In this document: positions 1 to 64,000 of the stretch, one piece after another | How the letters are laid out: each line of letters begins with the position of its first letter | Numbering within the stretch: the stretch's first letter is position 1 | From: Pedobacter sp. MC2016-05 | GTDB lineage: Bacteria; Bacteroidota; Bacteroidia; Sphingobacteriales; Sphingobacteriaceae | Assembly: GCF_026239735.1 (NCBI RefSeq) | Contig: NZ_JAPIVT010000001.1 | Coordinates: 186,001 to 250,000 of the forward strand | DNA: 64,000 nt | Reading direction: 5' to 3' | Notes under the pieces: generated by a model | Databases searched by the model: none | Seen by the model: only the letters and a program-made list of their open reading frames with translations | What the model was told of the DNA's origin: nothing | Position numbers and translations under genes: made by a program

Positions 1-1890
1 AAGGGTTCCGAAAAGTTTCAGGCTGATTTGTTTAAAGAAATGAAGGGTAGGATCAAGGAAAAAGACGAATCAGTTCCGGTTTTTAGGAATGGATATTTCT
101 ACTATACGCGGACTGAAGATGGTCAGCAGTATTATAAATATTGCAGGAAAAAGGGAAGTTTAAGCGCAGCAGAAGAGGTTTTACTGGATGTTGATGCATT
201 GGCAAAAGGACACTCATATTATAGCGCAACTGGTTTTAGTGTAAGTCCAGATAATAAACTGCTGGCTTTTGGGGTAGATAAGGTTTCGCGTAGGCAATAC
301 ACCATTCAGGTTAAAAACCTCGAAACCGGAGAAATTTATAAGGATGCAATTGCAAATACCGAAGGTGGGGTAGCCTGGGCTAATGATAATAAAACATTGT
401 TTTATACTTCGAAAAATGCGGTTACGTTGCTGAGCGAAAAAATTAAAAAACATGTGCTTGGAACGGATGCAAAGGATGATGTGGTGGTTTATGATGAAAA
501 AGACAATACCAATTATATCGGCGTAGGCAAATCGAAAAACGGTCGGTATATTATGATTTCATCTGCAGGAACACTCACCAATGAATTTAGAATGATTGAT
601 GCTGATCATCCAGAGGCCGCATTTAAAATTTTCTCGCCACGATCTAAAGACGTTTTATATGACGTTCTGCCTGTTGATGATAAGTTCTACATCATTACCA
701 ACTGGAATGCAAAGAATTTTCGCTTGATGGAATGCGATTTAGATAAGACCGAAAAAGAAAACTGGAAAGAAGTGATTCCAAACCGGAAAGATGTTTTGTT
801 GGAATATGGTGATGAATTTAAGGATTTCTTAGTGCTATCTGAACGCAAAAATGGTTTAACCGAAATGCATGTTTTGAAGACAGACGGCAAAGATTATTAT
901 ATCAAATTTGACGAGCCAGTTTATGCGGCAGGCATTGGATCGAACCCCGAGTATACTGGCAAAACGCTTCGATACAACTACACTTCTTTAACTACGCCGA
1001 GTTCTGTTTATGATTACGATTTGCAGAAAAAAAACAAAAAGTTAATGAAGCAACAGGAAGTTATGGGGGGCTACGATCCGAAAAATTATGTTACCGAACG
1101 TTTGTTTGCCAAGGCTAAAGACGGAACCAAAATTCCTATTGCCATCGTATACAAGAAAGGCTTTGATAAAAACGGGAAAGCGCCATTGCTACTTTATTCT
1201 TATGGCTCTTATGGTTCAAGTACCGAGGCATCGTTTTCTTCCCAGCGTTTAAGTTTGCTTGATCGTGGTTTCGCGTTTGCCATTGCAAATATTCGTGGCG
1301 GACAGGAAATGGGGCGCCAATGGTATGAGGATGGCAAATTGATGAAAAAGAAAAATACTTTTACTGATTTTATTGCTGCCGGAGAATACCTGGTAGAACA
1401 AAACTATACATCGAAAGCGCATTTGTATGCCAATGGTGGTAGTGCTGGTGGGTTGTTAATGGGGGCAGTTGTGAACCTGGCTCCAGATTTATGGAATGGT
1501 GTTATTGCAGATGTTCCTTTTGTTGATGTGGTAAATACCATGCTTGATGAAAGCATTCCATTAACCACAAACGAGTTTGATGAGTGGGGAAATCCAAAGA
1601 AAAAGGAAGCTTACGATTACATGAAAAGCTACTCGCCGTATGAAAACGTAGAGAAAAAAGCCTACCCGAATATGCTTGTTACCACGGGTTTACACGATAG
1701 CCAGGTACAATATTTTGAGCCTGCGAAATGGGTAGCCAAGCTTCGGGCAAATAAAACGGATAAAAACGTTCTGTTGCTAAAAACCAATATGGAATTTGGC
1801 CATGGAGGCGCATCAGGTCGTTTCGATTACTTGAAAGATGTAGCCTTGAGATGGACATTTTTATTTGCGCTGGAGGGTATAACTAAATAA
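1..1890 (+). CDS. ptrB: Oligopeptidase B-type serine peptidase (S9A), 5' end missing
   Basis: This is a prolyl oligopeptidase family enzyme that cleaves short peptides, probably after basic residues as in oligopeptidase B. The reading frame is open to the left edge of the window, so the true start lies upstream; about 630 residues are visible. A beta-propeller part comes first and an alpha/beta-hydrolase part follows. The catalytic serine is in GGSAGG (codon 1441-1443), the aspartate in GLHDSQV (codon 1696-1698) and the histidine in FGHGGASG (codon 1801-1803), so the triad is complete. The family is usually near 690 residues, so roughly 60 N-terminal residues are missing. The gene is followed by an extragenic palindrome at 1903-1961. 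Confidence 0.93.
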   Translation, partial: KGSEKFQADLFKEMKGRIKEKDESVPVFRNGYFYYTRTEDGQQYYKYCRKKGSLSAAEEVLLDVDALAKGHSYYSATGFSVSPDNKLLAFGVDKVSRRQYTIQVKNLETGEIYKDAIANTEGGVAWANDNKTLFYTSKNAVTLLSEKIKKHVLGTDAKDDVVVYDEKDNTNYIGVGKSKNGRYIMISSAGTLTNEFRMIDADHPEAAFKIFSPRSKDVLYDVLPVDDKFYIITNWNAKNFRLMECDLDKTEKENWKEVIPNRKDVLLEYGDEFKDFLVLSERKNGLTEMHVLKTDGKDYYIKFDEPVYAAGIGSNPEYTGKTLRYNYTSLTTPSSVYDYDLQKKNKKLMKQQEVMGGYDPKNYVTERLFAKAKDGTKIPIAIVYKKGFDKNGKAPLLLYSYGSYGSSTEASFSSQRLSLLDRGFAFAIANIRGGQEMGRQWYEDGKLMKKKNTFTDFIAAGEYLVEQNYTSKAHLYANGGSAGGLLMGAVVNLAPDLWNGVIADVPFVDVVNTMLDESIPLTTNEFDEWGNPKKKEAYDYMKSYSPYENVEKKAYPNMLVTTGLHDSQVQYFEPAKWVAKLRANKTDKNVLLLKTNMEFGHGGASGRFDYLKDVALRWTFLFALEGITK

Positions 1891-1902
1891 TTTCAGTTTC
1901 GT

Positions 1903-1961
1903 TGTCATTCTGAGCTTGTCGAAGAACATTCCTATCGTGTTTCGACAAGCTCAACATGACA
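1903..1961. repeat. Extragenic palindrome (REP-like, GAGCTTGTCGAA type)
   Basis: Two 21-nt arms, 1903-1923 and 1941-1961, match as an inverted repeat at 19 of 21 positions around a 17-nt spacer. It lies just after the stop of the peptidase and may help end its transcript. It resembles the short palindromes dispersed between genes in many Bacteroidota genomes. Confidence 0.75.
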
Positions 1962-1993
1962 ATCTATTTAATCCGACATATTATAAATCCATA

Positions 1994-2446
1994 ATGAACA
2001 CCAAACTAAAAACACTCCAAATTATTCACCTTGCCTTATGCAGCGGCGTTTTGCTTTTCGCTTTAGTAACTATTTTTTTAAATCGCGAAATCATGTTTTT
2101 TGATGCCAACCCGGCGACTACCGCACCATTCAACCCGATTTTTCCAATTATGGGGCTGATCACAATTTCGGCGAGCATTTTTTTCTTTAAAAACCTAATT
2201 GTTAAAATTGATAAAACGGAAACAGCAGAAACAAAAATCAATTTGTACCAAAGTGCCTTTATCATTAGCGCTGCACTTTTAGAAGGGGGGGCACTTTTTA
2301 ATGTTGTCGGCTTCTTCATTACGCACAATTCATTTTTCCTCTTGTTCGCCGCTGCAAATTTTATTTTTCTGGCATTAAAGCATCCTACTAGAGATAAATT
2401 GATTTCTGCTTTACAATTGCAATATCCAGATACCGAGGCTTTGTAA
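1994..2446 (+). CDS. Small membrane protein of unknown function (about 150 aa)
   Basis: I do not recognise the family. The protein has four hydrophobic stretches, roughly residues 9-30, 48-70, 86-115 and 118-135, so it is probably a four-helix inner-membrane protein. An earlier in-frame start at 1916 would place the N-terminus inside the palindrome at 1903-1961 and add polar residues with no membrane signal; the ATG at 1994 is preferred. The opposite strand also has a long open frame here (2026-2490), but the clean membrane pattern supports the plus strand. The stop is 26 bp before the M16 peptidase. Confidence 0.7.
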   Translation: MNTKLKTLQIIHLALCSGVLLFALVTIFLNREIMFFDANPATTAPFNPIFPIMGLITISASIFFFKNLIVKIDKTETAETKINLYQSAFIISAALLEGGALFNVVGFFITHNSFFLLFAAANFIFLALKHPTRDKLISALQLQYPDTEAL

Positions 2447-2457
2447 TCAAATAGCCG

Positions 2458-2465
2458 TATCTTTG
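2458..2465 (+). promoter_or_regulatory. Promoter -7 box TATCTTTG for the M16 peptidase
   Basis: The octamer fits the Bacteroidota -7 consensus TAnnTTTG. It ends only 7 nt before the ATG at 2473, so a transcript starting at the usual distance would have almost no leader. A TTTG at 2440-2443 is closer than the usual -33 spacing, so the upstream element is unclear. Confidence 0.6.
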
Positions 2466-2472
2466 CCTGCCA

Positions 2473-3705
2473 ATGGAATACAATGTTCATACTTTACCGA
2501 ACGGCATCCGCTTGTTGCATGTGCCCTCGGCGTCTACTATATCTCATGCCTGCATCATTATCAATACCGGTTCTCGTGATGAGCCCGAAGGAAAAGCAGG
2601 TTTGGCCCATTTTATCGAACATTTAATTTTTAAGCGAACGGAAAAACGTAGTACAAATCAGATCTTAAACCGTTTAGAGAGTGTGGGCGCAGATTTAAAT
2701 GCCTATACCACAAAAGAATATACCTGCATCCATGCTTCGTTTTTAAATCCTTATTTAGATCGCACCCTTGACCTTTTTAACGATATTATTTTCCATTCTA
2801 CTTTCCCTGAGGAAGAAATGGACAAAGAAAAAAGCGTAATCCTTGATGAAATTGCTTCTTATCTAGATCAACCCGAAGAAGCCATTAATGATGATTTTGA
2901 AGACATGCTTTTTGCTGGAAATGCTTTGGGTAATAACATCCTGGGCACTGTAGAAAGCGTAAGCAATTTTACCCGTGAGGATGTGATCAATTTCCGCAAA
3001 GCGAATTATCGAACCAATGAAATTGTAGTAGCTGTTTTGGGAGATTACAGTTTTAATAGCGTAGTAAAAAAGGGCACAAAACATTTTAGTGATGTAGAAG
3101 AAAACTCCCCTTCGCTAAACCGAAAAAAACCTGCTGTTTTAAATTCAACTTCGACCGACATTTATAAGCCTATTATGCAATCGCATTGTATTGTCGGCGG
3201 GCAAACGTATTCCACTCACCACAAAAATAAGGCAGGTTTAATGTTACTGAATAATTATTTCGGGGGCAACGGAATGAGTTCGGTGTTGAATCTTCAAATC
3301 AGAGAAAAATACGGCATTGCCTATACCATCGAATCTAATTTTTCGCCGCTAAGCGATACCGGAATTTTTTCGATCTATTTCGGTACGGATAAAGAAAAAC
3401 ACACGAAGGCATTGACTTTAATTTTTAAAGAGATGAAAAAGTTAAAGGATCACCCTTTGAATGAGTTGCAGTTACAAAAAGCAAAAAATAAGTTTATCGG
3501 TCAGATTGCTTTAAGTGAAGAGAACAGGATCGGATTAATTATTTCAATGGCAAAAAGCCTGATTGATCATGACAGAATCGATTCGTTGGCGCAGGTTTTT
3601 GAGAGAATTAATAAAGTGAGCACGACAGAAATGGCTCAAATTGTAGATGAGGTTTTCCTACCAGAGCAATTGAATATTTTTACATTCAGTCCGATACTGG
3701 AATAA
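2473..3705 (+). CDS. M16 family zinc peptidase
   Basis: A zinc-dependent processing-type peptidase of the pitrilysin/M16B group, 410 aa. The inverted zinc motif HFIEH is at residues 46-50 and the third ligand is the glutamate at residue 126 in SVILDEIASY, 76 residues after the last histidine, the spacing typical of the family. There is no obvious signal peptide, so it probably acts in the cytoplasm. The C-terminal half is the usual inactive M16 repeat with an SEENRIGLI stretch. A -7 box lies immediately upstream and a REP-like palindrome follows before def. Confidence 0.93.
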   Translation: MEYNVHTLPNGIRLLHVPSASTISHACIIINTGSRDEPEGKAGLAHFIEHLIFKRTEKRSTNQILNRLESVGADLNAYTTKEYTCIHASFLNPYLDRTLDLFNDIIFHSTFPEEEMDKEKSVILDEIASYLDQPEEAINDDFEDMLFAGNALGNNILGTVESVSNFTREDVINFRKANYRTNEIVVAVLGDYSFNSVVKKGTKHFSDVEENSPSLNRKKPAVLNSTSTDIYKPIMQSHCIVGGQTYSTHHKNKAGLMLLNNYFGGNGMSSVLNLQIREKYGIAYTIESNFSPLSDTGIFSIYFGTDKEKHTKALTLIFKEMKKLKDHPLNELQLQKAKNKFIGQIALSEENRIGLIISMAKSLIDHDRIDSLAQVFERINKVSTTEMAQIVDEVFLPEQLNIFTFSPILE

Positions 3706-3709
3706 TTGC

Positions 3710-3717
3710 TATTTTTG
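3710..3717 (+). promoter_or_regulatory. Candidate -7 box TATTTTTG for def
   Basis: The octamer fits TAnnTTTG and lies just after the M16 stop. A transcript from here would carry the REP-like palindrome at 3757-3838 in the leader of def. No clear -33 element is seen, so this is tentative. Confidence 0.4.
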
Positions 3718-3756
3718 TAGAAATTAACCGCAACGCTTGTGGTTGACCTGGCAGTT

Positions 3757-3838
3757 CGTCATTGCGAGGCACGAAGCAGTAGTAAACTATCGCGATTAAG
3801 CATGGTGCATTAAGATTGCTTCGTGCCTCGCAATGACG
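3757..3838. repeat. REP-like palindrome with perfect 22-nt arms
   Basis: Arms 3757-3778 and 3817-3838 are exact reverse complements, beginning CGTCATTGCGAGGCACGAAG. A 38-nt spacer separates them. Related, more decayed copies lie at 14111-14218 and 55470-55530. The right arm contains an ATG at 3833 that is in frame with def. Confidence 0.9.
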
Positions 3839-3862
3839 GCCGACAAGAAAATATATTACACA

Positions 3863-4423
3863 ATGAAATTACCAATAGTAGCTTACGGAGATCCTGTTTT
3901 AAAAAAAGTGGGAACCGATATTGATGAAAATTACCCTGAATTAAAAGAGTTGATTGCAAACATGTTTGATACCATGTACTTTGCAAATGGCGTTGGTTTG
4001 GCGGCACCGCAAATTGGCTTACCCATTCGTTTATTTATAGTCGATACCGGGGAAGAGGAAGATGGAACGCCAGGCTATAAAAGAGTATTTATCAATGCCC
4101 GAATTGTAGAAGAAACCGGTGAACCCTGGAGCTTTAATGAAGGTTGTTTAAGCATTCCGGATATTCGGGAAAACATTATGCGCAAACCCAACATCAAAGT
4201 GAATTATTTTGATGAAAACTGGGTAGAACATACTGAAGATGTTGATGGCTTACCTGCTCGGGTAATTCAACATGAGTACGACCATATTGAGGGTAAACTC
4301 TTCACCGATAAGGTTAGCATTTTGCGTAAAACAATGCTAAAGAGTAAGTTAGATGCCATTTCAAAAGGAAACATCAAAACGGATTATAAAATGAAGTTTC
4401 CGAATAAAAGTAAAAAACGATAG
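3863..4423 (+). CDS. def: Peptide deformylase
   Basis: This metalloenzyme removes the formyl group from the N-terminal methionine of new proteins. All three signature motifs are present in the 186-aa product: GVGLAAPQIG at 43-52, EGCLSIP with metal ligand C94, and QHEYDH with H137, E138 and H141. The ATG at 3863 gives a normal N-terminus (MKLPIVAYGDPVL). The in-frame ATG at 3833 would take its first codons from the repeat arm and is rejected. The gene ends with a strong hairpin terminator. Confidence 0.97.
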   Translation: MKLPIVAYGDPVLKKVGTDIDENYPELKELIANMFDTMYFANGVGLAAPQIGLPIRLFIVDTGEEEDGTPGYKRVFINARIVEETGEPWSFNEGCLSIPDIRENIMRKPNIKVNYFDENWVEHTEDVDGLPARVIQHEYDHIEGKLFTDKVSILRKTMLKSKLDAISKGNIKTDYKMKFPNKSKKR

Positions 4424-4445
4424 GTTTTTACGGGAAGATTTTGGA

Positions 4446-4474
4446 GGGAAAACGGAAACGTTGTCCCTTTTTTT
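4446..4474 (+). terminator. Rho-independent terminator after def
   Basis: The stem GGGA-A-AACG / CGTT-G-TCCC closes a GAAA tetraloop (4446-4467), with one internal mismatch, and is followed by seven T residues (4468-4474). Confidence 0.85.
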
Positions 4475-4525
4475 GTGTCCATGGCTAACTCAGGCATCCA
4501 AGACTTCTGACTCAGGACTGAAGAC

Positions 4526-5164
4526 TCAATTCTCATTTCTCTTCTTATCCCCATCGAATATCTGTTGCATCAGCTTACCCCATGCAAAAGGATTTAACAA
4601 AGGGTTGGTTTGCACCATGTTCTTGTTAATCATCCTATCAAAATTATAACGATAATTCTGGCTTCCAATTTCCTGTCCATCACGCGGTAGCGTTTGAATT
4701 AAGCCATTGATCGATGATCTGGAGAGATTTTTCTTCGCTATCGCCATATCATCATCCGCTAATTTCATTGAAAGGAACTCCCGGGTAAACTCTTCTGTAG
4801 TAGCCCATGGGAAAACCCTTACCGAAGGCAAATCGATTACATTGGCTTTCAGCTTAACCATAATGGTGTATTTACTGTCGGGTGTTCCGGTTGGTATAAC
4901 TGTTGAGAATTTTTTATAACCTATGGCCGTAAAAAGAATGGTATCACCCGGATTTACAATAAAAGTAAAATAACCTCTGTAATCGGCTGCTACACGTTTA
5001 CCATTTGCAGACAGATTGGTGATGGTAACGTAAGGAATTACGTTTGTACTATCGATATCAGTAATGATCCCAGAAAATTGTATAAGTTTTTCTTCTACTG
5101 ATCTTTTTTGTGAAAAAGCAGCGGTAGAAAAAAGAAGGCAAATTAGGGCAATACAATATCTCAT
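4526..5164 (-). CDS. Secreted CarboxypepD_reg-like protein
   Basis: A 212-aa exported protein with an N-terminal signal peptide ending AAFSQ. Residues about 30-100 form a carboxypeptidase-regulatory-like beta-sandwich (FSGIITDIDSTNVIPYVTIT, then YRGYFTF and TILFTAIGYK). This is the domain found at the front of SusC-type receptors and in many small periplasmic proteins of Bacteroidota. The remaining half is charged and helical, with no family I recognise. The role is unknown; it may bind other envelope proteins. It is convergent with def and precedes nothing on its own strand that suggests a pathway. Confidence 0.8.
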   Translation of the reverse strand: MRYCIALICLLFSTAAFSQKRSVEEKLIQFSGIITDIDSTNVIPYVTITNLSANGKRVAADYRGYFTFIVNPGDTILFTAIGYKKFSTVIPTGTPDSKYTIMVKLKANVIDLPSVRVFPWATTEEFTREFLSMKLADDDMAIAKKNLSRSSINGLIQTLPRDGQEIGSQNYRYNFDRMINKNMVQTNPLLNPFAWGKLMQQIFDGDKKRNEN

Positions 5165-5216
5165 TAAGACAAAAGTAATTTTAAAAATAAAACTTCCTTG
5201 TTAAATATTGTTAAAG

Positions 5217-5462
5217 CTAAACTTGCTCTGCCATGTTAACGGCCACTACTGAAGTAATTTGAGGTACGGCTTTCATAATTGCCTGTTCAATGCCCGATTT
5301 CATAGTCATGAAACTCATCGGACAAGAACCGCAGCTGCCTAAAAGTTTAAGCTTTACCATTCCTTCTGATGTAATTTCTTCAACAGAAACATCCCCTCCA
5401 TCAGCCTTCAAATAGGGTCTGATAGTTTCTAATGCCTGTTCTACTTGCTCTGTTAAATTCAT
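5217..5462 (-). CDS. NifU C-terminal domain Fe-S scaffold protein
   Basis: An 81-aa stand-alone NifU C-terminal domain that carries a transient Fe-S cluster. The CxxC motif is in LLGSCGSCPMS and the leading helix has the typical LKADGGDVSVEE. The ATG at 5462 gives the normal N-terminus MNLTEQVEQ; longer readings run into mrp. It lies 34 bp downstream of mrp on the same strand, so the two probably form an Fe-S delivery operon. Confidence 0.92.
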   Translation of the reverse strand: MNLTEQVEQALETIRPYLKADGGDVSVEEITSEGMVKLKLLGSCGSCPMSFMTMKSGIEQAIMKAVPQITSVVAVNMAEQV

Positions 5463-5496
5463 TATGTGTATTTTAAAATATAAAAATAGTAATTTT

Positions 5497-6573
5497 TTAG
5501 CAATTAGCCATTTGTGCATTATTAATGGATATCTGCTGTGCAATCTTGCTTGCAATATCTCCAAAGATAACATCCAAAAGCGGATTTTGGTTTAGCGCTA
5601 CCGGCTTACCATTGTCTCCAGCCTCAGCAATGCTCTGTATTATCGGAATTTCACCCAAAAATGGAACATCAAATCGCTCTGCTAAAATAGTTCCCCCGCC
5701 TTTTCCAAAAATGTAATATTTGTTGTCAGGCAATTCTGCTGGCGTAAAGTACGACATGTTTTCTACCACACCTAAAATCGGGATATTAATTCCAGGCATA
5801 CGGAACATGGCCAAACCTTTATGGGTATCGGCCAAGGCTACTTGTTGCGGGGTAGTCACCACCACGGCTCCAGAAATGGGGAAGCTTTGGGTAATGGTGA
5901 TGTGAATATCGCCTGTGCCCGGTGGAAGATCGACAATTAGATAATCCAGCTCACCCCAATTGGTGTCGTTAAATAATTGCTTCACCGCGTTAGAAGCCAT
6001 TGGCCCACGCCACGGCACGGGCTGACCAGGATCTGCAAAAAAGCCAAGCGATAACAATTTTATCCCATACTTTTCAATTGGGATAATTTTAGTTTTCCCA
6101 TCAGCGGTTTCTTCTGCGCCGGGTTTGGCATCAACCAAATCAAACATGGTAGGTACAGAAGGCCCATAAATATCGGCATCTATTAAACCCACTTTTGCAC
6201 CATCCTTCGCCAAGGTCACAGCTAAATTACTCGATACGGTAGATTTGCCAACACCACCTTTTCCAGATGAAACCAAAATGATGTTCTTAATGTTATCTAG
6301 TGAAGATGAGTTTGTTGGTTGAGTTACCCTGGAAGTTACATTGATATTTACTTCAGCATCTGCAGATACAAAGTGCTTGACTGCATTTGTACAGGCATTT
6401 TTCAGCATGTCCTTCATCGGGCAAGCAGGCGTAGTAAGCTCTAATGTAAAGTTTACCTGGTTGTTATCTATTTGTAAATCCTTAATCATGTTTAAGGTCA
6501 CTAAATCTTTCTTAAGATCGGGATCCTCTACATTTTTTAAAGCATCTAAAACTTGTTGCGGGCTAATCGGCAT
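5497..6573 (-). CDS. mrp: Mrp/ApbC-type P-loop ATPase, Fe-S cluster carrier
   Basis: A 358-aa cytoplasmic protein with an N-terminal MIP18/DUF59 domain (about 1-80, with TPACPM at 49-53) and a MinD/ParA-like ATPase. The deviant Walker A GKGGVGKST is at 104-112, and DADIYGPSVP and IVDLPPGTGD follow. Well-studied homologues load Fe-S clusters through a C-terminal CxxC after NMS; here that place reads NMSYFTPAELPDNKYY with no cysteine. The downstream NifU-like gene may supply the cluster-binding cysteines. That is inference. Confidence 0.94.
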   Translation of the reverse strand: MPISPQQVLDALKNVEDPDLKKDLVTLNMIKDLQIDNNQVNFTLELTTPACPMKDMLKNACTNAVKHFVSADAEVNINVTSRVTQPTNSSSLDNIKNIILVSSGKGGVGKSTVSSNLAVTLAKDGAKVGLIDADIYGPSVPTMFDLVDAKPGAEETADGKTKIIPIEKYGIKLLSLGFFADPGQPVPWRGPMASNAVKQLFNDTNWGELDYLIVDLPPGTGDIHITITQSFPISGAVVVTTPQQVALADTHKGLAMFRMPGINIPILGVVENMSYFTPAELPDNKYYIFGKGGGTILAERFDVPFLGEIPIIQSIAEAGDNGKPVALNQNPLLDVIFGDIASKIAQQISINNAQMANC

Positions 6574-6704
6574 CGTATTAATTTAGATTCAAAATTAACA
6601 AAACATAGCCACAAATACTTTTATTTAGGGTATTAAACTGTAATTTTAACACGAAATAAACATTTAATTGTTACGTTTAAGCAATTAACCATTTTAACGA
6701 CTAT

Positions 6705-8852
6705 ATGCGCATACCGAAAATTAAAATCCCTAAAAAATATTTAAAAATTGGAGCGTGGGTTTTAGGTGTTTTTTTAATTGCTTTCCTTGCTATCGGTGCT
6801 TACGCTTATAGTAAAAGGGAGGCGCTTCTGAAAAAAATGGTGGCCAAAGCCATTGCAAAAGCCCATAAAGATTATGGTTTAGAGGTGAAAATCGGATCTG
6901 CAGGCTTTGCAGGGATGAGCACCGTAAAAATGACCAACATTTCGGTGGTTCCGAAAGATAGAGACACGCTTTCCAATATCGGTGAATTGAGTGTTGGCGT
7001 AAAGTTATTTCCATTGATTTTTGGAAACGTTAAGCTTGCTGAAGTAGAACTAAGCGATGGTTTTGTAAATGTGGTATTCAAAGATTCGACCAGCAATATC
7101 GATTTCATCCTCAAAAGAAAGAAAAAAGACAGTACCGAGAATAAAGGGAAGGCCAACTTACCCGAAATTGCCAATAATTTATTGAATCAGGTTTTGTATA
7201 AAATTCCTGATGATATGGACATGAAAAATATGGTTTTCAAGTTCAATGACCACGATACGGCAAAATTGAGTTTTGCTACCACAGCGACAATAGATGACGG
7301 CGATTTAAAATCTACTATTAATGTAAATGAAGGTGAATCTACCTGGCACGTCGACGGACTTGTAAACCCAGGTAGTAAGCGCTTAAAGTTTATAGCTTAT
7401 GCTGATGGAAAAAAACTGGAATTGCCTTATTTAAATAATAAGCTCCATGCAAAAGTAAGTTTCGATACGCTTGAAACCGAGCTTAAAGATGCAGGATACA
7501 GTGGCGATAATTACAAAATATCGGGTGCATGGTCGGTCAAAAATATGTTGCTTAACCAGGCAAGGATAGCGAGTAATGACATTATTGTTCAAAGTGCAAA
7601 ACTTGATGCCGATGTTTTAGTTGGACCAAATTTTGTTGCTTTGGACAGTTCATCCACTGCTTATCTTAAAAATGCCCAAATTCATCCATACGTTAAATAC
7701 ACGCTGGGTACAAACAAAATTTACGAGCTTAAAATAAATGCCGAAGAACAAGATGCACAGGCGATTTTAGATGGTTTTCCGCAAGGTTTATTTGAATCGT
7801 TAGATGGTTTGAAAGTGGAAGGAAAAGTAAAATATAATCTTAATTTCTATCTGGATACCAAAGTGCCAGACAGTGTAAAATTCAGCTCTACCTTAACTCC
7901 AGTAAATTTCAAGATATTAAAATGGGGAAAAACCAACCTTCAAAAAATTAATGCTCCATTTATCTATACGCCATATGAGTATGGAAAACCGATGCGAGAT
8001 ATCACCATTGGCCCATCAAACCCAAATTTTACTCCTTTAAGCGCAATTTCTAAGAATTTCATCAACGCGGTTTTAACTGCCGAAGATCCATCATTTTATA
8101 CCCACAATGGTTTTGTGGAAGAATCAATTAGAAAATCGATAGCAGTAAATTACAAGGAGAAGAAGTTTAAACGGGGCGGCAGCACGATCAGTATGCAGCT
8201 GGTTAAAAATATCTACCTAAGTCGCCAGAAAACTTTAGCCCGCAAAGCGGAAGAAATATTAATTGTCTGGCTCATTGAACACAATCGTTTAGTGAGCAAA
8301 CAGCGAATGCTGGAGGTATATTTTAATATTATGGAGCTTGGTCAAAACATCTATGGCATAGGCGAAGCTTCGAGGTATTATTTCGGAAAGCAGCCAGCAG
8401 ATTTAACCATTGGTGATGGTTTGTTCCTGGCCAGTATTGTTCCAAAACCTAAAGCATCAATGTACAAGTTTATGGCCGATGGAAGTTTAAAACCTTATAT
8501 GTTCAACTACTTCAGGTTTATGGGAAACATTATGGCGAGAAGAGGTTTAACTCCCGGAGATACGTCGGGTTATGGTTTTTATAATGTTCGTTTGCGTGAA
8601 GGTTTACGCCGTTATCTGGCACCAGACACTGTAGAAATTGACACCAGTGCTTTTGAAGATGACGAAGAGGGAATGCCGCCTGTAATTATGCAGGACAAAA
8701 ACAAAAATTTATTCGACAGGATTTTTGGAGGCGGAAACAAAAAAGATACCGTAACCGCTAAACCTTCCGATACTACAAAAACTAAAAAACAGCTTAGACA
8801 AGAGCGAAGAGAACAACGGCGAAGGGAAAAGGAGCAGGAAGAAGGCGGGTAG
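6705..8852 (+). CDS. AsmA-like / GT51 peptidoglycan glycosyltransferase fusion
   Basis: A 715-aa membrane-anchored protein. One transmembrane helix (about 15-38) is followed by a long AsmA-like beta-rich region (about 40-420), then a GT51 transglycosylase domain (about 435-625). GT51 motifs are intact: AEDPSFYTHNGF with catalytic E460, RGGSTISMQLVKN, RKAEEILIVWLIEH and YFNIMELGQNIYGI. There is no transpeptidase domain. The tail is highly charged and ends in an Arg/Glu/Lys-rich stretch. It should polymerise lipid II glycan strands at the periplasmic face; the AsmA-like part may span or shape the periplasm. The gene is divergent from mrp. Confidence 0.9.
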   Translation: MRIPKIKIPKKYLKIGAWVLGVFLIAFLAIGAYAYSKREALLKKMVAKAIAKAHKDYGLEVKIGSAGFAGMSTVKMTNISVVPKDRDTLSNIGELSVGVKLFPLIFGNVKLAEVELSDGFVNVVFKDSTSNIDFILKRKKKDSTENKGKANLPEIANNLLNQVLYKIPDDMDMKNMVFKFNDHDTAKLSFATTATIDDGDLKSTINVNEGESTWHVDGLVNPGSKRLKFIAYADGKKLELPYLNNKLHAKVSFDTLETELKDAGYSGDNYKISGAWSVKNMLLNQARIASNDIIVQSAKLDADVLVGPNFVALDSSSTAYLKNAQIHPYVKYTLGTNKIYELKINAEEQDAQAILDGFPQGLFESLDGLKVEGKVKYNLNFYLDTKVPDSVKFSSTLTPVNFKILKWGKTNLQKINAPFIYTPYEYGKPMRDITIGPSNPNFTPLSAISKNFINAVLTAEDPSFYTHNGFVEESIRKSIAVNYKEKKFKRGGSTISMQLVKNIYLSRQKTLARKAEEILIVWLIEHNRLVSKQRMLEVYFNIMELGQNIYGIGEASRYYFGKQPADLTIGDGLFLASIVPKPKASMYKFMADGSLKPYMFNYFRFMGNIMARRGLTPGDTSGYGFYNVRLREGLRRYLAPDTVEIDTSAFEDDEEGMPPVIMQDKNKNLFDRIFGGGNKKDTVTAKPSDTTKTKKQLRQERREQRRREKEQEEGG

Positions 8853-8980
8853 TCAGTCGTCAGTTTGAGATTTACAATTCAGGTTTTATCTCTTAAGAAA
8901 CAATAATTGTATATCGAAGCCTATCAAACACTCAACATTAAAAAAAATCCAACATCTCAACATTTCAACAAACAATATAA

Positions 8981-9523
8981 ATGCACAAAATAAAGGTAGA
9001 CGATAAAGAATTCGAGATTTTTTTAGAGAACGACAACCTGAATAAAAGGATTCGTCTGCTGGGCATCCAGATTAATTTGGATTATGAAGGAAAATGTCCA
9101 CTTTTTATTGGCGTACTGAATGGAAGTTTTCTTTTTATGGCTGATCTGATCAAAGAGATTGATGTGCCTTGTGAAGTCGCATTCATGCGTGTGGCTTCGT
9201 ACGAAGGAACTTCAAGTAGTGGAAAAGTTAAAGAACTTATCGGCTTACCTGATGATATAGAAGGCAGAGACATCATCATTGTAGAAGACATTGTTGATAC
9301 CGGATTAACCATTAACCACATCATTAAAACGTTAAAAGAGAAAAATCCGGCTTCGGTTAGAGTTAGTTCGCTCCTGGTAAAACCCAGCGCTTTGCAATAC
9401 GATGTGGAAGAGTTAGCCTACGTTGGCTTTGAAATACCAAATGAATTTGTGGTTGGCTATGGCTTAGATTACAATGGCCTGGGCAGAAACTTAAACGATA
9501 TTTACAGGGCGACTGAAGGATAA
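8981..9523 (+). CDS. hpt: Hypoxanthine phosphoribosyltransferase
   Basis: A purine salvage enzyme that joins hypoxanthine or guanine to PRPP. The 180-aa product has the PRPP-binding loop VEDIVDTGLT near residues 98-107, the front loop FIGVLNGSFLFMADL, and a C-terminal VGYGLDYNGLGRNL as in bacterial Hpt. The ATG at 8981 follows an AT-rich 128-bp spacer without a clear signal. psd starts 54 bp downstream, so the two may be cotranscribed. Confidence 0.96.
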   Translation: MHKIKVDDKEFEIFLENDNLNKRIRLLGIQINLDYEGKCPLFIGVLNGSFLFMADLIKEIDVPCEVAFMRVASYEGTSSSGKVKELIGLPDDIEGRDIIIVEDIVDTGLTINHIIKTLKEKNPASVRVSSLLVKPSALQYDVEELAYVGFEIPNEFVVGYGLDYNGLGRNLNDIYRATEG

Positions 9524-9577
9524 TTTTTCGGACTGATTAATTTATTTTTCGCACCTTTGTGCAATAATTTTAACGGA

Positions 9578-10237
9578 ATGACCATACACAAAGAAGGCTA
9601 TACCACCATAGCAATAACTATTTTACTTATTTTCTTGATCAACGCTGTTGTGGATTATAGATATTACGACATGACCTGGTTGCGTTGGTTCATTTATATC
9701 TTCTCGGCCTCGTTATTCATCATTGTACTACAGTTTTTCCGTAATCCCAGCCGCAGTTTTTCTGCTGGAGAAGACATGGTAATTTGCCCAGCAGATGGTA
9801 AAGTAGTTGTAATTGAAGAAACAGAAGAAGGTGAATATTTTAAAGACAAGCGCTTACAGGTTTCTATATTTATGTCGCCGGTAAACGTTCACATCAACCG
9901 TAATCCAATTTCTGGTGTAGTTAAATTTTTCAAATATCACCCTGGAAAATATTTAGCAGCGTGGAATCCGAAATCATCTACCGAAAATGAGCGTACCACC
10001 ACTGTAGTTGAACATGCAAATGGAACCCCTGTATTGTTCCGCCAAATTGCAGGTGCTTTAGCCCGTAGAATTGTATGGTATGTTAAAGAAGGAGATCAGG
10101 TAAAACAAACCGAACAATTCGGGTTTATTAAATTCGGCTCAAGAGTAGACGTTTTTTTACCTGTTGGAACAAAAGTAAACGTAGAGCTTAATCAGGTTGT
10201 AAAAGGAGGAATTACTACTCTGGCAACTTTAAGTTAA
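9578..10237 (+). CDS. psd: Phosphatidylserine decarboxylase, short type
   Basis: This enzyme makes phosphatidylethanolamine by decarboxylating phosphatidylserine. The 219-aa product has two N-terminal membrane segments (about 11-27 and 36-53). The self-cleavage site is the Gly-Ser at 187-188 in IKFGSRVDVFLP, where the serine becomes the pyruvoyl group. The MSPVNVHINR segment is also typical. The ATG at 9578 is chosen over 9557, which adds a non-conserved polar extension. cdsA at 42299 supplies the same lipid pathway. A perfect bidirectional terminator follows. Confidence 0.95.
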   Translation: MTIHKEGYTTIAITILLIFLINAVVDYRYYDMTWLRWFIYIFSASLFIIVLQFFRNPSRSFSAGEDMVICPADGKVVVIEETEEGEYFKDKRLQVSIFMSPVNVHINRNPISGVVKFFKYHPGKYLAAWNPKSSTENERTTTVVEHANGTPVLFRQIAGALARRIVWYVKEGDQVKQTEQFGFIKFGSRVDVFLPVGTKVNVELNQVVKGGITTLATLS

Positions 10238-10256
10238 GCACCATTATACCGCATTA

Positions 10257-10290
10257 AAAAGCCGATTTGGGATTTTCCAAATCGGCTTTT
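10257..10290. terminator. Bidirectional terminator between psd and the MscS gene
   Basis: A perfect 14-bp stem (10257-10270 with 10277-10290) closes a 6-nt loop, with T-rich sequence on the plus side and a run of A on the other. It lies between convergent genes. Confidence 0.95.
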
Positions 10291-10324
10291 CTTTTTACCA
10301 GATATTTTAATTGGATTTCAGCCT

Positions 10325-11497
10325 TTAGTCAGTTGCATCATTTCCAACTTCCTTTTCATGATCATTATTAATCGGTCTGTCGCTAATTAAGCGTTGCGTT
10401 GGATAGGCAAAACCAGATTTATTTCGCATGACGATATCCATAATTTCAAGATTTATTTCCTGCCTGATTCTTAAAAATTCATTGAAATCAAGGTTGGTAA
10501 TGAAATAATTAACTTCAATATTTAAAGCTGAATCACCAAAGCTTTTAAAAGATGCATGTACATCAACCGTTCCTGGCCTTTGGTTGATATATGCCTTGAT
10601 TTCTGATATAATATTCTTAACAGATTCTGCCGTTGTTTCGTATGTTAATCCAATTATAAAATTCACCTTTCTCGAATCACGTAACGAAAGGTTTTCCAAT
10701 ACCCCATCAATCATACCGCGGTTAGGTATAGTGGCCATCGTTTTTTCGGCCGTACGTATTCTGGTGCTTCTGAAGCCCACTCTCTCTACAGTACCTTCAA
10801 CACCATCAACCTTAACCAAATCGCCAACCACAAAAGGCTTATCTAAAAAGATGGTAAAAGAACCAATCAAATTTTCCAAACTTTCCTTAGCAGCCAGTGC
10901 AATAGCAATACCACCGATACCTAAACCCGTAATCAGCGTTAATACATTCACCTCGAAAACAAAGCCCAGCAAAGTAAAAAAGCCTATAAAAATCACCAAC
11001 GTTTTAAAAAGTTCCTTAAGAAACGGAACCAGTTGATCATCCGATTTATTATGGGTTAGTGAGGCTTTAAATAATAAAACATGACTGATGAAATCGATAA
11101 TCCTCAAGATGATCCAGAAGACTGACAGGATAATCATGAAAAGAAAAATTCTGTCTATACAATCGCCTATGCTTACTGGAATGGCTTCTTTCGTTTTGCC
11201 CACCAATTTGCTGTAATGGAAAATGGCCAGCTCTAGTGGGTGTTTAAGCTGATTTATGGACAGATACAGTGTAGCGAGCAGGATGAAGGTTTCGATCGGC
11301 TTCACCAGCAGGGAAACAAAAGCTGCATCATGCGATTGTTGAGAGAAACTTCTGAACAATCTAAACAAAAGTTTGCTCAACAGTTTGGAAAATATGCGCT
11401 TGAAAATCAAACCGAACAAAAGTATTCCCCCGAAAAGGCAATAGGCTTTTACGGTGTTGCCCCAAAAAACCTGTTCGAAAAATGCAGAATCTAACAT
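10325..11497 (-). CDS. MscS-family mechanosensitive channel
   Basis: A 390-aa inner-membrane channel of the MscS family. Several N-terminal membrane helices precede the pore helix GLGIGGIAIALAAKESLENL and the beta domain FLDKPFVVGDLVKVDGVEGTV, then a cytoplasmic C-terminal domain. It should open under membrane tension and release small solutes. The ATG at 11497 is chosen because the longer reading from 11530 starts inside the terminator hairpin of rplS. Confidence 0.92.
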   Translation of the reverse strand: MLDSAFFEQVFWGNTVKAYCLFGGILLFGLIFKRIFSKLLSKLLFRLFRSFSQQSHDAAFVSLLVKPIETFILLATLYLSINQLKHPLELAIFHYSKLVGKTKEAIPVSIGDCIDRIFLFMIILSVFWIILRIIDFISHVLLFKASLTHNKSDDQLVPFLKELFKTLVIFIGFFTLLGFVFEVNVLTLITGLGIGGIAIALAAKESLENLIGSFTIFLDKPFVVGDLVKVDGVEGTVERVGFRSTRIRTAEKTMATIPNRGMIDGVLENLSLRDSRKVNFIIGLTYETTAESVKNIISEIKAYINQRPGTVDVHASFKSFGDSALNIEVNYFITNLDFNEFLRIRQEINLEIMDIVMRNKSGFAYPTQRLISDRPINNDHEKEVGNDATD

Positions 11498-11517
11498 AAT
11501 AAATAAAGGTATAAACA

Positions 11518-11550
11518 AAAAAACCTCCACGAAATTAATCGTGAAGGCTA
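11518..11550 (-). terminator. Terminator after rplS
   Basis: On the minus strand a stem CCTTCACGA / TCGTGGAGG (plus-strand 11524-11532 with 11539-11547, one G-U type mismatch) is followed by a run of T. It separates rplS from the MscS gene. Confidence 0.8.
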
Positions 11551-11569
11551 TATCTTATAATAAAGAATA

Positions 11570-11917
11570 TTATTTTCTCAAAGATTTGATACGAGCAGCT
11601 TTACCAGTTAAAGCACGTAAGTAGAATAATTTCGCTCTACGAACTTTACCATAGCTATTTACCTCTATCTTCTCGATGTTTGGAGAATTAACAGGGAAAA
11701 TACGCTCAACACCAATACTGTTACTAATTTTACGAACTGTGAAAGTTTCGTTAGCACCTGCACTGTTGCGTTGAATTACAACACCTTGGTAAATTTGAAT
11801 ACGTTCTTTATTACCTTCGCGAATTTTATAGTGTACGCTCACTGTATCGCCAGACTTGAACGCAGGAAAATCTTTTTTCGCGATGGCCTGCTCTTCAACA
11901 AATTTTACTAAATCCAT
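11570..11917 (-). CDS. rplS: 50S ribosomal protein L19
   Basis: A 115-aa L19 of normal length. It has [43 protein letters not shown] and the basic [13 protein letters not shown] end. It sits last in the order rpsP, rimM, lipoprotein, trmD, rplS, the familiar bacterial order with one extra gene. Confidence 0.98.
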
Positions 11918-12054
11918 GATTTTAAGCTATTAAATCGATATTTCAACCCGTGAAATTCGGATTGCAATATTAGGGATTTTTTTCCAATTATAAAAACTAA
12001 TTTTATTTTTTCCACAATCTTTTAGAAATCCACATTGTTGCGTGTTAAATGCTT

Positions 12055-12729
12055 CTATTCCAAAAGATCAGGCCGGCGGGTTTTAGTACGCTCCAATGCC
12101 TGTTCATGCCTCCATTCATTCACTTTTGCTTCATGTCCACTCAATAAAACATCAGGCACTTTATGGCCTCTCCAATCAGCCGGCCGGGTGTAAACAGGTG
12201 CATCCAGCAGCTCTCCCTGAAAGCTATCAGAAAGGGCAGAAGTTTCATCATTCAAAACACCGGGAATTAACCGCACCACGGCATCAACTACAATCGCCGC
12301 AGGCAATTCTCCGCCACTTAACACATAATCGCCTACGGAGATCTCACGGGTAACAAAAATATCGCGAATACGTTGATCTATTCCCTTATAGTGGCCACAG
12401 AGAATAATGATGTTCTTTTTAATGGAAAGCTCATTGGCTGTGCTTTGGTTTAGCGTAACCCCATCCGGACTCATGAAAATGATCTCGTCATATTCCCTTT
12501 CTGCTTGAAGCTTTTCGATACAGGCCGCAAAGGGCTCAATACTCATTACCATCCCGCTTCCTCCGCCGTATTGATAGTCATCTACACTCTTTTGTTTGTT
12601 AGTCGCATAATCACGAAGATTATGAACCACAATTTCCGCAATACCTTTTTTTTGAGCACGCTGCAAAATGGAATGTGCAAAAGGGCTTTCTAACAAAGCC
12701 GGAAGAACCGTTATAATATCAAAACGCAT
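12055..12729 (-). CDS. trmD: tRNA (guanine-37-N1)-methyltransferase
   Basis: A 224-aa SPOUT methyltransferase that makes m1G37 in tRNA and so prevents frameshifting. Trefoil-knot motifs are present: [18 protein letters not shown] and [14 protein letters not shown], plus the [13 protein letters not shown] loop. The length is normal. A good -7 box (12734-12741) lies 4 nt before the ATG, so the gene can be expressed separately from rimM and the lipoprotein gene. Confidence 0.97.
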
Positions 12730-12733
12730 GGAG

Positions 12734-12741
12734 CAAAGGTA
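12734..12741 (-). promoter_or_regulatory. Promoter -7 box TACCTTTG for trmD
   Basis: On the minus strand the octamer fits TAnnTTTG exactly and ends 4 nt upstream of the trmD start codon. A transcript from it would be leaderless or nearly so. Confidence 0.6.
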
Positions 12742-12904
12742 AGAATAGTTTGGCGTTTGGCGATAAGCGTTGTGTTGTCATGGCTTAACAAAAACACATC
12801 GCCAGTATCATAATCACCATTTTCTATAAAAATTCTGCTAATCGTAATTTACTAATCCGCTATTCCATAAAACTAATCCAGTTGATATTTTGGAGAAAGA
12901 GGAA

Positions 12905-13519
12905 TCAAATCGTCCATTGATCGTGAATTACTGCTACCAGATAATAGGCTTGCTCGTGCTTTTTGAAAACGAAACGAAGGCTATTCCAATCAAGCCCTTT
13001 ATATTTTTCGCCATTTCCTTTAAAATAGTATTCAGTAAAATGGAGCTGCGGATAACTTTCCTTTAAATTGTTGATCGTATTGCCCTGTCCGATAAACTCA
13101 TCGTAGCTTTTCCGATCTGCATTTAAATAGTCTTCATTGTAAACAAACCTTTCGATATAGGGCTTAACCTTCATCTTTATTGCCTCGCCACTACCATCAA
13201 AGTGACCCCAGGTGAGCGTCCAGTTTTTATCGATGGCTTCCAAAAAATCTTTGGCTAAAACATGTTTGTGTGTAGGATCGATGAACCCATAGGGAGAAAA
13301 ACGAACGCCATCAATGGGGTGAAAGCAATACGCAAATGCTTGGTAGTTCTTTTCTTTTAAAGCTTTAAGCGCTTTAACAGCAACAGCATTAATAGAATCC
13401 TGCTGGGATTTTTGCGTGATAACTTCAGCTCCTGCTGACTTATTTTCAGGCTTTTTGGTTTGATTACAGCTTGCGAAAATTAGCAGCATCAAAAAAAAAA
13501 TGAATAAACCTTTCATCAT
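12905..13519 (-). CDS. Predicted lipoprotein of unknown function
   Basis: A 204-aa protein with a short hydrophobic leader and a lipobox-like LIFASC, so it is probably lipid-anchored. I do not recognise the family. Residues 45-80 are helical and the rest has aromatic-rich patches such as GVRFSPYGFIDP and WTLTWGHFDG; an NTF2-like fold is possible but not shown. It lies between rimM and trmD on the same strand, where most bacteria have no gene. Confidence 0.78.
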   Translation of the reverse strand: MMKGLFIFFLMLLIFASCNQTKKPENKSAGAEVITQKSQQDSINAVAVKALKALKEKNYQAFAYCFHPIDGVRFSPYGFIDPTHKHVLAKDFLEAIDKNWTLTWGHFDGSGEAIKMKVKPYIERFVYNEDYLNADRKSYDEFIGQGNTINNLKESYPQLHFTEYYFKGNGEKYKGLDWNSLRFVFKKHEQAYYLVAVIHDQWTI

Positions 13520-13561
13520 TGTTAAACGGAAAATACACGAAAAAGGTTTATCTGAGAGATA

Positions 13562-14089
13562 TTAATTCTCCAGATAAATATCAAGTAAGCCTTCCGGCAA
13601 ATCCAGGGTCAAAATCTTTTCCTCATCATCTATCTCCACAATGAAATCTTCATTGAGCGGAAAAAGAATTTCAGTTTGCTGGTATAAAACGGTGGCAATA
13701 AATTGTTGTGGGTATTCATTTACCTCGAGAATTTCACCAAGTTCGCCAAGGCTTTTGTCAACTGCGGTAAAACCCTTAAGGTCTGTATAGAAGAATTCGT
13801 TCTCGTCACGTTCTGGCATTAGGTTTAATGGCAGATAGAGCTTTTTCTTTAACAATGGTTGCGCCTTATCGATATGATCAACGTCATCGAAATTAAAGTA
13901 ACCCGTTTTATTTGCCTGAAGCTTCGCATCGGCCACGAAGTAGGGCACGAGCTTTCCATTCATATCTGCAAACATCACATCAAATGCGAGCTGCTCGTAT
14001 TCATCAAATTCAAAAAAGATTTGAACTTCACCTTTTAAACCCCTTGTTTTTGTAACGTAACCTACGTAAAATGCTTCTTCGTGTTTCAT
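13562..14089 (-). CDS. rimM: Ribosome maturation factor RimM
   Basis: A 175-aa protein that helps mature the head of the 30S subunit with S19. It shows the N-terminal barrel with VGYVTKTRGLKGEVQI and the PRC-barrel half with LGEILEVNEYPQQF and the final LPEGLLDIY. The ATG at 14089 is preferred to the GTG at 14095. It lies 207 bp downstream of rpsP, separated by a hairpin and a decayed repeat, so it may be partly uncoupled from rpsP. Confidence 0.95.
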   Translation of the reverse strand: MKHEEAFYVGYVTKTRGLKGEVQIFFEFDEYEQLAFDVMFADMNGKLVPYFVADAKLQANKTGYFNFDDVDHIDKAQPLLKKKLYLPLNLMPERDENEFFYTDLKGFTAVDKSLGELGEILEVNEYPQQFIATVLYQQTEILFPLNEDFIVEIDDEEKILTLDLPEGLLDIYLEN

Positions 14090-14110
14090 AACCACAAACC
14101 TAATTTATAA

Positions 14111-14218
14111 TCGTCATTGAGACCCTGTTCTCATCAGAGGAAAACCGCCTACTGCAAGCCGGCAATCTCAGTCACACAATCATCCAAAATGAGATTGCTT
14201 CGTTTCTCGCAATGACGA
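14111..14218. repeat. Decayed REP-like palindrome
   Basis: The left end TCGTCATTGAGA (14111-14122) and the right end TTCTCGCAATGACGA (14204-14218) are near-complements and match the termini of the palindrome at 3757-3838. The centre is degraded. It lies between rpsP and rimM. Confidence 0.65.
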
Positions 14219-14244
14219 TATCGAATAGAAAATCGCTTATATAA

Positions 14245-14275
14245 AAATAGCGTTCCGAAACTCGAAACGCTATTT
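14245..14275 (-). terminator. Hairpin terminator or attenuator after rpsP
   Basis: Ten-base arms (14245-14254 and 14266-14275, AAATAGCGTT type) are perfectly complementary, and on the minus strand a T-rich stretch follows. It may reduce read-through from rpsP into rimM. Confidence 0.75.
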
Positions 14276-14296
14276 CTTTGAACAAAACAATTACAA

Positions 14297-14851
14297 TTAT
14301 TCTGCTCCTTCTTCTTTAGTAGCTTCTGCTGCAGGAGCTTCTTCAGTTGCCTCAGCAGCTGGAGTTTCTTCTTCAACAACTTCTTCTGCAACTGGTGCAT
14401 TTTTAGCTGCGATTGCTGCTGCTCTGTCTTCTTTTTTCTTAGCTTCTGCCGCTAATGCTGCTTTACGCACATCTGCTTTAGAAGTAGCTAAACCTTCTGT
14501 TTTACCAGAGATTTTACCAGCTTTAGCATCAACCCAAGCAGCGAATTTTTCGTCAGCTTGTTCTTGTGTTAAAGCACCTTTTTTAACACCACCTTCTAAG
14601 TGTTTTTTGTATAAAACGCCTTTGTAAGATAGAATAGCACGAGCTGTATCAGTTGGTTGTGCACCACTGTTAACCCAAGCTAAAGTTTTTTCGAAGTTAA
14701 TTTCGATAGTAGCAGGGTTGGTGTTTGGGTTGTATGAACCTAAACGCTCAATAAATTTACCATCACGTGGAGAGCGAGAATCTGCTACCACAACGTGGAA
14801 AAAAGGTTTTCCTTTTTTACCGAATCTTTGCAATCTGATTTTAGTTGCCAT
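14297..14851 (-). CDS. rpsP: 30S ribosomal protein S16 with long acidic tail
   Basis: The first ~80 residues are a standard S16 ([20 protein letters not shown], then [14 protein letters not shown]). A further ~100 residues are rich in Ala, Lys and then Glu ([17 protein letters not shown]). Escherichia coli S16 has 82 residues; extended forms are usual in Bacteroidota. The gene heads the rpsP-rimM-trmD-rplS block and has a good promoter -7 box about 57 nt upstream. Confidence 0.97.
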
Positions 14852-14907
14852 TTCTTTTCGTATTTATGTATTCAACATAGTTCCCGGAGCTACATGCTGC
14901 GGGGCTG

Positions 14908-14915
14908 CAAAGATA
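14908..14915 (-). promoter_or_regulatory. Promoter -7 box TATCTTTG for rpsP
   Basis: A perfect TAnnTTTG match on the minus strand, giving a leader of about 50 nt before the rpsP ATG at 14851. The leader is GC-richer than its surroundings and could hold structure. Confidence 0.65.
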
Positions 14916-14994
14916 AAAAAATTCCGCAAATTAAAAACATAGTTTAATTAGTTTATTTTCAGGACATTTGGGCAAAAATATTTGCAGATACAAC

Positions 14995-15516
14995 ATGAAA
15001 AGGATTGCCATTGATATGGATGAGGTAATTGCCGATCCAATTAAGAAATTTATTCAACTTTACAACCGCGATTATAATGTTCCATTGGATTTAAAAATTG
15101 ATGCCGGCAATGAGATTTACCACCATGTGCCGAAAGATGTGGAACGAAAATGGTTTGAATACATCAACGAACCGGGTTTTTTCCGCGACCTGGAAGTTAT
15201 TCCAGACAGCCAAAGGGTACTTAAAGCGCTGCAGGAAAAGTACGATGTATTTATTGTTTCTGCCGCAATGGAATTTCCAAATTGCTTAAAAGATAAATAC
15301 GATTGGCTCACGGATCATTTCCCTTTTATCGACTGGCAACATATTATTTTCTGCGGACAAAAAATTGTGAGTACCGATATTATGATTGACGATAGGATTA
15401 AAAATTTTGTGAATTTTCCTGGCAGGCCGTTGTTATTTACCTCTCCACATAATTTATTAGTTACCGAATATGAACGCGTAAATACCTGGGAAGAAGTTGC
15501 GGGCTTATTACTTTAA
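14995..15516 (+). CDS. 5'(3')-deoxyribonucleotidase, HAD family
   Basis: A 173-aa phosphatase of the NT5C group that removes phosphate from deoxyribonucleotides. HAD motif I is IDMDEVIAD (D7 and D9), motif II is FIVSAAM, and the late acidic motif is MIDDRIKNF. The ATG at 14995 places the nucleophile at the usual distance from the start; a longer reading from 14968 begins in the promoter region. It is divergent from rpsP. Confidence 0.88.
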   Translation: MKRIAIDMDEVIADPIKKFIQLYNRDYNVPLDLKIDAGNEIYHHVPKDVERKWFEYINEPGFFRDLEVIPDSQRVLKALQEKYDVFIVSAAMEFPNCLKDKYDWLTDHFPFIDWQHIIFCGQKIVSTDIMIDDRIKNFVNFPGRPLLFTSPHNLLVTEYERVNTWEEVAGLLL

Positions 15517-15531
15517 TATTTGAAAGTTAAA

Positions 15532-15619
15532 CGGTCATCACGACAATAGCACAGCGAAGCGGAGAGACCTTTATTCATTCTCTGTCCAAAGATTTCTCCA
15601 CCGCGTTCGAAATGAAGAA
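15532..15619. repeat. Degenerate palindrome, GTCATTTCGA...GAGAGATTTCTCC type
   Basis: The end GATTTCTCCACCGCGTTCGA followed by AATGA (15591-15615) and the start GGTCATCACGACA (15533-15545) with GCGGAGAGACC form a loose inverted repeat. It resembles another common Bacteroidota intergenic palindrome, but has decayed. Confidence 0.5.
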
Positions 15620-15630
15620 AGCTGAAAAAC

Positions 15631-15696
15631 CATATAAGAAAAATATAAGAAAACATAAGACAATCAGGCTTATATGAATCTTAAATGCCTTATATG
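15631..15696. repeat. CATATAAG / CTTATATG palindromic cluster
   Basis: CATATAAG at 15631-15638 pairs with CTTATATG at 15689-15696; another CTTATATG lies at 15669-15676 and related ATATAAGA units at 15643-15660. The whole is very AT-rich and sits between the deoxyribonucleotidase gene and the stop of the VIT protein on the other strand. Confidence 0.6.
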
Positions 15697-15719
15697 ATCA
15701 ATTGTACTGTAATGCTATT

Positions 15720-18700
15720 TTAAAAATTAAACTCCCCAACAAGGTTGCCATTTCGATTATCGGCGGCCATTGGTAGCACAATTACTTTTCTCTGCTGCTT
15801 GCCTGTGGCATAACGGGTGTAAATCTCCGCGGTTACGGTTGTAGGTCCGCTGATGTTGATCTGCCTATCGCCATAATAATTAACTTCTATTTTATATTTC
15901 CCTTTTATAGCCTTTTTGATCATAAACTGCTCTGGCCCATATCCTGATGTAAAATCGTTACTAATTCTGCCGCCAATTTTTGTCCGGTTGTTTCCGTAAT
16001 AACCCTTTTCTCCAGTTGGATCTGTTAGCCACAAATCGATATCGGTATCGTTTTTATTCCAATTTAACACCACCCGAACATCAACTGGCAACGCCGAAAT
16101 TAAACGCTTGTCTATTTTTCTAATATTTAATTTATCTCCGTGTTTGCTGATCAGGTTATTGATTTCAGAAATGATTATTTCCTCAATGCCCTGGTCGCGA
16201 TCGGCTATTTGTGAATTATAACTTTGCGTTAAAACTTTATAAAAATTATCCAATGCCATTTGATATTGACCAGCATCGGACAAAGCCAATGCGTAATCCC
16301 GGTAGCTTTGTGCATCCATCGGGCGCCATTGCAAAACTTTACTGGTAATAAAAATTTCTTCCTGATAATTGCCGGTTTGCTTCAATTTGTAGGCAAGGGT
16401 TTTATACAAATCAGCATTTTCCAGATCCAGATCGGCAATGCTGCTTAAAATTGTTAAAGCCCTAACGCTGTCTTTTTGCTGGTAAAACCAGTTGGCTACA
16501 TCGAAATAAAACATAGGCGTGGTGATATAATCTGGGCGCATTTTCAAATAAGATTGATAAGCGCTATCTGGATTGCCAATCAATTTTTTCATGTAATCCT
16601 TGTCACTTTTAAATTCTGGGATAACGATAGCCGGCTGTGTTTCTACCACCCTAGCCGCACTGTTAGTTACACTTATTCCAGCAATCCGACCGTGTAAAGC
16701 TGAGCTCGTATTAATGGCTTGAGATCTGACTATTGTAGTTGCACTCGCCGTTTCCATTCGCTTGTATTGTGGTGCATTGCCCACTATCACAACTTCCCGT
16801 AAAGCCTGACGATCAGCTGTCTCGGCTTCCCGTTGTACCGCAACTGGAGGCGGCATTCTTACCGCATCAACCCGTGGTGGCGCTGCTTGACTAGCTTGTG
16901 GAGTAGAACGCGGAACTTGGCTTGGAGCAACTGCAACACGCGGGGCGACAACAACATTCCCTCCTGGCGCTCCATGGGCTATTCTGTTCTCAGGCGTGGG
17001 ATATTGCTCGTTTTGTTTTGCCGGTTCTTTGTCATAGAAATCGGTATTCCACCAAGCCTTTAAATCTTTTGTCATCACTACCGCAGCGTTTAACAAATTT
17101 GTTTTGCGTTCCTGAATATCAATTATACGTTGTTTTAAAACGGCATCGTAAGCCTGACGCAATTCTGCAGGTGGTGCAATGTCGTAACGTAAATAATCAT
17201 CTAAATTTTCTAACACAATTAAGCTGGTATTTCGTGTTACAATACCAAATTGTTTGCTTAATAAGCTAATGTCGTATTTGTTCGCCTCATATTGAATGTC
17301 CATTTCGGCAATTTTCTTTTGTGCCCAAACGCGGCTCACATCTATACTACTTAAAGCATGTTCCGTTGCATTTAAACGAACTAGTTGCTCTGCAACCACT
17401 GTATTTCCATAGCCAAATTGCAATATAAATTCGGTGTTTAAACCGTTCAAAATCCCGGCTATAGATAAATGCCCGTTTACATTTACATGCATTGATGGAT
17501 AAGTCTGGCGAATATCGGTTGCATTTCTAATTCCTAAAAACTGCAGATTATCCTGGTTTAATTGTTTAAATGCATCTGTTACAGTTGTTGCGTTTAAATT
17601 GATAAATTGCCCACCGGTTTTTAAACTAATGTATTTTAAGGTGCTGTAGTCTGCTTTCAAAGCACTATTGATACTATGAACAGGTCTATTTAATGCAATG
17701 GTATTTTTCCCGAAAGTGGATAAACCGTCGGTGAAAAGAAGATATTCCTCCGCAGGAAGCAATCTCGAGTTCACTGCGCTGAAGTTTGTCCCGCCGTCAT
17801 AAACCAGGCTTTCGAGTTTTGCCTTTAAGGCAAACCAGTTACCATTCACAATGACATATGAGCCTTCCTTTTTAAATTCGCTGTTAAGCAAGCCCAATTG
17901 AAGCGTTAAATTTTGCTTTTGGGCGATTATTAAACCTAAAAGCTCAATCTCTTTTTTAGTATCCCGCTGTAATCCGCTCAAAGAAACATCCCAAACCAAA
18001 CCAATTTGATTTGCCCATTGCTTCGACCTGCTTTCTACCTTTGGAAAAACGTTTACCAAAAAATAATATCCATTTGACGCTTTTTGCATTTGCACTTCAG
18101 GCAAATCATTTCGTTTTGGAAGATTAATGGTTAAGCCGCTTTTAGGTTGATAGTTTGTTTTTTTAATTTCGCCCACATAAGTATTGCCATTTGCCTGCAT
18201 GTCGAAATTGCCATCGGGCTGTTCGCTAAGTTCTGGTTTGAGTACACTTTCAAAAACTGTAGTTTTAAGAGAGAAATCTTCAATCTTTTCATTATAATCG
18301 AGAGGTAGATGATATTTGAGTGAGGCTCCTTTTTTAAAACTCAGCTCTTCCTCATAACCTACGATGATTGTTCTACTTCCTTTGGCTGGCAATGGGTAAA
18401 TTCTGGTTCGGAAGTTATTTCCTTCTACTTTTTCTAATAAACCAGGATCTACACGTGTCCTTTCAATACTCTCGAAAACCTCCGTTGCCTTTGCTTTTTC
18501 AACCGGAACGGCTTCACGCATTTTGCCATTAATATCTAATGCGTAGCGGCTAACCGTAACGCCTTCAGGCATTGGAAAGGTAAGTTCTCCTTCTAATATT
18601 CTGTTGCTATTGTTATGGAAAGTCATGGTCATTACCGTGGTGGAAATGTTTCCCGTAATCTGTACATCGATATTGAGTTTGCTCATTTTTACAGCAGATT

Positions 18701-18809
18701 TTTCAGCATCGCTATTGGATTGTTGAACCTTTAAAACAGGCATTTGTGCTTTTACAAAAATGGCAATGAAGAATAGAGGGACGATGAGTAGTTGTTTAGA
18801 TATTTGCAT
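15720..18809 (-). CDS. Large exported VIT-VWA-TPR-DUF2135 protein
   Basis: A 1029-aa protein with a signal peptide ending VKAQ. In order it has a VIT (inter-alpha-trypsin) domain at about 30-160 and a von Willebrand A-like domain at about 265-400 with MIDAS residues (DVSLS, GGTNF, FTDG). A Pro/Ala-rich linker follows, then a short segment at about 670-720 (LREVVIVGN, then LHGRIAGISVTN) that looks like the start of a TonB-receptor plug. TPR-like helices occupy about 765-870 and a C-terminal DUF2135 sandwich about 905-1015 (TDIDLWLTDPTGEKGYYGN). It is probably an envelope adhesion or scaffold protein. The function is not known. Confidence 0.85.
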   Translation of the reverse strand: MQISKQLLIVPLFFIAIFVKAQMPVLKVQQSNSDAEKSAVKMSKLNIDVQITGNISTTVMTMTFHNNSNRILEGELTFPMPEGVTVSRYALDINGKMREAVPVEKAKATEVFESIERTRVDPGLLEKVEGNNFRTRIYPLPAKGSRTIIVGYEEELSFKKGASLKYHLPLDYNEKIEDFSLKTTVFESVLKPELSEQPDGNFDMQANGNTYVGEIKKTNYQPKSGLTINLPKRNDLPEVQMQKASNGYYFLVNVFPKVESRSKQWANQIGLVWDVSLSGLQRDTKKEIELLGLIIAQKQNLTLQLGLLNSEFKKEGSYVIVNGNWFALKAKLESLVYDGGTNFSAVNSRLLPAEEYLLFTDGLSTFGKNTIALNRPVHSINSALKADYSTLKYISLKTGGQFINLNATTVTDAFKQLNQDNLQFLGIRNATDIRQTYPSMHVNVNGHLSIAGILNGLNTEFILQFGYGNTVVAEQLVRLNATEHALSSIDVSRVWAQKKIAEMDIQYEANKYDISLLSKQFGIVTRNTSLIVLENLDDYLRYDIAPPAELRQAYDAVLKQRIIDIQERKTNLLNAAVVMTKDLKAWWNTDFYDKEPAKQNEQYPTPENRIAHGAPGGNVVVAPRVAVAPSQVPRSTPQASQAAPPRVDAVRMPPPVAVQREAETADRQALREVVIVGNAPQYKRMETASATTIVRSQAINTSSALHGRIAGISVTNSAARVVETQPAIVIPEFKSDKDYMKKLIGNPDSAYQSYLKMRPDYITTPMFYFDVANWFYQQKDSVRALTILSSIADLDLENADLYKTLAYKLKQTGNYQEEIFITSKVLQWRPMDAQSYRDYALALSDAGQYQMALDNFYKVLTQSYNSQIADRDQGIEEIIISEINNLISKHGDKLNIRKIDKRLISALPVDVRVVLNWNKNDTDIDLWLTDPTGEKGYYGNNRTKIGGRISNDFTSGYGPEQFMIKKAIKGKYKIEVNYYGDRQINISGPTTVTAEIYTRYATGKQQRKVIVLPMAADNRNGNLVGEFNF

Positions 18810-19065
18810 GACCTTGATTTTTAATAGTGATGCAGAATATTTCGCTATTACATAAATTTATTTTTTGGGCCTCATGCCGGCGCTGCGAAAATAGGAGCAG
18901 AAACCCGCGTGAAATAAACCAGATTGAGCATAAATACTTTTAATTTTTCAATTAAAAGATTGAAGTGAAAGTGGGACTGCAGCAACCAAAAGGATGCAGG
19001 CCATACTTTTTCAGAAAAATGTAACAATTAAATAAAATTTGCTTCTAATTATAAAAACTGAAACT

Positions 19066-19389
19066 ATGTTATTAACCACAACGCCTTCGGTTGAGGGCAG
19101 AAAAATAGTAAAATATGTTGGTCTGGTTACTGGAGAGACCATTATCGGTGCAAATATTTTTAAAGATTTATTTGCCGGGATAACAGATATTGTAGGTGGC
19201 AGATCGAGCTCTTACGAACGGGTTTTGAGAGAAGGAAAAGACACGGCTTTGAATGAAATGCAGCAATATGCAGCTGCTTTAGGAGCAAATGCAATAGTTG
19301 GAATTGATTTGGATTATGAAACGGTGGGTAGCGGCGGTAGCATGCTTATGGTTAGCGCCAATGGCACTGCGGTTATTTTAGAGGATTAA
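19066..19389 (+). CDS. YbjQ/UPF0145 family protein
   Basis: A 107-aa YbjQ-family protein, with [20 protein letters not shown] and the later [17 protein letters not shown] typical of the family. Such proteins form small multimeric barrels, and no function is established. There is no signal peptide. The ATG at 19066 is preferred to upstream in-frame alternatives because homology begins there. The 256-bp region before it (18810-19065) shows no gene or clear signal. Confidence 0.9.
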
Positions 19390-19423
19390 AATATTGCTTA
19401 TGGCGAAAACTAAGCAAAAAAAG

Positions 19424-19451
19424 AAAGTCTTTCCGGTGCGGGAAAGACTTT
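19424..19451. terminator. Bidirectional terminator between ybjQ-like gene and pfkA
   Basis: A perfect 11-bp stem (19424-19434 with 19441-19451) around a 6-nt loop, flanked by A-rich sequence on the left and T-rich on the right, between convergent genes. Confidence 0.9.
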
Positions 19452-19470
19452 TCTATTTTATTCAAAATTT

Positions 19471-20454
19471 TTAGAAAGATAAAATATCAATCAATTTTAG
19501 CCATTTAGAGCTTACTTTTTCTGCATCGATATGCTTAATGGCATGATTGAAAGGGGTAAAGGTAATTTCCCGGTTAACCTGACCGGCCATTACGCGGTTT
19601 TCACCATTAATTAAACCTTCTACCGCAGCAACCCCCAATTGACTCGCCAATACGCGATCCATACAGGTGGGTTTTCCGCCCCGTTGAATGTGCCCCAAAA
19701 CAGAAACTTTGGTGTCATAATGCGGATATTTTTCCTGCAAAATTTCACCTACTTTAAATGCGCCTCCGGTATCATCGCCTTCTGCAACAATGATAATTTT
19801 CGATGCTTTATCTTTTCTGCTATGTTCTAACTTATGCAAAATGTCGTCTGCGTTCATGTTCGCTTCAGGAATCATAATCGCCTCTGCACCTACACCGATA
19901 CCGCTTCGTAAAGCAATCAGACCAGAGTCGCGGCCCATTACTTCGACAATAAAAAGTCTGTCGTGAGATTCTGCAGTGTCTCTAATTTTGTCAACCGCAT
20001 CAATAACGGTGTTAATCGCAGAATCATAACCAATGGTAAAATCGGTACCAGCAAGATCGTTATCTATTGTTCCTGGCAGGCCAATGATCGGAAAATCGAA
20101 CTCCTGTGCGAAAATATTTGCTCCCGTAAAGGTTCCATCTCCACCAATCACAATCAGGGCATCTATATTTTTTTCTTTTAAATTATTGTAGGCAATCTGT
20201 CGGCCTTCTTTGGTTCTAAAAGCCTCACTTCTGGCGGTTTTTAAAATCGTTCCGCCACGCTGAATGATGTTCGCAACAGATTTCCGCTCCATGGCGATGA
20301 AATCATTGTTAATTAAACCTTCGTAGCCACGTATGAAGCCAGTTACTTGAATATCATAATAAATTGAGGCCCTAACTACGGCCCTAATGGCAGCGTTCAT
20401 GCCTGGCGAATCTCCGCCAGAGGTTAAAACGCCAATGTTCTTTATCTTTTTCAT
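19471..20454 (-). CDS. pfkA: ATP-dependent 6-phosphofructokinase
   Basis: The committed enzyme of glycolysis, 327 aa. It has TSGGDSPGMNAAIR, GGDGT at 104-108 (the second Gly favours ATP rather than pyrophosphate) and PGTIDND with catalytic D131, plus MGRDSG and LGHIQRGG. Its ATG overlaps the stop of dsbD (ATGA at 20451-20454), so translation is coupled to the redox gene. That pairing has no obvious metabolic logic. Confidence 0.97.
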   Translation of the reverse strand: MKKIKNIGVLTSGGDSPGMNAAIRAVVRASIYYDIQVTGFIRGYEGLINNDFIAMERKSVANIIQRGGTILKTARSEAFRTKEGRQIAYNNLKEKNIDALIVIGGDGTFTGANIFAQEFDFPIIGLPGTIDNDLAGTDFTIGYDSAINTVIDAVDKIRDTAESHDRLFIVEVMGRDSGLIALRSGIGVGAEAIMIPEANMNADDILHKLEHSRKDKASKIIIVAEGDDTGGAFKVGEILQEKYPHYDTKVSVLGHIQRGGKPTCMDRVLASQLGVAAVEGLINGENRVMAGQVNREITFTPFNHAIKHIDAEKVSSKWLKLIDILSF

Positions 20455-22142
20455 TTATTCTTCGCTTTGAAAGCTGCCTTTCCTCTATCTAAAAATTCAA
20501 TGTAATTTTCAGGATTATAATCTGCCCCTTGGGGTGGTACCAAAACATTTCCGTCTCCATCAACAATTACGTACTGCGGCTGCGAATTGCTATTAAATGT
20601 TGCCGCCTGAAAATCGCTCCATTTTTTACCAATGGTATTGATTTTTTTCTTGCTGAAGGTAGAAATGTAATGCTCTTCTACCGGCAGTTCTGTTTTATCA
20701 TCAACAACGAGTTCTGCCATTACAAAGTCGTTTTTAAGCCTTTTTGCAACTTCTTCGTTCGACCATACATTGTTTTCCATTTTGCGGCAATTTACACAAT
20801 TCCATCCGGTAAAATCGATTAAAACCGGCTTGCCCAATTCTTTAGAGGCCTGCTTTGCTTGTTCAAAATCGTAATAAGGATCGAAACCCTTGGGCGTTAG
20901 GCGATGAAATAACTCGGCCCATTTTTTTTCTTTTATGGATGTTTTTGATACCGATGCAGGCTGTGCTGCTGTTAAATTATTCAAATCAAAATCCTGTGTT
21001 GCAGTTGGAGGTAAAAAAGCACTTATTGATTTTAATGGGGCGCCCCACATACCTGGGATTAAATAAACTACCCAAGCAAACACTATAATGGCCAAAAATG
21101 TACGTGGTACCGATAAATAAGGTAGGTCGCTATCATGCGAAAATTTGATTTTACCTAAAAGATAAATCCCCATCAAAGCGAATATTGCAATCCAGATGGC
21201 TAAAAAAACTTCTCTATCTAATAAATTCCAATGATAAGCCAAATCAACATTTGACAGGAATTTGAAGGCGAAAGCAAGTTCAATAAAACCTAAAACAACT
21301 TTTACACTATTTAACCAGCCACCAGATTTTGGTAGCGATTTTAATAATGAAGGAAACAAAGCAAACAAGGCAAACGGAATAGCTAGAGCTAAAGAAAAAC
21401 CGAACATACCAATGGCAGGGCCTAAGCGATCACCTTTTGAAGCGGCATCAACTAATAAAGTGCCAATTAATGGACCAGTGCAAGAAAATGAAACCAAGGC
21501 TAAGCTGAAAGCCATAAAAAATATTCCAACCAAGCCCCCCTTGTCTGATTTCGCATCCATTTTATTCACAAATCCGCTTGGCAATGTAATTTCAAACGCA
21601 CCCAAAAACGAAGCCCCAAAAGCTACCAACATTAAAAAGAAAAACGCATTAAAGATGCCATTGGTAGAAAGTGCATTTAAAGCATCCGAACCAAAAATAA
21701 TAGTTACCAGCATGCCTAAAGCAACGTAAATACCAATAATAGAAAGGCCGTAAATTATAGCGTTTGCCACCCCCTTGCCTTTACTGCCAGCTTTTTTTGT
21801 AAAAAAACTAACTGTTAACGGAAGCATTGGGAAAATACATGGCATTAAAATGGCAGCAAAACCAAATATTAACCCTTGAATAAAAGTACCCCATAACGTT
21901 AATTTTCCAGTATTATCACTTTTAACTGGTGCAGCTACTGAAGTTTTAACCGAATCTTTTTTAACGGTATCCGCAACAATTTTATTTGCTGCGCTATCCT
22001 GTGCAGAGCCTACCTCTGTAAAAACGATATCGTCGGGTGGAGCCATGCTCGTAGTATCTTGTGTTACGGCAGCGTAACTTTTAACAGCAGGTAACGCCAG
22101 AAACGTTAATGCTATTAATAACAATAAAAAAACCTTTTTCAT
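20451..22142 (-). CDS. dsbD: DsbD-like thiol:disulfide transporter without its N-terminal domain
   Basis: This inner-membrane protein passes electrons from cytoplasmic thioredoxin to the periplasm. The 563-aa product has a signal sequence, a linker, then a membrane domain with paired cysteines C102 (MPCIFPMLP) and C221 (SFSCTGPL). A C-terminal thioredoxin domain carries WNCVNC (C449 and C452). The alpha domain that receives the electrons in E. coli DsbD is absent here and is encoded by the next gene upstream (22285-22734). A terminator between the two suggests they are transcribed apart. Confidence 0.94.
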   Translation of the reverse strand: MKKVFLLLLIALTFLALPAVKSYAAVTQDTTSMAPPDDIVFTEVGSAQDSAANKIVADTVKKDSVKTSVAAPVKSDNTGKLTLWGTFIQGLIFGFAAILMPCIFPMLPLTVSFFTKKAGSKGKGVANAIIYGLSIIGIYVALGMLVTIIFGSDALNALSTNGIFNAFFFLMLVAFGASFLGAFEITLPSGFVNKMDAKSDKGGLVGIFFMAFSLALVSFSCTGPLIGTLLVDAASKGDRLGPAIGMFGFSLALAIPFALFALFPSLLKSLPKSGGWLNSVKVVLGFIELAFAFKFLSNVDLAYHWNLLDREVFLAIWIAIFALMGIYLLGKIKFSHDSDLPYLSVPRTFLAIIVFAWVVYLIPGMWGAPLKSISAFLPPTATQDFDLNNLTAAQPASVSKTSIKEKKWAELFHRLTPKGFDPYYDFEQAKQASKELGKPVLIDFTGWNCVNCRKMENNVWSNEEVAKRLKNDFVMAELVVDDKTELPVEEHYISTFSKKKINTIGKKWSDFQAATFNSNSQPQYVIVDGDGNVLVPPQGADYNPENYIEFLDRGKAAFKAKNK

Positions 22143-22238
22143 TTGTGTGTTTTGTGTTTGAGGCGTGAAATTAAGAATAATTTCATAAAGACATCCTGCT
22201 AATACCGAATGGACCTCAGATTTTACTTTAAAAAGAAA

Positions 22239-22261
22239 CAGTCCCGAAAAATTCGGGACTG
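22239..22261 (-). terminator. Terminator after the DsbD-alpha gene
   Basis: A perfect 10-bp stem (22239-22248 with 22252-22261, CAGTCCCGAA) with a 3-nt loop is followed on the minus strand by TTTCTTTTT. Confidence 0.92.
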
Positions 22262-22284
22262 CTAGGTAATGCTTTTAATATCAA

Positions 22285-22734
22285 TTATTTAACCGGGATA
22301 CTAAACTCAACTTCTTCCGGCGGCAGGCATTGTCTATCGTTACAAACCATAAACTCTACTTTGCCTTTAACAGTTGTTGCGGCTTTATTCAATTTAACTT
22401 TTTGCGTGAAGATTACCGATTTCTCAAAGTAACTTACATTCATTTTAAATGTGTCTTCGTATTTCGTAATGGCTTTTGGCTCAGCAGTTTTACCCACTAA
22501 TGAGAAATCTTTCGAAGGTGAGAAAGCAAAAGTTGTTTTTACCGGACCTCCGTCTTTAACATTTTGAGAGTAGATGTGCCATCTATCATCAATTGTTGCT
22601 TTTAAATATAAAACGGCTTCAGTTTTATTAACTTTTTTCGCTGCATAAGACCAGGTAACTGGCTTTTCGATTTGAGCAAATGCCGCAACAACAGTAAACA
22701 ATACCATTGATAACGCCAGTGTGATTTTTTTCAT
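22285..22734 (-). CDS. Stand-alone DsbD alpha domain protein
   Basis: A 149-aa exported protein with a signal peptide ending AFAQ and an Ig-like fold matching the N-terminal domain of DsbD. The active pair is C131 and C136 in VCNDRQCLPPEEVEF. It should take electrons from the membrane DsbD encoded downstream and pass them to periplasmic reductases. The ATG at 22734 directly begins the signal peptide. birA ends 8 bp upstream. Confidence 0.9.
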   Translation of the reverse strand: MKKITLALSMVLFTVVAAFAQIEKPVTWSYAAKKVNKTEAVLYLKATIDDRWHIYSQNVKDGGPVKTTFAFSPSKDFSLVGKTAEPKAITKYEDTFKMNVSYFEKSVIFTQKVKLNKAATTVKGKVEFMVCNDRQCLPPEEVEFSIPVK

Positions 22735-22741
22735 TGTGTGT

Positions 22742-23518
22742 TTATTTTGTGTGTGTGAATTCAATTTGTTTAAAGTTAAAAGATTTTTGATAATTATCTA
22801 CCTTCATTATTAATCGCCCCTCATCTTCAACTCCTATAATCTCACCTTCAAAAACCCGTCCATCTTTTTTATAATATGCCGGTTTATTTATGGCGTATAA
22901 CTTTTCGAGGTATCGATTTTTAAGGCTTTCAAATTTTCCTGATTTCAAAACTAGGTAGTATTTCTCCATAAAGGCGAATAATTTCTCCATAATTACTTCC
23001 AGCTGAAACTCTTTTCGTAAAATCTGAATGACAGAGGTTGCACGCTGCGCTATTTCTTCGGGAAAATCGGTTTGGTTGATATTTAAACCAATGCCAATAA
23101 CGGATGATTTTATGATTGTTCCTGTCAGTGCGTTTTCTATTAAAACGCCACCTAGTTTCTTATCTAAATAGTACATATCATTGGGCCATTTTATACTTAT
23201 TCCGCTCGTGATAAAATATGATAAAGTTTCACTAATGGCCAAACTAACCGCCATATTGAGATAAAACTGTTTATCAAGAGGCAAGAATGATGGTTTAAGA
23301 TAGATACTTAAACTGATGTTTTTACCGGCCTGCGTTTGCCAAACGCTGTTCTGTTGCCCTCTACCAGCGAATTGATTATCTGCCATAATTACAGTTCCTT
23401 CGGGTAATGGCTCGGATTTTGACACCAGTTCTTTTAAAAAGTTATTCGTAGAATCAACCTCTTTTAATTTGATTAAATTTTGACCAACAAATAGTGTCGA
23501 AAAAGTGTTATTTTGCAA
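22742..23518 (-). CDS. birA: Biotin-protein ligase without repressor domain
   Basis: A 258-aa catalytic biotin ligase that loads biotin onto the acetyl-CoA carboxylase carrier. It has EVDSTNNFLK, GRGQ at the biotin-binding loop, IKWPND and KLGGVLIE. The N-terminal helix-turn-helix of E. coli BirA is missing, so it does not repress transcription. The start is taken as TTG at 23518; no ATG lies before the conserved EVDSTN. It is divergent from rsfS. Confidence 0.95.
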   Translation of the reverse strand: MQNNTFSTLFVGQNLIKLKEVDSTNNFLKELVSKSEPLPEGTVIMADNQFAGRGQQNSVWQTQAGKNISLSIYLKPSFLPLDKQFYLNMAVSLAISETLSYFITSGISIKWPNDMYYLDKKLGGVLIENALTGTIIKSSVIGIGLNINQTDFPEEIAQRATSVIQILRKEFQLEVIMEKLFAFMEKYYLVLKSGKFESLKNRYLEKLYAINKPAYYKKDGRVFEGEIIGVEDEGRLIMKVDNYQKSFNFKQIEFTHTK

Positions 23519-23562
23519 GGGTTGAATTTATAATATTGTAATTCCAAAATTAAAGCATTTTA

Positions 23563-23937
23563 ATGGTAAAAAAGAAAATAGTAGCCCTTTCTACATACCT
23601 TTCTGAGTTAGCCGTTCATGGCATTCAAGAGAAAAAAGGAGAAGATATAGTGCGGTTAGATCTAAAAAATATTCATACATCTGTAGCAGATTATTTTATA
23701 ATAACGAGTGCAAATTCCAGTACTCAGGTGAAAGCAATTGCCGATAGTGTAGAAAAAGAAATCTATAAAGCGACTCAAACCGACCCTAGACATAAGGAAG
23801 GTTTCGAATCTGCAGACTGGATTATTCTTGATTATTTTGATGTGGTTGTGCACATTTTTAAAACTGAAAAACGCCATTTTTATGGCATAGAAGAATTGTG
23901 GGGAGATGCTGAGAGTACAAATTACAAAAGCGCATAA
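23563..23937 (+). CDS. rsfS: Ribosomal silencing factor RsfS
   Basis: A 124-aa RsfS/Iojap protein that binds L14 and blocks 30S-50S joining when nutrients are low. It has DYFIITSANSSTQVKAIAD, WIILDYFDVVVHIF and the final RHFYGIEELWGDA. ftsH begins 27 bp downstream, so rsfS-ftsH-LUD probably form an operon. Confidence 0.96.
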   Translation: MVKKKIVALSTYLSELAVHGIQEKKGEDIVRLDLKNIHTSVADYFIITSANSSTQVKAIADSVEKEIYKATQTDPRHKEGFESADWIILDYFDVVVHIFKTEKRHFYGIEELWGDAESTNYKSA

Positions 23938-23964
23938 CCTCTGGAACCATTTTGAAAAAGAAAA

Positions 23965-26070
23965 ATGAACGATAATCAAAATACAAACGAAAACAAAAAA
24001 CTGGGAAAAAGAATTCCAAATATCCCGAAAAAGCCGCAGAAGGGACCAAAGTTTAATATTTTTTGGGTTTATGCTGCAATTATTGTTGCCATCATAGCTG
24101 CTCAGGTCTTATTTTCTGGAGATGGCGGTAAGAAAGTTGATTATCCAGAATTCGAAAGCAAAATGCTTTTGACTGGAGACGTTGAAAAATTGGTCGCTTA
24201 TAAAAGCGAAGATTTAGTTAAAGTGGAGGTTTATATTAAAAAATCTGCTTTAGATAAACCAGAATACGAGAAATACAAGAGTACAAGTAAGTTTTCTACT
24301 GCCAATAATGGCCCGATTGTATACTTCAATGCCGGTACAATGGATGGCTTGGATAAGCAGTTGGCAGAGTCGCAAAAAAACCTTCCTGCTGATCAACCCA
24401 GAATTTTGGCTGAAAAAGATAGCCGTAGTAATCCATTCTTAGGTTTGTTAGTGAACATTGGTTTGCCATTGCTTTTATTAATCGGCTTCTGGATTTTTAT
24501 GATGCGTAGAATGGGCGGCGGCGGTGCCGGTGGCGGTCAGATTTTCAGCATCGGTAAATCAAAAGCAACACTTTTTGATAAAGAAAGTCAGGTTAACATT
24601 ACGTTTAATGATGTTGCGGGCTTAGAAGAAGCAAAACAAGAGGTAATGGAGATTGTAGATTTCCTTAAAAACCCTAAAAAATATACCAACCTGGGAGGTA
24701 AAATTCCAAAAGGTGCATTGCTTGTTGGTTCACCAGGTACTGGTAAAACTTTGTTGGCTAAAGCTGTTGCCGGTGAAGCACAAGTTCCATTCTTCTCTTT
24801 ATCAGGTTCTGATTTCGTGGAGATGTTTGTAGGGGTAGGTGCATCACGTGTGAGGGACTTGTTTAAGCAGGCAAAAGACAAAGCGCCATGTATCATCTTT
24901 ATTGATGAGGTGGATGCAATTGGCCGTGCCCGTGGAAAAAATAGCGTAATGGGTGGAAACGATGAGCGTGAAAACACATTAAATCAATTATTGGTGGAGA
25001 TGGATGGTTTCGGAACGGACTCAGGTATTATCATTTTAGCGGCAACAAACCGTCCTGATGTATTGGACTCCGCTTTATTGCGTCCAGGTCGTTTCGATAG
25101 ACAAATTTCTATTGATAAACCAGATTTAGTAGGACGTGAGCATATTTTTAATGTTCACTTGAAGCCTATTAAAACAGCGCAGGAAGTTGATGCTAAAAAA
25201 CTATCTGCTCAAACCCCAGGTTTTGCGGGTGCAGAAATTGCCAATGTTTGTAACGAAGCTGCATTAATCGCGGCACGTAGAAACAAAGAGCAGGTTGATA
25301 TGCAAGATTTCCAAGATGCAATTGACCGTGTAATTGGTGGTTTAGAGAAAAAAAACAAAATCATTTCGCCAGAAGAAAAACGAATCGTTGCTTATCATGA
25401 GGCTGGTCACGCTATTGCAGGTTGGTTCCTGGAACACGCAGATCCATTGGTTAAAGTTTCTATTGTTCCTCGTGGGGTTGCAGCATTGGGTTATGCTCAA
25501 TACCTACCAAAAGAACAGTTTTTATATACAACCGAGCAATTAATCGACGGAATGTGTATGACAATGGGCGGACGTGTTGCCGAAGACATTACTTTCGGTA
25601 AAATTTCGACCGGCGCCCAAAACGATTTGGAGCGCATTACCAAACTTTCTTATGCCATGGTGAGTATTTATGGTATGAACGAAGCGGTAGGTAATGTTTC
25701 GTTTCACGATCCGCAGAACGAATACAATTTTAACAAACCTTATTCTGAAAAAACATCTGAATTAATCGATGTTGAAGTTCGTAAACTGATTGGCGATGTG
25801 TATATCAAAACCAAACAATTGTTGTTGGATAAACAGGATGGTTTAGAAAAATTAGCTCAAAAATTATTGGAAAAAGAAATCTTATTCCAGGCAGATTTGG
25901 AAGAAATTTTAGGTAAACGTCCTTTTGATACCAGAACCACATACGATGAATTCGTGAATGGAACAGGAGATCAAACTCCGGCAGCAGAAGGATTGATCCA
26001 CGATGGCGTTAGCGATACGGATATCAATAAAGAAGTATCTGGCTTAAATCCCGCTTCGGAGAAAGAGTAA
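23965..26070 (+). CDS. ftsH: ATP-dependent zinc metalloprotease FtsH
   Basis: A membrane AAA+ protease that removes damaged and regulatory proteins, 701 aa. Two membrane helices (about 32-50 and 159-180) flank a periplasmic part. The AAA module has Walker A GSPGTGKT (255-262), Walker [10 protein letters not shown] (309-317) and the second region of homology [16 protein letters not shown]. The zinc site is HEAGH at 478-482. All key residues are present. A terminator hairpin follows. Confidence 0.98.
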
Positions 26071-26114
26071 GTAGATATGCTGAATTGCATATAAAGACAA
26101 TTATACATAAGTTT

Positions 26115-26145
26115 GAAACCTTGAACCTTAAAAGTTCAGGGTTTC
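26115..26145 (+). terminator. Terminator after ftsH
   Basis: Arms 26115-26126 and 26134-26145 pair with one G-U type mismatch around a 7-nt loop, and a T-rich stretch follows. It lies between ftsH and the LUD gene. Confidence 0.75.
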
Positions 26146-26225
26146 ATTTGTTTAGATACATTGATTAACAAATCAAATACGACATTCAACTTGTTTCGTA
26201 TCTTAACAAAAGCAAGTACAAAAAA

Positions 26226-26870
26226 ATGAAGGATAATACCACCGCAAAAGAACAGATACTAAAAAAGATAAGGAAAGCGCTTTTGGAGAAGCGTGAAAAT
26301 CCCTATCCTAATGCGGAGGAAAGTCCTCTTTACAAAAAAAACACCCAAGAACTTGAGGTACTATTTGCCGAGCAGTTGACTGCTATTTCAGGAAATTTTA
26401 TCTTTTGTGAAGATGGCATCGATTTTTTTGAAAACATGCTTCAATTGGCAGATAAGTTTAAATGGCGCAAAATTTATTGCTGGGAACCTGAGCTTCAAGA
26501 GTTTTTGGCTAAATATGAATTTCCTTTTTACCAGACAGATAAAGATTTTGAACAGGCTGAAGTGGGCATCACATTGTGCGAGGCATTGGTTGCCAGAAAC
26601 GGCAGCGTAATGGTTACCAATCAAAGTGCAGCCGGCAGAAGGCTAAGCATTTTCCCGCATCATCACATTGTAATTGCCAGAACGAGTCAGCTGGTTTTAG
26701 ATTTGAAAGATGCCTTCCTGCTCCTTAAAAACAAATACGGAAATCAAATTCCATCGATGATCAGCAACATTACCGGACCAAGCAGGACGGCTGATATTGA
26801 GAAAACATTGGTTTTAGGTGCACACGGTCCAAAGGAACTTTTTGTTTTCTTGATTGACGATTTTAGTTAA
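26226..26870 (+). CDS. LUD-domain (LutC/YkgG-like) protein
   Basis: A 214-aa LUD-domain protein related to LutC of lactate oxidation. It has the typical ARNGSVMVTNQSAAGRRLSI centre and the ISNITGPSRTADIEKTLVLG end. No lutA or lutB neighbour is seen, so a lactate role is not supported by context. Genes of this kind commonly follow ftsH in Bacteroidota. The ATG at 26226 comes 156 bp after ftsH, with a terminator between. Confidence 0.85.
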   Translation: MKDNTTAKEQILKKIRKALLEKRENPYPNAEESPLYKKNTQELEVLFAEQLTAISGNFIFCEDGIDFFENMLQLADKFKWRKIYCWEPELQEFLAKYEFPFYQTDKDFEQAEVGITLCEALVARNGSVMVTNQSAAGRRLSIFPHHHIVIARTSQLVLDLKDAFLLLKNKYGNQIPSMISNITGPSRTADIEKTLVLGAHGPKELFVFLIDDFS

Positions 26871-26911
26871 AAAATTTCTATTTCTTATTTATTAACCATA
26901 TTTTTATACTA

Positions 26912-26934
26912 CATACCGTTTTAGTATGCGGTAT
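26912..26934. promoter_or_regulatory. Small palindrome before the KAS III gene
   Basis: ATACCG (26913-26918) pairs with CGGTAT (26929-26934), and CATAC (26912-26916) can instead pair with GTATG (26924-26928). It lies 8 nt before the ATG at 26942 and could be an operator or a leader hairpin. Weak evidence. Confidence 0.3.
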
Positions 26935-26941
26935 TATAATT

Positions 26942-28021
26942 ATGAGCAAAGTAATAAATACGGTTATCGCCGGCACTGGAAGTTATATTCCTGAAAATAT
27001 TATATCTGGTAACGAATTCCTAAATTCAACTTTTTTTGAGAATGGGAATCGACTAGAAAAGGAGAATTCCGAAATTATACACAAGTTTTCTGAAATTACC
27101 GAAATTGTAGAACGACGATATGCTTGTCCGGACCAATTGAATAATCATATTGGCGCTAAAGCAGCTGAAAAAGCAATCGAAGATGCTGGTATTGATAAAG
27201 AAACATTAGATTATATCATCTTCTGTCATAATTTTGGAGACATCCCCTTGGGAAGTAATCGTACAGATGTTTTACCTTCACTGGCAGCAAAAGTTAAGCA
27301 ACAGTTGGGCATTTTAAATCCCGATTGTGTGGCTTATGATATCATCTTTGGTTGCCCAGGTTGGGTTCAGGGTTCAATCCAGGCAGATTACTACATTAAG
27401 AGTGGTGACGCTAAAAGGGTGATGGTGATTGGAGCCGAAACCTTAAGCCGAATTATTGATCCGCATGACCGCGATAGCATGATATTTTCTGATGGAGCAG
27501 GAGCAGTAATTTATGAGGCAAAAGAAGAAGACTCGGAGCAGAAAGGGATTTTAGCCCACAAAACTGAAACCCACGCGGTAAATTATGGGAATTTACTCAT
27601 TATGGGTAAAGGTTCACACCCTGAAGAAACCAATGGCAACTATTATCTTAAAATGAATGGCCGTAAGCTCTATGAGTTTGCCGTGGTACAAGTACCTCAG
27701 GTAATTAAAAAAGCACTCGATAAGGCCGAACTAAGTGTAGAAGACGTTAATATCGTATTCGTTCACCAGGCTAATGGTAAAATGGATACGGCCATTATGA
27801 AGAGATTATTTAAACTTTACGGTAAAGATACTGTTCCAGAAAACCTGGTACCGATGACGATCTCCTGGCTGGGTAATAGTTCGGTTGCAACAGTACCAAC
27901 TTTATTAGATCTGGTATTGAAAGAACAAGTTAAAGATTACAAAGTGAAGCCTGGTGATGTAGCCGTTTTTGCTTCGGTTGGCGCTGGAATGCACATCAAC
28001 GCCTTTGTTTACCGTTTCTAA
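26942..28021 (+). CDS. Beta-ketoacyl-ACP synthase III-like enzyme
   Basis: A 359-aa thiolase-fold condensing enzyme of the FabH type. The catalytic triad is C138 in IFGCPGWVQG, H275 in FVHQANGKM and N312 in WLGNSSVATVP. It should condense an acyl-CoA starter with malonyl-ACP or act on a related substrate. It is longer than E. coli FabH (317 aa), with an extra N-terminal stretch near residues 25-55. It stands alone rather than in a fab cluster, so a specialised role is possible. Its stop overlaps the convergent TPR gene by 4 bp. Confidence 0.9.
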   Translation: MSKVINTVIAGTGSYIPENIISGNEFLNSTFFENGNRLEKENSEIIHKFSEITEIVERRYACPDQLNNHIGAKAAEKAIEDAGIDKETLDYIIFCHNFGDIPLGSNRTDVLPSLAAKVKQQLGILNPDCVAYDIIFGCPGWVQGSIQADYYIKSGDAKRVMVIGAETLSRIIDPHDRDSMIFSDGAGAVIYEAKEEDSEQKGILAHKTETHAVNYGNLLIMGKGSHPEETNGNYYLKMNGRKLYEFAVVQVPQVIKKALDKAELSVEDVNIVFVHQANGKMDTAIMKRLFKLYGKDTVPENLVPMTISWLGNSSVATVPTLLDLVLKEQVKDYKVKPGDVAVFASVGAGMHINAFVYRF

Positions 28022-29502
28022 TTAAGCCTTTTCAAACCCGCTTTAGCCTGGCTTTCAATACTGCTTTCATATTCATGATTTTTCATGGAAATAGCATTAT
28101 TGAAAGCCTCTTTTGCTTTTGCAAAGTTCTTGCGCTTTTCATAAACTTTGCCCATTTGTAAAGCAGCATTTGCAGCAAAATAATATTTTGAATTTTTACC
28201 CAGGTTGATTGTGGCCTGATAAGCATTTAAGGCATCTTCGTCTTTTCCTAAATCATCATAAATTCTGCCCAAACGGTAGTTAAATTCTGTTTTATCCTTA
28301 TCCGAAGAAAAATCCGCAGTTTTTTTGTCGCCTAAAAGTTGTAATGCCTTAGTTAAATAGCCGCCATCAAATAACAACCTTGCTTTTAACAAATCAATGG
28401 ATGGTTGTGGAGATGACGCTTCATTTTTTGCTTGCTTATCTTTCTCATTATAGGCGTAACCGTTGTTAATAGCTTTAGCCGCAAACCCGGAGTAACCATT
28501 TTTATCACCTTTTAATAACGCAATCCAGCCTAAATGCAAGTAAGTATCTTTGATATAATTTACACCCTTATTACTGCTTAAAAAGTGATTGAAATAGGTA
28601 GCTGCAGACAGATCTAGCTTATTTAAGTGTGCTAAACCTTCTAAATAATCCAAATAGGGAAAGGGTTGGTAAAGCGAGCCCTCCGGTTTTTTTGCGAGAA
28701 TGGCAATCGCTTCATCATTGTGTGCGTTCTTGATGCAAACATAGCTTCGTAAATAGCTTTTTAATAGGCTTGTATCCGCTATCCGATCCGTGTATTTCAT
28801 TGTCTTTGAATAGGCCAAACTGCTATGGGCAACATCAGTTAATACATAAGCATAGTAAAAAACCACTTCTTCATAAAACGGTTCATAAGATGACTTTGGC
28901 AAATTATCAGCCAGCTTTTCGAACATACTTAAGCCCGTTTGAAGATTTCCTTTTATTCCAAAAGTTGATAAAGTACTTTTTAGTGCACCATCGGGAAGAT
29001 TTCCCAGAACAGCATTAATTAAGCCTAAACCTTTCATGTTCAGGTGGAAGTTGGGAAATTTTTTGCTATTATCCTGCAGCAATCCGTTGGCTTTTTTTAT
29101 TTCCATGGCGGCGTTGAAATACTCCCCAAAGCGACCGCGAATTAAAGCCCATTGTAAATTGATTTCAGCCTGTGCGTATAAATAGTACGGGGAGCTTTTA
29201 TCATCATCACTTATTTGGTCCAGCCTTGATGATTTATTTCCTTTTAAACGATCGAAATCTGCCTTGCTTTCGGATGTTAAAATAGTAAAATAATCAACAT
29301 AGTTTTCCAAAAGGGGAGTGATGGAATTATTTGGATGTTGCTTTTTTTCTGTAGAGATATAAGCTCTTGCATTGCCCAGCTTAAGCTCAAATATACTTTT
29401 ATAGGCATTTAAGCAATTGGCATTAAAATCGAAATTGGCGAAGAGCGAAAGTGGAAAAACCAGTAAAGTTAGTAGGGTAAGTAAGCGCAAAAATTTAATC
29501 AT
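28018..29502 (-). CDS. Exported TPR-repeat protein
   Basis: A 494-aa protein with a signal peptide ending LFANF. It is helical throughout, with recognisable TPR units in the last third (LGRIYDDLGKDEDALNAYQA and ALQMGKVYEKRKNFAKAKEA). TPR arrays mediate protein binding. No enzymatic motif is seen. It faces the KAS III gene tail to tail. Confidence 0.85.
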   Translation of the reverse strand: MIKFLRLLTLLTLLVFPLSLFANFDFNANCLNAYKSIFELKLGNARAYISTEKKQHPNNSITPLLENYVDYFTILTSESKADFDRLKGNKSSRLDQISDDDKSSPYYLYAQAEINLQWALIRGRFGEYFNAAMEIKKANGLLQDNSKKFPNFHLNMKGLGLINAVLGNLPDGALKSTLSTFGIKGNLQTGLSMFEKLADNLPKSSYEPFYEEVVFYYAYVLTDVAHSSLAYSKTMKYTDRIADTSLLKSYLRSYVCIKNAHNDEAIAILAKKPEGSLYQPFPYLDYLEGLAHLNKLDLSAATYFNHFLSSNKGVNYIKDTYLHLGWIALLKGDKNGYSGFAAKAINNGYAYNEKDKQAKNEASSPQPSIDLLKARLLFDGGYLTKALQLLGDKKTADFSSDKDKTEFNYRLGRIYDDLGKDEDALNAYQATINLGKNSKYYFAANAALQMGKVYEKRKNFAKAKEAFNNAISMKNHEYESSIESQAKAGLKRLN

Positions 29503-29599
29503 TTGGGATAGTCTTGTTATTATTGCACAGCAAAGTAATTTTCAATTGAAAACAAATATTTAAGTTAACGCATAAATATCATTCTTGTTTTGTGTAGAA

Positions 29600-29631
29600 A
29601 CAAAAAACGTCCTGATTTTCATCAAGACGTT
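29600..29631 (-). terminator. Terminator after the zinc-ribbon gene
   Basis: Arms 29606-29616 and 29621-29631 pair with one mismatch; on the minus strand the hairpin is followed by TTTTTTG. Confidence 0.85.
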
Positions 29632-29655
29632 CTTTAAAATTTTTTTGAGAAAAAA

Positions 29656-30399
29656 TTAAGCTTCTGCTACTTCGTGAGTTAAAGCCTCATCAACCAAAAT
29701 ACGGCCACAGTGTTCGCAAACGATGATTTTTTTACGCTGACGAATATCCAATTGACGTTGAGGTGGAATCTGGTTAAAACAACCTGAACAAGAATCACGA
29801 TCGATCGTTACAACAGCCAAACCGTTAATAGCGTTTTTGCGCAAACGTTTATAAGCGATTAATAATCTCTCATCAATAGTTGGCTCTGCTTTATCAGCTT
29901 TCTTTTGTAAATCTTGCTCTTCCTTTTCAGTTTCAGCAGTAATTACATCTAACTCGCCTTTTTTAATATCCAAATCTTTCTTTCTACCTTCTAATTCAGC
30001 TTTAGCAGCTTCATAGATTTCGGTTTTAGAAGTGATTTCGAAACCATGCTCTTTAATTTTCTTTTCAGAAACCTGAATGTCTAATCCCTGAATCTCAATT
30101 TCTTTAGTTAAAGCATCGTATTCACGGTTGTTTTTAACTTCTTTTAATTGAGTATCATATCTTTTGATTGCTGCCTGAGCATCTTTGATTGTATTTTTAC
30201 GGTTTACGATCGAATCCTCAAGATCATCAAGTTCACCTTTGATTTTTGAGATTCTAGTTTCTAATCCTAAAACATCATCTTCTAAATCGGCAACTTCCAT
30301 TGGCAACTCACCACGTACCTGGCGAATTTTATCAATTTTGGTGTGGATATTTTGTAATTCGTATAAAGCCTTTAGCTTTTGTTCTACGGTTTGTTCCAT
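29656..30399 (-). CDS. Coiled-coil protein with C4 zinc ribbon
   Basis: A 247-aa cytoplasmic protein. Residues about 5-180 form a long antiparallel coiled coil rich in Lys and Glu; the C-terminus has a C4 zinc ribbon with C204, C207, C228 and C231 (CSGC and CEHC). Proteins of this build resemble the CdsZ/zf-RING_7 group; the substrate is unclear. The start codon overlaps the stop of the Nif3 gene (TAATG), so translation is coupled, a pairing also common elsewhere. Confidence 0.9.
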   Translation of the reverse strand: MEQTVEQKLKALYELQNIHTKIDKIRQVRGELPMEVADLEDDVLGLETRISKIKGELDDLEDSIVNRKNTIKDAQAAIKRYDTQLKEVKNNREYDALTKEIEIQGLDIQVSEKKIKEHGFEITSKTEIYEAAKAELEGRKKDLDIKKGELDVITAETEKEEQDLQKKADKAEPTIDERLLIAYKRLRKNAINGLAVVTIDRDSCSGCFNQIPPQRQLDIRQRKKIIVCEHCGRILVDEALTHEVAEA

Positions 30400-31496
30400 T
30401 AAAACAAGTAATTTATGGGGTTTGTATTTTGCTCCGTTAAACGGATTGCAAAGTTAGTAAATTTTTTCTGAATAATTTCAAGCAATAAATTAGATGTAAA
30501 TTGTTCAGTTTCAAAGTGTCCGATGTCGGCGATGATGATTTTTTCTTCCGCATCAAAAAACTCATGATACTTAAAATCTGCACTAATAAAAGCATCTGCT
30601 CCTGCGGCAATTGCATCTTTAAGCAAAAAACTACCTGAACCTCCACAAACAGCCACTTTTTTTATCCTTTTTGTAATCACACCAGTATGCCTTACCACTT
30701 TGGCCTGCATTCTATCTTTTACCAGGTGTAAAAAATCATAAGCATCCATATCGTATTCCAGCCAGCCCATCATCCCCGATCCTACCAGTTGATGTTTATT
30801 TTCCAGTTTATAAATATCGTAAGCTACTTCTTCATAAGGATGGTTTTCAAACAAGGCCACCAAAATTTTCCGTTCTGCCTGGGTAGGATAAACCATTTCA
30901 ATCCGTATTTCAGATTCTCTATGGCGAACACCTTTTTCACCAACAAAAGGATCAGAATCTTCATTGCCTTTGAAAGTGCCAAAACCTTCAGCATTGAAAC
31001 TGCACTCGCTATAGTTGCCGATATTGCCTGCGCCAGCATAAAATAAAGCCGAACGGAGTTGCTCTGCTTGCGCTTGAGGACAATAGGTAACCAGTTTTTT
31101 CAATAAGCCTGGTTTTGGAACCAATACTTTTGTACCCGTTAGACCTAACCGTTCGCAGATTTTGGCATTTACGCCAGTATGAACACTATCCAGATTAGTA
31201 TGTATGGCGTACAAAGCAATATTGTTTTTTATGGCTTTCAGCACTACGCGTTCTACATAGTTTTTACCATTGAGTTTTTTTAGTCCTTTAAATACGATGG
31301 GGTGATGCGTGATAATGAGGTTACAGCCAGTAGAAATGGCTTCATCAACAACTGATTCTATACAATCTAAAGCAACCAATGCCGCCCTGATTTCCATTTT
31401 CGGATCGCCAACAATTAAACCGGAATTATCATAGTCTTCCTGATAATGCAATGGCGCAATGCTTTCCAGATAATTCGTTAATTCTGATAATCTCAT
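30399..31496 (-). CDS. Nif3-like dinuclear metal protein
   Basis: A 365-aa member of the NIF3/YbgI/YqfO family, which forms hexameric rings with two metals per subunit. Metal-ligand motifs are ITHHPIVFKG near residue 65, AIHTNLDSVH near 100 and DIGHFETEQ near 335. A central PII-like insertion (about 130-235) gives the longer YqfO form. The function is not settled. The ATG at 31496 starts the conserved MRLSELTNYLESIAP; longer readings lack homology. Confidence 0.92.
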   Translation of the reverse strand: MRLSELTNYLESIAPLHYQEDYDNSGLIVGDPKMEIRAALVALDCIESVVDEAISTGCNLIITHHPIVFKGLKKLNGKNYVERVVLKAIKNNIALYAIHTNLDSVHTGVNAKICERLGLTGTKVLVPKPGLLKKLVTYCPQAQAEQLRSALFYAGAGNIGNYSECSFNAEGFGTFKGNEDSDPFVGEKGVRHRESEIRIEMVYPTQAERKILVALFENHPYEEVAYDIYKLENKHQLVGSGMMGWLEYDMDAYDFLHLVKDRMQAKVVRHTGVITKRIKKVAVCGGSGSFLLKDAIAAGADAFISADFKYHEFFDAEEKIIIADIGHFETEQFTSNLLLEIIQKKFTNFAIRLTEQNTNPINYLF

Positions 31497-31888
31497 GGTA
31501 TAAAGATATATATTTTGAGGTTTTTGTCTGACGAGAATTATCATAAAAACCACTTTTATTAGAAACCATCCGCAACCCCTCCTTGAAAATAAGGAAGGGA
31601 GTTGGATAGTGGGAAAAACTTTGAATGGAGGGATATTATAGTTTTACTGGGTTAAAAATACATACAGCAATTTAAATAATCCTTTATACTGTCTAATCCC
31701 CTACTTTTTTAGTTGGGACAGGGGTGATAAACCGAACCAAAGCAGTACAAATTTTTTCCACCTAAACCCGATAGCAACGAAAAGCCCGCAAACCCGATTC
31801 TTTATCGGGTGCGGGCTTGGAGTGCATAGCGGGACTAACCTAAAAAAAGTTTCTGTCCTTGCTTTTCAAATGATTGATATTTTACTAA
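31497..31888. other. Gene-free 392-bp spacer holding three palindromes
   Basis: No coding region is seen. Three separate inverted repeats occur: CCCTCCTT with AAGGAAGGG (31577-31599), ATCCCCT with AGGGGTGAT (31696-31728), and the large hairpin at 31767-31833. The last two lie between a Nif3 gene promoter and the TM2 gene end and look like accumulated intergenic repeats. Confidence 0.7.
31767..31833. repeat. Long CCCGAT...GCGGGC hairpin repeat
   Basis: AAGCCCGC (31782-31789) pairs with GCGGGCTT (31811-31818) and ACCCGAT (31792-31798) with ATCGGGT (31804-31810), giving a 15-bp stem with a 2-nt bulge. Outer arms CCCGATAGCAACG and GTGCATAGCGGG extend it loosely. It is much GC-richer than its surroundings. 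It resembles a widespread Bacteroidota intergenic repeat; the element at 42128-42212 seems related. Confidence 0.75.
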
Positions 31889-32260
31889 TTATTGAAATCC
31901 ACCACCCATTCTTACCATTTGCAAACTTTCAAAAACTGCTTTCTGGTTGTATTCAAAAGCCAAACTTTTGTGGTTGATCACGTCAACTATGGTTCCGATC
32001 ATACATAACCCGCCAGTGAAAAAGTATAAAATACCCATTCCAATCTGGCCAATTACAAATCGGTGTATTCCGGCGAAGCCAAGGAACCCGATTAAGGCTA
32101 GCAATAAAATTTCTGACGGCTGTTTTCTGCGGCTACCATAAATCATTAAGAAATTACGGAGTTGCTGCTCGTTTAAACCTGTTGTTGCTTGTTGTAAGTA
32201 AGCATATTCTTCTGGCGTTATACCTGGTAACGACATTAAAGGTGATTGATATATATCCAT
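31889..32260 (-). CDS. TM2-domain membrane protein
   Basis: A 123-aa protein with a short helical N-terminus and a TM2 domain at about 45-100: two membrane helices around GIHRFVIGQIGMGILYFFTGG, with the conserved Gly-x-x-Arg-Phe turn. TM2 proteins are small inner-membrane proteins of unclear role. It lies 5 bp downstream of the DUF2752 gene on the same strand, so the two are probably cotranscribed. Confidence 0.92.
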   Translation of the reverse strand: MDIYQSPLMSLPGITPEEYAYLQQATTGLNEQQLRNFLMIYGSRRKQPSEILLLALIGFLGFAGIHRFVIGQIGMGILYFFTGGLCMIGTIVDVINHKSLAFEYNQKAVFESLQMVRMGGGFQ

Positions 32261-32265
32261 GGTTT

Positions 32266-32568
32266 CTATGTATTAGTGGTTTGAATTTTAAATTTGTTTC
32301 TATTTTTTATTAATGTATAAACTCTAAAAAGTATAATCAAAAGCGCTGGAAAGCCAAACCAATGTTGGGAAAAGCTTTCGGTAAACTGGCCATGAAAAAT
32401 ATGGCTTATCGACCTTCCTAAACCGCATCCCGGACACCAACCTGTGTAGCCTAAATTAGCCACCGGACAAAGTGTAAAGTGATGCTCATGACCATTAGCT
32501 GTTGCCAATAACACTAAAGCTGTCAGCCAGAACACAAGCTCCACTGGAAAGTTTTTAATGTGTTTCAT
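32266..32568 (-). CDS. DUF2752 membrane protein
   Basis: A 100-aa DUF2752 protein with two membrane helices and the signature WCPGCGLGRS (C45 and C48); a third cysteine is C34. The function is unknown; the Cys motif suggests metal binding or redox. It forms a two-gene unit with the TM2 gene. Confidence 0.9.
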   Translation of the reverse strand: MKHIKNFPVELVFWLTALVLLATANGHEHHFTLCPVANLGYTGWCPGCGLGRSISHIFHGQFTESFSQHWFGFPALLIILFRVYTLIKNRNKFKIQTTNT

Positions 32569-32712
32569 GCTTTCAATTTATATATTTTAGAGGATTTGAG
32601 CCGTGCTTTGTTACAGGGATAGCCGTTTATTCGACCAACCGTAAATATATCCCGACGAATTACGATCAACACCCGAAGAATAACGAACAAACTTAAAAAA
32701 CCTTTAATAAAG

Positions 32713-32747
32713 TTTGCGGTTAAATATAAAAGATAAGCTTATTTTTG
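32713..32747 (+). promoter_or_regulatory. Promoter of mfd (TTTG and TATTTTTG)
   Basis: A TTTG at 32713-32716 and a TATTTTTG at 32740-32747 are 23 bp apart, close to the Bacteroidota -33/-7 spacing. The -7 box ends 4 nt before the TTG start codon, so the transcript should have little or no leader. Confidence 0.6.
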
Positions 32748-32751
32748 TGCC

Positions 32752-35700
32752 TTGAACATTCGTGATTTAATAACCCGTTACAAAAACGACGAGAGGGTAA
32801 CTGAATTTACCAAAGCGTTAAACTCCACTAAAAACCCAAAGATACAATTGAAGGGATTGGTGGGTTCTGCCGATGCTATTGTAGCACTTTCCTCTTATTT
32901 TCTACTCCATAAACCTTTACTTTTTGTACTTCCAGATAGGGAAGAAGCAGCCTATTTTCAATCAGATTTGGAAAGTGTTTTAGATAAACAGGTTCTGCTT
33001 TTTCCATCTTCCTACCGCAAATCATTTGATTTTACGCAGGTTGATACCGCAAATGTACTGGCCAGGGCAGAAGTTTTAAATGAGCTTAACCACGATTCGG
33101 AATATGGTAATATTGTGGTTTCCTACCCCGAAGCGATTGCAGAAAAGGTAATTGATCGCTCTGCGTTGGAAAAAAACACCTTAGAAATTAGCCTCGGCGC
33201 TAAACTGGGTATCGATTTTATCAATGAATTTTTAATTGATTATGATTTCGATAGACGGGATTTCGTTTACGAGCCTGGGCAGTTTTCTATTCGTGGCGGT
33301 ATTGTAGATATATTTTCTTTCTCTTCTGATTTGCCTTACCGCATTGAGTTTTTTGGTGATGAAGTAGAAAGCATCAGAAGTTTTGAAATTGAAAGTCAGC
33401 TTTCGGTAGCCGATGTAAAAACGCTTACGATTGTACCCAATGTACAAGCCAAGTTCTTAACCGAAAGTAACATCAGCATTCTCGATTATATTGATCAGGA
33501 TACGCAGCTTTGGTTTAAAGATGTAGAGTTTACCCTTGATATTGTTAAAGCAGGCTACAAAAAGGCTGTAGAATTGTGGAAAGCACTTTCTCTTGACGAT
33601 AAGAATAAAAATCCGGATTGGATTGATCCGAAATTTGCTTTCAGCGACGAGAAATTACTAGGTGACCATTTACATGATTTTCCTTTAGTTGAATTTGGAA
33701 AGCAATTCTTTTATAAAACCGACGATCGTTTCGAATTTGAAACCAAACCGCAGCCATCGTTCAATAAAGATTTTAATCTCTTAATTCACAATCTAAAAGA
33801 AAATGAAAAAGAGGGAATTGTAAATTTTATTTTTACGGATTCGCCGAAACAAATTGAACGTTTATATGCCATTTTGGAAGATATAGATAAGACGGCCAAG
33901 TTTACGCCCATCAACAGCATGTTGCGTGAAGGTTTTGTTGATCCAAAAATTCAGACTGCTTTTTATACCGACCACCAGATATTTGATCGTTACTACAAAT
34001 ACAAGCTGAAGAAAGGTTATCAAAAAAGTCAGGCGATTACGCTGAAAGATCTTCGTGAATTAAAATCCGGAGATTATGTCACCCACATTGATCATGGTAT
34101 TGGGAAATATGCCGGATTGGAAAAGGTAGAAGTAAACGGCAAAACGCAGGAAATGATCCGCCTGATTTATGCCGATAATGATTTGCTTTATGTAAACATC
34201 AACTCTCTAAATCGCATTGCGAAATATAGTGGTAAAGAAAGCGGCGTACCGAAAATGAATAAACTGGGTACCGACGCCTGGGATAAACTCAAAAAAACCA
34301 CAAAAAAAAAAGTTAAAGACATTGCCCGTGATTTGATTAAGCTTTACGCTTTACGCAAAACACAAGCAGGAACGGCGTTTTCTCCTGATGGCTATTTGCA
34401 GACCGAACTCGAAGCATCTTTCATTTATGAAGATACTCCAGATCAGCTGAAAGCAACGCAGGATGTGAAAAGAGATATGGAAGCACCACACCCAATGGAT
34501 CGTTTGGTTTGTGGTGATGTGGGTTTTGGTAAAACGGAAATCGCTGTTCGTGCCGCTTTTAAAGCCGTTGCTGAAGGAAAACAGGCGGCGATTCTGGTTC
34601 CAACTACCATTTTAGCTTTACAGCATTTCAAAACATTCTCCTCTCGTTTAAAAGATTTCCCGGTTACGGTAGATTATATCAATCGCTTTAAAACCAACAA
34701 GCAGATAAAAGATACTTTGGCTGAAGCAGCTGCCGGAAAAGTTGATATATTAATCGGTACTCACCGTTTGTTGAGTAAAGATGTAAAGTTCAAAGATCTG
34801 GGCATCATGATTATTGACGAAGAACAGAAGTTTGGCGTAACGGCAAAAGAAAGGCTCAAAGCTGTTCGTGTAAATGTAGATACGTTAACGCTTACCGCGA
34901 CACCGATTCCAAGGACGTTGCATTTCTCTTTGATGGGTGCCCGGGATTTATCAATCATCAGTACGCCACCGCCAAATCGCCAACCAGTAAGTACTGAATT
35001 GCACGTTTTTAACGATAAACTGATCCAGGAAGCTGTTCAATTTGAATTGGATCGCGGCGGACAGGTTTTCTTCATCCACAACCGTGTGAATGATTTAATG
35101 CAATTGGGTGGATTGATTCAGAAATTGGTTCCTAAAGCCCGCATCGGGATTGCGCATGGCCAGTTAGATGGTGATCAGCTAGAGGATGTGATGCTTGATT
35201 TTATTAATGGCGAAAAGGATGTTTTGGTGGCTACCACCATTATTGAAGCTGGTTTGGATATTCCGAATGCGAATACAATCATCATCAATCACGCACATAT
35301 GTTCGGCCTGAGCGATTTACACCAAATGCGTGGTCGAGTAGGGCGGAGCAATAAAAAGGCTTTCTGTTATTTATTGTCGCCACCACTTTCTACCTTAACC
35401 TCAGAAGCTAGAAAACGCTTAAGTGCTATCGAAGAATTTTCTGATTTAGGAAGCGGTTTCAATGTGGCGATGCGGGATTTAGACATCCGCGGAAGCGGGA
35501 ATTTATTGGGAGCAGAGCAAAGTGGTTTTATCGCTGAAATTGGTTTCGAAATGTACCACAAAATTCTAGATGAGGCTATTCAAGAATTGAAAGAAGCAGA
35601 ATTTAAAGGTTTATTCGAGAATGAACCTGCAAGGGCTTTCGTAGGCTTTACACAGGTTGATACCGATTTGGAACTTTACATTCCAGATGCCTATATCACC

Positions 35701-36090
35701 AACATCACCGAACGTTATAATTTATATACTGAACTTTCTAAACTGGAAAATGAAACCGAACTGGCTGTTTTTGAGAAACATTTAGCCGATCGCTTCGGTC
35801 CAGTTCCGCCACAGGTTAAAACAATGTTAAGTGTGGTCAGATTGCAGTGGTTAGGCAAAAAGTTGGGTTTTGAAAAGATTAGCTTTAAGAAAAATAGTTT
35901 ACGCGGTTATTTCCTGAGCGATAAACAATCTGCTTATTTCGATTCAAATACTTTTACCAAGATTTTAACTTTCGCTCAAAATCATCCCCGGATGTGCAAT
36001 TTAAAGGAGGTTAAAAACACCTTGCGCATCGCTTTTGATAATGTGACTACTGTTGAAGAGGCTATTCAAACTTTAACGCTGATTGATTAG
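32752..36090 (+). CDS. mfd: Transcription-repair coupling factor Mfd
   Basis: This translocase removes RNA polymerase stalled at DNA damage and recruits UvrA, 1112 aa. It has the UvrB-like N-terminal part, the RNA-polymerase-binding CarD-like domain (GDYVTHIDHGIGKYAGLEK, near 440), and the helicase motor with GDVGFGKTE (Walker A, about 588) and IIDEEQKFGV. Later motifs LTATPIPRTL and QMRGRVGRSNKKAFCYLL and the C-terminal D7 domain follow. The start is TTG at 32752; no ATG lies in the conserved N-terminus. Confidence 0.97.
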   Translation: MNIRDLITRYKNDERVTEFTKALNSTKNPKIQLKGLVGSADAIVALSSYFLLHKPLLFVLPDREEAAYFQSDLESVLDKQVLLFPSSYRKSFDFTQVDTANVLARAEVLNELNHDSEYGNIVVSYPEAIAEKVIDRSALEKNTLEISLGAKLGIDFINEFLIDYDFDRRDFVYEPGQFSIRGGIVDIFSFSSDLPYRIEFFGDEVESIRSFEIESQLSVADVKTLTIVPNVQAKFLTESNISILDYIDQDTQLWFKDVEFTLDIVKAGYKKAVELWKALSLDDKNKNPDWIDPKFAFSDEKLLGDHLHDFPLVEFGKQFFYKTDDRFEFETKPQPSFNKDFNLLIHNLKENEKEGIVNFIFTDSPKQIERLYAILEDIDKTAKFTPINSMLREGFVDPKIQTAFYTDHQIFDRYYKYKLKKGYQKSQAITLKDLRELKSGDYVTHIDHGIGKYAGLEKVEVNGKTQEMIRLIYADNDLLYVNINSLNRIAKYSGKESGVPKMNKLGTDAWDKLKKTTKKKVKDIARDLIKLYALRKTQAGTAFSPDGYLQTELEASFIYEDTPDQLKATQDVKRDMEAPHPMDRLVCGDVGFGKTEIAVRAAFKAVAEGKQAAILVPTTILALQHFKTFSSRLKDFPVTVDYINRFKTNKQIKDTLAEAAAGKVDILIGTHRLLSKDVKFKDLGIMIIDEEQKFGVTAKERLKAVRVNVDTLTLTATPIPRTLHFSLMGARDLSIISTPPPNRQPVSTELHVFNDKLIQEAVQFELDRGGQVFFIHNRVNDLMQLGGLIQKLVPKARIGIAHGQLDGDQLEDVMLDFINGEKDVLVATTIIEAGLDIPNANTIIINHAHMFGLSDLHQMRGRVGRSNKKAFCYLLSPPLSTLTSEARKRLSAIEEFSDLGSGFNVAMRDLDIRGSGNLLGAEQSGFIAEIGFEMYHKILDEAIQELKEAEFKGLFENEPARAFVGFTQVDTDLELYIPDAYITNITERYNLYTELSKLENETELAVFEKHLADRFGPVPPQVKTMLSVVRLQWLGKKLGFEKISFKKNSLRGYFLSDKQSAYFDSNTFTKILTFAQNHPRMCNLKEVKNTLRIAFDNVTTVEEAIQTLTLID

Positions 36091-36158
36091 CTAAGTACAG
36101 ATTTGTTTATTACGGTTTGTAAAGACTACAGACCGAGGCGCATAATTATTAAATGCAG

Positions 36159-36193
36159 CACAGACTTTAGCCGTGGTCTGTGCCCTCACAGAC
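36159..36193. repeat. Three-arm CACAGAC / GTCTGTG / CACAGAC palindrome
   Basis: CACAGAC (36159-36165), GTCTGTG (36176-36182) and CACAGAC (36187-36193) allow two mutually exclusive 7-bp hairpins. It lies in the mfd to DUF3820 spacer. It may end mfd transcripts or be part of a larger degenerate repeat that starts near 36121. Confidence 0.5.
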
Positions 36194-36251
36194 CACCCAT
36201 TGCTTTTTTCTTGTATCTACAACTTAGATACTTGCTTAAATAATATAATTA

Positions 36252-36470
36252 ATGGACCCAACCTTACTACTCGATTTAGTGAAAATGCAAATGCCTTATG
36301 GAAAGTATAAGGGCTATTTGATTTGTAATATCCCTGAAAGCTATTTGCTTTGGTATAAAGATAAAGGTTTCCCGAAGGGTAAATTGGGCGATTTAATGGC
36401 TACCATGTTTGAGATCCGCGTTAATGGATTGGAATATTTGTTAACGCCATTGAAAAATCAGCATAGGTAA
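36252..36470 (+). CDS. DUF3820 family small protein
   Basis: A 72-aa protein of the DUF3820 family, with MPYGKYKGYLICNIPESYLL and WYKDKGFPKGKLGDLM. Related domains occur near exonuclease folds. The function is unknown. It has its own 160-bp upstream region with hairpins. Confidence 0.88.
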   Translation: MDPTLLLDLVKMQMPYGKYKGYLICNIPESYLLWYKDKGFPKGKLGDLMATMFEIRVNGLEYLLTPLKNQHR

Positions 36471-36530
36471 AAATGCTGAAATTGATTCAGGATTAATAAA
36501 AGGTAATTTTTAATATTCGATTTTTCAAAA

Positions 36531-36600
36531 CAGTTCCCGCAGATTAAGATGATTTACGCAGAGAAAAATGTGCGCTCTTAACGTAATCTGCAGGAAACAG
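36531..36600. repeat. CGCAGATTA-type intergenic palindrome, copy 1
   Basis: The left arm TTCCCGCAGATTA (about 36534-36546) pairs with TAATCTGCAGGAAACAG (36584-36600) with few mismatches, and internal TTTACGCAGAG units repeat the motif. A related element lies at 45783-45897. It sits between convergent genes. Confidence 0.7.
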
Positions 36601-36601
36601 C

Positions 36602-37318
36602 TTAAATTTCACAACCATTTTCATCACAAATGGCATCATCATTTTTATTTAAAGAAGTTAAAGTTGATTTTGGCTGGTTTGCTTTCCACTCTGTAAAGCT
36701 TTGCATTAACGCATCAGTAAAAGCTTGTACAGGTTGTGCTCCAGAAACGCCATACTTTCTATCCATTACAAAATAGGGAACACCTCGAATTCCTAGATTC
36801 TGACTTTCGTAAATGTCATAACGAACAGCCTCAGCAAACTGATCTCCGCTTAAAACTTCTTCAGCCTCTACTCGATTTAAACCAATTTCTACAGCAAGAT
36901 CAATCAAAACATCATTGTCACCAATATTGCGGCTGTTTACGAAATGTGCTTCAAAGAGCTTTTCTTCTGCTAAATCTTGTAAATTATGCTCCGCAGCTAA
37001 ATGAATTAAACGGTGTGCGTTAAAAGTATTTGCTGGTATGTTGGTGTCGAAATCGATTTTTAAACCAGCATTTGAGGCCATATCTACCACTTGTTGCGTC
37101 ATTTGTTTGGCTTGTTCAATAGGCATGCCCTTGCTTCGGCTCAGGTAATCGTAAATGGTCTCATTATTGGTATTATGGTAATCGGGATTAAGCTGATAGC
37201 TTTTCCAATTTACCTCAATTTCCTCTTTAAAAGGCAGTTTTTCAATTGCTTGTTCAAAATGACGCTTACCAATATAGCAAAACGGACACATTACATCCGA
37301 CCAGATTTCTACTTTCAT
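36602..37318 (-). CDS. FrnE-like DsbA-family oxidoreductase
   Basis: A 238-aa cytoplasmic thioredoxin-fold protein of the FrnE group, with the active CPFC (C11-C14) in WSDVMCPFCYIGKRHFEQ and the cis-proline region GIRGVPYFVMDRKYGVSGAQ. There is no signal peptide. FrnE-type proteins act in stress-related disulfide exchange. The last residues CDENGCEI add two more cysteines of unknown role. Confidence 0.93.
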   Translation of the reverse strand: MKVEIWSDVMCPFCYIGKRHFEQAIEKLPFKEEIEVNWKSYQLNPDYHNTNNETIYDYLSRSKGMPIEQAKQMTQQVVDMASNAGLKIDFDTNIPANTFNAHRLIHLAAEHNLQDLAEEKLFEAHFVNSRNIGDNDVLIDLAVEIGLNRVEAEEVLSGDQFAEAVRYDIYESQNLGIRGVPYFVMDRKYGVSGAQPVQAFTDALMQSFTEWKANQPKSTLTSLNKNDDAICDENGCEI

Positions 37319-37440
37319 GATGTAAAAATAAATCCTAAGCAGCTAAGGATCGTTGTTCTAAAGTAAAAAGATCAAACTATATTAACAGTGAAGATTATAT
37401 AAAATTTTATATGTTTGAGTTACCAAACAAATATTTCACA

Positions 37441-37907
37441 ATGAAAAAATTAATTTTAATGCTCTTGGTTTCGAGCGCCTGCTTTACCGCGAAGGCTCAA
37501 TTTTAAGGTTGAAAGCAAGTTTTTGAAAGCCCAAAAACTTAACACAGAAAAGGCTAAACACAAACTGGCGGCCATTTTACCTTTTAGTATAAAAATTTCT
37601 TACAAGAAACAACCGAAAGGTTTTAGTGCCGAAGCAAATCGCGATCAGGAATGAAACAATGTACAAATCTATCCAATCCAGCATGTACACATTCTTGTTA
37701 CGAAAATCAACGAATTCTACGGTTGAATTTCAAGACCCGGATAAAACAAATATTCTCCTGGAAAAAGCAGGTGTTGCAGATAAGCTGGATGAAATTGCTA
37801 AAGTTTTAGGTGTTGATGCCTTTTTAAGAGGAAAATTTGAAACAGAACAACCAAAAGTGAAGCATTTGCAGTGTTATTTGTTGGCTTAGGGGGCAAACCC
37901 GGAACTA
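37441..37907 (+). pseudogene. Broken gene for a secreted protein, possibly CsgG/LpoB-like
   Basis: A signal peptide (MKKLILMLLV, ending AKAQ) is followed at once by a stop. Reading on in other frames recovers a continuous protein: KVESKFLKAQKLNTEKAKHK to NRDQE in frame 2 (37505-37651), ETMYKSIQSSMYTF to KVKHL in the third frame (37653-37867), then AVLFVGLGGKPGT in frame 2 again from 37868. At least three frame changes are therefore needed. Pieces such as LAAILPFSIKI and IAKVLGVDAFLRGKFE recall the CsgG/LpoB/TolB N-terminal fold, which is inference. The 3' end is cut by an IS3-family remnant. Confidence 0.75.
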
Positions 37908-38086
37908 TTCTATCTTAAGAAGTACAGTGAAATCAATGAACTTAAACAGGATATAAAAATTTACATCGAATACTATAATAACGATCGAATAAAACTCAAT
38001 CTAAAAGGAATGAGCCCGATAAAATATCGAGCTCATCCCATTAACAATTAATTTCTAATTTCGTCCAACTTTTGGGGTGCACTTCA
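37896..38086 (+). mobile_element. IS3-family remnant: transposase C-terminus plus right end
   Basis: From 37899 to 38049 the third frame reads LFYLKKYSEINELKQDIKI, then YYNNDRIKLNLKGMSPIKYR, the C-terminus of an IS3/IS150-type transposase just after the last catalytic glutamate. The end GTCCAACTTTTGGGGTGCAC at 38062-38081 and the following TTCA match the usual IS3-type right terminal repeat. The left end and the rest of the transposase are absent. Confidence 0.85.
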
Positions 38087-38112
38087 CCTTGAAGTTGGCG
38101 CTCTTTTTTGCC

Positions 38113-40803
38113 TTATTTATACAATTGGTTAAATATCATTTTAAAAGTTCCGTGGGTTTGCGCCCTAAAAGCAATCTCTGGCCCAAAAGCATATAATTTA
38201 CCTTTGCCAAAATTTGCTTCGAAAGCAGTTACACCATCTTGCAAATAAGCTTGTCCCCAGGCCCAGCCACTGCGTAAAGGCGCAGCAGATTCAAACCACA
38301 TTAAAGGTTTAATTTTTCCTGCAGTAATTGCATCGCCGGTTAATTTAAAAACAGGACTGTTATCAAAATAGATATCAGCTTGCTTTTCCATTCCCCAAAC
38401 GGCGGGTTGTTTGGTATCGACAGCAACATTTAAAACACTACCTGGCACATAATATTTTTCTGCAGGTAACCTTTTTTCCTCTCCGTTTACAATTTCCATC
38501 ATCGCATTGCGTACAGGAAGTTTTAAGTGATAAGCTAAATTTGTACTGCTACCAATCGTTACAATATTTCCCCCATCTTCTAAAAATTTCTTCAGCTGTG
38601 GAATGGATTTATCTGTTGATATTCTACCCAATCGGTTTCTAAACCCTTCGGGAATATCTTCGGCTTTTGGTCCAAAGTTTCTTGAGCCAAAACCACCCGC
38701 CTGAACGGCAGGAATGGCGCCGCCAACAAAAATAATCACATCATATTTCGACTTCAAATTCCCGGCATCAATATCTTGAGGATAAATAACTGTGGCGTTA
38801 TAATGATACTGCTCCATAATAAAACGCATCCAACCAGAAGCCATAGAACCACCATAAGTATCCCAAAGAGCAATTCTTGCGGCAGAAACTTTAGATTTAT
38901 CTTTAGGAACCGTACCCGTTTTTATTTTAACATTGGCTTTTTCTAGTATTGATTTGCCGGCAGAAGCAACATAAAAATCACCATTTTCATTCGATCGGTA
39001 AACTTCTACTTTGTTCTTCAATAAATCGTTAACTGCTGTATAAGAATCGTTCTGTGCGGCACTTAAAACATAATTAGAACCTGCAATTTTATTCTCTGGA
39101 ACCAATAAGTTTCCATAAGGATTTGTCTCAAACGGTCCGTTGAAATCATCCTGAATGCGGTCGAATTTCACGTCCATTAAATAAGCCAAAGTCCAGCCCG
39201 CAGCATCATAAGGAGGAATAGGTGCTCCGCCTTCGTATTTAAAGTCATTCGGGTGATCTTGTGGCTCGAACATATCCAGAACGTGTGGCCGGAATGCTTG
39301 ATCCGTTTTAACCACATAACTTCCTGCCGGATATTTTTTGTTTGCTACCGTAAACGGAGCGGTAGCCTTATGCACCACTATTCCCGTTCTGATCAATGCA
39401 TTTAAAAACTTGATGGCAGAATTGAAATCCGGTTGATCTGCCGATAAAATATAACCACGGGGATCTCGATTTACCGGTGCATTCATCACCGTATCAAAAT
39501 ACTTTACGTTCATTGCTCTTCTGGCGCCAAACTCACTATCACCCATATCAGCAGCGCCTGAGCCTCCTTTTTTCGCAGCCGCGTTAATGGCTTCAATTTT
39601 CTTTGGAGAGAAAGACCAGGTATCTTTTTTACCTCTATCAATAGAGTTTTTTCCCATTTGATAAATGTTAAACAACAACTCATCAGCATGGCGCTGTGCG
39701 TAGTTCAAAACCGCATAATTTAAGGATACAGAGTAATCGATCGAATTTTTGAAATACCATTTGCGTGGGGTAACCGGATTTGGTGAATCGCTATTTGGCA
39801 ACAACCGCGAGGGTACCAACGGAATTTCTGATGGAGTAGGGCTGCCCACAATTTCCGTAAGTAGACCGATCATGTTATGAAAATAGGTGGTTGTTCTTAA
39901 TCCGCCATTATACCAGGTAGAAAATACCGAACCCCCTCTTTGGGTATATCCTGGCTTTGCCTCAACATTCAATCTGGTGTGCATCGCGGCACCAACAGCA
40001 TCTAAACTGGTTAATAGTGTGGGGTCGAAAACATAGTTAAACGGATCGCGATAAGGCGGGCCTGCAACCACCGTTCCTGCCGGACCAGCCTGATGGTGGT
40101 TGTACATGATTTGAGGAATCCACTCTACAAAAAGCTGGCGACCCATATTTTGGGTTTCTTTCAGGTTCAACATAAAAAAGTCGCGGTTATTATCATGCCC
40201 GGCGTACTTTTCATATAAGGTAGGCCAACCCGAAAGCACTCGTTTTTTAGGGTCTTTTTCTCGCATATACCAATTAGCAACCAGCTCTTGCCCATCGGGA
40301 TTGGCGTGGGTAAATAAAATAATCACATTATCCAAAATCTTCATTGTTTCCGGATCTGTTTTTGAAGCAAATTCATAGGCAGTCTGAATTAACTGGTGTG
40401 CGCCTACGGTTTCATTGGCGTGTAAGCCTCCATCAATCCAAACTACTGCTTTACCTTCTTGCGACAAAGCTTTTGCCTGCGCAGTCGAAAGCTCTGCATG
40501 AGCCAATTGTTGCGAAATTTCTTTGTATCTGGCTAATCTTTCAAGGTTGGCAGGCGATGAAACAATTAACATGTATTGCGATCTTCCTTCCTCAGTTTTT
40601 CCAATATCTACAAGTTTCACCCGCTTGGATGTTTCTGCAAGCTTTTTGAAATAAGCTTCAGTTTGCGTGTAATTGGCCAGTTGATAATCATCGCCGATAG
40701 TGAAGCCAAAATGAGATTTTGGTGTAGGAACATCTTGTGCCAAAGCACTACTACTCAATATCAAAAAGGCAAAACAGAACTTTTTAAAGTAAAATTTAGT
40801 CAT
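38113..40803 (-). CDS. M14-family zinc carboxypeptidase, exported
   Basis: An 896-aa protein with a signal peptide ending ALAQ. The M14 domain has the zinc motif GGLHANETVGAHQ (His and Glu), the third ligand in MYNHHQAGP, the substrate-binding GHDNNRDFF and a late TEIVGSP. A large C-terminal part, about residues 460-890, contains a Rossmann/class-I-glutamine-amidotransferase-like region with DVIIFVGGAIPAV. It should trim peptides in the periplasm or outside. The ATG at 40803 begins the signal peptide; 40830 adds unneeded residues. Confidence 0.9.
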   Translation of the reverse strand: MTKFYFKKFCFAFLILSSSALAQDVPTPKSHFGFTIGDDYQLANYTQTEAYFKKLAETSKRVKLVDIGKTEEGRSQYMLIVSSPANLERLARYKEISQQLAHAELSTAQAKALSQEGKAVVWIDGGLHANETVGAHQLIQTAYEFASKTDPETMKILDNVIILFTHANPDGQELVANWYMREKDPKKRVLSGWPTLYEKYAGHDNNRDFFMLNLKETQNMGRQLFVEWIPQIMYNHHQAGPAGTVVAGPPYRDPFNYVFDPTLLTSLDAVGAAMHTRLNVEAKPGYTQRGGSVFSTWYNGGLRTTTYFHNMIGLLTEIVGSPTPSEIPLVPSRLLPNSDSPNPVTPRKWYFKNSIDYSVSLNYAVLNYAQRHADELLFNIYQMGKNSIDRGKKDTWSFSPKKIEAINAAAKKGGSGAADMGDSEFGARRAMNVKYFDTVMNAPVNRDPRGYILSADQPDFNSAIKFLNALIRTGIVVHKATAPFTVANKKYPAGSYVVKTDQAFRPHVLDMFEPQDHPNDFKYEGGAPIPPYDAAGWTLAYLMDVKFDRIQDDFNGPFETNPYGNLLVPENKIAGSNYVLSAAQNDSYTAVNDLLKNKVEVYRSNENGDFYVASAGKSILEKANVKIKTGTVPKDKSKVSAARIALWDTYGGSMASGWMRFIMEQYHYNATVIYPQDIDAGNLKSKYDVIIFVGGAIPAVQAGGFGSRNFGPKAEDIPEGFRNRLGRISTDKSIPQLKKFLEDGGNIVTIGSSTNLAYHLKLPVRNAMMEIVNGEEKRLPAEKYYVPGSVLNVAVDTKQPAVWGMEKQADIYFDNSPVFKLTGDAITAGKIKPLMWFESAAPLRSGWAWGQAYLQDGVTAFEANFGKGKLYAFGPEIAFRAQTHGTFKMIFNQLYK

Positions 40804-40827
40804 AGTTAAGGTTGTTTGTTGGATGAT

Positions 40828-40835
40828 CAAATATA
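40828..40835 (-). promoter_or_regulatory. Promoter -7 box TATATTTG for the M14 gene
   Basis: A perfect TAnnTTTG match on the minus strand, about 24 nt before the ATG. No clear -33 element is seen. Confidence 0.5.
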
Positions 40836-40905
40836 ATGTAGAAACTTATCGGTTTTTTGCATGCTCTAAATTTGTTACAAGCTAGGCTTTTCGAAGATGC
40901 TTAAC

Positions 40906-40913
40906 TAAATTTG
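40906..40913 (+). promoter_or_regulatory. Promoter -7 box TAAATTTG for the thioesterase gene
   Basis: A perfect TAnnTTTG match 17 nt before the ATG at 40931, on the strand divergent from the M14 gene. Confidence 0.5.
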
Positions 40914-40930
40914 CCGATAAAATCATCATC

Positions 40931-41317
40931 ATGACCTTAGAAGAAAGAATTCAGAATTCGACAACCAGTATTTTTAAAGCTGTTTTTCCAAATACAACTA
41001 ACCATTACGATACTTTATTCGGCGGAACCGCCATGCACATGATGGATGAGGTGGCTTTTATTACGGCTACGCGTTTTAGCAGGCAAATTATGGTAACCGT
41101 TAGCACCGATAGAATTGATTTTAAAAAACCCATTCCAGCAGGAACTATTGTGGAACTGATTGGCAAAGTAAGCCATGTGGGCAATACCAGTTTAAAGGTT
41201 AATGTGGAAATTTACATCGAGCAAATGTATGCCGAAGGCAGAGCGCTTGCAGTTCATGGCGATTTTACTTTTGTTGCCATCGATGAAAATAAAAAGCCAA
41301 TCCAAGTGATCAAGTAG
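40931..41317 (+). CDS. Hotdog-fold acyl-CoA thioesterase
   Basis: A 128-aa single hotdog domain related to YciA and ACOT enzymes, which hydrolyse acyl-CoA. It has the catalytic-loop pattern NHYDTLFGGTAMHMMDEVAF and the strand RIDFKKPIPAGTIVELIGKV. It is normal length for the family. The methyltransferase gene follows 43 bp downstream and may share its transcript. Confidence 0.93.
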   Translation: MTLEERIQNSTTSIFKAVFPNTTNHYDTLFGGTAMHMMDEVAFITATRFSRQIMVTVSTDRIDFKKPIPAGTIVELIGKVSHVGNTSLKVNVEIYIEQMYAEGRALAVHGDFTFVAIDENKKPIQVIK

Positions 41318-41360
41318 TTGTTAGCGTTTATTTCGGGTCAATCATTTTAGCTATGATTTT

Positions 41361-42020
41361 ATGTCACATCAACCTTCTGAAGAGGAATTAAGAAATATCG
41401 CCAGGCAATTGCGTCAGCCTGAAGGCGATCACGGTATAAGAACCGGAGAAATGATGAATGTGAGCAATATTGGGATGACTAATTCTGCTATTGAGGCTTT
41501 AAATCTATGCGACGAAGAAACCGTACTGGAAATTGGCCATGGAAATGGAGGGCACATCGCAAGTTTACTTAGCAAAGCGCTGGATTTAAAATATGTTGGC
41601 GCCGACATTTCAGAAACCATCGTTACTGAAGCGAAGAGAATCAATACTGGTTTTATTGGTCAGGTAGATTTTAAATTAACAGATGGCATTAGTTTGCCCT
41701 TTTCAGACGCCCAATTCGACAAAATTTTTTCGGTAAACACTATTTATTTTTGGGGAAATCCTGGCGCTTACCTTTTGGAAATAAAGCGTGTATTAAAACC
41801 TGGCGGAAGCTTGGTTTTAAGTTTCGCTGATAAAAGTTTCATGGAAAAACTCCCTTTTACTAAATATGGTTTTACCCTTTACGATTTAGATGCGATTATT
41901 GATTTGTTGCAAGAAGCTGGATTTAACGATGGCGAATCGATTAGAAAAACAGAGCAAATAAAAAGTAGTGCGGGGTTTATGGTAGAACGAGATTATTATG
42001 TGGTTTCGGCAAGTAGATAG
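41361..42020 (+). CDS. Class I SAM-dependent methyltransferase
   Basis: A 219-aa methyltransferase of the UbiE/type-11 kind. Motif I is VLEIGHGNGGH near residue 55, motif II is YVGADIS, and motif III is RVLKPGGSLVLSFAD. The substrate cannot be read from the sequence. Confidence 0.9.
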   Translation: MSHQPSEEELRNIARQLRQPEGDHGIRTGEMMNVSNIGMTNSAIEALNLCDEETVLEIGHGNGGHIASLLSKALDLKYVGADISETIVTEAKRINTGFIGQVDFKLTDGISLPFSDAQFDKIFSVNTIYFWGNPGAYLLEIKRVLKPGGSLVLSFADKSFMEKLPFTKYGFTLYDLDAIIDLLQEAGFNDGESIRKTEQIKSSAGFMVERDYYVVSASR

Positions 42021-42127
42021 AACACGCTACGACTAACTGAGGAGTAAGTTTTCGTTGAATAAGCAGTATTGTGGTATCGGATAGTTTATTATTGACGACA
42101 CAACATTAAAAAACAGCACCATTTTGG

Positions 42128-42212
42128 CGAACTAGCCCCTGGTGAAGCGATACCCTGCAGCAAGGAGGGCACCGACGATGCGAAGCGTATTAGCGAACCC
42201 GGGAAGTAGTTA
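42128..42212. repeat. GC-rich intergenic palindrome in the spacer before cdsA
   Basis: The stretch runs from CGAACTAGCCCCTGG to GCGAACCCGGGAAGTAGTT. AACTA pairs with TAGTT and CCC with GGG, and GCGATACCC with GAGGGC or GCGTATT in the interior. It is clearly GC-richer than the rest of the 278-bp spacer. It seems to belong to the same family as 31767-31833. Confidence 0.6.
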
Positions 42213-42298
42213 AGTGATGTGTACAACCCTTGCGCTACAAAAAAATTGAATTTATTTAGTCGAATTCGATTTTTCGATCGGATAATTACCGAAAATAC

Positions 42299-43108
42299 CT
42301 ATGACAAAATTAGATACAGGTAAGCGTACACCACAGGAGCCGCCAGTAACAAACCATCAAAACGATCGAGTAGGCCACCATGGCCAGGCAATAAGCCGCC
42401 GCTGTCTTTTGTATCCAAACTACGTTTCAACATCGACTCTACCAAATCGCCCAATGTGCCAAAACAGGCAATAAGCACCGCCATTCCTGCCCAAACCCAG
42501 GCTTGGTTTTCCTTAAAAATAAACGATAATCCAAATGAAACTAAAACGCTGGTGAACATCCCTCCAAAAAAGCCTTCCCAACTTTTCTTTGGCGAGTGGC
42601 GCTCAAAAAGTTTACGCTTGCCATACTTTACGCCAAAAAGATAAGCGCCCGTATCATTAGCCCACAGCATCAATAAAAAAGCAAGCGGTAAATGGAAGTT
42701 ATATTCATTCCAATCTCTTAAAAAGCCTAGGGCATGGAAAAAGCAAAATGGAATGGTTACATATACAAAGCCGACAAATGTATAGGAAATATTGGCAAAA
42801 GGAATTTTGTTTTTCTTATACAATTCGGTAATAAAAACCGAAAAAATCAAAGGGATACAAAGCAGTAAATATTTAACGTCATACTGCAGGTAATGCAAGC
42901 CAGCAGCCATCAAAAAGATAAGTGCCCCGGCTACCAAACCTATGTTACGGTGCGGCCGGATGCCTGAATTTTTGATCAATTTGTAAAACTCAAAAAGCGA
43001 TAAAATGCTTAATACGAGATAAAATATAGTAAAAGCGTAGCTCCCCAAAAAAATGGAGCCCAGCATCACAATGGTAAAAAAGAAAGCGGTTATTGCCCTG
43101 GTTTTCAT
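42299..43108 (-). CDS. cdsA: Phosphatidate cytidylyltransferase
   Basis: This inner-membrane enzyme makes CDP-diacylglycerol, the precursor of phosphatidylserine and hence of the Psd substrate. The 269-aa product has about seven membrane helices. The C-terminal signature is present: GDLVESMLKRSLDTKDSG and LLPGHGGLLDRFDGLL. It is the last gene of a minus-strand group with DUF2007 and a CPBP protein. Confidence 0.96.
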   Translation of the reverse strand: MKTRAITAFFFTIVMLGSIFLGSYAFTIFYLVLSILSLFEFYKLIKNSGIRPHRNIGLVAGALIFLMAAGLHYLQYDVKYLLLCIPLIFSVFITELYKKNKIPFANISYTFVGFVYVTIPFCFFHALGFLRDWNEYNFHLPLAFLLMLWANDTGAYLFGVKYGKRKLFERHSPKKSWEGFFGGMFTSVLVSFGLSFIFKENQAWVWAGMAVLIACFGTLGDLVESMLKRSLDTKDSGGLLPGHGGLLDRFDGLLLAAPVVYAYLYLILS

Positions 43109-43156
43109 ATTGAAAAAGGTAAGTGGGAAAATGAAGTCTGGAAAATCGAAAACCTA

Positions 43157-43363
43157 TTATTCAATTTCATTTTCAACAATGTATTCTATGGCTTTATCGA
43201 AATCTGATTTATTAACCAGAACATTTATTTCGCCAATGTTGTAAGCCGATAATTGCTTATTCATAGTAACCGCAGGAATTCCAGCTTCTGTTAAACCCTG
43301 CTTTAAAACCTCTGCAGCAAATGGGTTGCTGGTGGTGTATACTTTAATCCAATTTTCGCTCAC
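43157..43363 (-). CDS. DUF2007 small protein
   Basis: A 68-aa DUF2007 protein with a ferredoxin-like fold pattern (WIKVYTTSNPFAAEVLKQGL, then INVLVNKSDFDKAIE). The domain occurs in proposed signal-transducing proteins with no proven function. Its start overlaps the CPBP gene by 20 bp, and cdsA follows 48 bp later. Confidence 0.9.
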   Translation of the reverse strand: MSENWIKVYTTSNPFAAEVLKQGLTEAGIPAVTMNKQLSAYNIGEINVLVNKSDFDKAIEYIVENEIE

Positions 43364-44270
43364 GATCTGCGCTATCTTTAAAAAATTTAAACAAAGCTAT
43401 GGTAATTATTGCACTAATTAAATAGCCATACCATGGAAAACCAATTGGCTCATCTGCTTTATTTAAAGGCATGTTATGTTTCTGCATGTAGAATGCCGCA
43501 CAAACGGCATAGGCATTATTAATAAAATGAGCAAACATGGCGTACCAAAGGCTTCCGCTGTAAAAATATAAGTAACCAAAACCAGCGCCTAAAAGCATAC
43601 GTGGTATAAAGCCGTAAAACTGAACGTGGATGGCACTGAATATAATTGCAGTAAGCCAAATGGCTAAATGAGGGCTATTGAAGGCTTTCGTTAGCGACCG
43701 TTGCACGCCACCACGAAACATAAGCTCTTCGCCAATTGCTGGTAAAATGGCAATCATAATCAAGTTTATAATAAAATCGAAGTTGCTGCGAACCGTAATG
43801 AGCTGAATGGTAATTTTCATTGCCGCGTCCTCCTTTTCTTTCATCCATTGCTCTACGGCCTTTAAATAATCTGGCAATACCATTTTCTGGTTAATCAGTA
43901 CCGTCCACTCCATAAACGGCATGCTCACGATCATAATCATTAAAACCAGAAAAATTAATAAAGTTTGAGGCTTTTTAAAGCTGTAAAACTGGCTAACTTT
44001 TCTGCCTTCAGTAAGCGCCAAGGCGATAGGGGGTAAAATAAATGTGCCTATCGAACTCAGAATTTGAATGATTTTAAATTCGGTAATAAATTTTGGATCG
44101 CCTGATAAAAGTAGCTCCAAATTGCTAACCATCCCTAAACCATTAATTATTAAAATAATTACGATAGCCAAAAGACCGAACACAAAACCACCGAGCAAAG
44201 CGTAAAATAAAAGTAAAAGTAGTTGTAAGAAAGGATTGATTCCCTCCTTGTTAGGTTTTACAAAAATCAT
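43344..44270 (-). CDS. CPBP-family intramembrane metalloprotease
   Basis: A 308-aa membrane protein with about eight helices. The CPBP (Abi) motifs are all present: GEELMFRGG (EExxxR), FSAIHVQF (FxxxH) and MFAHFINNAYA (HxxxN). Such proteases clip membrane proteins or prenylated peptides. It heads the CPBP-DUF2007-cdsA operon and is divergent from dusB. Confidence 0.92.
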   Translation of the reverse strand: MIFVKPNKEGINPFLQLLLLLFYALLGGFVFGLLAIVIILIINGLGMVSNLELLLSGDPKFITEFKIIQILSSIGTFILPPIALALTEGRKVSQFYSFKKPQTLLIFLVLMIMIVSMPFMEWTVLINQKMVLPDYLKAVEQWMKEKEDAAMKITIQLITVRSNFDFIINLIMIAILPAIGEELMFRGGVQRSLTKAFNSPHLAIWLTAIIFSAIHVQFYGFIPRMLLGAGFGYLYFYSGSLWYAMFAHFINNAYAVCAAFYMQKHNMPLNKADEPIGFPWYGYLISAIITIALFKFFKDSADRERKLD

Positions 44271-44276
44271 TATTTG

Positions 44277-44284
44277 TACCTTTG
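44277..44284 (+). promoter_or_regulatory. Promoter -7 box TACCTTTG for dusB
   Basis: A perfect TAnnTTTG match in the CPBP/dusB divergent spacer, 31 nt before the dusB ATG. Confidence 0.6.
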
Positions 44285-44315
44285 TGTGTTTTTATAAATT
44301 GTTTGAAGATAAAGA

Positions 44316-45323
44316 ATGTCTGTAAAGATAGGAAATATAGATTTAGGTGAGTTCCCGTTGTTGCTTGCCCCGATGGAAGATGTGAGCGATCCGCCGTTCC
44401 GTTACGTTTGTAAACAGAATGGGGCCGATTTAATGTACACCGAGTTTATTTCATCTGAAGGGTTGATTCGCGACGCAGCGAAAAGTCTTCAAAAGCTAGA
44501 CATTTTTGAATACGAAAGACCGATAGGCATCCAGATTTTTGGGGGCGATATCGAGCATATGCGTGAAGCATCTGAAATTGCATCTGCTGCCGGACCAGAT
44601 TTGGTCGATATTAACTACGGCTGCCCGGTGAAAAACGTAGTTTGTAAAGGTGCTGGTTCTAGTTTACTTCGTGATATTGATAAAATGGTAAAAATGACAG
44701 AAGCAGTTGTTAAAGCTTCACATTTGCCCGTAACAGTAAAAACCCGATTAGGTTGGGATGATGATAGTAAAAACGTTTATGAAGTAGCAGAAAGACTTCA
44801 GGATGTTGGCATTCAAGCCTTAACAATTCACGGCAGAACAAGGGCGCAGTTATACAAGGGTGAAGCTGATTGGAGTTTAATCCGAGAAATTAAGCGCAAC
44901 CCCCGTATTAAAATCCCCATTTTCGGAAATGGCGACGTCGATAGTCCGGAAAAAGCTGCCAACTGGCGCATGGAATATGAGGTTGATGGCATTATGATTG
45001 GAAGGGCGGCAATAGGCTACCCTTGGATTTTTAGAGAGGTGAAGCACTTCTTTAAAACCGGTGAACATTTACCCGGACCAACTATTGAAGAGCGCATAAA
45101 TGTTTGCCGCACCCATTTGGATAAATCGTTGGAATGGAAGGGACCTAAAACTGGTATTTTCGAAATGCGGAGACATTATGCCAACTACTTTAAAGGCCTA
45201 CCAGATTTTAAGCCATACAGAATGCGTTTAGTGGCAGAGCCAGATATCAATAACATTTATAGCATTTTGGAAGAAGTGGCAGAAAAATTTGCCAGCTACG
45301 ATGCTACAAAAGTAATGGCTTGA
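44316..45323 (+). CDS. dusB: tRNA-dihydrouridine synthase
   Basis: An FMN-dependent enzyme that reduces uridines in tRNA, 335 aa. It has LLLAPMEDVSDPPFRYVC at the N-terminus, the catalytic cysteine C103 in NYGCPVKNVVCKGAG, TVKTRLGWDD and LTIHGRTRAQLYKG, and GDVDSPEKA with IMIGRAAIGYPWIF. apaG follows 34 bp downstream. Confidence 0.95.
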   Translation: MSVKIGNIDLGEFPLLLAPMEDVSDPPFRYVCKQNGADLMYTEFISSEGLIRDAAKSLQKLDIFEYERPIGIQIFGGDIEHMREASEIASAAGPDLVDINYGCPVKNVVCKGAGSSLLRDIDKMVKMTEAVVKASHLPVTVKTRLGWDDDSKNVYEVAERLQDVGIQALTIHGRTRAQLYKGEADWSLIREIKRNPRIKIPIFGNGDVDSPEKAANWRMEYEVDGIMIGRAAIGYPWIFREVKHFFKTGEHLPGPTIEERINVCRTHLDKSLEWKGPKTGIFEMRRHYANYFKGLPDFKPYRMRLVAEPDINNIYSILEEVAEKFASYDATKVMA

Positions 45324-45357
45324 TTTTTGAATTGATTTTTATACATTCGTCACGATC

Positions 45358-45744
45358 ATGGTTACTGCAATTACAGATGGGGTTAAAGTTTCAGTTGAAA
45401 CTGTTTACCAACCAGAATATTCAAATCCGGTTAATGAGCATTTTATGTTTGCTTATCGCGTAGAGATTTCTAATCTTTCTGATTATGCTGTGCAGTTGAT
45501 GCGCCGTCAATGGTTTATTTTTGATTCTAACAGTAGCCGCAGAGAAGTTGAAGGCGAAGGTGTTGTAGGTTTACAACCCATTATCCAACCTGGTGAAACA
45601 CATGTGTATGTTTCTGGCTGTAATCTTAAAACTGACATGGGCAGTATGAGAGGTGCCTATTTAATGAAACGGCTAATGGATGAAGCTGAATTTGAGGTTG
45701 ATATTCCGCAGTTTCAATTGGTGGCACCATATAAATTGAATTAA
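45358..45744 (+). CDS. apaG: ApaG protein
   Basis: A 128-aa ApaG, an Ig-like fold protein linked in other bacteria to Co2+/Mg2+ handling. It has FMFAYRVEISNLSDYAVQLM, WFIFDSNSSRREVEGEGVVG and QPIIQPGETHVYVSG. It probably shares a transcript with dusB. Confidence 0.95.
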   Translation: MVTAITDGVKVSVETVYQPEYSNPVNEHFMFAYRVEISNLSDYAVQLMRRQWFIFDSNSSRREVEGEGVVGLQPIIQPGETHVYVSGCNLKTDMGSMRGAYLMKRLMDEAEFEVDIPQFQLVAPYKLN

Positions 45745-45782
45745 TCGATTAATTTTTTAGGGTGTCAAGAAGGTAATCATTT

Positions 45783-45897
45783 TCCCCGCTGATCACGCAA
45801 ATAAATATCGCAGATTTAGGATGATTTTATTTTTTGATTGATACATAATCTCCATAAAAATATCTTCGATTCTTAGCTGTTTTAATCTGCGGGAGAT
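45783..45897. repeat. CGCAGATT-type intergenic palindrome, copy 2
   Basis: The left part CCCCGCTGATCACGC and ATCGCAGATTTAGGATGATTT is related to the element at 36531-36600 (CCGCAGATTAAGATGATTT); the right end AATCTGCGGGAGA at 45884-45896 pairs with the left. The element is longer and more degenerate than copy 1. Confidence 0.6.
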
Positions 45898-45934
45898 TAA
45901 TTTTCGATGTGAATCCTCACAATCATTTTAAAAA

Positions 45935-45964
45935 AAAGCGGTCAGGAAAATCCTGAACCGCTTT
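45935..45964. terminator. Bidirectional terminator after apaG
   Basis: AAAGCGGTCAGGA (45935-45947) pairs with TCCTGAACCGCTTT (45951-45964) with a single bulged base. Runs of A and T flank it. It lies between convergent apaG and the metallopeptidase gene. Confidence 0.9.
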
Positions 45965-45990
45965 CTTATTGTTCTTCGTAGGTAAGTATT

Positions 45991-46686
45991 TTAATCTCTG
46001 CCTCTTCCAAATAGCATCGATGCGTAGTAAAGCAAGTTTGCCAATGCACCAACCGCAGCTACTACATAGGTCATTGCAGCCCACCAAAGTGCATCTTTAG
46101 CCTGGCTATTTTCTTCTTGCGTTTGCATTACGCCCGGGTTATTTTTTAACCAGGCCAAGGCTCTGTTGCTGGCATCAAATTCTACTGGTAAAGTGATGAT
46201 GCTAAAGATGGTAACCAAAGCTAGACCGACTACACCGATAGCCAAAACAATTGGCGTTACGGCAAATACCAATAACATCACTCCAATAAGCAAAACCCAT
46301 TGCAACAGATTTGACGAAATGCTCACTACAGGCACCATTGTGCTTCGAAGATTAAGCCATGAGTACGACTTTGCATGTTGTACCGCATGCCCACATTCAT
46401 GCGCAGCAACTGCCGCTGCCGCTACACTTCTACTGTAATATACATCTGTACTTAAATTTACGGTTCTATCTGTTGGATTGTAATGATCTGTTAATTGTCC
46501 TTCTGTGCTCATCACTTTCACATCGTATATTCCGTTATCATGTAGCATTCTTTCTGCTACCTCTTTGCCCGATAAACCTGAGCTGAGTTGCATTTCTGCA
46601 TATCGAGAAAACTTGTTTCTGAAACGCCACTGTACAAACATGCTCAGCAATAATACCGGGATGATTATTACTAAATAAACTCCCAT
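45991..46686 (-). CDS. Membrane zinc metallopeptidase, YugP-like
   Basis: A 231-aa protein with an N-terminal membrane helix, the zinc motif AHECGHAVQH, and further helices at about 120-160 and 205-225. It matches the neutral zinc metallopeptidase (YugP) family. The glutamate and histidines are intact. The substrate is unknown. Confidence 0.92.
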   Translation of the reverse strand: MGVYLVIIIPVLLLSMFVQWRFRNKFSRYAEMQLSSGLSGKEVAERMLHDNGIYDVKVMSTEGQLTDHYNPTDRTVNLSTDVYYSRSVAAAAVAAHECGHAVQHAKSYSWLNLRSTMVPVVSISSNLLQWVLLIGVMLLVFAVTPIVLAIGVVGLALVTIFSIITLPVEFDASNRALAWLKNNPGVMQTQEENSQAKDALWWAAMTYVVAAVGALANLLYYASMLFGRGRD

Positions 46687-46771
46687 TTCTTTTCTGTATG
46701 TTTTTCAATTTGCAGTATATCAAAAAGCGTTCCCATAATATTTGCAATACATTTTATAGTACATTTATGGT

Positions 46772-47911
46772 ATGGCAGATAACTTTTCTTATTGGGAGCA
46801 AAGCAGCTTTTTTAACTATGATGCGATTATAATTGGTAGCGGAATCGTTGGCTTAAATGCAGCCATTCACCTAAAAAAATCATCTCCAGATTTGAATATT
46901 GCCGTTTTAGACCGGGGATTTTTACCTTCGGGTGCCAGTACTAAAAATGCTGGTTTTGCATGTTTTGGAAGCGTTTCCGAACTGATTGAACAAGAAAAAA
47001 CAAGTACCACAGAAGGCCTTCAACATATTATAGAAAAACGCTGGAAGGGATTACTGAAAATGCGTTCGTTATTGGGCGATAATGTAATTGATTACAGGCC
47101 CTTGGGCGGCTTCGAATTATTTAAAAGCACTGACTATGAGTTGGTCAATAGCTGTGTATCAAAAATTGAACATTTTAACATTTTGATAGGCGACATTGTA
47201 GGAAAGAACGCATTTTCGCTAAGTAATAATAAAATCGATGTATTTGGCCTTGAAGGAATAAGTAACCTCATATCAAACCAATATGAAGCGCAAATTGATA
47301 CCGGCAAGATGATGGTTGGCTTAATAAAATATGCACAGGCTTTGGGTATTATGATTTTTAATAACTGCAGTGTAAATGCTGTTCAACAAGAAAGCAATGG
47401 TAATGTTCTTATTACACCTCATGGTAGTTTCCGTTGTAAAAAGCTGATTGTTGCCACTAATGCATTTATCAAATCATTAATACCAACAGTTAATTTGTTA
47501 CCCGGACGCGGACAGGTTTTAGTAACTAAACCTATTGCAGGCCTTAAAATAAATGGAACTTTTCATTATGATAAAGGATACTATTATTTCAGAAATATTG
47601 GCGATCGTGTTTTGCTGGGTGGTGGAAGAAATATAGACTTCAAGAGGGAAGAAACCACGGCATTTGGCGAAACGAAGGTTGTTCAAAACGCTTTGGAAGA
47701 ATTGCTAAAAACCGTTATTTTACCCCATCAACATTTTGAAGTCGATTTAAGGTGGAGCGGGATAATGGCTTTTGGCGAACAGCTTGAACCGTTAATTAAA
47801 CAGGAAACCGAAAATATTTTCTATGCAACAAGGTGTAATGGGATGGGCATCGCCATCGGATCGCAAACCGGAGAAGATGTCGCAGAATTGCTGCTTCAAT
47901 CTGGGACTTAA
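46772..47911 (+). CDS. FAD-dependent oxidoreductase, DAO type
   Basis: A 379-aa D-amino-acid-oxidase-fold enzyme. The FAD-binding GSGIVGLNAAIHL near residue 23 is followed by LDRGFLPSGASTKNAGFACF, RGQVLVTKP in the middle and GMGIAIGSQTGEDVAELLL at the end. The substrate is an amine or amino acid by family, not shown here. Its stop overlaps the convergent gene by 4 bp. Confidence 0.88.
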   Translation: MADNFSYWEQSSFFNYDAIIIGSGIVGLNAAIHLKKSSPDLNIAVLDRGFLPSGASTKNAGFACFGSVSELIEQEKTSTTEGLQHIIEKRWKGLLKMRSLLGDNVIDYRPLGGFELFKSTDYELVNSCVSKIEHFNILIGDIVGKNAFSLSNNKIDVFGLEGISNLISNQYEAQIDTGKMMVGLIKYAQALGIMIFNNCSVNAVQQESNGNVLITPHGSFRCKKLIVATNAFIKSLIPTVNLLPGRGQVLVTKPIAGLKINGTFHYDKGYYYFRNIGDRVLLGGGRNIDFKREETTAFGETKVVQNALEELLKTVILPHQHFEVDLRWSGIMAFGEQLEPLIKQETENIFYATRCNGMGIAIGSQTGEDVAELLLQSGT

Positions 47912-48747
47912 TTTAAGGAGCTAGTCATTTTTTCTACTCTTTCCGTATAACTGTCATTCGGAACAATCCATCTAAAAACTTCATTTTTCCACTGCTGGAG
48001 CTTTTCCTTATTTAAAAGTTTATAATATTTAAAAGCAATATTATAGGCCATATCCGCCTTCGCCGTTTCATCTATACATTCCTTTATCGCATAGTAATAC
48101 ATTTCTTCAGCCTGTTTTAATTCGTTTGCATTGGTTTGTTTAAATACCAAAGATTTATATAATTCACAATTGGTTTGTCTGGCTTCAGACACATCTGCAA
48201 GGGCTTCGCCTAGATAAAAACTAGCCAGGAGTTCACGTTTTTTGCCATTATAAGCATAGTAGAATTCTCTATCTAAACCTGGGTACTTTTTATCTTTGCT
48301 TTTTACCATTTTTAAAAATTTCAAAGCTTTTTCTGCATTGCCCCACTTGTTGTATGTATGTCCCCACCTAAATAAGCGATCTATATTTTGATCATCGGTT
48401 CTATAAAACTTCAACCAATCCGGTACCGGTGTAATTGCCAATTCTTTATATCTATCTTTTGGGATTTCTGCTGCCATCACCTTGTTTGGTGCTATCCTAA
48501 CCTTAAGCTTATCAACATTTATTTTTATGTAATTTGATGCAGAATTAATGGAAAATGCACCATCCAGATTGAATGTTAATCCAGCTGAATTATCCATATA
48601 AACATAACCGTAATAATATTGCAAAGAGTCAATTTGGATAGCGATCCATTTGTCTTCACAATCAACCAAAAACTTATCGAATTTGAGATCAGTTTGAGCC
48701 TTCGCTCCAAATGAACAGAGCATAAGGAGGCAAAATAATAGTTTCAT
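47908..48747 (-). CDS. Exported protein of unknown function
   Basis: A 279-aa protein with a signal peptide ending AKAQ. The first half is beta-rich (VYMDNSAGLTFNLDGAFSI) and the second is helical, with a TPR-like look (ANELKQAEEMYYYAIKECID). I do not recognise a family. purU starts just upstream on the same strand and ends 18 bp before this gene's start, so they may be cotranscribed. Confidence 0.75.
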   Translation of the reverse strand: MKLLFCLLMLCSFGAKAQTDLKFDKFLVDCEDKWIAIQIDSLQYYYGYVYMDNSAGLTFNLDGAFSINSASNYIKINVDKLKVRIAPNKVMAAEIPKDRYKELAITPVPDWLKFYRTDDQNIDRLFRWGHTYNKWGNAEKALKFLKMVKSKDKKYPGLDREFYYAYNGKKRELLASFYLGEALADVSEARQTNCELYKSLVFKQTNANELKQAEEMYYYAIKECIDETAKADMAYNIAFKYYKLLNKEKLQQWKNEVFRWIVPNDSYTERVEKMTSSLN

Positions 48748-48764
48748 AATAGGAATTTCGTGTG

Positions 48765-49604
48765 CTATTTAAAGATAACAGTTTTATTGCCACTTACAAA
48801 AACACGATCTTCAAAAATCAACTCAAGGGATTCCAATAGCACCTTTTTCTCTATTTCTTTTCCGGCCCGTACTATTTCTTTTACACCAAAGTTATGGTCG
48901 ATATGGGTAGTGTGCTGCGTAATAATTGGTCCTTCGTCAAGGTTATCAGTTACGAAATGAGCGGTTGCACCAATAATTTTCACGCCTCGCTCAAAGGCTT
49001 GCCGATAGGGATTCGCACCAATAAAAGCGGGTAAAAATGAATGATGTATGTTAATCACTCTGCCGGCATAGTCCTTAACAAAATCGGCAGAAAGAATTCG
49101 CATAAATTTGGCTAAAACCAGATAATCTAAATCAAACCGATTTAAAACCTCTTTTATTTCTGCTTCAAATTGTGCCTTCTCCTTTCCAACATGATCAACA
49201 AAGAAATATGGAATACCTAGTTTTTCACTAAAATCGCGAAGCGATTCATAGTTGCCAATGACACATTTAACATTAGCTCCCAGTGTTTTAAACTGATTTT
49301 TGATCAGGATTTCGGCCAGACAATGGTATTCCTTTGTCACCAAAACAGCAATCTGCTTTTCTTGCTGAGCAATCACATTTACTTCGGCATCGTTGGGCAA
49401 CGTTTCCAATAGTTTTTGCTCCAGTTGATTCTTGTTATCGATGTTTCCGGTACATGCTATTCGGGTAAAAAAAGCTTTATTGCCTTCATCCACAAATTCC
49501 CTCATCGCAACAATATTGAGCTGTTGACTGGCTAAAACACGAGTAATATTGGTAACTAAACCAACTTGATCGGGGCAGGAGATGAGAATTGTTAATTCGT
49601 TCAT
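48765..49604 (-). CDS. purU: Formyltetrahydrofolate deformylase
   Basis: The enzyme hydrolyses 10-formyl-tetrahydrofolate to formate, balancing one-carbon pools. The 279-aa product has an N-terminal ACT domain (ILISCPDQVGLVTNITRVLA) and a formyltransferase-fold domain with VINIHHSFLPAFIGANPYRQ and ATAHFVTDNLDEGPII. The ATG at 49604 starts the ACT domain; a longer reading to 49706 adds an unrelated hydrophobic stretch. Confidence 0.96.
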   Translation of the reverse strand: MNELTILISCPDQVGLVTNITRVLASQQLNIVAMREFVDEGNKAFFTRIACTGNIDNKNQLEQKLLETLPNDAEVNVIAQQEKQIAVLVTKEYHCLAEILIKNQFKTLGANVKCVIGNYESLRDFSEKLGIPYFFVDHVGKEKAQFEAEIKEVLNRFDLDYLVLAKFMRILSADFVKDYAGRVINIHHSFLPAFIGANPYRQAFERGVKIIGATAHFVTDNLDEGPIITQHTTHIDHNFGVKEIVRAGKEIEKKVLLESLELIFEDRVFVSGNKTVIFK

Positions 49605-49823
49605 TGAATGTATATAAAGTTCAATGATAAGAAATTTGATTTGCAGATGGGTAGAATAAATTGCAATTGCAGCTATCTTTAATAAAAAGGTGAACCGCAG
49701 ATTCACAAATTAGATAGTTTACTAATTCTTTCTACACTGTCTGGCCAAAAATTTAGCAGGTACAAAAAGCAAACTATTTTGGTAAATCTCTTTTTAATGC
49801 CGATTTTTACTAAAATTTTTATC

Positions 49824-51203
49824 ATGATGGAATACGCTGCAATTGGCCTTCTCGTTATTATTTTACTGGTTTTGGTATTACTTTTCTTTAAAAAACCGCA
49901 ACAATCTGTTGCACTAATTTCGATAGAAGATTTTGAGAAAACCAAAGGGGAAAACGATTCACTAAAAATTGCACTGGCAAGAGTTGAGGAAAGGGTTGCT
50001 AACTTATCTACGGAAAAAGAGCACATCACGATATTGCTGCAACAAGAGCAACAACGTTTAATAGACGAGCTTCAGGCTGAACGCGATCGCCTGGCTGATG
50101 CCAATCGTGAATTGGAAAGTACACGCTCGTTTTATCTTGCAGAAAAAGAAAAATTAGCCGAACAGAAATTAAGCTACGAACAATCTCAGGAAAAATTAAA
50201 TAAAGATTTTGAATTGATTGCAAATAAAATTTTGGAGGAAAAATCTACTCGGTTTGTAGAACAGAACAGAACAAACCTCGATTTGATTTTAAATCCGTTA
50301 AAAGAGAATATCAAGGCTTTTGAGGATAAAGTAGAAAAGGTTTACAAGGCAGAATCTGATGAACGGAATATTTTGAAAGGGGTAATTTCTGAATTACAGA
50401 TCCAAAGTAAAATGATTCAGGAAGATGCTAACAACCTTACAAAAGCGCTAAAAGGCGACAGTAAAAAACAAGGAAATTGGGGAGAAGTTATTTTAGAAAA
50501 AGTTTTAGAGCGTTCTGGTTTGGTTCGAGATCAGGAATATCGCATTCAGGCCTCGCTAGTATCCGCCGAAGGCGGTCGATTTCAGCCAGATGTGGTAATT
50601 GATTTACCAGACGATAAACATCTTGTGGTCGACGCTAAGGTAAGTTTAGTAGCTTATGAGCGCTCCGTGTCAGCAGAAACAGAAGAAGAACGTGAGGGCT
50701 ATGTAAAAGCTCATCTGGCCTCCATAAAAAATCATATTCAAGAATTATCTGCAAAAAACTATCAGGATTTATATAAAATCAATTCTCCAGACTTCGTTTT
50801 ATTGTTTGTGCCGATAGAATCATCATTTAGTATTGCTGTCCAAAAAGATGCAGAGCTGTTTAACTTTGCCTGGGATAGGCGAGTGGTTATCGTAAGTCCA
50901 TCAACTTTATTGGCCACTTTGCGCACCATTGCCAGCATGTGGAAACAGGAAAGGCAAAATAGAAATGTGTTTGAAATCGCTGAGCAAGCAGGCTTTCTTT
51001 ATGAAAAATTTGTTGGCTTTCTTAAGGATATGGAAGATATCGGAAGGCATATCGGATCGACACAAAAGGCTTATGATGGCGCTTTCAATAAACTAAAAGA
51101 GGGTTCGGGAAATATGATTTCTAAAATTGAAAACCTTAAAAAATTAGGTGCCAAGGTGAAAAATAACAAACAGATTGATAAGAAGTATTTGGACGGAGAG
51201 TAG
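49824..51203 (+). CDS. rmuC: RmuC family protein
   Basis: A protein linked to limiting recombination at inverted repeats, about 459 aa. An N-terminal membrane helix (GLLVIILLVLVLLFF) is followed by a long coiled coil (about 40-170) and the RmuC nuclease-like domain with GDSKKQGNWGEVILEKVLER, DVVIDLPDDKHLVVDAKVSL and YEKFVGFLKDMEDIG. Two adjacent ATGs (49824 and 49827) can start it; 49779 adds a second hydrophobic leader and is less likely. Confidence 0.93.
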   Translation: MMEYAAIGLLVIILLVLVLLFFKKPQQSVALISIEDFEKTKGENDSLKIALARVEERVANLSTEKEHITILLQQEQQRLIDELQAERDRLADANRELESTRSFYLAEKEKLAEQKLSYEQSQEKLNKDFELIANKILEEKSTRFVEQNRTNLDLILNPLKENIKAFEDKVEKVYKAESDERNILKGVISELQIQSKMIQEDANNLTKALKGDSKKQGNWGEVILEKVLERSGLVRDQEYRIQASLVSAEGGRFQPDVVIDLPDDKHLVVDAKVSLVAYERSVSAETEEEREGYVKAHLASIKNHIQELSAKNYQDLYKINSPDFVLLFVPIESSFSIAVQKDAELFNFAWDRRVVIVSPSTLLATLRTIASMWKQERQNRNVFEIAEQAGFLYEKFVGFLKDMEDIGRHIGSTQKAYDGAFNKLKEGSGNMISKIENLKKLGAKVKNNKQIDKKYLDGE

Positions 51204-51246
51204 GTTTATCGGTGGTGTGATACTAGCCGATAGGATAATATTCCAA

Positions 51247-51987
51247 TTATTTATTAATCTCCAATTTATCTAAAAACGACTTTAATCCATTGACAGAACT
51301 CGGGGAAAAATAAGTCTTTTTAGAATCCGGGTCAGCGGTTCTACCAGATACAATCCCAACAACCTTTGCATTTTCATCAATTACAGGTGCCCCACTTAAA
51401 CCCCCAAATAGTTCTGGAACAATAACGTCTTTTAATAAAATTCGTTTGCCAACTGTTTTAAAATATTCGAATTCGTAAACTCGCTGCAAACCGCTTTCCA
51501 TTTTTCTAGTCCAACCCACCACGTAAAGTTTTTCTCCCTCATTAAGTGGTGTATCTCTAATTTCAAGCACTTTAACTCTAGTCTGGTTTTGCTTGATTGA
51601 AAAGACTAACCAATCATCTTCATAAGATGCCTTTTCAGCTATTGATTCGTTCTTGTTTTCATTCAACAATTTATCAACCACAACATTTGCTGATGGTTTG
51701 TTTAAATTAAATAGCATCCAGTTTTTGATGCCATTATCGAATGAGATGCCTTTCATTTCATCAGACTTTATGAATTTGATTAAATGTTTTGCTGTAACTG
51801 CAAAGGTATCTTGATTGAATTTGAGTAAAAATCCGCAACCGAATTTCGTTTGATTGAATTTACTATCGAAGAAATCTATTTTATTGACCAAAGCAATATC
51901 TTCGAACTTTTTTGATGAAGTTGCTTCCTGTCCATAGCAGCTTGAAACAATTATAAATATTGCTACAGTTAGGATGATTGATTTCAT
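51247..51987 (-). CDS. Trypsin-like serine protease, exported, possible lipoprotein
   Basis: A 246-aa S1/trypsin-like protease. The triad is His in FAVTAKHL, Asp in YEDDWLVFS and Ser in GGLSGAPVI. The leader ends VSSCYGQ, where C17 fits a lipobox, but signal peptidase I cleavage after the glycine is also possible. The family includes periplasmic quality-control proteases. It lies directly after the degraded thiL end copy at 51993-52058. Confidence 0.87.
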   Translation of the reverse strand: MKSIILTVAIFIIVSSCYGQEATSSKKFEDIALVNKIDFFDSKFNQTKFGCGFLLKFNQDTFAVTAKHLIKFIKSDEMKGISFDNGIKNWMLFNLNKPSANVVVDKLLNENKNESIAEKASYEDDWLVFSIKQNQTRVKVLEIRDTPLNEGEKLYVVGWTRKMESGLQRVYEFEYFKTVGKRILLKDVIVPELFGGLSGAPVIDENAKVVGIVSGRTADPDSKKTYFSPSSVNGLKSFLDKLEINK

Positions 51988-51992
51988 TATTT

Positions 51993-52058
51993 TACTTATT
52001 AAAGCGTTCCAACATTATGCTTTCAACTCATGAATATTATTGGGTTTTGAAACCATTT
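51993..52058 (-). repeat. Degraded second copy of the thiL 3' end
   Basis: This stretch aligns with 53057-53123, the last 67 bp of thiL, with eight substitutions and one gap in about 66 bp. On the minus strand it still reads MVSKPNNIHELKA, where thiL reads MVSKSNNVHELKAQGWNAF, then meets a stop. It begins where the nuclease gene's expected stop (TAA, 52057-52059) ends, so the nuclease gene lies between the two copies. Confidence 0.85.
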
Positions 52059-53051
52059 ACTCTTCAATAAGTTGTTTTAATTTCTCTTTACTCGGTAAAA
52101 CTGTAGAGTATTTACTTGCAAAAATTTGTTCATTATTTTCTGGCAATGTAAAATTGTACAACGGCCTCGCTCTTATCCTGACAAAGTATTATTCCGATGG
52201 TTTTATTTTCTTCAGATAGTTTAACTTCTCTATCATAATAATTTACATACATCTGCATTTGTCCAATATCCTGATGTTTTAACTCCCCAATTTTTAAATC
52301 GATGAGTACAAAACATTTCAAAATTCGATTATAAAAAACCAAATCTATTTTAAAGTGCTTCTCTTCAAAAGATATTCTATTCTGCCTGGCAACAAACGTA
52401 AAGCCGGTTCCAAGCTCCAAAAGAAAGTGCTCCAGTTTATCAGTTAGCTTTTGTTCTAATTCATTTTAGAATAGCTTTTTTCATCTGGCAAACCTAGAAA
52501 CTCTAAAATGTATGGATCTTTAATGGCATCTTTTGGCTTTTCTAATATTTGCCCTTTCGTTGATAATTCAAAATATTTCATCTTGATTTCTACTTAATGA
52601 TAAGCGGGTATATAGGGCTGCATCATACTGTCTTTGTAGTTCTCTTAAACTCCAATTATTTTAGATGATTCTACTATTTCATAAAAATTTATTTCCTTTT
52701 CATCATCAATTCTCATGAGCTTCAGATAGTGAGACCAGCTTAATTTGAATTTGTCAGACACTGTCTGACCTTTTGCATACTTGATATAAAAACTCCTCAT
52801 TTGTTTAATAGTGGTTTCAGAAAAACCTTTACCAAAATCCTGAGTGAGTTTATTTGAAAGAATCACTAATAACTTTTTTCCATAATCTGCCCTATCTTTC
52901 CCGTTTTGTTCGTCCTCAACAATCATCCTACCAATTTCATAATACGTTAAAACCATTGTTTGGTTAACTGTATTAACAATTTTATTGCGAGCTTTATTTA
53001 GCAAATCTGCAATACGCTCAATAAAATTTAGTGGGATAAATTGCTATTCAT
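52057..53051 (-). pseudogene. Broken YhcG/DUF1016-type PDDEXK nuclease gene
   Basis: The full protein can be pieced together only by changing frame near 53036, 52660, 52577, 52466 and 52151. The pieces give the DUF1016 N-terminal domain (YYEIGRMIVEDEQNGKDRAD, then FSETTIKQMRSFYIKYAKG), the linker LRELQRQYDA, EKPKDAIKDPYILEFLGLP, and the C-terminal nuclease domain with FKIDLVFYNRILKCFVLIDL. The ID...DLK pattern of PDDEXK enzymes is still visible. The start is ATG at 53051, 6 bp after the thiL stop, and the expected stop is TAA at 52057-52059. It cannot make a functional protein. Confidence 0.9.
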
Positions 53052-53056
53052 AGCAT

Positions 53057-54097
53057 TTATTTATTAAAAGCATTCCAGCCTTGTGCTTTCAATTCATGAA
53101 CATTATTGGATTTTGAAACCATTTTACATCCGGAATTTTTGTCAGTAACGTGACCAATAACAGTAATATCTACGTCGTGTTTTAGTTTCTTATAATCTTC
53201 CTGGCTGATTGTAAACAATAACTCATAATCTTCACCACCACTCAAAGCGCAAACGGTTGGATCAATACCTAATTCACGAGCTGTTTCATAAGTCATTGGA
53301 TCTAATGGAATTTTCTCCTCATAAATGGTAATTCCCTTATCAGATTGTTCAGCAAGATGAAGAATTTCAGAAGCCAGGCCGTCAGAAACATCGATCATCG
53401 ATGTGGGTTTAATATCCATATCTTCCAAAAGCGCCACAATATCCATTCGAGCTTCAGGTTTCAACTGTCGTTCGATGATATAATCCTTTCCTTCCAAATC
53501 CGGTTGAATTTGTGGATTCTCCAAATAAATCAGCTTCTCTCTCTCTAAAATCTGAAGACCAACATAAGCGCCGCCCAAATCGCCTGAAACACAGAGTAAA
53601 TCATTTTCCTGAGCGCCATTTCTGTAGGTAACTTTATCTGCATCAGCGTAACCTATACTCGTAATGCTAATCACCAACCCTTGCTTACTGGATGAAGTAT
53701 CACCACCGATCAAATCGATATTAAACTTGTTGCAAGCCAATTCAATTCCTTTATAAATTTCTTCTACAGCCTCCAGAGGAAATTTGCTCGATAATCCTAA
53801 TGAAACGGTGATCTGACTTGCCTTACCGTTCATGGCATAAATATCACTCAAATTAACCTGAACGGCTTTGTAACCCAGATGCATCAAAGGCACATAAGCC
53901 AAATCGAAATGAATTCCTTCCAAAAGCAAATCGGTAGAAACCAAGATTTGTTTGCCTTTCGCATCCAAAACAGCAGCATCATCACCCACACCTTTAACTG
54001 AGTAATCGTTTCTAATTTTAAAATTAGTTGTTAAGTGCTTGATTAAACCAAACTCTCCTAATTCATTAATATCTGTACGCTCTTTATTTTCAAACAT
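53057..54097 (-). CDS. thiL: Thiamine-monophosphate kinase
   Basis: The last enzyme of thiamine diphosphate synthesis, 346 aa, PurM-like fold. It has GVGDDAAVL, STDLLLEGIHFDL, VNLSDIYAMNGK, DLIGGDTSSSK, SMIDVSDGLASE and LSGGEDYELLF. The ATG at 54097 is preferred to the TTG at 54109. The last 67 bp are duplicated at 51993-52058 across a broken nuclease gene; this copy is intact and reads to HELKAQGWNAFNK. Confidence 0.96.
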   Translation of the reverse strand: MFENKERTDINELGEFGLIKHLTTNFKIRNDYSVKGVGDDAAVLDAKGKQILVSTDLLLEGIHFDLAYVPLMHLGYKAVQVNLSDIYAMNGKASQITVSLGLSSKFPLEAVEEIYKGIELACNKFNIDLIGGDTSSSKQGLVISITSIGYADADKVTYRNGAQENDLLCVSGDLGGAYVGLQILEREKLIYLENPQIQPDLEGKDYIIERQLKPEARMDIVALLEDMDIKPTSMIDVSDGLASEILHLAEQSDKGITIYEEKIPLDPMTYETARELGIDPTVCALSGGEDYELLFTISQEDYKKLKHDVDITVIGHVTDKNSGCKMVSKSNNVHELKAQGWNAFNK

Positions 54098-54109
54098 ATG
54101 TTGTAGCAA

Positions 54110-54122
54110 GGGGCTTTGCCCC
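54110..54122. other. GGGGC-TTT-GCCCC hairpin in the thiL leader
   Basis: A 5-bp GC hairpin (54110-54114 with 54118-54122) lies 13 nt before the thiL ATG on the minus strand; a T run follows on the plus strand. It may be a leader hairpin or a repeat remnant. Confidence 0.4.
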
Positions 54123-54216
54123 CCATTTTTTTTTAAAATTAACTGTCATTCAGAGAAACCAAAGATCAGCTGGTTAAAAGCAAAAGCTTTCATCGTTTGT
54201 AGATATCCTCCCTGCG

Positions 54217-55455
54217 TCATGATGAGAAACCCTTACTTTCCATCCAATTCTTTCCTTCTGTAAACCTGGCAATCAGCATCGCGGCAACATTATCTCCAGT
54301 CGCATTTAGAAGTGTCGCCATTGGATCTACCAAAGTTCCTATAATCATCGCTGGAGGTAAAGCTTCTGGTGGCAATTGATAAGCTGAAATCATTAATAAC
54401 TCTCCAATATAACCCCCATTGGGAATTCCACCTTCTACAATACTCACTAAAACGGTGATGCCCAATGCCAAAATGATGGTATCTACATGAACCAAATCCT
54501 TTCCAAAAATAGCAAATACTACTGCGATTTTAATTATAGAACTAATGCTAGAGCCATCCTTATGTAACGTTGAACCCAATGGAATAGTCACATTTGTGAT
54601 GTAAGCCGGAACACCCATTTTACTTGTTCCTTCTAAGTTCGCCGGGATTGTTGCAATGCTGCTACAGGTTCCAATAGAAGTTAAGGACGGTACAATGTTA
54701 TTTTTCCAGAATACTTTTATTGCTTTAAAACCACCCGCAATAAAGGCATATAACGTAAAAAATACAATGAAATAGAATGCCCCGACTCCATAGTATAATC
54801 CCAATGCTTTAGCATAAGTACCAAAAAGCTGCGGTCCGAACACACCAACCTGATAAGCAAAATAGGCACCCAAACCGATCGGCCCAAGTTTCATAATTAA
54901 GATGATGAGTTTTTTCATCACTTCATTACCCGACACCAAAAAGTTTTTAAATCCATCACCTTCTTTTCCCGAGTATAGGGTAGAAAATCCTACTAAAACG
55001 GAAAAAATAATCAGCGCCAGCATATTTTTTCTACTGCCAATCTCGTAAAATTCTCCAACGGTTAAGAGCTGTGTCATTTGCTCTCCGAACGATTGAATTT
55101 TTTCGGGTTCAGTTGGAATTGGGTTATTTCCCAACGCCTGGTGAATAGGAAAAACCCATGTGGCGGCCAGAGTTAGAATTGCTGCAATAAGAATAGTTGA
55201 TAAAAAAACCAATACCATAATGGTTAGTAGTTTTCCCAACTTTTTTGTTCGATCTATGTTTGCAATGGCCGAAGAGACTGCAAAAAATACCAATGGAATA
55301 ACGGCAGTAAATAACAAATTCAAAAATATATCACCCAGGGGTTTTATACTTTCAACCTTTTTTCCAAAAATTAGCCCGATGATGCTTCCAGCAGTAATCC
55401 CTGCGAGTAGCCAAAGCAAGCCTGAGTAATTCTTTAAGATATTAGTTGTTTTCAT
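54217..55455 (-). CDS. Dicarboxylate/amino-acid:cation symporter
   Basis: A 412-aa DAACS-family transporter (DctA/GltP type) that imports C4-dicarboxylates or acidic amino acids with protons or sodium. It has about eight helices and two hairpin loops. Signature regions are TSIGTCSSIATIPAN, IPLGSTLHKDGSSI and ATLLNATGDNVAAMLIARF. The ATG at 55455 is chosen; 55464 is also possible. Confidence 0.94.
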   Translation of the reverse strand: MKTTNILKNYSGLLWLLAGITAGSIIGLIFGKKVESIKPLGDIFLNLLFTAVIPLVFFAVSSAIANIDRTKKLGKLLTIMVLVFLSTILIAAILTLAATWVFPIHQALGNNPIPTEPEKIQSFGEQMTQLLTVGEFYEIGSRKNMLALIIFSVLVGFSTLYSGKEGDGFKNFLVSGNEVMKKLIILIMKLGPIGLGAYFAYQVGVFGPQLFGTYAKALGLYYGVGAFYFIVFFTLYAFIAGGFKAIKVFWKNNIVPSLTSIGTCSSIATIPANLEGTSKMGVPAYITNVTIPLGSTLHKDGSSISSIIKIAVVFAIFGKDLVHVDTIILALGITVLVSIVEGGIPNGGYIGELLMISAYQLPPEALPPAMIIGTLVDPMATLLNATGDNVAAMLIARFTEGKNWMESKGFSS

Positions 55456-55469
55456 TCTTATCATTTATC

Positions 55470-55530
55470 TGTCATTGCGAGTTACGAATCAATCTCACTA
55501 AATAGAATGCTTCGTACCTGGTAATGACGA
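55470..55530. repeat. REP-like palindrome, TGTCATTGCGAG type
   Basis: TGTCATTGCGAGTTACGAA (55470-55488) pairs with TTCGTACCTGGTAATGACGA (55511-55530) at about 15 of 18 aligned positions. It belongs with 3757-3838 and 14111-14218. It lies between the symporter start and the nadA end on the minus strand. Confidence 0.75.
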
Positions 55531-55535
55531 TTTTT

Positions 55536-56534
55536 TTAGAGCCCCAGCTCTGCCGAAATATCTAACATTCTTTGAATAGGTCTACGTGCCTGCTCAATAA
55601 TATGCCCTGGTACAGTCACTTCTGGCGAACTATTTTTAAGACATAAATATAGTTTTTCTAAAGTATTTCTCTTCATGTAAGGACAATCATTGCAAGCGCA
55701 ACTGTTATTTGGTGGCGCTGGAATAAATGTTTTATCAGGACAAGCTTTTTCCATTTGGTGGATAATTCCACTTTCTGTAGCTACGATAAATTCTGTTGCT
55801 GGATTGGATATGGCATACTTCAAAAGCCCAGTGGTAGAACCAATATAATCGGCCATTTGTAAAACGGCTTCTTCGCATTCCGGATGTGCGATAAACTTTG
55901 CGTTAGGATGGCGTTCTTTAAGCTTCGTAATTTTTTCTTTCGAAAAAATCTCATGTACCATACAGGCGCCATTCCAAAGCACCAAATCTCTACCGGTCTT
56001 TTTGGCAACCCAAGCACCTAAATTCCTATCGGGACCAAAAATTATTTTTTGATCTTTCGGTAAACTTTCTACAATTTGAACAGCGTTTGTAGAGGTACAA
56101 ACAATATCGCTCAAGGCTTTTAATTCAGCTGTGCAATTCACATAAGTGATGACCAAATGATCAGGATATTTTTCCTTAAATTTTCTAAACAAATGTGGTG
56201 GACAGCTATCAGCCAAAGAACAGCCTGCTTTTACATCTGGTAATAGAACTTTTTTTGTGGGAGATAGAATTTTGGCAGTTTCGGCCATAAAGTGTACTCC
56301 TGCAAAAACAATTACCTCAGCATCTGTTTTTGCTGCTTCCTGAGATAAGCCTAAACTATCACCAATATAATCTGCAATATCTTGTATATCAGGTTCTTGG
56401 TAATAGTGCGCTAGTATAATAGCATTCTTTTCCTTCTTCAGTTTTTCGATTTCAATAAATAGGTCGAGCGTAGGGTCAATTTCTTCTTCTACGTAACCTT
56501 TTTTGTTTATTTCTTCTAAGACATCTATGTTCAT
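55536..56534 (-). CDS. nadA: Quinolinate synthase
   Basis: A 4Fe-4S enzyme that condenses iminoaspartate with dihydroxyacetone phosphate in NAD synthesis, 332 aa. It has [34 protein letters not shown], the cluster-region cysteines in [19 protein letters not shown] and [13 protein letters not shown]. The ATG at 56534 gives the usual N-terminus. It is divergent from nadB, which makes its substrate. Confidence 0.97.
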
Positions 56535-56569
56535 TTTTAAATTTTCCTTTTTTGAATTTTGACGTTGGT

Positions 56570-56577
56570 CAAAGATA
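56570..56577 (-). promoter_or_regulatory. Promoter -7 box TATCTTTG for nadA
   Basis: A perfect TAnnTTTG match on the minus strand, giving a leader of about 30 nt before the nadA ATG at 56534. Confidence 0.6.
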
Positions 56578-56948
56578 AAGCTTTCCACGTCTCAATAATT
56601 AATAAGTTATTTTAAATAAATAAATCTTGTTTGTTTATTAGTGTGTTGGTAACGTTGGTAAGTTTATTAAAAACGTTCTTCAATGTAAGTTGTTAATCGT
56701 TTACTAACATTTAGATTACATTTTTGTAATATGATGAGATTGATTTTCAGCACTATCGAAAAACCGGTTAATTTTTCTCCATAGTGGAATGTTAATTGTT
56801 TATAAGTGTGTGAAAAGTTAATTACTTGTACAAAGGTGCTTAAAAATTGAGTAAAAGATTGTGGCAAATTGTCTTTTTAGAGTAGCTTTAAACATTCAAA
56901 TTTATTTGTTAGTCTTATTTCTACATAAAGCTAACAGTTGTTCTATAG

Positions 56949-56967
56949 TTATCAACAACGTTGATAA
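56949..56967. promoter_or_regulatory. Candidate operator palindrome before nadB
   Basis: TTATCAAC and GTTGATAA are perfect complements around AAC. Position and symmetry suit a dimeric regulator controlling nadB and perhaps nadA. One half also resembles a DnaA box with one mismatch, which is a weaker reading. Confidence 0.45.
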
Positions 56968-56983
56968 AGTAAATGTTTTTTAG

Positions 56984-58570
56984 ATGAGAAAAGTAGATTT
57001 TCTGGTAATTGGTTCAGGGATAGCGGGTTTAAGTTTTGCACTTAAGGCGGCCAAATTTGGTAAGGTTTTAATTGTTACCAAATCAAATGAAGATGAATCA
57101 AATACAAAATATGCGCAAGGTGGTGTCGCAGTTGTTGTTGATAAAGATGATTCTTTCGACAAACATATACACGATACCTTGATTGCCGGCGACGGTTTAT
57201 GCGATGAAAAAATTGTGGAAATCGTTGTAAAAGAGGGGCCTCAACGTATTCAGGAGATTATTGACTATGGTATAAATTTCGATAAGGATAACTCAGGTTT
57301 CTATGATTTGGCCAAAGAAGGGGGCCACTCCGAACACCGTGTTCTACACTATAAAGACATCACCGGATATGAAATTGAACGGGTACTCCTAAAAGAAATT
57401 CATGAGAATCCGAACATAGAGATATTAACACATTACTTTGCACTAGAGTTGATCACTCAGCATCACCTGGGTGAGTTTGTTGATAAACGTACTGAAGATA
57501 TTAACTGTTATGGGATATATGCCTTTAACACAGAGCTTAACGATGTGGAAAAGATTGTTGCAAACGTTACAGTTATGGCTTCGGGCGGTGCCGGGCATGT
57601 CTATTCTGCCACAACAAACCCTGTAATTGCCACAGGTGATGGTATGGCGATGGTTTACCGAGCAAAGGGAAAAGTAAGGAATATGGAGTTTATTCAGTTC
57701 CACCCAACTGCTTTGTACCATCCCGGAGAGTATCCTTCCTTCCTAATTTCTGAAGCCGTTCGTGGTTTTGGAGGTGTTCTCCGCCGTAAAAATGGTGAAG
57801 AATTTATGCATGAATATGATGAGCGTAAATCATTAGCACCTCGTGATATTGTTGCTAGGGCAGTTGATAATGAAATGAAAAAATCTGGTGATGAATTTGT
57901 TTATCTAGACATCACGATGCGGAAGAAGGCAGATATTTTAAAACACTTTCCCAATATATATGCCAAGTGTTTATCTATTGGTATTGATATGACAAAGGAT
58001 TATATACCAGTCACGCCGGCATCCCATTATATGTGCGGAGGAATTTTAGTTGATGAATACGGAAGATCTTCTATCAATAACCTTTACGCCTGTGGTGAGG
58101 TTTCTTCCACTGGTTTGCATGGTGCTAATCGGTTGGCTTCTAACTCGTTACTGGAGGCAACTGTTTTTGCACATCGAATTTATCAGGATGCCGTTGAAAA
58201 CTTCAAAAATAATGTAATTCCTGAAAATATTCCAGAATGGGATTCTCAAGGGGTTACACAAAGCAATGAAGACGTTCTAGTGACCCACAATTTAAGAGAG
58301 TTGCAGAAAGTAATGGGTGATTATGTTGGTATAGTTCGTTCTGATTTTCGTTTAGAAAGGGCACACCGGAGACTATTTTTAATTTATCAGGAAACCGAAG
58401 AGTTCTATAAAAAGAACAAGGTTTCGGTGAAGCTTTGCGAACTGAGGAATGTAATTCAGACAGCTTATTTAGTCATAAAATCAGCCATGAAGCGTAAAGA
58501 AAGCAGAGGTTTGCATTTTACAACTGATTACCCTGAGCACGCTAAAGAGTTAATTGATACTGTGTTTTAA
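56984..58570 (+). CDS. nadB: L-aspartate oxidase
   Basis: An FAD enzyme that oxidises aspartate to iminoaspartate, the first step of NAD synthesis, 528 aa. It has GSGIAGLSFALKAAKFG, NTKYAQGGVAVVV, EGGHSEHRVLHYKDITGYEI, MASGGAGHVYSATTNP, EFIQFHPTALYHPGEYPSFL, GANRLASNSLLEATVFAHR and the C-terminal helical bundle. The product feeds NadA, encoded divergently. Confidence 0.96.
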   Translation: MRKVDFLVIGSGIAGLSFALKAAKFGKVLIVTKSNEDESNTKYAQGGVAVVVDKDDSFDKHIHDTLIAGDGLCDEKIVEIVVKEGPQRIQEIIDYGINFDKDNSGFYDLAKEGGHSEHRVLHYKDITGYEIERVLLKEIHENPNIEILTHYFALELITQHHLGEFVDKRTEDINCYGIYAFNTELNDVEKIVANVTVMASGGAGHVYSATTNPVIATGDGMAMVYRAKGKVRNMEFIQFHPTALYHPGEYPSFLISEAVRGFGGVLRRKNGEEFMHEYDERKSLAPRDIVARAVDNEMKKSGDEFVYLDITMRKKADILKHFPNIYAKCLSIGIDMTKDYIPVTPASHYMCGGILVDEYGRSSINNLYACGEVSSTGLHGANRLASNSLLEATVFAHRIYQDAVENFKNNVIPENIPEWDSQGVTQSNEDVLVTHNLRELQKVMGDYVGIVRSDFRLERAHRRLFLIYQETEEFYKKNKVSVKLCELRNVIQTAYLVIKSAMKRKESRGLHFTTDYPEHAKELIDTVF

Positions 58571-58670
58571 ACTGATACTGCCTGCTTGCTAATCGACTTC
58601 AGCAACAAAAGCGAAAATAAATGATGATTTAAAAGACCCGAAGTAAATTGCGGGTTACCAATATAGAAAC

Positions 58671-59186
58671 ATGCCATTAATACTTCCAGTAAAAGATAAA
58701 TATCCTGAAATAGGAAAAGATAATTTCATCGCTGAAAACGCTACAATTGTGGGCGATGTCACCATAGGGAACAATTGTTCGGTTTGGTTTAATGCGGTGA
58801 TTAGAGGCGATGTAAACGCTATTACGATTGGAAATGAATCCAATATACAAGATGGCGCTGTAATTCATGCTACGTACTTAAAAGCTTCTACACACATTGG
58901 AAATCGCGTATCTGTTGGTCACAATGCAATCGTTCATGGTTGTACAGTTCAAGATCATGTTTTGGTAGGTATGGGTGCAATTGTAATGGATCATGCCATT
59001 ATTGAAGAGTATTGTATCATCGCTGCTGGATCAGTGGTGTTGGAGAATACGGTCTGTGAAACAGGTTATTTGTACGCTGGCACCCCAGCAAAAAAAATAA
59101 AGCCCATTACTGATGAGCAAAGGGCTTTATTAAATAAGTTACCAGATAATTATATCATGTATTCCAGCTGGTTTACAAATCTATAA
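58671..59186 (+). CDS. Gamma-class carbonic anhydrase-like protein
   Basis: A 171-aa left-handed beta-helix protein of the YrdA/PaaY group. It has NCSVWFNAVIRGDVNAITIG, SVGHNAIVHGCTVQDHVLVG and the C-terminal GTPAKKIKPITDEQ. Zinc-ligand histidines in the GHNAIVHG repeat are present, so carbonic anhydrase activity is possible but not certain. Its stop directly abuts the stop of the convergent lipoprotein gene. Confidence 0.92.
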   Translation: MPLILPVKDKYPEIGKDNFIAENATIVGDVTIGNNCSVWFNAVIRGDVNAITIGNESNIQDGAVIHATYLKASTHIGNRVSVGHNAIVHGCTVQDHVLVGMGAIVMDHAIIEEYCIIAAGSVVLENTVCETGYLYAGTPAKKIKPITDEQRALLNKLPDNYIMYSSWFTNL

Positions 59187-60830
59187 TTAATCTTTCGGTG
59201 GGGCTGGGATAGCTAAGGGATCTTCTCTTTCCCAATTCGGTTTAAGATCCAGAAGTGCTTTAAGGTACCACACTTTCTCTGGTTGAGTACCTCCTTTTAC
59301 ATCTCCAGTATCCCAGATTGCGTTTCTATTTTCGTCATAAATTACTCGAATCATGTATTTTCCGGCGGGATAATTTGCGAAACGAAGCTTCGTATTTCCT
59401 TTTATCGGAAATGATTTGATCAGATCCTTTTTCTCTGTCAAAAATTGAACGATATAGTTTTTACTTGAATCTGGTACAGTTACATTATATATTAATGTGG
59501 TATAATTATCTGTTGGATCTAGCTTAAAGGTTTTATTGATTTCCTTATTTTTTGCATTAAAAATCGCTGTGAAAGCTCCTGCAGCATATTTTATATCATA
59601 GGTTCGTTTTTGTTTCCAGGGATATCTGATGTAGTATTTCAAGAAATCGGTACTATCTTTTATCAGTTGAAAAGTTGTTCTTTTAACAGAATCTTCTAAT
59701 AAAGTAATCTTAGAAGCATCTGCTGCTGTTATTGGGAAAGGAAAAGTTAAGGTGTAAGTTTGGTAGGGATTAAGTTTACCACCACTTGCGTTATCATTAA
59801 TGTTTACATCGCGAACGTAATTATCCTTTTTTCCTTTGCTAAAATTAAGTGTTTGTAAAACCTTGCCTTCATCTTGAATGGCTACTTTAACAGAGTCGAA
59901 GCCCAGGTCAGTAAGCCATACTTTGGCGGTATCATTAGTTTTATTAAAGTGAACAAATTTACCCACATCTACTTTCGGAGGATCCGTAACGGTGATTTTC
60001 GGTTCTTTAAGTTGTTTGTTTGTTGTAATGGTGATAATGCCATCGTTAGCAAGTTTACGATCTGTAACACGAAAATCTGTCGCCAGCTCTTTGAACACCT
60101 GCAGATTTATATTATCCAGGTTCTTATCAATCGTGATTGGATCTTTCAAGAAGCCAACTTCATCAGATACCTGCTGATATATTTTATCTCCACCACCACT
60201 GCCTTCTTTAAGTGCATAAATTTTATACTGACCAGCTCTTAGATTGTTAAGCTTATAATTTCCGGAACTATCAGTCAAGGTATATATTGATGGCCTTTTC
60301 TTTCCAAACAGGGTGTCACGTGCTAATGGTAAGATGAAAACAGTAACGTCTTTCTCAAATTCATCGTTTAGCGAGCTTTTCACATTTCCACTCACAGATA
60401 AGGAATCAATTTCATTTCCCGTAGAAAACACATAAGATAAATTTTTTACCACATTACTCTCATTGATATCGGCAACTGCCTTTCCAAAATTTAGGGTGTA
60501 TGTAGTATTTTTCTCTAATGTATCCTGAAGTTCAATTTCCAGCCGCTTGGAACGAATTTTTAAAATAGGCGCTCGTTCCTGCTCTGGTGAAATACTAAAT
60601 TCTTTCGATTCATCCACAAGCTTAAAATATTCATCAAACTCAATTGTAATTTTTTTTGCGTTAAAATTACGGGTTTGATTTTTCGGCGTCATAGTTAAAA
60701 TTTTAGGTGGAGTTGAGTCTTTCGGTCCTCCCTGTGGGGTTTGCATACTTGCACAACCCATGAATAGGAGCGAGATAATAACAACTGCTGAAATTTTTTT
60801 GTTAAAATACTGAGCTTTTAAATTTGGCAT
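59187..60830 (-). CDS. Ig-like (Big_5) domain lipoprotein
   Basis: A 547-aa protein with a leader and lipobox LLFMGC, then CASMQTPQGGPKDSTPPKIL, a start I have seen in conserved Bacteroidota lipoproteins. An N-terminal Ig-like SbsA/Big_5 domain (about 40-140) and a carboxypeptidase-regulatory-like domain (about 150-240, with SGNYKLNNLRAGQYKIYALK) can be seen; the rest is beta-rich. It is probably attached to the outer membrane. The function is unknown. Confidence 0.85.
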   Translation of the reverse strand: MPNLKAQYFNKKISAVVIISLLFMGCASMQTPQGGPKDSTPPKILTMTPKNQTRNFNAKKITIEFDEYFKLVDESKEFSISPEQERAPILKIRSKRLEIELQDTLEKNTTYTLNFGKAVADINESNVVKNLSYVFSTGNEIDSLSVSGNVKSSLNDEFEKDVTVFILPLARDTLFGKKRPSIYTLTDSSGNYKLNNLRAGQYKIYALKEGSGGGDKIYQQVSDEVGFLKDPITIDKNLDNINLQVFKELATDFRVTDRKLANDGIITITTNKQLKEPKITVTDPPKVDVGKFVHFNKTNDTAKVWLTDLGFDSVKVAIQDEGKVLQTLNFSKGKKDNYVRDVNINDNASGGKLNPYQTYTLTFPFPITAADASKITLLEDSVKRTTFQLIKDSTDFLKYYIRYPWKQKRTYDIKYAAGAFTAIFNAKNKEINKTFKLDPTDNYTTLIYNVTVPDSSKNYIVQFLTEKKDLIKSFPIKGNTKLRFANYPAGKYMIRVIYDENRNAIWDTGDVKGGTQPEKVWYLKALLDLKPNWEREDPLAIPAPPKD

Positions 60831-60952
60831 ATTTTAAACGTTATGACGAATTTTTGATGTTTTTGGAAATCTGATATTAAAAAAAGTTTTTACGCTCTTA
60901 TATCGCTTTATTTTAAGTCGATATATTTTTTAAATAAATTATTGATAATCAA

Positions 60953-62815
60953 TTACTTACCAATGTAGACCATTAATACAGAGATATCTGATGGTGATAC
61001 ACCAGAAATTCTTGATGCCTGGCCTAAAGTACGTGGTTTTATTTTGAATAACTTTTCACGGGCTTCTTTTGAGATGGAAACAATTTTATTGTAGTCGAAA
61101 TCAGGTTTGATTTCCTTATCTTCCATTTTCAACATTTTGGCTACTATCTCATTTTCTTTTTCAAAATAACTCTCATATTTAATTTTGATTTCCGCTTGCT
61201 CTATTGTTTCATTATCTAAATCTTTGGTGGCTTCAGCCAATGGTTTACTTACTTTTATAAGATCTTGTAAGCCCACATGTGGACGCCCAGCTAAACTATG
61301 AATTTTTACATTTTGATTTAAGATACTCGAACCTAAGCCTTCTAACATAGGATTAGCATCAGCCATTTCTATGCCCTGACTTCTGGTGAATTTGACCAAG
61401 GTTTCTGCTGCTTCGACTTTACGTTTAACTTTTTCTAAACGTTCATCAGATATAAGACCTAACTCATGTCCGATAGGAGATAAGCGAATGTCAGCATTAT
61501 CTTGTCTCAACAATAAACGATGTTCCGCTCTAGAGGTAAACATTCGATAAGGTTCGTCAGTTCCTTTGGTTACTAAATCATCAATTAAAACCCCAATATA
61601 ACTGTCTGATCTTTTCATAATCAGCTCATGCTTGTCATTAATTTTTTGATGCGCATTGATACCAGCCATGAAGCCCTGGCAAGCTGCTTCTTCATACCCT
61701 GTGGTTCCATTAATTTGACCAGCTAGGAATAAATTATTTATTAACTTAGTTTCTAGGGTAAGTGATAATTGGGTAGGAGGGAAGAAATCGTATTCGATAG
61801 CATAGCCAGGTCTGAACATTTTTGCATTTTCAAAACCTGGAATTAATCGAAGAGCTCTTTGCTGTACATCTTCTGGAAGAGAAGTTGAAAAACCATTTAC
61901 GTAAATTTCGCAGGTGTTCCATCCTTCAGGCTCTACAAAAATTTGGTGTCGGTCGCGTTCTGCAAAACGGTTAATTTTGTCTTCAATGGAAGGACAGTAC
62001 CTTGGGCCTAAACCTTTAATTCTACCCGTAAACATTGGCGATTTTTCGAATCCTTCTTTCAGAGTTTCGTGCACATCCCCATTAGTATAAGTAATCCAGC
62101 AGCAACGTTGATCTGTTGAAACTTCAGTATCTGTGAAAGAAAACTTACCGGGATTTTCGTCGCCCCACTGTTCTTCCATTTTGGTATAGTCTAAACTTCG
62201 GCCATCCACCCGTGGAGGAGTACCTGTTTTCATTCTACCAGCTTCCATTCCGAGTTCCACTAATTGTTCTGTAATTCCAGTTGATGCTCTTTCTGCTGTT
62301 CTGCCTCCACCAAATTTCTTTTCACCGATATGCATCACACCATTTAAGAAAGTGCCGTTAGTAAGTACTACTGCTATACTTTCGATCTCCATTCCCAAAG
62401 ATGTTTTTACTCCATAGATTGTATTATCTTTAACTAACAAACCAACAACACTGTCTTGCCATAAATCGACGTTGGGAGTTCTTTCTAACGCTAAGCGCCA
62501 TTCCTCAGCAAAGCGCATTCTGTCAATTTGTGCTCTCGGACTCCACATCGCAGGGCCTTTTGACTTGTTTAACATTCTAAATTGAATGGTTGATTTATCA
62601 GATATAATTCCTGAATAGCCACCCATCGCATCTACCTCGCGAACAATCTGTCCTTTCGCTACACCACCCATTGCTGGGTTACAACTCATCTGGGCTATGG
62701 TACCCATATTCATTGTGATCAATAGAACTGATGAGCCTAAGTTGGCGGCAGCGGCAGCAGCTTCGCATCCTGCATGTCCAGCACCAACAACAATCAAATC
62801 GTATTTTGAAAACAT
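60953..62815 (-). CDS. mnmG: tRNA uridine-5-carboxymethylaminomethyl modification enzyme MnmG
   Basis: An FAD enzyme that, with MnmE, modifies the wobble uridine of several tRNAs, 620 aa. It has [12 protein letters not shown] at 11-22, [48 protein letters not shown] and the C-terminal [18 protein letters not shown]. The gene often lies near the replication origin, which fits the two parS-like sites just upstream. Confidence 0.97.
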
Positions 62816-62830
62816 TTTCTCTTTCTATTA

Positions 62831-62846
62831 TGTTCCACGTGGAACA
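62831..62846. promoter_or_regulatory. parS-like ParB-binding site 1
   Basis: TGTTCCACGTGGAACA is a perfect 16-bp palindrome and fits the bacterial parS consensus TGTTnCACGTGnAACA exactly. It lies 15 nt upstream of the mnmG start codon. Confidence 0.85.
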
Positions 62847-62926
62847 ATTGTGTTATTTATTTGGTATGTAACCTATTAAAGCATTCTGAAGATTTGTAAA
62901 TAAACTTGTATTAGTTGCGGGTTAAA

Positions 62927-62942
62927 TGTTCCACGTGAAACG
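62927..62942. promoter_or_regulatory. parS-like ParB-binding site 2
   Basis: TGTTCCACGTGAAACG fits the parS consensus at 15 of 16 positions. It lies 96 bp from site 1, centre to centre, between mnmG and the ABC-F gene. Confidence 0.8.
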
Positions 62943-62973
62943 TATCAATGGAATAACTAACTAATTTCCTTAT

Positions 62974-64000
62974 TTATTCTGATAATTCTAACCATCGCAT
63001 TGTATAATCATCCTGCTTAATCTTTAACTTTTCAATCTCATCCGAAATTTCTTGAATCTTCACATAATCGGAAGCAGCAACTTTTAGTAAACTTTGAGAT
63101 AATTTAGCTATCTTTTGTTCGGTATCTGTCATTCCCTTTTCGCATTCATTAAGTTCCTTTTGTTCTTTAAAACTTAATTTTTTTGCGCTTTTTATTGGAG
63201 CTTCAGCAGCTATAGGAGTGAAAGTTTTTTTGGCTTCGGCTTTAACTTTCGGTTGTTCTAAACTTAAACGGTACTCAGAATAATTACCATTATATATTTT
63301 TACTACTCCTTCACCTTCCATGATAAATAGCTGATCACTCATCTTGTCTAGTAAGTATCTATCATGAGAAACTAGCATTAAAATGCCAGGGAAGTTTTCT
63401 AGAAATTCTTCCAGTACATTTAACGTATCAATATCCAGGTCGTTTGTTGGCTCATCCAAAATTAAGAAGTTAGGATTTTGCATTAGAACCTTCATCAAAT
63501 TCAAGCGCTTCTTCTCGCCACCACTTAATTTTTCCACCATGCCATGTTGTTTCTTAGGCGGGAAAAGAAAAAGTGTTAGTAGGGCAGAAGCAGTAATTAC
63601 CGATCCATCAGCCATCTTAATATACTCGGCGTCTGATTTCACAATATCAATTACCCTCTCTTTTGGATCGAAAGTTAAACCGCCTTGTTTGTAATAACCA
63701 AAAACTGTCGTTTCACCAGTGTCAACTGTTCCTGCGTCTGGTGCTAGTTGGCTAGTAATAATATTTAATAGAGTAGATTTGCCAGTACCGTTTTTACCTG
63801 CCAAACCAATTCGATCTCCTTTTTTGAAAGTGTAGCTAAAATCATTAATAATTGGACGACCATCGAAAGACTTTGCTATGTGACCGATCTCAATAATTTT
63901 ACCACCCTGACGAGACATTTTCATTTGGAGGTTAATAGTCTGATTATCAGACTTCTTCCTGGTTTTTTCCTCCAGATCGTAAAAAGCATTGATCCTGGCG
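62974..64000 (-). CDS. ABC-F ATPase (Uup-like), 5' end missing
   Basis: The frame is open to the right edge of the window, so the start lies outside; upstream codons continue as YDLEEKTRKKSDNQTINLQ before the visible second ATPase domain. Visible are Walker A GKNGTGKST, signature LSGGEKKRLNLMKVLMQNP, Walker B FLILDEPTNDLD and a C-terminal coiled coil (ECEKGMTDTEQKIAKLSQS). This is the second half of a two-domain ABC-F protein, probably acting on ribosomes or on replication-linked structures as Uup does. Confidence 0.92.
   Translation of the reverse strand, partial: ARINAFYDLEEKTRKKSDNQTINLQMKMSRQGGKIIEIGHIAKSFDGRPIINDFSYTFKKGDRIGLAGKNGTGKSTLLNIITSQLAPDAGTVDTGETTVFGYYKQGGLTFDPKERVIDIVKSDAEYIKMADGSVITASALLTLFLFPPKKQHGMVEKLSGGEKKRLNLMKVLMQNPNFLILDEPTNDLDIDTLNVLEEFLENFPGILMLVSHDRYLLDKMSDQLFIMEGEGVVKIYNGNYSEYRLSLEQPKVKAEAKKTFTPIAAEAPIKSAKKLSFKEQKELNECEKGMTDTEQKIAKLSQSLLKVAASDYVKIQEISDEIEKLKIKQDDYTMRWLELSE

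Follow-up and report, generated by a model that had tools for sequence, protein, structure and literature searches.

The spacer upstream of mnmG in Pedobacter sp. MC2016-05 harbours two 16-bp palindromes that almost certainly represent a parS centromere marking the origin region of a Pedobacter-type chromosome. It is very probable that ParB binds both sites and that they form the chromosomal centromere by which the origin region is segregated first. What was observed directly is that the sites exist, that they are unique and conserved, that genes for ParA, ParB, SMC and ScpA are present, and where the sites lie relative to the GC skew in a congener. ParB binding, spreading, segregation and condensin loading at these sites would be expected by analogy with known ParABS biology. 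An earlier note on this DNA had described the palindromes as parS-like, and this identification stands: the pair is unique in the genome, ParA and ParB are encoded, and all 80 relatives analysed carry such sites.

Two palindromes in the mnmG spacer

The window (the whole stretch of 64,000 nucleotides that was analysed) ends within a gene for an ABC-F ATPase, and both sites lie between this gene and mnmG (Table 1). The gene mnmG, a positional neighbour of parS, encodes the tRNA uridine-5-carboxymethylaminomethyl(34) synthesis enzyme; the closest named protein is that of Pedobacter sp. Leaf41 (98% identity over the whole length), which agrees with an origin of the window in Pedobacter or a very close relative. 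The ABC-F gene is cut by the window end after 316 amino acids and is open for at least 479 amino acids in the contig.

Table 1 The two parS sites, their spacer and the flanking genes, in positions of the window
Feature	Position	Strand	Remarks
parS site 1, TGTTCCACGTGGAACA	62831-62846	.	perfect palindrome, 14/14 specified positions
parS site 2, TGTTCCACGTGAAACG	62927-62942	.	one mismatch, 13/14 specified positions
Spacer between ABC-F gene and mnmG	62816-62973	.	158 bp, contains both parS sites
mnmG (gidA)	60953-62815	minus	TIGR00136, E 2.9e-249, above cut-off
ABC-F ATPase gene	62974-64000	minus	upstream of mnmG, co-directional, continues beyond window end

The consensus TGTTNCACGTGNAACA is a 16-bp palindrome of which 14 of the 16 positions are specified. 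The match quality given in the earlier note was sound, while its scores of 16/16 and 15/16 have to be read as 14/14 and 13/14. Its coordinates were exact: the sites start 96 bp apart, and the end of site 1 is separated from the mnmG start codon, to which it lies upstream, by 15 nt.

At up to two mismatches the window contains two matches, a number that no shuffled sequence reached, against 0.17 expected. In the whole genome (5,565,015 bases in 58 contigs) sites 1 and 2 are the sole matches at up to one mismatch. Many equal matches spread over the genome, which would have spoken against a centromere, were thus not found; there are two neighbouring sites in 5.57 Mb, few and clustered as is typical for parS. 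Allowing two mismatches added 11 further matches, which is about the background level (9 for a reversed-pattern control). One two-mismatch 16-mer of this kind was seen in the 3' part of parB (G000:C5 113090-113105, inside L004, L011 and L261); at background level, it is probably a coding coincidence.

Given its base composition, a genome like this should contain 0.022 perfect and 0.97 one-mismatch sites by chance. Site 2 alone is therefore unremarkable, since about one such site is expected in a genome of this size and composition. The pairing of the sites is what chance cannot give, because a further site no more than 200 bp away has an expectation of 3.5e-5. The claim that chance matches are very unlikely accordingly holds for the pair and not for site 2 by itself. 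That both sites are chance matches to the consensus has a practically negligible probability, and this explanation is already refuted by the conservation of the sites.

Conservation of the sites and their address at mnmG

With the mnmG protein as query 80 named mnmG loci were retrieved from Pedobacter, Mucilaginibacter and relatives. All of them carry one to three parS sites in the 400 bp preceding mnmG (one in 4 loci, two in 69 and three in 7), so that a second site shares the spacer in 76 of the 80 relatives. Outside this region the flanking and coding DNA of these loci (872 kb) gave no parS match. In the Sphingobacteriaceae the proximal site mostly lies 8-21 nt from the start codon of mnmG, a nearly constant distance; the sites themselves are 24 to 218 bp apart. 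An apparent 11-bp signal of helical phasing in the spacings (R 0.36) was set aside, since related loci such as these have spacings in common.

When 36 Pedobacter spacers, including that of the window, were aligned, the conserved blocks were the two parS sites and an A-rich mnmG leader; the remainder differs in content and length. The segment between the sites (window 62847-62926) is highly variable in Pedobacter, and in some species it holds repeats resembling hairpins, with the pattern ATGCTGAA...TTCAGCAT. No conserved promoter-like block was found between the two sites in the 36 aligned spacers.

The phylum Bacteroidota was sampled with 44 genomes. Within the class, 22 other families contributed one representative each, and five more genomes, complete or nearly so, were added; 17 families outside the class supplied the rest. 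A 23rd family, without detectable mnmG, was left out. In this sample, which was drawn by a tool and not picked by result and whose members are not phylogenetically independent, 38 of 44 genomes have a parS site within 2 kb of mnmG, and 31 within 100 bp, as measured from coordinates. The sites are located only upstream of mnmG in 10 of the 38 genomes, only downstream in 13 and on both sides in 15. Candidate parS sites thus keep their address at mnmG across nearly the whole phylum.

Six genomes lack parS near mnmG (G040, G042, G045, G050, G060 and G070), and all six encode ParB. In G050 mnmG sits at the end of a contig, near mnmG of G045 there are no better than two-mismatch sites, and in G042 a perfect site is located 87 kb from mnmG on the same contig. 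G060, a genome of the same family in one contig, encodes ParB and has no site at mnmG (C1 15816-17660) at up to one mismatch; its only two one-mismatch matches are located 2-3 Mb from mnmG, and the control count is also 2.

In the Sphingobacteriaceae the proximal site, mostly 8-21 nt from the mnmG start, is near enough to interfere with transcription or translation. The gene might then be controlled by a transcription factor, or by ParB in this role, with the palindromes serving as the operators. This is considered unlikely. A shared operator function is not expected because in other families the sites can be found at either end of mnmG, and family-level representatives with downstream sites only are at least as frequent as those with upstream sites only. 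The variable intersite spacing, the missing promoter-like block in Pedobacter and the lack of further such sites in the genome also argue against an operator. An effect of ParB on mnmG expression, as suggested earlier from the 15-nt distance, is on the same grounds not favoured.

A more far-reaching reading of the centromere is offered tentatively, and is held to be possible rather than probable. The Bacteroidota centromere may be tied to mnmG itself, with sites lost and regained on either flank, dnaA and parAB moved away, and mnmG left as the fixed address for ParB loading. The sites are usually found within about 20-30 bp of the mnmG start or stop codon. It can be speculated that an oriC, transcription or local topology in or around mnmG could constrain parS placement.

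Partner proteins and proposed mechanism

A profile search revealed a single ParB gene above the family cut-off in the genome, on contig C5, with ParA adjoining it just upstream (L011 2147-2950). The earlier note had named the lack of a ParB homologue as a point that would overturn its reading; the homologue is present, beside ParA. The protein comprises ParB_N, HTH_ParB and ParB_C domains (N-terminal, HTH and C-terminal dimerisation) and carries the GERRFRA motif, the CTP-binding motif of the family. Genes for SMC, above the family cut-off, and ScpA are also encoded.

Residues Q162, G170, K171, R173, N178, G201 and R204 are in place, and at position 172 N replaces S; these were placed by spacing on the Caulobacter numbering of PMC7383237 and not by direct alignment to Caulobacter ParB. 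R173 and G201 are reported to be invariant in ParB and altered in Noc (PMC7383237). Judged from the sequence, the specificity residues R173 and G201 of the Pedobacter protein are of the parS type and not of the Noc type. This bears on the explanation that the palindromes are binding sites for Noc-type nucleoid occlusion rather than parS. Noc is related to ParB, and structures of Noc turned up when this ParB was compared with the PDB. However, the palindromes themselves are of the parS type, the single ParB gene stands beside ParA, and the two sites are clustered and not scattered. A Noc function is therefore regarded as exceedingly improbable.

ParB is known to nucleate on parS, bind CTP, spread, stimulate ParA so that the complex is moved, and recruit SMC (PMC7333895 (review)). 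By analogy, the ParB encoded with ParA on contig C5 would bind the two 16-bp palindromes, load as a CTP-dependent clamp and spread over the mnmG region. ParA would move the ParB-parS complex, SMC-ScpAB condensin would be recruited to parS by ParB, and the newly copied origin region would be segregated first.

Replication origin and comparison with known systems

The GC skew was sampled at 100 places in a complete congener, G019, a single contig of 5.95 Mb. A two-segment fit to 97 evenly sampled stretches placed the origin at 4.94 Mb and the terminus at 1.75 Mb (fit 0.299, against a maximum of 0.087 in 200 permutations). The parS sites of G019, at 4.927 Mb, lie some 15 kb or less from the fitted origin, which bears out the claim that such sites mark the origin region. 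Only 82% of bootstrap replicates put the origin within 150 kb of parS. The bias in gene strand turns over where the skew does. In G019 dnaA is located at position 125, about 1.02 Mb from parS, and parB at 5.69 Mb, about 0.77 Mb from parS. Three dnaA-family genes above cut-off were observed on C1 of G019 (125-1519, 2430623-2432017 and 2852795-2854189); in the genome of the window there is one.

On contig C1, which holds the window, the skew switches at 293 kb (bootstrap 255-373 kb) and the parS sites are at 248.8 kb. The switch is thus 6-125 kb from parS; it is clearly above permutations and not sharp. This is compatible with an origin at parS, although imprecise. A skew minimum far from the sites, stated earlier as an argument against an origin here, was therefore not seen in the congener, where the match is close, while the window's own contig gives a compatible and less precise answer.

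It could be argued that the parS sites are real and that replication starts elsewhere, for instance at dnaA, as dnaA is on contig C4 and parB on C5, neither on the parS contig, and the skew switch on C1 is broad. However, the skew of G019 is fitted much better by an origin at parS (1.26) than by one at dnaA (0.69) or parB (0.73). Furthermore, two reports on Flavobacteriaceae used Ori-Finder and GC skew and located oriC at mnmG, one in Mariniflexile litorale, where dnaA does not match the skew (PMC11278836), the other in Algorimicrobium (PMC12843772). In gut bacteria studied by Hi-C, origins were found to be marked by parS clusters and not always by dnaA (PMC10197239). An origin away from parS is thus judged very unlikely.

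No cluster of TTATCCACA-type DnaA boxes was found near parS. A loose and weak cluster of TTATCAACA-type boxes, about 5.5 kb from parS, was seen between nadA and nadB and in the first part of nadB (window 56797-57478); it may be due to chance.

Searches of the open-access literature gave no result for the replication origin of Pedobacter in connection with dnaA and GC skew, nor for parS sites and ParB in Bacteroidota, and no ParB-binding experiments in this phylum were found there; the parS-mnmG link may have been described before. The two sites are an ordinary chromosomal centromere of a known kind in the expected place. The part worth recording is that the conserved link of parS is with mnmG, and not with dnaA or parAB. 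Sites at mnmG provide an origin and centromere landmark for Bacteroidota chromosomes in which dnaA fails as one, draft assemblies included, and a concrete place to seek ParB and condensin loading in this phylum.

The system resembles the chromosomal ParABS systems of Bacillus, Caulobacter and many other bacteria in its 16-bp palindrome, the adjacent ParA, the presence of SMC and ScpA and the location in the origin region. As in those systems, ParB has the GERRxRA motif and parS-type specificity residues. The Pedobacter system differs from them in the distances of parAB and dnaA from parS seen in G019, and in that only two sites occur in the genome analysed here. A GC-skew origin beside mnmG is shared with Mariniflexile litorale and Algorimicrobium, and a dnaA gene away from the skew switch with Mariniflexile; unlike here, in Pedobacter, parS sites are not reported in the available parts of those two papers (PMC11278836; PMC12843772). 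With the gut bacteria, Bacteroidetes included, it has in common that a parS cluster marks the origin and dnaA does not always do so. That study detected no known condensin in its two Bacteroidetes (PMC10197239), whereas this genome encodes both SMC and ScpA.
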